In this document: positions 1 to 26,032 of the stretch, in pieces
Layout of the letters: each line of letters begins with the position of its first letter
Numbering within the stretch: the first letter of the stretch is position 1
IMG/VR virus record: IMGVR_UViG_3300046817_001002
Location: 1 to 26,032 of that record
Reading direction: 5' to 3' (one strand)
DNA length: 26,032 nucleotides
Source of the DNA: a virus
Made by a program: the position numbers and the translations under genes
Notes under the pieces: generated by a model
Database searches by the model: none
Seen by the model: the letters and a program-made list of their open reading frames with translations, nothing else
Told to the model about the DNA's origin: nothing

Positions 1-53
1 GCGGGCGCGGGCTCAATCGCGCGTGGATCGTTGGCTCGGAGGCAGTCCTGTGA
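1..53 (+). CDS. C-terminal end of an upstream phage gene (partial)
   Basis: Frame 3 is open from the window edge and ends in TGA at 51-53, giving about 16 residues ending WIVGSEAVL. The stop overlaps the GTG start of the tailspike gene as GTGA, the same coupling pattern used throughout this window. That overlap is the main reason to believe it is a real gene end. Too little is visible to assign a function. Confidence 0.45.
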   Translation, partial: GRGLNRAWIVGSEAVL

Positions 54-3000
54 ACGACGGCAATACCGGCTATCCCTGGTCGACCGGCGATGTGCTGCTG
101 GCGGCAGACCTCAATAGTGCGATCGCCAATGCTGGGGGCGGCGGAGGCGGCAGTGCCGGTGCGGGGTCCGGGGCCATTCGGCTGATGGACCATCTATTTG
201 GGGTGCAGCGTCCTGACGGGGTCGATTGCAGCGCTGCCATGGCAGCGTGCATAGCGGCAGCCGTGACTAACGCTGCCGCCGGATTGACCAGCGTGATCGT
301 GCTGCCAGCCGGCACGGTCGATCTCAGCAGCGCTGTTTTCTACGCGGGCGCGCAAGGCACGCAATATGCTTTCCTGGTTCCTGACAATACCAAGATCGTC
401 GGCCAGGGGATGGACCGGACGAATATCATCTGGAGCCAGAATAATTTTGCCAGCTACAACCTGTTTGGCTCGCTCAACTATGGCTCGCCGACACGCGGAC
501 AGAATATTGAGTTTGCCGATTTCACAGTGATCGGCGGCTGGACGCCGACGACCATGAATGTGGGCGGCGGCATCTCGTTTCTGATTTATGACGTGGATAA
601 TCTGCGGTTCAGTCGCGTCGGCAATCGCTTCATGCGGGCGCTGAATATCTGCCCACGCGGCTGTCGCAACGTCCTCATCGAGGGGTGCGACACCGCTTAT
701 GGGTGCGTCGGCGGCATCAATTTCAGCGGCTGCACCGAGGTGATCTGCGTCGGCAATACATTTCGCTTCCTCGGTGATGATGCAATTTCGGCGCATTCGA
801 ACAGCACCGACGATCCAGACTATGTGCGCAGCAGCATCGTGATCGCGAACAACCGTTTTTATAATTGCCTGGGCGTCAGCGCGGGCGGCGCGCGCAACAT
901 CACCATCACCGGCAATGTTTTTGAATTGTGCTCCACGCATGCGATCAACCTCTGGACCGGAACCGGGACTGAAGGACTGTCGGCGATGGAGTGCGTCACC
1001 GTCGTCGGCAACACGATCCGCAATATGTGGAACGAGGCGAATATCGCTAACTCCGTGCGCCCGACCGGCGGCAGCGTCGCTATCACCGTCACCGAGAATA
1101 CCGCGCGCAAGGGGCCGCTTGGCGCGATCCCCGGCGAGAACTGGCCGGCCTCGGCAGGAGGCCCGTCGCCAGGCGCGGTGATCTCGCGGCAAACCTATTT
1201 CCGCAGCAACACGGCTGACAGCCTGGTGGCGGTTGCCGGCACGCGCGGCATCACCATCGCCGACAACGTCATCGACTGCACATTGCCGCCAAGCGACGGC
1301 AGCGCCACGGCAATCGGCGGCACCGGCAGTCTGACCGGCGGCACCATCGATCGCACGAACAAAACGTATTCCAAATTCAGCGATTACGGCATTTCCGGCG
1401 ATCCGGTTGCGCAAAACAGGCTGTGGGTGCGCACCTTCAACGTCAGCATGCAGCAGCAATGCGGATGGCTTGACCCCAGTCTGCCGCCGCCGCCCGATCC
1501 CGGCACGCACTATGCGTTCCGGCCGAACGGTATTTCCCTTGGCGGGAATGGGCCTCTGCGCATGGTGGACGTGCGCGGCAACAACATCAATCATGTCGCC
1601 TCGGGCGTAAACATCACGGCGAACTGGTTCATCGGGTTGCGCATTACCGGCAACCGGATTTCCGATTGCGTGGCAAGTGATCCGGCTGCTGTAGTCGTCA
1701 ATCCGCCCGCGCCGCTGGGGCCATGCAGCGTCGAGATCGACAACAACGTCATCGACGTTGACCCGGATCATCTGTCGCCATCGCGCACCGGCAACGGCCA
1801 ATGGATACAGAACCCGGTTAACCACGCGATCCTGCTGCAGTCGGGCGGCACGCTGGTCACGGCCTGTATTCACGATAACACCGTGCGCAATGTCGGCAAT
1901 GTCCTGCAAAACAATACCGGTGCGCAGGTTCAGTCGTGGGGAAACTACCAGGAATATAACCCCGCAACGGGCGCGACGCTGAGTTTCAACAGCGGCATCC
2001 AGCACCCTGGTGGTAGCGGTTGGACCACCCGGCAGATCGATGCCGACCCGGCGTCGGCTACGTATGGGAAGATGCTCGGGCTTAGCGTTCTCGACAGCGC
2101 GGCCATGCCGGCTACCGGCTATTACAAGCTGGGCAGCGTCGTGCGCAATTCGCAGCCGGTGGTGGATGCCGACAACAACATTCTGGCCGGCTGGGTGAAG
2201 GTTGCGCAAAGCGGAACCGCTGGCGGTGTTTTCAGCCCGACTTACGCGCCTAACATAGGCCGCGATTTTGCCGCCCTGACGGAGCTGGGTGCAAGCAACG
2301 GGGTCGTGGCGGCGATCGAACTGGCCGCCGCCGGCTCGCTGCGTTTCGAGAACGACGGCACGGCGGGCTGGCCGGTGGCGACGCTGTCGGCACCACCGGC
2401 CGGGGGCACGGCTGGCACTCTGGCCATTGCCACGCAGGCGACGGTCAGCCCGGTGTTCCCGACCGGAACGGTCGATTTGTCCAGCACTTACACGTTCGGC
2501 AATGGCACGACTGTCGCGCTGATTGCCAATGGCGGCACCGGCCTCGTCGCTGGTCAGACGCTGACTGAATTGAGCGGCCATAGCCCGACCCCGCACAAGG
2601 TGGTGGTGAACACAGTCTCGGCGGGTGCGGCGACCAATCTTTCCTGGAGCGATGGCGGCGGCAGCACCGGTTACGGCTACACCTCATACCCGCCATCACC
2701 AGCGAATTTCACCGGAGGATTGAGGCTCTATCTGCCCCTGTTCACTGTGTTGGCCGGGTCGTCGATCTCGATCGTGAGCGGCGGCTACTACGCCTCCACG
2801 CGCCCCACCGTTTCGTTCGCGCCGGCTCCTTACCAGAACACCGCCAGCCCGACCGTGAAGATGGGGGCGTCATGGTATGCGGACGCGGCGGGCGCGCACG
2901 GGACTATCGCCGCCGACGCTGTCGCGATAACTCCGGCCCCTGGCGACAACGATACCTCGGTCGCCACCACCGCATTCGTGCAGCAAGCGGTTGCGACAGG

Positions 3001-3268
3001 GACGGCTGCGATCGTGAGCCAGACCATCGCCACCGTCACCGCCAACACCGTCAGTGTCCCGGCGGGCACCAACTACATTGTCGTCTCCGACAGCATCAAC
3101 CCGGTCAACACGCTCACGGTCGGCGGCGGCACGCTGGCGGACGGTTATGATCTCTGGATGTCGTTCCCGAACGGCGGCAACTTTGCGGGCGTGCCCGTTT
3201 CAGCGCACGGCAACCTGACGCTGAAGACGCTGGGTGGTGGCTGGTCGATCCTGGCGAAGTTCGGGTGA
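50..3268 (+). CDS. Tailspike protein with right-handed beta-helix (pectate-lyase-like), 1072 aa
   Basis: Probable virion tailspike that binds and may cleave host surface polysaccharide. After a short N-terminal region and a Gly-rich hinge (about residues 30-45) comes a typical beta-helix entry, FGVQRPDGVD...VIVLPAGTVDLS, where a pectate-lyase-type spike usually reads FGxxxDGxxD...xxLPxGxY. Many helix rungs follow, such as ITITGNVF, VTVVGNTI, ITIADNVI, LRITGNRIS and VEIDNNVIDV, spread over about residues 130-640. The C-terminal third is Gly/Thr/Ala-rich and holds the fibre motif DNDTSVATTAFV, common in phage tail fibres. GTG at 50 is chosen over an in-frame GTG at 23 because GGAGG (38-42) sits 7 nt upstream and the start overlaps the previous stop. 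No catalytic residues can be assigned by eye, so depolymerase activity is inference. Confidence 0.85.
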   Translation: MNDGNTGYPWSTGDVLLAADLNSAIANAGGGGGGSAGAGSGAIRLMDHLFGVQRPDGVDCSAAMAACIAAAVTNAAAGLTSVIVLPAGTVDLSSAVFYAGAQGTQYAFLVPDNTKIVGQGMDRTNIIWSQNNFASYNLFGSLNYGSPTRGQNIEFADFTVIGGWTPTTMNVGGGISFLIYDVDNLRFSRVGNRFMRALNICPRGCRNVLIEGCDTAYGCVGGINFSGCTEVICVGNTFRFLGDDAISAHSNSTDDPDYVRSSIVIANNRFYNCLGVSAGGARNITITGNVFELCSTHAINLWTGTGTEGLSAMECVTVVGNTIRNMWNEANIANSVRPTGGSVAITVTENTARKGPLGAIPGENWPASAGGPSPGAVISRQTYFRSNTADSLVAVAGTRGITIADNVIDCTLPPSDGSATAIGGTGSLTGGTIDRTNKTYSKFSDYGISGDPVAQNRLWVRTFNVSMQQQCGWLDPSLPPPPDPGTHYAFRPNGISLGGNGPLRMVDVRGNNINHVASGVNITANWFIGLRITGNRISDCVASDPAAVVVNPPAPLGPCSVEIDNNVIDVDPDHLSPSRTGNGQWIQNPVNHAILLQSGGTLVTACIHDNTVRNVGNVLQNNTGAQVQSWGNYQEYNPATGATLSFNSGIQHPGGSGWTTRQIDADPASATYGKMLGLSVLDSAAMPATGYYKLGSVVRNSQPVVDADNNILAGWVKVAQSGTAGGVFSPTYAPNIGRDFAALTELGASNGVVAAIELAAAGSLRFENDGTAGWPVATLSAPPAGGTAGTLAIATQATVSPVFPTGTVDLSSTYTFGNGTTVALIANGGTGLVAGQTLTELSGHSPTPHKVVVNTVSAGAATNLSWSDGGGSTGYGYTSYPPSPANFTGGLRLYLPLFTVLAGSSISIVSGGYYASTRPTVSFAPAPYQNTASPTVKMGASWYADAAGAHGTIAADAVAITPAPGDNDTSVATTAFVQQAVATGTAAIVSQTIATVTANTVSVPAGTNYIVVSDSINPVNTLTVGGGTLADGYDLWMSFPNGGNFAGVPVSAHGNLTLKTLGGGWSILAKFG

Positions 3269-3272
3269 CGCG

Positions 3273-5132
3273 ATGACCGCAATCAACCCCATCCCGAACC
3301 ACATCAGCGCCCTTGGAGGCGGCCCCGACACCGGGCAGAACGATCTGATACCTGCGCTGCACCTGTGGCGGTTAGCCACCCCCGGCATCAAGACGGTAGC
3401 CATCATCGGCGACAGCACCGCGGTCGATACGCTGGGTCCGTCTCTCTATGATCCGACGCAATGTATCTGGGGCGCGCTGAAAGCCGAGTTTCTGCGGCGC
3501 AACCCGAATGTAAGGTTCAACTTTGTCAATCGCGCCATCGCAGGCTCGAACTGGGGCAACCCGGTGCAGACGGGCACGGCGATGAACAATCCCAACATCC
3601 CCGCGTGGTTCACTGACTATAGCAAGGTCTGGCTTGATTATGTGCAGGCTGTTCTTCCCGATGTCCTGTGCTGGGTGCATGGAACCAACTACCCTGACGC
3701 AGGCCAGGCAGGCGGCAGCGGCGTCGCTGTGTTCATCAACCAATGTTTCACCTACATCAACAACTGGCCGAAAATCCCGCACATCATTTTGCTGACAAAT
3801 AAGGTCGCCAACCCCGGTGCGGGCAGCTCCTTTGTCCTCACCCAGGAAGCATACAAAGCGGTTTCGGCGTTTCAGCGCACGTTCGCCCGCTCCGGTGGAC
3901 GTGGCTACGCGGCATTTCCGCGCATCGGTCCCGTGGGCCTGATTGATCTGGGGCGTCAATACATGGCGCGGGCGCTGGGAAAAGACCTGGCGCATCAATA
4001 CATGTCGCGCGTTCCAGGTTCGATCGTGAACGGTCTCTCGCTCTCGGCAACTCCCGTCAACCTTGGCACCACGACCGATGGCGACCTGAGCATGACGCTG
4101 GTGTTTCCGGGCGGCGGCGGGACAGCGATGTATGCCGCCGGCATCTTCGGCATCACCGTCAACTGCACCAACTTCATCAGCAACCGTCTGCACTTCGTGA
4201 TCGGCAGCACCGGCAACTGGCTCACGAACTATCAGCTCGTGGGCAGTGACGCCGATCCTGTTCTTGCAGGGCAAAGCTACACGCCGCCAGCCGGCAACGT
4301 TACGCTGGCGATTATACTGAAGAACGACACCATCCGCGTCTCCATCAACGGCAATTATGTCATCGACACATCAGCGCCGCGCCTGATCGCGAACTGTGCG
4401 GTGTCGATTACGGCGACCGCACCCGTGGGCAACTCCTTTCCCTTCAACGTGACTGAGTTCCTGGAGGGCATAGGTGCGCCCGTGCTCCAGGCCCTCGACC
4501 CCTTGACTGCCTTCGGCGCCGACAACGGGCCGACGGCGGGCAACAACAGCGTGCATCTATCCAGCACCACAGTCGCGTTGATCGACTACCAGACGATTGC
4601 CACAACGAACCTGTCAGCCCCGCAGCCGACAGCGGCACAAACGAAGGAGGATGACAGCATGCAGATTTATGTGGACATTTCTTCGTCGCCCAACACCGCG
4701 AACGCGAACGAAGAAGCAATCAAAACCGCGCCGATCCTCGCAAACCAACTAAAAAATATTGGGGACGTGCTGGAAATTGAAGCCTGGGGCACGATGGCTG
4801 CGACTACCGACAGCAAAAGCATCCGGTTGCGCTACGGTGGACTGACTGGCCTTGACGGACAGACGGTCGTCCTGAACACCACTCTCTCGGCGGCTGGTAC
4901 GACATGGTATGCGAAGGGGACTGTCGCCAAGAGCGGAAACAACACGCAGTCGTTAAGCGGCTTCAGCAATATTGCAACGGTAAATTACAATACATTTTAC
5001 ACCACGTATGGACAAAACGACACCGTGCCTACGTATGTGGCAGTCTGCGCCAAGAACAACACAACACCCACTGCGGCTTCCATCACCTGCACCGGGCTTC
5101 GCGTCTCCTACATTCGAGCGCCGGGGACCTGA
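3273..5132 (+). CDS. Phage tail protein with SGNH/GDSL hydrolase domain, 619 aa
   Basis: Probable virion esterase or deacetylase acting on host surface glycan. The N-terminal domain has SGNH blocks: block I AIIGDSTAVD (Ser48), block II NRAIAGSNW (Gly91), block III HGTNYPD (Gly137/Asn139), and a DLAH at residues 238-241 that could be the Asp-His pair, though that assignment is tentative. A middle region (about 260-450) looks like a beta-sandwich carbohydrate-binding module. The last 160 residues form a separate beta-rich domain starting near MQIYVDISSSPNTANANEE, a type seen at the end of other phage structural proteins. ATG 3273 lies 4 nt after the tailspike stop, so the two are probably co-translated. 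An in-frame ATG at 3234 lies inside the tailspike gene and is less likely. Substrate is unknown. Confidence 0.78.
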   Translation: MTAINPIPNHISALGGGPDTGQNDLIPALHLWRLATPGIKTVAIIGDSTAVDTLGPSLYDPTQCIWGALKAEFLRRNPNVRFNFVNRAIAGSNWGNPVQTGTAMNNPNIPAWFTDYSKVWLDYVQAVLPDVLCWVHGTNYPDAGQAGGSGVAVFINQCFTYINNWPKIPHIILLTNKVANPGAGSSFVLTQEAYKAVSAFQRTFARSGGRGYAAFPRIGPVGLIDLGRQYMARALGKDLAHQYMSRVPGSIVNGLSLSATPVNLGTTTDGDLSMTLVFPGGGGTAMYAAGIFGITVNCTNFISNRLHFVIGSTGNWLTNYQLVGSDADPVLAGQSYTPPAGNVTLAIILKNDTIRVSINGNYVIDTSAPRLIANCAVSITATAPVGNSFPFNVTEFLEGIGAPVLQALDPLTAFGADNGPTAGNNSVHLSSTTVALIDYQTIATTNLSAPQPTAAQTKEDDSMQIYVDISSSPNTANANEEAIKTAPILANQLKNIGDVLEIEAWGTMAATTDSKSIRLRYGGLTGLDGQTVVLNTTLSAAGTTWYAKGTVAKSGNNTQSLSGFSNIATVNYNTFYTTYGQNDTVPTYVAVCAKNNTTPTAASITCTGLRVSYIRAPGT

Positions 5133-5149
5133 CCGCAGCGGTCTCTGGA

Positions 5150-5208
5150 GTGCTGAACCTGTGCCCTTGAACGCGCGACATGACAGTTTCCGGGGTGCTG
5201 AACCTGTG
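5150..5208 (+). repeat. Intergenic direct repeat, two 14-bp copies 45 bp apart
   Basis: The 14-mer GTGCTGAACCTGTG occurs at 5150-5163 and again at 5195-5208 in the 104-bp gap between the SGNH gene and the 121-aa gene. Flanking bases are also partly alike (ctggA / cggGG before, CCC / TCC after). It could be a small duplication scar or a binding site. This is the only sizeable gap in the left-arm late operon. Confidence 0.6.
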
Positions 5209-5236
5209 TCCGTAGTCCTGATCTGGAGACCAAGCA

Positions 5237-5602
5237 ATGACAGTTCAGCGTGACGTTGGTGGCAGCGCCGTGCAGGCCGCACGGCCTTATCTCTCGCAAA
5301 CCGTGGCGATCGGGGGGTCGAGCGCGCCGAGTGCCGCGTTCGCTGTCAACGCCGAGCAGCGGACCTACGCGGGGACTGGCGTAGCCATGCCGGCGAACCA
5401 GACGCAGCATGTCCGGCTGGTCGCCACATCGGATTGCTGGATATCGTTCGGCGCGGCCCCGACGGCGGTGGCAAGTGGAACATCCTCGATCTTCCTGCCC
5501 GCCGGGGTGCCGGAATATTTCTGGGTTTATCCCGGCGAGAAGGTGGCTGTAATTCAGAGCACGGCGGCCGGCTCGCTGAACATCGCGGAAATGGTCGCCT
5601 GA
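5237..5602 (+). CDS. Small phage structural protein, 121 aa
   Basis: Beta-rich small protein with no signal peptide or membrane segment. Features such as VRLVATSDCWISFG, SIFLPAGVPEYFWVYPGEKVAVI and a SLNIAEM ending resemble short phage head/tail accessory proteins in which a beta-barrel domain decorates the virion. I recognise the style but no named family. The start is clear: ATG 5237 with GGAG at 5225-5228. Its stop overlaps the next start as TGATG, so expression of the two is probably coupled. Confidence 0.75.
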   Translation: MTVQRDVGGSAVQAARPYLSQTVAIGGSSAPSAAFAVNAEQRTYAGTGVAMPANQTQHVRLVATSDCWISFGAAPTAVASGTSSIFLPAGVPEYFWVYPGEKVAVIQSTAAGSLNIAEMVA

Positions 5603-6633
5603 TGTTTTTCGGGGTGGGCGGGGTCGGCAGGCTTGGGGTCGCGAAGGCGGGCGGCAAGGCCGGTCCATCGTTAGACCTGAGTTTCATGGCGCCAGGTTCG
5701 TTGCCGTCTGCGGTGACGTTCACCCGTGCGTCCACCGCGACCTATTTCGATGTGGCGGGCGTGCTGCAAACGGCAACAACCAACACACCCCGCTGGGATT
5801 ACGATCCGGTGACGCATGTGCTGCGCGGGCTGCTCCTCGAAATAGCACGCACCAACCTGCTGTTGAACAGTGCGGCGCTCGGAACCCAGTCTGTCGCCGT
5901 AACCGCACAGCCATACGTGCTTTCATTCTATGGCACGGGCACGGTAACCTTGAGCGGCACATCTACGGCGGGGCCGTTGACGGGGACCGGTGCATTCCCG
6001 CAGCGGGTTTCGCTGGCATTCACGCCGACTGCCGGAACGCTGACGCTGACGATCACCGGATCAGTGCTGAATGCTCAACTGGAAGCCACGCCGGTGGCGT
6101 GGGGAAATGTCGCGTCAAGTTGGATATCCACGGCGGGAACGACCGTTGCCCGTTCGGCGGATCAATGCACAATCCAGCCAGCAAATATGGGCTGGTTCGT
6201 ACCTCCCGGTGGTTCCTGGGCGGTCGAATTAATCAATCTATCGCCGTCAGTCACGAGCACTCATCGGATCGTAGGGCGTCCCGACGTTTCCGGCAGTCCG
6301 GCGGCAATCACGTTGCTGCCCTCCGGGCCGCCGCTTGGTGTCGGGCAGTTTGACGGCGTTGGCAGTGTGATTGCGCCAGGTTCCTCAGTCGTCAACGCTA
6401 CGTCGAAAGCCGCGACAACGTGGGCAACGGGATCAGCGCAAGCGTGCATAAATGCGGGCACGGTTACGAATAGCGCCGCGTTGACCAGCGGTTATGCTGC
6501 GTATGCGACGCAGGGCGTGTTCTTTATGACCAGCGTCGCAAACTCAGCCGAGTCGGTGGACGGCTATCTGCGCCGGGTCCGCTACTGGCCGCGCGCATTG
6601 TCCGCTGCCGAGCTGCAGGCGGCGACGGCATGA
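5602..6633 (+). CDS. Phage spike/fibre protein (head-spike-fibre-like domain), 343 aa
   Basis: The N-terminal half has the signature FTRASTATYFD...VLQTA...TPRWDYDPVTH...RGLLLEIARTNLLLNS, typical of the phage head-spike or tail-fibre domain family. The C-terminal half has a lectin-like beta-sandwich pattern ending in DGYLRRVRYWPRALSAAELQAAT, as in concanavalin-like domains of phage fibres. ATG 5602 overlaps the preceding stop (TGATG). The reading frame extends upstream to 5434, but that part lies in the 121-aa gene and would be an unrelated readthrough. Its stop overlaps the gp10-like start as ATGA. Exact virion location is not determined by sequence; a surface-binding role is inferred. Confidence 0.75.
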   Translation: MFFGVGGVGRLGVAKAGGKAGPSLDLSFMAPGSLPSAVTFTRASTATYFDVAGVLQTATTNTPRWDYDPVTHVLRGLLLEIARTNLLLNSAALGTQSVAVTAQPYVLSFYGTGTVTLSGTSTAGPLTGTGAFPQRVSLAFTPTAGTLTLTITGSVLNAQLEATPVAWGNVASSWISTAGTTVARSADQCTIQPANMGWFVPPGGSWAVELINLSPSVTSTHRIVGRPDVSGSPAAITLLPSGPPLGVGQFDGVGSVIAPGSSVVNATSKAATTWATGSAQACINAGTVTNSAALTSGYAAYATQGVFFMTSVANSAESVDGYLRRVRYWPRALSAAELQAATA

Positions 6634-8111
6634 AAATACCCCTGACCGGCGGCGCGTATCAGGCGCGCAGCGTCATTGCGAGCGCGCAGCGCTGTTTGAA
6701 CCTTTTCATCGAGCCGCAGCCGCCGCAGGACGGTGAGCCGATGCCGGCCGCGCACTACCCGACGCCGGGGCTGCGCCTCTTCGCCTCGGTGACAGGGGGG
6801 CCAGTTCGCGCCCTGCGTCAGGCGAGCAACAGCAACATCTATTTTGTGGCCGGGCAGGGCGTATACCGTCTGCTCCAGCCTACACCCGCGCACCTCGGCG
6901 ACATCACACCGGGGTTGACCACACAAGTGAGCATGGCCGACAACGGGATCGACATGCTCATCGTCGACGGCAGCTCGGGTGGCTGGTCAATCCATCTCGC
7001 TGACGACACGTTTGCGGCGATCACCGACCCTAACTTCTTCGGCGCCGATCGCGTCGACTATATCGACACCTACTTCGTCCTCAACCGGCCCGGCACGCAG
7101 CAGATGTATTGGAGCGGTGCGCTGGCGCTCACATTCGACGCGCTGGACGTCGCCTCCAAGAGCGCCGCCGCCGACCTGCTGGTGACGCTGGTCGTGGCTA
7201 AGAAGGAGATCATCCTGGTGGGCGAACGCACCACCGAAATCTTCTACGACGCCGCCGTGATCGACCCCACGACCGGCTTCCTGCTCTCGCAATTTGCATC
7301 GGTGCAGGGCGTGTTCATCGACTATGGGACTGCGGCCAGATATTCGGTCGCCGGCAATGACAACAGCGCCTTCTTCCTGAGCCGCGATCGCACCGGCAAG
7401 GGCATCGTCCTGATGGTGGCGGGTTACACGGGCAAACGGATTTCGACCTTCGCGATCGAGGACGCGATCCGTAGATACCCGCGCATCGATGACGCGATCG
7501 GCTTCTGTTATCAAATCGGCGGGCACATTTTCTACGTGCTGACGTTCCCGGCGGCCGACCACACCTGGGTCTACGACCTGCTTACCGGGGAATGGCACGA
7601 ATGGGCCTGGGTCGACGGCAACGGTGTGGAACACGCGCACCGTGCAGTATGTGCCTACCCCTCTGCCGTCGGCCTGCTCGCGGGTGACCGGCAATATGGC
7701 AATATCTACACGCTCGACCCCGACGTGCACAACGACGCCGGCTGGCAAATCAAGCGCGAGCGCTCGTTCCCGCACTTGATCAGCGAGGCGCGGCGCATAT
7801 TCTACCGGGAATTTCTGGCGGATATGGAAACCGGCACCGGGCCGTCGATCGATGCGCGCGACAACCTCGTCGGGCTGTCGTGGTCCGACGACCGTGGAAA
7901 GCATTTCGGCAACCCCGTGCCGGTCTCCTTCGGCGGCCTGGGCAACAGCCAGACCAGTCTGCAGTGGCAGCGCCTCGGCATGGCGCGCGACCGGGTATTT
8001 AAGCTGACCTGGTCGATCGATGCGCCGTGCGCGCTGCAGGGGGCGTGGATCACATTTGACCTGGGGGACGATCCCAACCCCGCGCCGAAGCAGTCGAGGC
8101 AAACCGCATGA
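6630..8111 (+). CDS. P22 gp10-like tail accessory / packaged-DNA stabilization protein, 493 aa
   Basis: Resembles the P22 gp10 family of tail accessory factors, which close the portal after packaging and connect it to the tail needle and tailspikes. The N-terminus (GGAYQARSVIASAQRCLNLF, then YPTPGLRLF) is the typical opening of the family, where a list of source genes is followed by a beta-propeller-like body with repeats such as NIYFVAGQGVYRL, VDYIDTYFVLN and KKEIILVGERTTEIFYD. Length (493 aa) is close to P22 gp10 (472 aa). ATG 6630 overlaps the upstream stop (ATGA), and its own stop overlaps the next start (ATGA). Its presence is the main evidence that the virion has a short, P22-like tail. 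Confidence 0.82.
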   Translation: MKIPLTGGAYQARSVIASAQRCLNLFIEPQPPQDGEPMPAAHYPTPGLRLFASVTGGPVRALRQASNSNIYFVAGQGVYRLLQPTPAHLGDITPGLTTQVSMADNGIDMLIVDGSSGGWSIHLADDTFAAITDPNFFGADRVDYIDTYFVLNRPGTQQMYWSGALALTFDALDVASKSAAADLLVTLVVAKKEIILVGERTTEIFYDAAVIDPTTGFLLSQFASVQGVFIDYGTAARYSVAGNDNSAFFLSRDRTGKGIVLMVAGYTGKRISTFAIEDAIRRYPRIDDAIGFCYQIGGHIFYVLTFPAADHTWVYDLLTGEWHEWAWVDGNGVEHAHRAVCAYPSAVGLLAGDRQYGNIYTLDPDVHNDAGWQIKRERSFPHLISEARRIFYREFLADMETGTGPSIDARDNLVGLSWSDDRGKHFGNPVPVSFGGLGNSQTSLQWQRLGMARDRVFKLTWSIDAPCALQGAWITFDLGDDPNPAPKQSRQTA

Positions 8112-8932
8112 CCATTCCGTCTCTCGTTCTCAATCCTTTGCAGTTCTGCGATCAGAACGGAAAGCCATATGCCGGCGGCATGATTTACACGCGCATCATG
8201 GGCACCTACACACCAAAAATTACATGGAAGGACCCTTGGCAGAGCGCAGTGAACGAAAACCCTCTGACATTGGATGCGGCCGGACGTTGCGAGATCTGGG
8301 CCGATGGCGATTATCAAATCCAGCTCAATGACGCCGCTGGCAATATGATTTTCAATGTCCCGGCATCGACCATCATTTCGGCGGCGATGTATCCGGTGGT
8401 GAGTGCACCGACGCTTCCCGACGCCGTGGCGGCGCTGGGGGTCGGCGATTTGATTGCCGTAGAGACGTCGGCGCGGGTCGCTGCCGACAACACCGAAGCT
8501 ACCACCCGCCTGGAAGTGGATGCTGACCTGCATACACTTATCAACGCCGAGGTGACTGACCGGACCAACGCGGACAATACCGAAAAGAACGAGCGCGTAA
8601 CCGAAGACCTTACGCTGCAGGCGCAGATCGATGCGCTCTCTATGTCTGGCTCACCCGCAACGTACGCGCAAGCGGGCCGGTGGACGTTAAACTGGACCGG
8701 CGCATCCAATAGCGCTTTCGTTGGAATTGCATTTCCGGTTGCATTTCCCACCGCTTGCGACGCGGTAGTGGCGACGCCGGTCGATACCTCGTTTTTGAGC
8801 GTCCCGTCCGGCTTCCTTACATTGACTGCCGGCTCGCTGACGACGACGGGGGCGAACATCGAGGGAGTATTGGCCGCAGCGCCCACCGTTGCATGGTCGA
8901 CGGATTTTAACTGGGTCGCGGTTGGCCATTAG
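8108..8932 (+). CDS. Tail fibre / tail needle-like protein with conserved N-terminal adaptor, 274 aa
   Basis: The first 80 residues contain FCDQNGKPYAGGMIYTRIMGTYTPKITW...NPLTLDAAGRCEIWADGDYQIQLND. This matches the N-terminal adaptor of many podovirus fibres (pattern FLDxNGxPLxGGxxYxYxxGTxTP...NPVxLDAxGRxxIWLxG). A central stretch (about residues 115-180) is a coiled coil with ARVAADNTEATTRLEVDADL-type repeats, expected to trimerise. A Gly/Ser/Thr-rich beta tip ends in WSTDFNWVAVGH. It lies where P22 carries the gp26 needle, directly after the gp10-like gene, so a fibre or needle role is inferred. ATG 8108 overlaps the previous stop. Confidence 0.7.
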   Translation: MTIPSLVLNPLQFCDQNGKPYAGGMIYTRIMGTYTPKITWKDPWQSAVNENPLTLDAAGRCEIWADGDYQIQLNDAAGNMIFNVPASTIISAAMYPVVSAPTLPDAVAALGVGDLIAVETSARVAADNTEATTRLEVDADLHTLINAEVTDRTNADNTEKNERVTEDLTLQAQIDALSMSGSPATYAQAGRWTLNWTGASNSAFVGIAFPVAFPTACDAVVATPVDTSFLSVPSGFLTLTAGSLTTTGANIEGVLAAAPTVAWSTDFNWVAVGH

Positions 8933-9463
8933 ATGGCAGCCCCCAAGGCCACACAGTTCAGCGCGGCATTCCCCTCGGCCCCTCTGCTGGATGACGCGAC
9001 CGGGTTGCTGAACCCGGCCTGGCGCGGCTTCTTCCGGGCGCTCTATGCGCGCACCGGCGACGTGCACGGTGTCGACCTCGATGCCATCACCAGCTCGCTG
9101 GTGGAGGCCGACAACGGGCTGGCCACCCGTGACGACCAGCTTGCGGCATCGATCCTCGCCGAGACCGTCGCCCGCCGGGCTGCCGACAGCACCGAAACGG
9201 CGGCCCGCGTGGCTGCGGACACGAACCTGCGGGCTGCCATGCTGCCGTTGAGCGGCGGCACTCTCTCGGGCCCTCTGACAGGCCCGGCGGGCACGTTCAC
9301 GACGCTGCGGACGGGCGGCGGCACCGGCCCGACATGGACGGCAGGGGCTGCGCCGCCAACTGCCTCAGCACCCATTGGAAGCCTCTACAGCAATACCAGC
9401 GGGGCGGTCGGGGCGACGCTCTACGTGAGCCGGGGCGGCGGCGTGTGGAACGCGGTGGCGTGA
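8933..9463 (+). CDS. Fibre-like virion protein with coiled coil, 176 aa
   Basis: Short N-terminal domain (NPAWRGFFRALYARTG), then a coiled-coil segment with ETVARRAADSTETAARVAAD similar to that in the previous gene, then GGTLSGPLTGPAGTF and a C-terminal tip APIGSLYSNTSGAVGATLYVSRG typical of phage fibre ends. The shared RxAADxTExxxR repeat suggests both proteins form trimeric coiled coils and may interact or share ancestry. The start is ATG 8933, immediately after the previous TAG, with no clear Shine-Dalgarno, so it probably relies on coupling. Its stop overlaps the GNAT start as TGATG. Confidence 0.7.
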   Translation: MAAPKATQFSAAFPSAPLLDDATGLLNPAWRGFFRALYARTGDVHGVDLDAITSSLVEADNGLATRDDQLAASILAETVARRAADSTETAARVAADTNLRAAMLPLSGGTLSGPLTGPAGTFTTLRTGGGTGPTWTAGAAPPTASAPIGSLYSNTSGAVGATLYVSRGGGVWNAVA

Positions 9464-9921
9464 TGCGGTTTGCGTTCGACGAGGTGGAGTATTGCCATCA
9501 GGAGCTCGACGCTCTGTTGATGGAGCACATGCCCCGGCCGGCCGAGCGCGAGCGGATGCTGCCTATGCGCGTCGACTGGCTGGCGTTCCGGCGGCTCGAG
9601 CATGCCGGTGGTGTGGTGCTGGTGACTGCACGCGATGATGAGTTTGGCGGCCGGGTACTCGGCTTCGTGCTCTATTTCGTCGTTCCGAACATGCACCACG
9701 CCGGCACCATCATTGCCGCGTGTGACTTCCTTGTTGTCGCCGACGACATGCGGGGTCTGGGGATTGCAGCCAATCTGATGAAGGTCGCCGAGCCGATACT
9801 GCGCGAGCGCGGCGTCAGCTTCATCACGCATATGTTCTGCGTTTGCTACGACACGCAGCCTTTGTTTCCGAAACTCGGTTACGCGCTCATCGAGCAGGCT
9901 TACTTGAAGGAACTCAGGTAA
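9463..9921 (+). CDS. GNAT-family N-acetyltransferase, 152 aa
   Basis: Has the GNAT core: a beta strand VVLVTARDD, strand GFVLYFVV, then motif A DFLVVADDMRGLGIAANLMKV with the acetyl-CoA pyrophosphate-binding loop R-G-L-G-I-A, and the C-terminal LFPKLGYALIEQAYLKEL, where GY is a typical motif-B element. It is inserted between fibre and ejection genes and coupled on both sides (TGATG before, TAATG after), so it is made with virion proteins. Its substrate is unknown; phage GNATs at this position might acetylate a virion or host protein. ATG 9463 is chosen; the frame continues upstream only by reading through the previous gene. Confidence 0.82.
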   Translation: MRFAFDEVEYCHQELDALLMEHMPRPAERERMLPMRVDWLAFRRLEHAGGVVLVTARDDEFGGRVLGFVLYFVVPNMHHAGTIIAACDFLVVADDMRGLGIAANLMKVAEPILRERGVSFITHMFCVCYDTQPLFPKLGYALIEQAYLKELR

Positions 9922-10697
9922 TGGCAATCGCGGCAGCGGCAGCGATCGGCGGCAGCGCGCTGATCGGCGGCATCACCTCGATGATCGGCAGCTCGCAGGC
10001 GGCGAGCGCCGCCAAGCAAGCGGCCAATCAGGCGCAGCAGCGCTACATCCAGACCCGTTCGGACCTGACGCCCTACAACACCGCCGGCCAGGCCGTGTTG
10101 CCGACGATGAATGCGCTGGCGATGGACCGCACGGGTGGCGGGCCCGACTACATCTCACGCGCCGACGCGATGCTGCCGCCGCAGATGACGCAGGCCGAGC
10201 TCGAGGCCACGCCGGGCTATAAATTCGCGCTCGATCAAGGCATCAAAGCGGCGACCGGCAGCGCCGCCGCGCGGGGCTTAGGTGTCAGCAGCGGCGGCGA
10301 TATCAGGGGTATTACGGGCTACGCCACCGGCCTGGCCAACAGCACCTACAAGGATCAGTTCAACCTCGCGCAGCAGCGTTTCAGCGACGTCCTCGGGCTG
10401 AACACCGCGCAGCAGAACAACCTCACCAACCAATACAGCCGTGCATCGGGCCTGGCCACGCTCGGCGAGAACGCGGGCGCGCAGACCGGCACGGTCGGCG
10501 CCAACCTGGCCGGCACATCCGCCAGCATGATCAACCAGGCGGGGGTCGATACGGCGGCCGGCATCAAAGGCATCGGCAGCGCGGCCACGGGGGCCGCGCA
10601 GAACTACCTCGATTATACGAATTTCCAGAAATATCTGGACGCCAGGTCGGTCGGTGGCGACACCGGTTGGTATGACCCAACTACTCAAAAAGGGTAG
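9921..10697 (+). CDS. Candidate DNA ejection protein (P22 gp7-like), 258 aa
   Basis: N-terminal hydrophobic Ala/Gly/Ile segment (AIAAAAAIGGSALIGGITSMI) is followed by a long Gln/Ala-rich helix AASAAKQAANQAQQRYIQ, then TRSDLTPYNTAGQAVLP. The pattern TRxDLxPYxxAGxxA is characteristic of a phage DNA-transfer/ejection family. A further motif, ATPGYKFALDQGIKA...SAAARGLGVSSGG, is also shared with it. Position before two larger Ala-rich proteins matches P22 gp7-gp20-gp16, the three proteins ejected to make a channel across the envelope. ATG 9921 overlaps the previous TAA by one base. Role as a channel component is inference from family pattern and order. Confidence 0.68.
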   Translation: MAIAAAAAIGGSALIGGITSMIGSSQAASAAKQAANQAQQRYIQTRSDLTPYNTAGQAVLPTMNALAMDRTGGGPDYISRADAMLPPQMTQAELEATPGYKFALDQGIKAATGSAAARGLGVSSGGDIRGITGYATGLANSTYKDQFNLAQQRFSDVLGLNTAQQNNLTNQYSRASGLATLGENAGAQTGTVGANLAGTSASMINQAGVDTAAGIKGIGSAATGAAQNYLDYTNFQKYLDARSVGGDTGWYDPTTQKG

Positions 10698-10703
10698 GCG
10701 CTC

Positions 10704-12251
10704 ATGAGCGACAGCATCAACGCCTTGATCGCCGGGCAGCACAACGCCAGCGTGATAGACAGCCTCGCTAACCCGCCGCAGGTGAATGTGCTGGGCTCGA
10801 TCACGCGCGCCAGCGAGGCGGCGCAGGGCGTCATGCGCATGCGCGCGCTGCAATCGCAGCAGGCGTGGGGCGAAGCGCTGCAGCAGGCGACCGGCTCCGA
10901 CGGCACGGTCAACTATCCTCTGGCGACGTCGATCGCGGCCGGGCGCCCGGATGCGGCGATGGGCATGGCGGCCGGATTGGAGGGCGCGTCGGGGCGGATG
11001 AACGAGCAGGTCAGCCGGGGGCACATGCTGCTGGGTATGATGCACGGTGCTGTTGGCGCGCTCGATGAAACCACCACTCCACCTGCACAGCTGCGAACAC
11101 AGCTCAACGCCACGTTCGACAGGCTTGAAGCGGCCGGTGCGCCGAATGTGGCGCAGGAACGAGCGTTGATCCCGAAGAACGATGCCGATCTGCCTACCTT
11201 TATTCAGCAACTCAGGCGGTCGGGGGACGCGGCAGTTAGTCAGACTGGCCTACTGTATGGCACTACCGGGCAAGTTTCGACTGGAGGCGCTTCGGTGCCG
11301 TATGTGCAGGCACCGGCGAGCCGAGGTGGTGTGGTCACCGCTGCGCCGGGGGCAATCCAGATGGGCCTGACGCCCCAGGAGGCGACCGAGATTGTCCAGG
11401 TCCCTGAGCGTGATGCGCAGGGCGTGCCGACCGGCAAGACAATCCCGATGGCGAAGGGCGAGCTTTACGACATGCTGAAGATACCCTGGCGCGGTGGCGG
11501 GGCCGCCGGTCCTGCTGCGACGCCGGCCAAGCCAAACAAGCCAGCCCCCGCTGCAGCACCGGCAGTAACACCAGCGGCAGCGCCAGCCTCAGCCGCGACC
11601 GCGCTGCCGGGGTGGCGTGCCGATTTGACGATATCCCCAGACGAAAAATTCAGGCTCGACCAGGCGGGGGGACAGTTCCAAAAAGAAGGGGATGCGGGAG
11701 CGGCTGCGGTTCAGCAATCGGCATTGCTCGGCAACATGCTTGCAGACTTGGCTGGATTTACTCCAGGCAAGGGCGCGGACTGGCTGCAGCAACTCCAAAG
11801 CAGGGCACAATATTGGGCGCCAGGGCTGGCAAAATCTCTCAACATTGAACCTGGCGCTCTTTCCGCCAAGGAAGGTTTTGATAAGTTCGCGGCGCAGATA
11901 GCCAACGCACAAGGCGCGCAAAGCGATAAGAGACTGGCTGTCGTGGAAGCAGGCACGCCTCATTCGGAGATGACGCCGGCAGGTGTGGATAAGATCATGC
12001 GCCAGCTACAGGGCAACTCGGATTATATGCAATATCGTGCGAAAGCTGCAGCCAACTATCCGAAACAGTATGACTATCGCAGGTTTCAAATCGAGATGCA
12101 GGACCTCGATCCGCGCGTGTTCCAGATGGCACGCATGACCGACCCGCAGCGAAAAGAATATTGGACACAACTGGATAGTGCCGCCAAGACCGAGGTGGGG
12201 AATGCTATCCGGAAGAAGGTCGAATTTGATAAGCGGTTGACAGGTAAATAG
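10704..12251 (+). CDS. Candidate internal virion / ejection protein, 515 aa
   Basis: Second of three consecutive Ala/Gln-rich virion proteins. The N-terminal half is helical (VNVLGSITRASEAAQGVMRM..., then GMAAGLEGASGRMNEQVSRG); an Ala/Pro-rich linker covers about residues 270-305; the C-terminal part is helical and charged, ending KTEVGNAIRKKVEFDKRL. No enzymatic motif is visible. ATG 10704 follows the previous stop by 6 nt. By order it corresponds to P22 gp20, an ejected DNA-transfer protein, but sequence similarity to gp20 cannot be judged by eye. Its TAG is directly followed by the next ATG. Confidence 0.6.
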   Translation: MSDSINALIAGQHNASVIDSLANPPQVNVLGSITRASEAAQGVMRMRALQSQQAWGEALQQATGSDGTVNYPLATSIAAGRPDAAMGMAAGLEGASGRMNEQVSRGHMLLGMMHGAVGALDETTTPPAQLRTQLNATFDRLEAAGAPNVAQERALIPKNDADLPTFIQQLRRSGDAAVSQTGLLYGTTGQVSTGGASVPYVQAPASRGGVVTAAPGAIQMGLTPQEATEIVQVPERDAQGVPTGKTIPMAKGELYDMLKIPWRGGGAAGPAATPAKPNKPAPAAAPAVTPAAAPASAATALPGWRADLTISPDEKFRLDQAGGQFQKEGDAGAAAVQQSALLGNMLADLAGFTPGKGADWLQQLQSRAQYWAPGLAKSLNIEPGALSAKEGFDKFAAQIANAQGAQSDKRLAVVEAGTPHSEMTPAGVDKIMRQLQGNSDYMQYRAKAAANYPKQYDYRRFQIEMQDLDPRVFQMARMTDPQRKEYWTQLDSAAKTEVGNAIRKKVEFDKRLTGK

Positions 12252-14117
12252 ATGCCGGACCTGACACAGATCACCTCGCCGTCCGGTGCCAGGTTCACCG
12301 TCGCGAAAGAGGCGGCGGACGCGTTCAGCGGGTTCCTCTCGGACCTTGAGAAATCAGGATACAAGATCGATCAGAAGACATCCGGCGGCTACAACTCGCG
12401 CAACATCGCCGGCACCGACACGCCGTCGCAGCATTCCTTCGGGCGGGCGATCGACATCAATCCGGCGGCCAACGCGCGCGGCGCGAAGACACCGAGTGAT
12501 CTGCCGGCGAACGTCAACGACATCGCGGCCGCGCACGGACTGACCTGGGGCGGCACCTGGTCGGGCGACACGCGCGATCCCATGCATTTTGAACTAAGTG
12601 GAAACATGGCAACAAAGAAAGCTGCGTCAGACGACGACGTGCTGAAGCTGCTGCCGGCGGCCCCGCAGCCAACCGCCCCGACCGCGGCTGCGCCATCGGA
12701 TGACGACGTTCTGAAGCTGCTGCCACCCGCGCCAGTTGCTGAAACACCGTCCGTGACGGGATCGCCGACCACCGGGTTTCTCGGCGAAGGTTCGCCGGCA
12801 ATGCAAGCATGGCGCAGCTATCAGGCGGCAGGCTCGCTCCACAATTGGCTCGCGCCGGCTCCTGACACGGAATACAGCAGCACGCCGTTGGTGCCTTTCG
12901 CGAAGGACACCAAGACCGGCGAAACCCGATTGGCGCTGCCCGGCCCGCTTCGCAATTTCCTCTATTCGGCCACTGGCGACCTTAGTGAAGGCATGACCGC
13001 TGATCCGACTACTGGTCGCTTCGGCACCACGCCCGAGATGGGCTCCGCGATCAATATGCTGGCGGGGGCCGGCGCCAGGCCAACAGGGTTTAGTCGCCCC
13101 CTGAGTGCTGTTCCGTTGGCCGAGCGCGAGGCAGCGGCGGCGGGTAAACCGCCGCCAGAAGCGCCGTATGAGTTCCGCGACATCAAACCAGTTGCGCCAG
13201 GCCCGAGCGACAGACCGACCGGCCCGTCTGAACGCGTGCCGCCTGATTTACCAACGGAAGCAGTGCGGTCGTCGGCAACGGCTAAAATAGCGGAAGACGC
13301 CCGCTACGGTGATGTGACCAGATCGTCGGACATCACATCGATGGATGCGGTAAATCGCGCGGTTGATAATGCTATCCCTCAAGACGAGGCCGCAGCCGCG
13401 CGCCGGGAATTTGGCAAGGATAGTGTGGTCACAAAACAGATTGACAATTTGCAGGGCATCAAAGACCGCGAGCTGACCGTGCAGAGATGGAAGGGATATG
13501 ACCAATCGTTTTCTGACGATATTCAAACGCTAATTAAACAAGGCAACAGCGCCGCCGCCCGACAACTGCAAATCATTCAACAGCGAATGCGCAACCAAAT
13601 CGAAAACCCATTCGGGGATGATCTGACATCGGGGGACGGCAATGGGTTTGCTAGCCTCAAGGCTGCCCGGCAGACGAGTGCGCAGCGACAGAAGATGGAA
13701 GACGTTGAGCGCATGATGGCTCTGGCGAAGGGTCGGAAGGTGCCGCAAACGTCGGTGCAAAGCCAGATCACGAATTTCAAGAACAATGAAGCGAAGTCGC
13801 GTGGCTGGAGCGATGACGAAATGGCTGCGCTGACAAAGGCTGCCGAAACTGGCGAGTTTGGGGATTTGATGCACACGCTGGGGAGCAAACTTGCTCCTGC
13901 GATAGGGTTGGGCCCGGCAATTGCTGAGAGCCTGTTTACACATCAGGCTCCATCTGCCCTTGGTATGGCCGCCGGCGTCCCCGTGGCAACTGCCACATAC
14001 TACCTCGGAAAGGGTGCACGCGGCATCGAGAACATGCTGTTAAGGCGGCGGATGCAGAATGCCCTGGATGTCCTCGGGCAAAGTGTTCCGACCAATCCAC
14101 TAAACATGCCGCCGTAA
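12252..14117 (+). CDS. Ejection protein with N-terminal M15-type peptidoglycan peptidase domain, 621 aa
   Basis: Residues 35-118 match a VanY/M15 D-Ala-D-Ala carboxypeptidase-like fold: SGGYNSR, then SQHSFGRAIDIN (zinc ligands His61 and Asp68) and DPMHFELSG (His112, Glu114). This would locally cut peptidoglycan during DNA entry. After residue 119 (MATKKA) comes a decapeptide SDDDVLKLLP at 126-135, repeated at 149-158, a Pro/Ala linker, then a long charged helical body with coiled-coil stretches. Near the C-terminus, residues about 540-590 (LAPAIGLGPAIAESL...LGMAAGVPVATATYYLG) are hydrophobic and could insert in membrane. By order it corresponds to P22 gp16. ATG 12252 directly follows the previous TAG. 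Its last 18 nt overlap the opposing 42-aa ORF tail to tail. Confidence 0.75.
   Translation: MPDLTQITSPSGARFTVAKEAADAFSGFLSDLEKSGYKIDQKTSGGYNSRNIAGTDTPSQHSFGRAIDINPAANARGAKTPSDLPANVNDIAAAHGLTWGGTWSGDTRDPMHFELSGNMATKKAASDDDVLKLLPAAPQPTAPTAAAPSDDDVLKLLPPAPVAETPSVTGSPTTGFLGEGSPAMQAWRSYQAAGSLHNWLAPAPDTEYSSTPLVPFAKDTKTGETRLALPGPLRNFLYSATGDLSEGMTADPTTGRFGTTPEMGSAINMLAGAGARPTGFSRPLSAVPLAEREAAAAGKPPPEAPYEFRDIKPVAPGPSDRPTGPSERVPPDLPTEAVRSSATAKIAEDARYGDVTRSSDITSMDAVNRAVDNAIPQDEAAAARREFGKDSVVTKQIDNLQGIKDRELTVQRWKGYDQSFSDDIQTLIKQGNSAAARQLQIIQQRMRNQIENPFGDDLTSGDGNGFASLKAARQTSAQRQKMEDVERMMALAKGRKVPQTSVQSQITNFKNNEAKSRGWSDDEMAALTKAAETGEFGDLMHTLGSKLAPAIGLGPAIAESLFTHQAPSALGMAAGVPVATATYYLGKGARGIENMLLRRRMQNALDVLGQSVPTNPLNMPP
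12627..12725 (+). repeat. Duplicated SDDDVLKLLP-encoding segment
   Basis: Codons 126-135 (12627-12656) and 149-158 (12696-12725) of the peptidase-ejection protein encode the same decapeptide with several synonymous differences, spaced 69 bp. The synonymous changes show selection on the peptide rather than a fresh DNA duplication. Such a motif could be a docking or processing site; that is inference. Confidence 0.7.
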
Positions 14118-14228
14118 ATGCCTTTTAATTGAGGCGCGTACGCTCTCGAAACCGATACGGATCAGGACGCTCGACGCATATACGATGAAGACGACGAAAA
14201 AGGCCAAGAAGAAAGGAAAGAATGTCAT
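14100..14228 (-). CDS. Tiny single-pass membrane protein, 42 aa
   Basis: Starts MTFFPFFLAFFVVFIVYASSV, a strongly hydrophobic Phe-rich membrane segment, followed by a basic tail ending IKRHLRRHV. ATG at 14228 overlaps the TGA of the upstream 46-aa ORF (TGATG), which argues that it is translated. The same frame is open further upstream without an ATG-coupled context. The positive tail should stay in the cytoplasm. A lysis or membrane-stress role is possible because phage lysis cassettes hold proteins of this kind, but no family is recognised. Its end overlaps the convergent late gene by 18 nt. Confidence 0.55.
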   Translation of the reverse strand: MTFFPFFLAFFVVFIVYASSVLIRIGFESVRASIKRHLRRHV

Positions 14229-14368
14229 CACCGCACCATCGCCCGCAGGCCGAACGCCCGGCTGCGGGCCAGATTGCCGACAGCTGGCGGGTTGCCGCCG
14301 ATCACCTCCGGCACGCCGGCCCACAGGGCGACCGACAGCTTGGCGTCGATCGTGGCCAGCTGGCTCAT
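14228..14368 (-). CDS. Small phage protein of unknown function, 46 aa
   Basis: Reads MSQLATIDAKLSVALWAG, then VPEVIGGNPPAVGNLARSR, ending LRAMVR. It is supported mainly by arrangement: its ATG overlaps the stop of the 73-aa gene as ATGA, and its TGA overlaps the start of the 42-aa gene as TGATG. Three ORFs linked this way in one direction are unlikely by chance. No domain is recognised. Confidence 0.5.
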   Translation of the reverse strand: MSQLATIDAKLSVALWAGVPEVIGGNPPAVGNLARSRAFGLRAMVR

Positions 14369-14586
14369 GAGTGCAACCGCAGCAGCAGGGCTATGAGCGT
14401 CCCGCCCAGGGCCGCCCCGGCCGCCAATAGCGCAGCCCCCGCTGTCAGGCCCTGGATCACCAGCCGCCGGGGCTCATAGACGCGCAGCTGCCGCACCTGC
14501 TCGGCGCGCTGCTCGAGGTCGAGGAGGAGCAGGTCCCACTTGGCCCGCTGCTGCTGCTCGGGCGTCGGCACGGTGGTGGCACTCAT
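14365..14586 (-). CDS. Small membrane-anchored phage protein, 73 aa
   Basis: N-terminal half is a charged, Gln/Glu/Leu-rich helix (PEQQQRAKWDLLLLDLEQRAE) likely to form a coiled coil. After YEPRRL comes a single hydrophobic segment (VIQGLTAGAALLAAGAALGG and on) at residues about 43-70. AGGGGA-type ribosome binding sequence lies upstream of ATG 14586. This architecture occurs in small phage proteins near lysis genes, but it is not diagnostic of a holin or spanin. First gene of a three-gene coupled unit reading toward the late genes. Confidence 0.62.
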   Translation of the reverse strand: MSATTVPTPEQQQRAKWDLLLLDLEQRAEQVRQLRVYEPRRLVIQGLTAGAALLAAGAALGGTLIALLLRLHS

Positions 14587-14603
14587 TATGGTCCCCTAAG
14601 TGT

Positions 14604-14619
14604 GCATTGTGCGCAATGC
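14604..14619. promoter_or_regulatory. Dyad GCATTG-TGCG-CAATGC in divergent control region
   Basis: Perfect 6-bp arms around a 4-bp centre, located between the start of the leftward 73-aa gene (14586) and the rightward small membrane gene (14663). Related motifs occur at 14970-14986 and in the control regions at 24723-24770 and 25521-25570, suggesting one phage regulator binds all of them. No clear -35/-10 pair was seen here. Confidence 0.45.
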
Positions 14620-14662
14620 GCGCAAGGGGCCACGGCTGTCAACACACTCCGGGGAGACGATC

Positions 14663-14827
14663 GTGAACATCATCATCGTCCTGCTGATCATCCTGCTGCT
14701 GTTCGGCGGGCTCGGCTATCACGGCGAGTGGCACGCGACATACCCGGCAGGCTACTACGGGGGCGTCAGCCTGCTCGGTGTCCTGCTGGTGGTCCTGCTG
14801 GCGCTGTGGCTGACCGGGTATCTCTGA
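14663..14827 (+). CDS. Small two-segment membrane protein, DUF3309-like, 54 aa
   Basis: Starts with GTG at 14663, preceded by GGGGAG (14651-14656) 6 nt upstream; this decides the start against an in-frame upstream codon at 14600. Two hydrophobic segments (NIIIVLLIILLLFGGLG and VSLLGVLLVVLLALWLTGYL) flank a Tyr/Gly/His loop. This hairpin layout is like DUF3309 proteins. Function unknown. It is an isolated plus-strand gene between two leftward units, as expected for a cargo or 'moron' type gene. Confidence 0.6.
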   Translation: MNIIIVLLIILLLFGGLGYHGEWHATYPAGYYGGVSLLGVLLVVLLALWLTGYL

Positions 14828-14969
14828 GCTGCTCGCCTGCGCGACGGATTATACCAAGGCGGTTAGAAGCTGACCGGGCGCCCCGGCCGCGATGGACCCC
14901 ACAGGCTCCGGCGCTATTGTCTATTTCCTGGACCCCACGAACGGGCCAAAATCCAAGCACGAGATGCAC

Positions 14970-14986
14970 GCATTGTGCAGGAATGC
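14970..14986. promoter_or_regulatory. Dyad GCATT-gtgcagg-AATGC
   Basis: Five-base perfect arms around seven bases; the left part GCATTGTGC is identical to nine bases at 14604-14612. This repeated 9-mer in two nearby non-coding segments supports a shared regulatory site. Confidence 0.35.
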
Positions 14987-15084
14987 CCGTATTTGCTCAC
15001 TCCTGACACCAACAACATTACGCCACTAAGACTGCAAGACAATAGCGGAACTGAGGAAAACCGGGGGCTACAGCGAGATTTCAA

Positions 15085-15116
15085 GACCCCGTTGAACCCC
15101 GGTGAACCCCGGGGTC
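15085..15116 (-). terminator. Possible end of the leftward early operon (GACCCC/GGGGTC structure)
   Basis: GACCCC (15085-15090) and GGGGTC (15111-15116) can pair, enclosing two tandem copies of TGAACCCCG-like sequence (15092-15101 and 15102-15111). It lies 11 nt past the last leftward gene. On the minus strand it is followed only by a weak TTGAAAT, not a real T-run, so intrinsic termination is uncertain. Confidence 0.3.
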
Positions 15117-15127
15117 CAAAGCCAGAC

Positions 15128-15307
15128 TTAATGGCGGACTGTGCCGTTAATGCAGCTGACTATCTCTTCCAGCACGGTGACCGTCCGCTTAAGTACGTCA
15201 CGCAGCCGGGCTGCCTCCTCTTCTTTCCGCCGCTCAATCCGATCCATCGCTGCGCAGGCCAGACACTCTTCGTCGAGCGATTTGCCGTGCGCACACCGTT
15301 TCGCCAT
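15128..15307 (-). CDS. Small Cys-containing phage protein, 59 aa
   Basis: Starts MAKRCAHGKSLDEECLACAA; Cys5, His7, Cys16 and Cys19 could bind a metal (C-x-H-x8-C-x2-C). The rest is a charged helix (DRIERRKEEEAARLRDVLKR) that may form a coiled coil. ATG 15307 has a G-rich upstream stretch; an in-frame GTG at 15328 is a possible alternative adding seven residues. Last gene of the leftward operon. No known family. Confidence 0.55.
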   Translation of the reverse strand: MAKRCAHGKSLDEECLACAAMDRIERRKEEEAARLRDVLKRTVTVLEEIVSCINGTVRH

Positions 15308-15329
15308 CACCCCACCCCGAGCTCGCACA

Positions 15330-15680
15330 TCAGCACATCAGACGGCTCGAAAACTTGAGCTGTGATGCCAGATCATCGACGTCGAGTTTTGTGTCTCCGA
15401 TCCCGACAAACTCGCCTTCATCATCATAGATTTCCGACCCGACAACGACCCCGTTGCCGGCGAACGGTTGGTGACCGCAAGGCTCGAGGTGAAAGAAGTG
15501 TCGCGGCATCTTGAGCAGAGCTTCCTCGTCAACGAAACACACGTCGCCGGTCGGCCATTCCCACGCCGCCTCAACAAACCCCCCGACCAACGCCTGCAGT
15601 GACTTCAGCCAGCCTTCGGATGCGAGGTTGAGCGCGCGCAGCCGCCGCGTGGCGACATCGATAAAAATGACCTTCGGCAT
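15330..15680 (-). CDS. DUF3846 family phage protein, 116 aa
   Basis: Matches the DUF3846 pattern: LKSLQALVGGFVEAAWE (LQxLVGGxIE) after a first strand KVIFIDVATRRLRAL, then CFVDEEALLKMPRHFFH and FAGNGVVVGSE, ending with a strand and TKLDVDDLASQL. The family is common in phages and plasmids and has no established function. ATG 15680 has GGGGAG upstream. It sits in the run of small genes after the PAPS-reductase-like gene. Confidence 0.72.
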   Translation of the reverse strand: MPKVIFIDVATRRLRALNLASEGWLKSLQALVGGFVEAAWEWPTGDVCFVDEEALLKMPRHFFHLEPCGHQPFAGNGVVVGSEIYDDEGEFVGIGDTKLDVDDLASQLKFSSRLMC

Positions 15681-15690
15681 TCAGCTCCCC

Positions 15691-15879
15691 TCATTGCACG
15701 CTCACGAGCTCCCAGAGCGTTTCGCCTTTTTCATTCTTCCCGATCGCCCTGAAGGCGCGACCTTTCACCACAACCCCTTCGACGCGTCGCAGCAGGCGCT
15801 CGACCTCCTCGGCCGTGACGGGCCGATCGGTATCCATGCGCAGCACCTTGCGCAGCAGGGCTTTCTGGGCATCGGTCAT
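15691..15879 (-). CDS. Small phage protein, 62 aa
   Basis: Starts MTDAQKALLRKVLRMDTDRP, followed by VTAEEVERLLRRVEGVVVKG and a C-terminal beta segment AFRAIGKNEKGETLWELVSV. ATG 15879 is chosen because it overlaps the upstream stop as ATGA. Helical N-terminus and beta C-terminus; no family recognised. Confidence 0.6.
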   Translation of the reverse strand: MTDAQKALLRKVLRMDTDRPVTAEEVERLLRRVEGVVVKGRAFRAIGKNEKGETLWELVSVQ

Positions 15880-16085
15880 TTCACACGATCCTCTTCGCAC
15901 ACCAGCACATCGGTCTGCGCCGCTTCCTCGGGCGATGCCCCGTGCTGGTAGTAGGCGCCCAGCGCATCATCGGAAAACATCTGCGCCCAGGCGCCGGCAT
16001 CGACCGCTTCCCACCCCTGGCGATCGCAGGCGAAGCGCCGGAACTCGGCGAGGTAGGCCTCGAGCCACTGCTGGCGGTCGGTCAT
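15876..16085 (-). CDS. Small acidic phage protein, 69 aa
   Basis: Starts MTDRQQWLEAYLAEFRRFAC and continues to AGAWAQMFSDDALGAYYQHG, SPEEAAQTDVLVCEEDRVK. Mostly helical and acidic. ATG 16085 overlaps the upstream stop (ATGA) and has GGAG a few bases upstream; the frame before it would run through the neighbour. Function unknown; small acidic proteins in early phage operons are often host-interaction factors, which is inference. Confidence 0.6.
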   Translation of the reverse strand: MTDRQQWLEAYLAEFRRFACDRQGWEAVDAGAWAQMFSDDALGAYYQHGASPEEAAQTDVLVCEEDRVK

Positions 16086-16273
16086 ATCAACTCCTTTTCG
16101 ACCGCGAGCCACCTGGGCATCGTCATGGTCCCATTGACCGGGTCCCATATGACGTCGCTTTTATGGAGCCAGACCACCCGCGAACCTTCCTTGAAGCGGA
16201 TGAAGAACTGGTAGGCCCCTTCGGTCTCGGCCCACAATTTACCGGTGAACTCGACCGGATCGATTTCGCTCAT
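16082..16273 (-). CDS. Small beta-rich phage protein, 63 aa
   Basis: Contains MSEIDPVEFTGKLWAETEGA, YQFFIRFKEGSRVVWLHKSD and VIWDPVNGTMTMPRWLAVEK, a pattern of alternating strands like a small barrel. Start and stop both overlap neighbours as ATGA. No named family recognised. Confidence 0.58.
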   Translation of the reverse strand: MSEIDPVEFTGKLWAETEGAYQFFIRFKEGSRVVWLHKSDVIWDPVNGTMTMPRWLAVEKELI

Positions 16274-16476
16274 ACCCCCACCCCGGCCGCCGTTTCATCG
16301 CCGTCGATCAGCATCCCCAGCCGCTGCACCGCTGCTTCCGCGTGTAACTTTGCGCGCGCCATCTCCCGGCGGCATTGATCGTCGTTCGCGGCCAGGGCCG
16401 CAGACGACAGCATGCTCGCCGCGTCGCAGAGCTCGATGGTCGTCAGGGTCAGGCGCCTGTTTTCGGTCGGGGTCAT
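16270..16476 (-). CDS. Small helical phage protein, 68 aa
   Basis: Starts MTPTENRRLTLTTIELCDAA and is helical throughout (SSAALAANDDQCRREMARAK, AEAAVQRLGMLID). ATG 16476 has GGAG 7 nt upstream. Its first codons and ribosome binding region are nearly repeated at 17246, in front of the PAPS-reductase-like gene (see findings). Function unknown. Confidence 0.6.
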   Translation of the reverse strand: MTPTENRRLTLTTIELCDAASMLSSAALAANDDQCRREMARAKLHAEAAVQRLGMLIDGDETAAGVGV

Positions 16477-16488
16477 GCTGGCACTCCT

Positions 16489-17208
16489 TCATTGCACACA
16501 GACACGGCACTTTAGCCGTCCGATCGCGTCCACCCGGGTGTCGCGCGGGACCCAGCCGGTTTCAAACTTGATGCGCAAATCTTTGAGCGCCGCCGGCTGG
16601 GTATCGCGCGCTGGCGAACGAAAGGTGTGACCGGTGTCAGCCTCCCACTGCTCCCCCTCGAGGTAGCTCGGGAGGTCGTCGCGCCACAGCTCGTGCCACT
16701 CGATCAGACGCTGGAAGAAACACAGCTTGCAGTCGGTCCTGATCGGGATTGCCTGCTGCCGATCGGCGAGGAACCGCCGCACGTCGGCCAACCCCATGCC
16801 CGCCTCGCGCAGCGGGAAAATCATCTTGACATCCAGCACGTCTTGGTAATCGCCGCCCTCGCGTTCCTCCTCATCGGCGCGCAGGCCCACGTAGAACCGG
16901 GCGGGTGCATGTTGCAGGAGATAGGCGGCGAAGGGTTCAATCTTGAGGACGCGCGTGCACCACCGCTGCCGCCAATTTGGCAGCGCGTTCCACTGCTCCA
17001 CCAGTCCGGCCAACCCACCCTGATACATGATCGGCAGGATCGGGCCGATCCGCCCGGCGAGGGCACGCATGTGCGCGAACCAGGCCGCCGGCTCGTTCCC
17101 TGTCGGCGTGCACACCCAGGTAAATTCAACATCGGGCTGCGTCTCGCGCAACAACAGCGCCATCGCCACGCTGTCCTTACCGCCAGAGATTGCACCAATG
17201 TGTTTCAT
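16489..17208 (-). CDS. PAPS-reductase-like PP-loop ATPase (adenine nucleotide alpha-hydrolase), 239 aa
   Basis: The PP-loop AISGGKDSVAMALLL (Ser8-Gly-Gly-Lys-Asp-Ser13) binds ATP and usually activates a substrate by adenylation. QRWCTRVLKIEPF (Cys84) and GLRADEEER (108-116) are motifs of the phage PAPS-reductase/DndC-like group. Two CxxC pairs, Cys160/Cys163 (CKLCFFQR) and Cys234/Cys237 at the C-terminus, may bind zinc or an iron-sulfur cluster. Family members act in sulfur transfer or nucleotide modification; the phage substrate is unknown. It lies next to a cytosine methyltransferase, so a role in nucleic-acid modification is attractive but unproven. ATG 17208 overlaps the stop of a 13-codon ORF as ATGA. 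Confidence 0.8.
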   Translation of the reverse strand: MKHIGAISGGKDSVAMALLLRETQPDVEFTWVCTPTGNEPAAWFAHMRALAGRIGPILPIMYQGGLAGLVEQWNALPNWRQRWCTRVLKIEPFAAYLLQHAPARFYVGLRADEEEREGGDYQDVLDVKMIFPLREAGMGLADVRRFLADRQQAIPIRTDCKLCFFQRLIEWHELWRDDLPSYLEGEQWEADTGHTFRSPARDTQPAALKDLRIKFETGWVPRDTRVDAIGRLKCRVCVQ

Positions 17209-17246
17209 TTCACGTAGCGCAGCCCCCGGCTCTCGGTCGGTGTCAT
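17205..17246 (-). other. 13-codon chimeric mini-ORF (leader or recombination scar)
   Basis: MTPTESRGLRYVK, with AGGAGAG upstream of ATG 17246 and its stop overlapping the PAPS-reductase-like start. The N-terminal half and its ribosome binding region resemble the start of the gene at 16476 (MTPTENRR); the C-terminal half repeats the last residues of the DNA polymerase (RGLRYVK), including the following AAATGAAA. It could be translated and couple expression of the next gene, but it most simply marks past recombination. Confidence 0.5.
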
Positions 17247-17263
17247 GATGGCACTCTCCTGTT

Positions 17264-18355
17264 TCAAAATGGTTCGCACTCCATCCACGCCTTCACGAAC
17301 TCCGCCGCGACGACCGGATTGATCGCGTTGCCGTAGGCGCGCAGCTTGGCCACGTCGCCGGGACGCCGTTGAGCCAGCGGGAAAATTCCGGGTTGAGCAG
17401 GCCGGCGCTTGCCGTCGAGGCAGTCGATCCATTCAAGCTCGCGCCAGGGATCGCGGGGGCCGCGAGCCACGCCTGACGACCCAGCAGCGCGTTCGTCTCC
17501 ACGTTCGGCGTCGGCGTGTCCTTCCAGTCGCGCGCCGATGGCGTCGCCCAGCCCGCCGTGTGAACCTGCACCCGCAGGACATTCGGATCGCGCGCCGCTT
17601 CCGCCGGGCTCACACCCGCGTGCTTCCCGTCCTGCGAGGTCGGCGTGCCCCAGCCCGCCAGCCGTGTCGTATCCCCCAGACCAAAGCCCGTCGTTCCTCC
17701 GCGAGGACCGGCATCGGAATGCCGTGGCGTCGGCCACCCGGCGAGCGCTGCCGTCTCGTTGAGATACAGCGGTACTGAGTTCTGGCCGTTCGATTTGCGG
17801 AACGCCAGTCGCTTCGTCATCGTCTCTTCGTTGCTTTTCCGCTCGACTGACATCGGCGTCGGCCACCCAGAAGAGCCGCTGCCTGATGTTCGGTGCGCCG
17901 ACGCCCGCAGAGCACAGATCGGCGGCCCCGACGGCATATCCCAGCGCTTCCAGGTCAGCGCGTACAGCTCCGAGCCACTCCCGGCCAAGGCGGCTTGCAA
18001 CTTGTTCCCCAATGACGACTGGAGGGCGGCACTCCGCGACGAGGCGACGGAACTCGGGCCAGAGGTGCCGGTCGTCGGCAGTGCCTTTTCCCTGCCCGGC
18101 GACGCTGAAGGGCTGGCAGGGGCAGGAGCCGGTCCAGGCGGGGCGATCGTCCGGCCATGCAGCACTTCGAAGAGCGTGAGACCACAGGCCGAGGCCGGCG
18201 AAGAAGTGGCATTGCGTGTATCCACGCAGATCGACAGGCGCCACGTCGCGGATGCTGCGTTCGTCGACATCGCCCGGCACAATAAGGCCGGCAGCAACGA
18301 GGTTGCGCAGCCACCCCGCGAGGTATCGGTCGTTTTCATTGTAGTATGCTTTCAT
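17264..18355 (-). CDS. DNA cytosine-C5 methyltransferase, 363 aa
   Basis: Transfers methyl groups from S-adenosylmethionine to C5 of cytosine in DNA, probably masking phage DNA from restriction. Motif I is HFFAGLGLWSHAL (50-62), motif IV TGSCPCQPFS with catalytic Cys80, motif VI IGEQVAS (115-121, GEQV in place of the usual ENV), motif VIII IRQRLFWVAD (158-166), motif X YGNAINPVVAAEF near the C-terminus. Between VIII and X, where the target recognition domain lies, there are repeated GxxDA-type segments (VADAD, VADAT, GLGHAD, GLGDA). ATG 18355 is chosen because it overlaps the polymerase stop (ATGA) and gives the family start MKAYYNENDRYLAGWLRNL. A second long frame overlaps almost all of it. 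Confidence 0.85.
   Translation of the reverse strand: MKAYYNENDRYLAGWLRNLVAAGLIVPGDVDERSIRDVAPVDLRGYTQCHFFAGLGLWSHALRSAAWPDDRPAWTGSCPCQPFSVAGQGKGTADDRHLWPEFRRLVAECRPPVVIGEQVASRLGREWLGAVRADLEALGYAVGAADLCSAGVGAPNIRQRLFWVADADVSRAEKQRRDDDEATGVPQIERPELSTAVSQRDGSARRVADATAFRCRSSRRNDGLWSGGYDTAGGLGHADLAGREARGCEPGGSGARSECPAGAGSHGGLGDAIGARLEGHADAERGDERAAGSSGVARGPRDPWRELEWIDCLDGKRRPAQPGIFPLAQRRPGDVAKLRAYGNAINPVVAAEFVKAWMECEPF
17293..18339 (-). CDS. Overlapping 348-aa ORF inside the methyltransferase gene (possible dual coding)
   Basis: Open for 348 codons in the +1 frame relative to the methyltransferase, starting with ATG 18339. Its central and C-terminal parts do not look like random shadow sequence: LGNKLQAALAGSGSELYALT, WKRWDMPSGPPICALRASA, HRTSGSGSSGWPTP, then repeats LAGWPTP, LAGWGTP and TAGWATPSARDWKD, and an end LNPEFSRWLNGVPATW...CAPTATRS. 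I recall this pattern from phage proteins annotated separately in other genomes. No independent ribosome binding site is obvious, so whether it is translated here is open. Confidence 0.35.
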   Translation of the reverse strand: MKTTDTSRGGCATSLLPALLCRAMSTNAASATWRLSICVDTRNATSSPASACGLTLFEVLHGRTIAPPGPAPAPASPSASPGREKALPTTGTSGPSSVASSRSAALQSSLGNKLQAALAGSGSELYALTWKRWDMPSGPPICALRASAHRTSGSGSSGWPTPMSVERKSNEETMTKRLAFRKSNGQNSVPLYLNETAALAGWPTPRHSDAGPRGGTTGFGLGDTTRLAGWGTPTSQDGKHAGVSPAEAARDPNVLRVQVHTAGWATPSARDWKDTPTPNVETNALLGRQAWLAAPAIPGASLNGSTASTASAGLLNPEFSRWLNGVPATWPSCAPTATRSIRSSRRSS

Positions 18356-20532
18356 TTGACATAGCGCAGGCCGCGATTGCCCCTGGCGCTGAGCGGAAAC
18401 CCCTTCGCCCAATCCGGCGCGCCGCACATGATTTCAATTTGCTCGCCGATCGTGCCGCGAAAACCCGGCGGCTCGCAGATGATCTCGTCGTGCACGAGGG
18501 CGATCGGCCGATAGCCTGCACGCTCGAGGCCGAGCATGCCGTGCACCAGCAGATCGCGGCACAGGCCCTGCGCCGCGTTCTCGGTCAGGCGCCCGCCGTA
18601 TGTCTGACCGCGCTGCCACTTCCGGGTCTTGGCGTTGACCTCCATATAGGTCAGCTTCTCGCCGCCATACTTTTCGTTTGGTTCGATGAGAGGCTGCGAA
18701 TACCAGATGCACCGGCCCGACGGCAGGCGCATGCGCAGCCACTTGCCCTCGCGCCGGAACCGGATGTGGCCGATGTGCGTCACGGTGCCAGGCAGCTGCA
18801 CGGCGCCGATCGCCGCCCGGTTCATCTCGCGCCACAACCTGGGGATGTTGGGGAACGTCTCGCGGTAGACCGCGATCGCGCGGTACGCTTCCTCGTCCGA
18901 CAGATAAATGCCGGTCTGCGCGAGCACGGTCTCGCGAAACTTGAACCAGCCCAGCTGATAGCCCGCGCCTAACACGAGCGTCTTGCCGACGAACCGCTCC
19001 TTACTGTCCTTCGAGATCCGGCTGGCGGGGATGCCATACACCTGCGCCGCCATCTGTTCGTAGATCGGCTCGCGGCGGCGGAAGGCCTCGAGCAGGCTGG
19101 TCTCGCCCGCGAGCCACGCCACGCCGACCGCTTCGACGGACGAGAAATCGGAAGCCCCGATCTCGTATCCCTCGCGCGGGATGATGGCGCCGCGCAGCAT
19201 CCGCGAAATCATCTCCAGCGGCGGGCCCCACAGGGCGTCTACGAGCTCCCTCCCGCCGTCGAGCAGCTGGCGGCACTCGTCCCAGTCGGGTGGCACATCG
19301 CGCGGGAGGTTCTGCACCTGCAGACCGTGCGAGATATATCTGCCCGTGTTAGCCCCATGGTAACCAAAAAGGCCGCGCACCACGCCCTCGCCGTCGGCCC
19401 GGTGCTCGATCGCGTCCAGCTTGCGGGTGGATATCTTCCCCGCCTCGTAGCGAACGATCAGGGCCACCCTGGCCGCGCCGGGCAGCTCGCCCGCCAGCAG
19501 GCGCAGGACGTCCCTCCGCCGCAGGTCGGGCAGGTCATCGCGTGGATCAGGCGTGCCCCCGGCGGCCGCCACATCCTCGTCGAGCACCTCGACATCGACC
19601 TCGACCTCTTCCTGCGTTTCAGCGGCGATGCCCGGGTCGGCCGTCGTGTAAACCGGCGGCGTCAGGTCGACGTTCTGCCGGATCAGCCATCGCTTGAGAT
19701 CGGTGACATTGGACGCCTTCTTCACGGCTCCGCCGGTCGTGCGGAGCATGTCCTCGTCCAGCAGCACACGCGCGTCCTCTCCGACCACGCGCGCGGCGCG
19801 AACGAAATCCAGATCGAACCGCACGCCGCGATCGTTGATGATCTCGGTCTCGCGCCAGACGTTGACCTCATCGTCCGACAGCGGGCGCAGACCCTTGTCG
19901 AGGGCACGTTCAACGCGCACATCGAAGCTGCAATAATCCGAGAGGCGGGTCATCCGCTCCTCATCCTCCCACCACGTCACATCTCCACCCGGCAGCACCG
20001 CGCGCGGGCGGCACATGCGGAGCATCAGGGCATGGCCCTGGAGGTCTTTGCGCACGTCCAGGCCCATCGCCTGCGCCGCACCGTCGAGGGCGCCCGGCAG
20101 CGCCTGCGCCCGCGCGCGGGCCATGGTGCAGACCCACCTCTCGATCGGCACCGTCGGCCAACCATATCGCGGGTGCAGGATCAGCAGCAGGATGATCCGC
20201 TCGAACGCCGCGTTGTGCGCGACCACGCGCACATCCGGATCCGCGAGGGCATCGAGATATTTCTGCGGGAGCGGGCGCCGCGCGGGAAGGCCGGGGCGGC
20301 CATCGCAATCGGGTGCGCAGCCCGGCCAGCTACACCTGGAGCCGCGATAACACGGCACGACGCTGTTGATCTGCGGGGCCGGCGGCCGCCATTCGCACGG
20401 TGGCTCGTCTCCGAGAGCGAGGCGAGCCACCGTTACGGATGTGGATGGGTGCGCGGCGTAGATGTAGACGCCGGTCTTGCGCAGATCGACGGTCGAACGC
20501 GTTTCGCAGTCCCAGTAGAGGGACTGCGGCAT
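18352..20532 (-). CDS. Family A DNA polymerase with 3'-5' exonuclease, 726 aa
   Basis: Replicative phage polymerase of the PolA group. Exonuclease motifs: YWDCET (Asp8, Glu10), AHNAAFE (106-111), YCSFD (Tyr200, Asp204). Polymerase motif A is ASDFSSVEAVGVAWLAG (Asp462), motif B SKERFVGKTLVLGAGYQLG (Lys517, Tyr525), motif C LVHDEIICEPP (His681-Asp682-Glu683). No 5'-3' exonuclease domain, as usual for phage enzymes. Two oddities: four cysteines at 61, 67, 72 and 76 between exo motifs I and II, possibly a metal knuckle, and an acidic insertion at about 303-329. ATG 20532 overlaps the upstream TAA by one base; the stop overlaps the methyltransferase start. Confidence 0.92.
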   Translation of the reverse strand: MPQSLYWDCETRSTVDLRKTGVYIYAAHPSTSVTVARLALGDEPPCEWRPPAPQINSVVPCYRGSRCSWPGCAPDCDGRPGLPARRPLPQKYLDALADPDVRVVAHNAAFERIILLLILHPRYGWPTVPIERWVCTMARARAQALPGALDGAAQAMGLDVRKDLQGHALMLRMCRPRAVLPGGDVTWWEDEERMTRLSDYCSFDVRVERALDKGLRPLSDDEVNVWRETEIINDRGVRFDLDFVRAARVVGEDARVLLDEDMLRTTGGAVKKASNVTDLKRWLIRQNVDLTPPVYTTADPGIAAETQEEVEVDVEVLDEDVAAAGGTPDPRDDLPDLRRRDVLRLLAGELPGAARVALIVRYEAGKISTRKLDAIEHRADGEGVVRGLFGYHGANTGRYISHGLQVQNLPRDVPPDWDECRQLLDGGRELVDALWGPPLEMISRMLRGAIIPREGYEIGASDFSSVEAVGVAWLAGETSLLEAFRRREPIYEQMAAQVYGIPASRISKDSKERFVGKTLVLGAGYQLGWFKFRETVLAQTGIYLSDEEAYRAIAVYRETFPNIPRLWREMNRAAIGAVQLPGTVTHIGHIRFRREGKWLRMRLPSGRCIWYSQPLIEPNEKYGGEKLTYMEVNAKTRKWQRGQTYGGRLTENAAQGLCRDLLVHGMLGLERAGYRPIALVHDEIICEPPGFRGTIGEQIEIMCGAPDWAKGFPLSARGNRGLRYVK

Positions 20533-20738
20533 TAATCGGCCGGTGACTTAAACAAACGCGCACGCACGGCCGCGTCTTTGGCTTCAAGCAATTTGCGCAA
20601 CGCCACTGTGCGTTCTGGATTACGTGGTAAAGTAGTGACGATCTGTTCCGCCAGCACGCCAAATAATTGCGATGTTGCCTGCAAATCCGGAGGCAAGTGC
20701 GCATAGGCAAAGAATTGCAGAATGGGTTCCTCAGGCAT
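20532..20738 (-). CDS. Short helical protein, candidate Acb2/Tad1-type anti-CBASS sponge, 68 aa
   Basis: Sequence pattern FFAYAHLPPDLQ, a helix ATSQLFGVLAEQIVTTLP, then NPERTVALRKLLEAKDAAVRA. A short N-terminal strand followed by a two-helix hairpin with an E-x-x-x-A-L-x-x-L-x-x-A core resembles short phage proteins of the Acb2/Tad1 hairpin group, which bind cyclic oligonucleotides and block CBASS or Thoeris signalling. The match is by remembered pattern, not by search. Clear ribosome site GAGGAG before ATG 20738; its TAA overlaps the polymerase start, so it is made in step with replication genes. A neutral replication accessory role is the alternative. Confidence 0.55.
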   Translation of the reverse strand: MPEEPILQFFAYAHLPPDLQATSQLFGVLAEQIVTTLPRNPERTVALRKLLEAKDAAVRARLFKSPAD

Positions 20739-20756
20739 GTGTGAGCTCCTCCTGGA

Positions 20757-21311
20757 TCAGAAGCTGTCGGCCATTTCTTCCGCTTCGATGTCGAAATCCT
20801 TCGACGGGTCGGAGCGGCCGAAGGTGGTGTCGCGCCGCAGGAGCTGGATGTTATTGAGCCCTAACGACACGCCGACCCCTTCCTTCATGTCATAAATGAA
20901 CGGCCGGGCAGTGACCTTCGCCCAGCGACCGGCCCAGAGCTCTTTCGGGTCCGTCACCTCGACCGTCGGATCGAAGCTGACGATGCGCGGCATCTCCGAG
21001 CTCGTGACGTGCACGAAGTGCCAGCCTGGCTCGTATCCTGCCAGGTGCGGCTTCTCGGCGCAGTCCCGCACGACCTGCTCGTGCGTGCGGGCGCGTGTGG
21101 GCCATTTCTTCCGGTCCTTGCCCCACGCCATCTCCTCGAGTTTGATGCACGCCTCGATGATGAACGCGAAATTGTAATCGGGCGGGAGGAGCAGCGTCAG
21201 GTCGTATCTGTTACCCCTCGGCGTTTCCTTCGGCACGAAGATGTTGGGAAACGAAATCCGCCCCGCGCCGATGCGCAACGCGTCGCCGTCCCACTTGGGT
21301 GTCTGTGCCAT
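20757..21311 (-). CDS. DUF2815 protein, probable ssDNA-binding protein, 184 aa
   Basis: Family features: RISFPNIFVPKE near the N-terminus, RYDLTLLLPPD, a helix with acidic residues, the central ARTHEQVVRDCAEKP, and the C-terminal WAGRWAKVTARPFIYDMKE, GVSLGLNNIQLLR. The DUF2815 group has an OB-like fold and is thought to act like T7 gp2.5, coating single-stranded DNA in replication and recombination. The very acidic tail (DFDIEAEEMADSF) is typical of SSBs that recruit partners. ATG 21311 lies 4 nt after the DUF2800 stop; in-frame starts at 21335 or 21359 are possible but overlap the previous gene. The DUF2800-DUF2815-polymerase order is common in phages. Confidence 0.82.
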   Translation of the reverse strand: MAQTPKWDGDALRIGAGRISFPNIFVPKETPRGNRYDLTLLLPPDYNFAFIIEACIKLEEMAWGKDRKKWPTRARTHEQVVRDCAEKPHLAGYEPGWHFVHVTSSEMPRIVSFDPTVEVTDPKELWAGRWAKVTARPFIYDMKEGVGVSLGLNNIQLLRRDTTFGRSDPSKDFDIEAEEMADSF

Positions 21312-21315
21312 GGTT

Positions 21316-22512
21316 TCACTGTTCCTCGGTTTCATTGTTAAATTCCAGGGCCGCGACAACCGTCGCTTCGATCGCCGGTCGCGGGTCGTCGACCGGAACC
21401 AGGGTGGTACCCGGGTCCGTCCATGTGATCAGCTTGTCCCAGCCGGGGGGCTTGGCCAGCCTGACGCGTTTCAGCGCCTTCTCGGCTTGCGCGGGGCTCA
21501 ACAGTTCCCGTGGCGCAAACCGGTTTTCTTCCAAAAGGAATGTTAGTGCATCTGACGCGCGGTCCTCGTCCGCCCAGCGGCGGGTCGATCGCTTGCCCGC
21601 AAGCTTCCAGCCGGGGATCACGGTCCCGCGCCTGGCTTCGCCAAGAGCGTGCGCCTCGACGGCGGCGAGCCAGATCCTGAGCAGGGATGCATGTGACAGG
21701 ATGCGACCCAGCTGCTCAGTCGTGAGATCGGCGGGCAAAGCGGGCAAAGGCAGGCGCTCGTCCAGGGAGCGCTCATCGTCAAATTCGGACGCGGCGACAG
21801 CCAGGGCCTGTTGACGCAGGGCCGGGCAGACCGGTGCGCCCTTGCAGAAGGTGCAGTGATCGCCGGGGATCGCGGCCGCGTCGGGGGCGGTCGCACGTTC
21901 GGCGATTTCGATCAGATCCGCCGCCAAGTCCATCACCTCGTCTGGGGTGAGCTCGGTGGTCTGGATGCTGTTGCGACGCGGCTGCACGACGCAAAGCGTT
22001 ATCTTGTCGATGCGAACGCCTGCCGGCAGGGATTGCACGACGCCGAGGGCGTAACCGGCCAATTGAAAATTGGGGCGGCCGTCCGGGCGGCGCACGGGGA
22101 CAGGGTGACCGCCACCCGTCTTCAGGTCACCGACCCACAAGGCCGGCGGCGACACGATCACCGCGTCTGCCGTGCCCCAGTAAAGGTCGTGCAGGGCGGC
22201 CAGGCTGAACTGGTGCTCGACCAGCAGCTCGCCGCCCAGGAGCTCGTGCGCGGCACGCACGAGGGCCAGCCAGGGCGCGACGATATCCTGCCCGTCTACG
22301 TCGTCGGGCAGCACCCCGGAGGCCTCCTGGCCGCCTTCCAGCGCCTCTGCGGCTGCGGCGTGCAGCCCGGTGCCGCGCAGGGAGTATTCCGTTTCGCGGC
22401 CGGGGCGGCCCTCTTCGAGGCGCATGGACGCAGGGCAACAGAACCGGCGCTCCAGCACCGACATGCCCAACGGCGAATGCCCCCTTGCGGACGATTGGCC
22501 CCGATCAGCCAC
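21316..22512 (-). CDS. DUF2800 PD-(D/E)XK nuclease, Cas4/RecB-like, 398 aa
   Basis: Probable recombination or end-processing nuclease. The N-terminus HSPLGMSVLERRFCCPASMRLEEG matches the family opening (HxxLxxSxxxRxxxCPxS), so GTG 22512 is chosen rather than ATG 22464, which would cut that motif. Nuclease core: RGTGLHAAA (His51), TADAVIV (Asp116), VGDLKTG (Asp129, Lys131) and QLAGYALG (Gln150, Tyr154). Cys220, Cys223 and Cys229 (CTFCKGAPVC) with Cys25 or Cys26 could hold a 4Fe-4S cluster as in Cas4. It lies 5 nt after the upstream stop without an obvious Shine-Dalgarno, suggesting coupled translation. Confidence 0.82.
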   Translation of the reverse strand: MADRGQSSARGHSPLGMSVLERRFCCPASMRLEEGRPGRETEYSLRGTGLHAAAAEALEGGQEASGVLPDDVDGQDIVAPWLALVRAAHELLGGELLVEHQFSLAALHDLYWGTADAVIVSPPALWVGDLKTGGGHPVPVRRPDGRPNFQLAGYALGVVQSLPAGVRIDKITLCVVQPRRNSIQTTELTPDEVMDLAADLIEIAERATAPDAAAIPGDHCTFCKGAPVCPALRQQALAVAASEFDDERSLDERLPLPALPADLTTEQLGRILSHASLLRIWLAAVEAHALGEARRGTVIPGWKLAGKRSTRRWADEDRASDALTFLLEENRFAPRELLSPAQAEKALKRVRLAKPPGWDKLITWTDPGTTLVPVDDPRPAIEATVVAALEFNNETEEQ

Positions 22513-22517
22513 GGGCG

Positions 22518-23051
22518 TCAGGCCACTGCCGGGCGATACTGCTGCAGGGCGGCGTTCGCCGCGTCCTCGATCGCTGGCCAGCTGGTCTGCGGGCAATCCA
22601 TCAGCCGCTTGTTCCCGCCATGCTCGGTCAGGATGGCGATCACGCCTGCAACGCGCTGGGGATGGACATCCGACACGCTCGACAGCAAGGCGCGCATGGC
22701 GGGCTCGGCGAGGGGCTGGCGTCCGGCACCGTCGCCCGCGCCGTTCGCCTTGTCACGCGCGGGTGCCTTGGGTGCTTTGGTCTGAGTGACCTTCGGCTTG
22801 CCTTGCGTGCCCTCGTCAGTGATTGATGGCGACGCAGCGGGCGGGTGGGCTGAGGGGGGGGGAGCCAGGCTTTGCTCGCCCTCGACGCGTAGCGGATCGG
22901 CGGGATCAACCAGGCCCCGATCGAAATCCGCCTCGTTCATCGCCCGCTGCAGGGGTAGGTGCAGGTTCATGTGATGACGCAGCAGCAAAGCTGCCAGCGC
23001 CTCGTCCGAGACCTCGAGGTCGAAGGTCATCGTTATCGTGCCTTTCGGCAT
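22518..23051 (-). CDS. Phage protein of unknown function in the recombination block, 177 aa
   Basis: N-terminal segment (MPKGTITMTFDLEVSDEALA) suggests a short strand and helix; residues 60-110 are a Pro/Ala/Lys-rich linker; the C-terminal part (RVAGVIAILTEHGGNKRLMD, then WPAIEDAANAALQQY) resembles the small helical ending of several phage recombination-linked proteins, of unknown role. GGGAG precedes ATG 23051 by a normal distance. The first 146 nt overlap the end of the helicase gene, an unusually long overlap. Place between helicase and nuclease suggests a part in replication or recombination. Confidence 0.62.
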   Translation of the reverse strand: MPKGTITMTFDLEVSDEALAALLLRHHMNLHLPLQRAMNEADFDRGLVDPADPLRVEGEQSLAPPPSAHPPAASPSITDEGTQGKPKVTQTKAPKAPARDKANGAGDGAGRQPLAEPAMRALLSSVSDVHPQRVAGVIAILTEHGGNKRLMDCPQTSWPAIEDAANAALQQYRPAVA

Positions 23052-24390
23052 CAGGGGCTCCCTTCATAATTTCGTCGACGAGATATTTTTTCCGGCGCAG
23101 CACGGCTGCCACACGCGCATCGACCGAGCGCGCGATGGCCAGGATCGACGCGTGCACCGGGCGCGTCTGACCGGCGCGCATGAAGCGGCCGATCGCCTGA
23201 TCGACGTCAGCTGGTGTCCACGCGGTCTCGAGCAGCAAGACACGCCTGCAGCACTGCAGGTTCAGGCCGTGACCCGCCACCACCGCCTGCGCAACGAGAA
23301 CACGGTCTGTTCCAGCGCGGAAGCGGGCGATCGCGATCTCACGCAGACTGCCGGACGTATCGCCCGTTAACAAACCACAACCATGCGGGCGCAACTTTTC
23401 AGCCAGGTAACGGAGTGCATCGAGATGTAACCCGAACACGGCCACACGGTCGGCGCCGCCCATTATCTCGGCGCTGACCAGATCGACCACCGCCTCGGCC
23501 TTGGCTAACGCCGTCACCCGCCGCATCGACGCGAGGGGGAGCAGCATCGCCTGCAGGCGCTGCCATGCCGCCGGGCTGCCGCCCTCGATCTGCGTGCAGA
23601 TAATATCGATCTCGCGCGCCTGACCGGGCGTTAGAGAGGCTTCCATCTCCCGGCGATGGCGGGGGCTGATCTCCAGCGGGACGGTGTCGACCATCAGGGG
23701 CGGCAGGTCGTGCACGTCACGCAGACGGATCTGCGAGCTGCAGCGCGCGAGGATGTCGTGCAGTTGATCGAGGTGCTTACCGCCCACGATCTGCATGCCG
23801 TAAGTCCGGTGTTCGAGTTTGCAGAACCGGTCCAGGAAGTGCTGGAACGTGTCGAGCCCCGGCAACAGCTGGGGGAACAAACGCGACAGATGTGGCCAGA
23901 GCTCGTCGGGTGAATTCGAGACGATCGACCCGGTTAAAATCCAGACGCGATCGCAGCGGAGGTAGAGGGCGCCCTTCGATGTCGGCCTGGCGCCGTAGAA
24001 CGCCCGCGTACGAACGGCGCGGCCGTGCGCCAGGGCGTGGCCCTCGTCGCAAACGCAGGAGGCCCACTGGAGTTTAAACAGCTGCCTCCAGACCGGGATC
24101 GTGCGCATCAGGTCGTAAGAAATCAGGACGACGTCCGCGCGCGGGTCGATCGTGGTGCGCCCGGTGCGCACCACCTGGACCCTGGCGCCGGGGCGCAACT
24201 CCCCGACCACCTGCAAGGTCTGTGGGATTAAAATCGCCAGGGTCACCCACAGCTGGCGGCCGCCAACCACGGCACCCGCCTCGACGGCCGCGTGCGTCTT
24301 GCCAACACCGGGATCCCACAACAACAACCAGTGACCGAGGGCGAGATCGGTCAGCGCCTGGCGCTGGTGCGCCCAGAGGGTGGTGGTCAT
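22906..24390 (-). CDS. SNF2-type superfamily 2 helicase, 494 aa
   Basis: ATP-dependent DNA translocase or helicase. Q-like start WAHQRQALTDL, Walker A WDPGVGKTHAAVE (Lys31), motif II CDEGHALAHG (Asp115-Glu116-Gly-His118), motif III ILTGSIVSNSPDELW (usual TGTP replaced by TGSI), a second RecA lobe with VAVFGLHLDALRYLAEKL and GLLTGDTSGSLRE, motif V AGHGLNLQ, motif VI QAIGRFMRAGQTRPV. Phages with DUF2800/DUF2815/PolA modules usually encode one. ATG 24390 overlaps the upstream stop as TGATG. The last 45 residues are Gly/Arg/Pro-rich and lie in the overlap with the 177-aa gene; the original stop may have been lost. Confidence 0.87.
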   Translation of the reverse strand: MTTTLWAHQRQALTDLALGHWLLLWDPGVGKTHAAVEAGAVVGGRQLWVTLAILIPQTLQVVGELRPGARVQVVRTGRTTIDPRADVVLISYDLMRTIPVWRQLFKLQWASCVCDEGHALAHGRAVRTRAFYGARPTSKGALYLRCDRVWILTGSIVSNSPDELWPHLSRLFPQLLPGLDTFQHFLDRFCKLEHRTYGMQIVGGKHLDQLHDILARCSSQIRLRDVHDLPPLMVDTVPLEISPRHRREMEASLTPGQAREIDIICTQIEGGSPAAWQRLQAMLLPLASMRRVTALAKAEAVVDLVSAEIMGGADRVAVFGLHLDALRYLAEKLRPHGCGLLTGDTSGSLREIAIARFRAGTDRVLVAQAVVAGHGLNLQCCRRVLLLETAWTPADVDQAIGRFMRAGQTRPVHASILAIARSVDARVAAVLRRKKYLVDEIMKGAPDAERHDNDDLRPRGLGRGAGSFAAASSHEPAPTPAAGDERGGFRSGPG

Positions 24391-24620
24391 CACCAGGCTT
24401 CCGGCGGGATCGGCTCACTCCGGAACCGGCCGGATGCAAGCAGCTCGTCGACCGTACTCCGAAGGATCACCACCTTGCGCGTGCCAATGTGCACGCTCGG
24501 GACAAGCCCTTTCGCCGCGTAGGCGTAGAGGGTCCGGCGGGGCATCCCCAGGATTTCTGCGGCTTGCGGCACGGTATAGGTCGCGCGGGTCGGGGCGGGC
24601 CGCCGGAGTGATGCCGACAT
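24390..24620 (-). CDS. Excisionase-like / MerR-type HTH protein, 76 aa
   Basis: Helix-turn-helix of the HTH_17/excisionase group: YTVPQAAEILGMPRRTLYAY, AAKGLVPSVHIGTRKVV and ILRSTVDELLASGRF, including the typical 'wing' and final helix. Such proteins regulate transcription or help site-specific excision; no integrase is in the window, so which applies is undecided. ATG 24620 gives a full-length domain; an in-frame GTG at 24746 would add 42 residues crossing the control region and is unlikely. First gene of the leftward early operon. Confidence 0.75.
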   Translation of the reverse strand: MSASLRRPAPTRATYTVPQAAEILGMPRRTLYAYAAKGLVPSVHIGTRKVVILRSTVDELLASGRFRSEPIPPEAW

Positions 24621-24799
24621 TTGCTTGCCACCGGGGGCTATTGAGATTTGATGCTGCGCCCCGCTGCACCAGACGCGCAAGTGAATTGCTTCAACAATGG
24701 TGGGGTCGTGCCACTCGCGCGAGCAATGCAAGATTGTGTTGCGCACAGAATGCTAAACGCGCAATGTGTGTATTGATATCGCAAACACAGGAGAACAGG
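24621..24799. promoter_or_regulatory. Divergent control region with repeated GCGCAAT/CAATGC motifs
   Basis: 179 bp between the leftward early operon and the rightward XRE-like gene. Between 24723 and 24770 it holds GCAATGC (24723-24729), TGTG-TTGCG-CACA (24735-24747), and GCGCAATGTGTG (24759-24770) followed by TATTG, which gives CAAT-GTGTGT-ATTG (24762-24775). These resemble the dyads at 14604, 14970 and 25521. A TATTGATAT (24771-24779) could be part of a -10 region, but no good -35 was found. Arrangement is like a phage switch region. Confidence 0.55.
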
Positions 24800-25252
24800 A
24801 TGGCGTTGGGCGCGGCGGTTTCATCCGCATCGATGGGCAAGGATCAGATGGCATGGGCACGCGACGCGCTTGCGCGCGCAAAGCTGACCCAACGAGATGT
24901 GGCGCGCGCCTGGCGCGCGTCGGAGAGCACGGTCTCGAGGTGGCTGGACGGTATCCAGGCGAGCGACCTGCCAGTGAGCCACGCCGTGCAATTCGCGAAC
25001 ATGGTGAAGCTGGACATCCACGAGGTGGTGACACGCCTGGGCTACCCGCCAGATGTGATCGACGAGGAGCAGCGTCCCGTGACAGCCGAGAACACGCCAC
25101 CGATCCCGACCGTGTCGATGACGCCCGGGCGCGGCCGCGGCGGGCAGTGGCAGCTGCTCCTGCACCTCGAACTGAGCCCGGGTGCGATCGCCAGAATTAT
25201 CACCGGCCTCGAGGAAAACGCCGCCGATCAGCGCACGGCGGGGTCGGCATGA
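24800..25252 (+). CDS. XRE-like helix-turn-helix regulator, 150 aa
   Basis: Residues about 15-80 form an XRE-type domain: DQMAWARDALARAKLTQRDV, ARAWRASESTVSRWLDG, then DLPVSHAVQFANMVKLDIHE, with TQRDVARAWRASESTVSRW as helix 2-turn-helix 3. The C-terminal half is Pro/Gly-rich, then a strand-rich segment QWQLLLHLELSPGAIARIIT. It lacks a LexA/CI-type peptidase motif. AGGAG (24789-24793) precedes ATG 24800; the longer frame from 24380 would run antisense across the neighbour. Its place beside a dyad-rich divergent region suggests it controls both directions, as repressor or antirepressor. Confidence 0.72.
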   Translation: MALGAAVSSASMGKDQMAWARDALARAKLTQRDVARAWRASESTVSRWLDGIQASDLPVSHAVQFANMVKLDIHEVVTRLGYPPDVIDEEQRPVTAENTPPIPTVSMTPGRGRGGQWQLLLHLELSPGAIARIITGLEENAADQRTAGSA

Positions 25253-25518
25253 CGTCAAAGGGAGCGGCCTGCGTCCCGGCCACATTCTGCCCGCACTGCA
25301 ACTACGAGCTCACCGCCGCCACGCCCCACGACGGCGGGCCTGATAAACCCCGGCCAGGGGACTGGAGCGTCTGCTTCAGTTGTGGAGGACTGCTGCGGTT
25401 CGACGGGTGCCTGCGCTCAGCGGCTGGCTCGGCGACCGAACTCGCGCGCGAGCCGCCAGAGCTGCGGCGCATGGTGCAACGGCTGCAGGCGACTGCCAGG
25501 AGGCCGAGGGATGGATGA
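25249..25518 (+). CDS. Small zinc-ribbon phage protein, 89 aa
   Basis: Two CxxC knuckles, FCPHCNYEL (Cys14/Cys17) and SVCFSCGGLLRF about 26 residues later, form a zinc-ribbon. The second half is a charged helix (REPPELRRMVQRLQATARR). ATG 25249 overlaps the regulator's stop as ATGA. Role unknown; nucleic-acid or protein binding would fit. Confidence 0.65.
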   Translation: MTSKGAACVPATFCPHCNYELTAATPHDGGPDKPRPGDWSVCFSCGGLLRFDGCLRSAAGSATELAREPPELRRMVQRLQATARRPRDG

Positions 25519-25520
25519 AG

Positions 25521-25537
25521 CGCGCACTAGGTGCGCG
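25521..25537. promoter_or_regulatory. Perfect dyad CGCGCAC-TAG-GTGCGCG
   Basis: Seven-base perfect inverted repeat with a 3-bp centre right after the zinc-ribbon gene, followed by GTATTGCGCATG (25536-25547). It has the size of a typical dimeric repressor operator. Shares GCGCA/TGCGC elements with other control regions in the window. Confidence 0.5.
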
Positions 25538-25594
25538 TATTGCGCATGACGGTTCCTGTTGCACTCCACGCACAATAGCGCCTACAAGGGGTCT

Positions 25595-25617
25595 CCGGCG
25601 GGGATGGGCCCCGCCGG
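25595..25617 (+). promoter_or_regulatory. Strong GC hairpin in the leader of the last gene
   Basis: CCGGCGGGG (25595-25603), loop ATGGG, CCCCGCCGG (25609-25617): nine perfect base pairs, 16 nt before ATG 25633. No T-run follows, so it is unlikely to be a simple terminator. It could slow ribosomes or polymerase, or mark RNA processing; no function can be read directly. Confidence 0.45.
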
Positions 25618-25632
25618 CCGGAGTGCCATCCG

Positions 25633-26032
25633 ATGACCGACCTGACCAAAACCGCCAATGCCCTGCACTCTAAAATCTGGCCGCTCGTGGGCCAGCAAAT
25701 TGCCGAACGCAGCGATGGCGACGTCGCCACGGAAAACGCGCTGATGAACGCCGCAGTGGCGCGATACGCACCCCTGCTGCTGGAGACGCCCACCGAAATT
25801 CTCGGGCTGATCTGGGGCGTGCACCCCGACGAAGCAGTCAAATGGCGCGAGGATATCCGCGCCACCCTCGCCGCCGCCGGGAGTGATCCATTCGACGCTT
25901 TTGTGGAAGCCGACAGCGCCCCGCGCGCACCAGTAAAGCTCACCCCATACCCGGTCATCAGGCAGCGTGACATCGCGCGGGGCTGCACGCCGCGCACCCG
26001 CGAGGAATATGCCGCCGACTGCCGCGCGCGCG
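25633..26032 (+). CDS. Unrecognised phage protein, N-terminal 133 residues (cut by window end)
   Basis: Starts MTDLTKTANALHSKIWPLVG, mostly helical, with ETPTEILGLIWGVHPDEAVK and later KLTPYPVIRQRDIARGCTPR. GGAG lies about 9 nt before ATG 25633. The frame is open to the window end, so length is unknown. I recognise no family; it may be a further early gene on the right-going transcript. Confidence 0.6.
   Translation, partial: MTDLTKTANALHSKIWPLVGQQIAERSDGDVATENALMNAAVARYAPLLLETPTEILGLIWGVHPDEAVKWREDIRATLAAAGSDPFDAFVEADSAPRAPVKLTPYPVIRQRDIARGCTPRTREEYAADCRAR

Follow-up and report, generated by a model that had tools for sequence, protein, structure and literature searches.

A likely two-subunit C5-cytosine methyltransferase encoded by two overprinted reading frames in phages

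The gene for the small subunit of the methyltransferase M.EcoHK31I reportedly lies inside the gene for the large subunit, in another reading frame. M.EcoHK31I is a C5 enzyme composed of two polypeptides, with motifs I-VIII and X on the large chain and motif IX on the smaller one, and its predicted recognition domain has been placed in the large subunit (PMC3404938). M.AquI is a split C5 methyltransferase that also consists of two chains, with the small domain located on the second (PMC3404938). The target of M.EcoHK31I is YGGCCR and that of M.AquI is CYCGRG. Enzymes that were split artificially at a point between motif VIII and the recognition domain are likewise able to complement; in circularly permuted designs, the motif X helix has been joined to the large domain (PMC5944983). 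Here, we describe a viral locus that we read, with a probability of roughly 0.85, as a two-subunit C5 methyltransferase encoded by overprinting, in which one frame would provide the catalytic chain and a frame nested within it the recognition domain together with motif IX.

A catalytic frame and a frame nested within it

The window is the entire 26,032-nucleotide stretch that was analysed (IMG/VR virus record IMGVR_UViG_3300046817_001002). Two long overlapping open reading frames (ORFs) are located on its minus strand: frame B, the Dcm or alpha frame, and frame A, the +1 or beta frame. An earlier note on this DNA, which named no strand, had claimed two long frames at 17293-18339, with the +1 frame open for 348 codons. 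Both ORFs are indeed present there, every peptide that the note quoted was found, and the ORF coordinates confirm the length of the open run. The longest ORF of frame B extends over 17264-18427 (387 aa from a GTG), and translation from the conserved start, an ATG at 18355, gives a C5-cytosine methyltransferase catalytic subunit of 363 aa (17264-18355, minus strand). The maximal +1 ORF of frame A is nested in B (17293-18339, minus strand) and has 348 aa, its start in the window being unresolved. According to the ORF coordinates, the upstream polymerase gene ends and B starts in a shared ATGA at 18352-18355 (minus strand), making translational coupling possible. The methyltransferase gene has a GC content of 68%. 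Just downstream is a PAPS-reductase-like gene (16489-17208, minus strand) that matches phrog_424 at 9.9e-21, and PAPS-reductase genes are likewise found near the methyltransferase in loci L311 and L319. At the other end of the window, a frame of 800 codons (194-2596, minus strand) is open antisense to an ORF of 1081 codons (23-3268, plus strand), probably as an effect of GC content.

The two translations were searched separately, a check that the earlier note had put forward. Frame B matches PF00145 (7.1e-13, Pfam profile search) and phrog_363 (5.4e-74, PHROGs profile search), and C5-methyltransferase motifs I, IV, VI, VIII and X are present in it. Alignment to single-chain C5 methyltransferases with hhalign places motif I (HFFAGLG) at 18188-18208, motif IV with the catalytic Cys (PCQPFS) at 18104-18121, motif VI (IGEQV, reading EQV where the single-chain enzymes have ENV) at 17999-18013 and the motif VIII region (IRQRLFW) at 17867-17887, whereas motif X (LRAYGNAI) at 17321-17344 was located by its conservation in alignments of B homologues; all are on the minus strand. 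In the AlphaFold2 model of B, two parts are ordered (residues 1-182 and about 308-360), separated by a disordered one. Residues 203-294 (17474-17749, minus strand), which lie over the repeats of A, have a pLDDT below 50 over most of their length and on this model are read as a putative linker. Foldseek matches the B model to M.HaeIII and M.HhaI (best E 4.1e-9), and VIA-align aligns it with M.HhaI over 180 residues (Z 15.1, 3.1 Å). Frame B meets both the motif test and the large-domain fold test and is the catalytic part of a C5-cytosine methyltransferase. It fails the test for a single-chain enzyme, because there is no motif IX in frame with motifs VIII and X, and the motif IX pattern was found in frame B at 0 of 244 loci. 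The earlier note had credited this frame with all catalytic motifs, a statement that the missing motif IX contradicts.

The N-terminus of B (18188-18355) is of the YYNE type, in which a motif II/III-like segment, YYNEND...VDERSI, stands ahead of motif I. The motif II-like YYNEND is located at 18329-18346 (minus strand) on the basis of VIA-align and a weak hhalign match. Residue 1 of the B model pairs with residue 34 of M.HhaI in VIA-align, and the profile alignment of B with single-chain enzymes has a gap where motifs II-III should come after motif I. This looks like a local permutation, although the direct hhalign test is weak.

Frame A matches phrog_1008 (2.4e-20) and phrog_31772 (1.3e-16). 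The separate family that the earlier note had mentioned therefore exists: phrog_1008 is matched by 91 of 91 aligned A homologues, and both this family and phrog_363 are labelled DNA methyltransferase in PHROGs. Searches of A against Pfam, NCBIfam and PDB profiles returned nothing meaningful. The AlphaFold2 model of A is poor (pLDDT 64, pTM 0.29), and with this poor model Foldseek found no match among solved folds (best E 0.79). Plasmid searches with frame A gave matches annotated as DNA cytosine methyltransferase, none of which was named a restriction-modification system. According to alignments of A homologues, the conserved beta core starts at LTWKRW (17941-17958), and four GW(P/G/A)TP units follow, beginning at A residues 158, 201, 229 and 263. 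As the earlier note had stated, the same DNA repeats feed both frames. Position mapping shows that GWPTP unit 1 (17854-17868) is read as VADAD in B, GWPTP unit 2 (17725-17739) as VADAT, GWGTP unit 3 (17641-17655) as LGHAD and GWATP unit 4 (17539-17553) as LGDAI, all on the minus strand.

Overprinting and the start of the nested frame

Phage records, viral contigs and bacterial genomes served as sources of homologues. In order to count stops, 74 non-redundant homologues were chosen by frame B alone and the region from motif IV to motif X of B was compared with a control in which synonymous codons of B were shuffled, leaving the B protein and codon usage fixed. A single +1 stop was observed against 157.5 expected, a depletion of about 150-fold, and the +1 frame was free of stops in 73 of the 74 loci (7.1 expected). 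The +2 frame of the same loci contained 695 stops against 631 expected, and no depletion like that of the +1 frame was seen in their antisense frames, nor was there an overall +1 stop depletion in six single-chain C5 methyltransferases. For the window gene alone, the +1 frame remained open in only 0.3% of 5000 shuffles of B codons, and the other window genes tested had +1 stops near expectation, the longest open run being 127 codons. The depletion sets in some 40 codons ahead of PCQPF, where 1 stop was found against 34.6 expected, the bin before that having 63 against 62.0, and it ends just past motif X. Conversely, when the codons of A were shuffled, B had 0 stops over the middle stretch against 448 expected, in loci that had been selected with B open.

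Codon-position rates were determined in 38 independent close pairs. Upstream of A, the rates at B codon positions are 0.044 for p1 and 0.234 for p3. In the middle (recognition) stretch, p1 of B, which is the third position of A, rises to 0.328 against 0.257 for p3 (bootstrap P 1.000), and 52 non-independent pairs gave 0.268 for B p1 against 0.147. Given that the peak falls on the third codon position of A, the middle stretch is coding mainly in A, and the disorder of the B model there agrees with this.

Start sites were scanned in 206 homologues. An A-frame ATG is located at the border of the stop depletion in 118 of these (54.6 expected), and in 48 it is accompanied by a Shine-Dalgarno sequence (2.9 expected); AAAGGAGYATTGAAGATG is a typical initiation sequence at the border. 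The window has ACG at the homologous site, without the ATG and Shine-Dalgarno of those 48 relatives, and therefore A probably starts at another codon there. A candidate, inferred from the homologue scan, is the internal ATG at 18261, which is close to the start region of the homologues, about 42 codons before PCQPF, and would give a beta coding sequence of 322 aa (17293-18261, minus strand). In the homologues there is also a second excess of starts with Shine-Dalgarno-like sequences about 13-14 codons past PCQPF in the A frame (TTG, 35 against 5.2 expected; ATG, 12 against 3.9), from which a shorter form of beta is perhaps made.

It could be argued that GC-rich codons and strong conservation of Dcm are enough to leave the +1 frame open, and that A is not translated at all. 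The GC content of the gene and the open +1 runs of other window genes are in keeping with this, and part of A does mirror strongly conserved motifs of B. However, the stop depletion was obtained with the B protein and codon usage fixed, and the start signals exceed expectation as described above. In addition, the stricter motif IX pattern LNPx5LxGxP is present in frame A of 187 of the 206 non-redundant loci, where the codons of B would predict 0.4, WxTP occurs 585 times against 84 expected on the same basis, the overlap persists at 38-46% GC, and substitutions follow frame A. We give this explanation next to no credence, and chance openness of the +1 frame was rejected as contradicted by the stop, start-site and motif IX counts.

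Both frames are held open and constrained in independent lineages and constitute an overprinted gene pair. The earlier note had left a choice between true overprinting, which is strongly supported by the stop depletion, start signals, motif excess and substitution pattern, and a locus at which different phages use different frames. The latter was rejected, because A and a single B ORF occur together, both open, in 313 of 322 loci, the remaining 9 representing partial, broken or undetected pieces. Two outcomes that the note would have taken as refutation did not materialize: stops are not frequent in the +1 frame of relatives, and purifying selection is not restricted to frame 0, as the middle stretch evolves mainly as frame A. 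It had also listed the absence of A homologues away from Dcm loci as refuting, and none was found outside such loci among the 322, but occurrence only with a methyltransferase is what would be expected of a partner-dependent subunit.

Motif IX and the proposed division of the enzyme

Motif IX is encoded by A and not by B. In the window it reads LNPEFSRWLNGVPATW (17350-17397, minus strand), identified by the motif pattern and by its being in frame with motif X elsewhere, and the pattern LNPxxxxWLxGxP was found in A at 223 of 244 loci. The motif is preceded by the repeat-rich stretch, at the place expected for a recognition domain, and in the DNA it comes just ahead of motif X of B, as motif IX precedes motif X in ordinary enzymes. 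Scanning other phage genes by pattern showed that LNPDWVEWLMGFPIGW can share a frame with motifs I-VIII and X. In six such loci (L360, L365, L376, L404, L405 and L418), these motifs have LNPxWVEWLMGFPxGW, or a close variant of it, in their own frame; there, the IX-X spacing is 19 aa, compared with 19-23 aa in single-chain enzymes, and the WPTP repeats remain in the +1 frame. In L396, the repeats or recognition region, motif IX and motif X are all in one frame. L404 and L396 are similar loci, with IX and X in frame with motifs I-VIII in the former and with the WPTP repeats in the latter.

Given the presence of motif IX in A, its order before motif X and its in-frame occurrence elsewhere, A is read as the small domain, made up of the recognition region and motif IX. 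This is inferred from sequence: hhalign of the A alignment against single-chain enzymes gave one alignment, on motif IX, that is weak and not significant by itself, and the A model is poor. On the same footing, the arrangement in the window fits an enzyme of the M.EcoHK31I type by sequence motif, one chain having motifs I-VIII and X and the other motif IX.

That the DNA order equals the order of a single-chain enzyme could also be explained by programmed frameshifting, in which a single chain would take motifs I-VIII from B, recognition region and motif IX from A and motif X again from B. The single frame of L396 and a B N-terminus in frame with A in L026 fit this as well. However, separate start signals exist for A, and the ribosome would have to shift twice, in opposite directions. 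A B frame that is open throughout, albeit in loci chosen for this, would also be needless, and we leave frameshifting only a slim chance. Alternatively, A might be an unrelated accessory protein overprinted on the methyltransferase gene, as could be supposed from its lack of a fold or Pfam match. Against this, A holds the motif IX that B is without, the second architecture has the same motif IX in frame with motif X, and A was never seen without a methyltransferase. We consider such a protein very improbable, and unrelated overprinting was rejected.

A further possibility is that beta contributes motif IX only and that the recognition domain is the middle stretch of B. This is the published view of M.EcoHK31I (PMC3404938), and the placement of its recognition domain in the large subunit counts against A as the recognition domain. 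Nevertheless, the middle of B is predicted to be disordered and is most variable at its first codon position, the third of A, and the second architecture keeps the WPTP region in +1 although its motif IX is in B. Recognition by B is unlikely for these reasons, without being negligible.

In the two-subunit enzyme that we favor, B would be the catalytic large domain, binding AdoMet and using the Cys of PCQPFS, and would regain motif X by way of the disordered linker. Translation of A would begin within the alpha gene, in the +1 frame, and its product would form the small domain, with a repeat-rich target-recognition region followed by motif IX. Alpha and beta would assemble as one enzyme, and a cytosine would be methylated in a site chosen by beta. 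The role of A in recognition, the A-B heterodimer and methylation of phage DNA by the complex are all inferred, as there are no protein data for A. WxTP units number from 1 to 9 and vary even between loci whose N-termini are >85% identical. Conceivably, although we would put this at somewhat less than even odds, specificity in many of the C5 methyltransferases of phages resides in a modular overprinted cassette, whose WxTP units of ∼34 residues, read in +1 over the disordered linker of B, are gained and lost to give new targets while B merely stays open.

Distribution and relation to known systems

Over a range of 38-61% GC, the +1 overlap is present in phages that infect Lacticaseibacillus, Paenibacillus, Mycobacterium, Bacteroides, Porphyromonas, cyanobacteria (Synechococcus, Microcystis) and Proteobacteria (Vibrio, Acinetobacter and, with phages N15 and K1H, E. 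coli). Annotation is inconsistent, with records listing alpha, beta or both. For example, in L320 (Porphyromonas phage018a, about 1802-2690), B is open and looks complete but is unannotated, and A alone is listed, as a hypothetical protein. Frames are shifted, by mutation or sequencing error, in L026, L027, L011 and L312. At L026 (1854-3008), the N-terminus of B with motifs I-IV runs in frame into A and the C-terminal half of B is in another frame, as a result of a frameshift mutation or of misassembly. If the two-subunit reading is correct, many phage "Dcm" genes code for no more than the catalytic half of an enzyme, and testing the annotated protein in the absence of the nested subunit may be unsuccessful or give misleading results. 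It would also mean that the overprinting is old and widespread, with two frames encoding complementary halves of one enzyme.

No paper on the nested frame in phages was found in the literature searched; most subscription papers were outside it, and support for novelty is accordingly weak. Within that limit, the new elements are the breadth of the arrangement, the tests for selection, the ribosome-binding site inside the gene and the assignment of the recognition region to the nested frame, whereas the heterodimer, its target and its activity are inferred. PHROGs lists phrog_363 and phrog_1008 as two families, and its scan output is silent on the DNA that they share. Both frames are already annotated in Paenibacillus phage Lily (gp62/gp63) and Escherichia phage K1H (ORF29/ORF28), and the record for Lily gp63 bears the note "g62 internal gene". 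However, these records provide annotation only, without evidence of function or selection.

Of the characterized enzymes, M.AquI resembles L396, which likewise reads the recognition region, motif IX and motif X in one frame, but it differs from the window in that its motif X accompanies the small subunit, whereas that of the window is with the catalytic chain. The known precedent for motif IX on a separate subunit is M.EcoHK31I, with which the window shares a large chain carrying motifs I-VIII and X and a smaller polypeptide carrying motif IX. The two differ in that members of the family described here are mostly phage or prophage genes, although restriction enzymes were not systematically sought, and in that the recognition region of the window locus appears to accompany motif IX in the nested frame.
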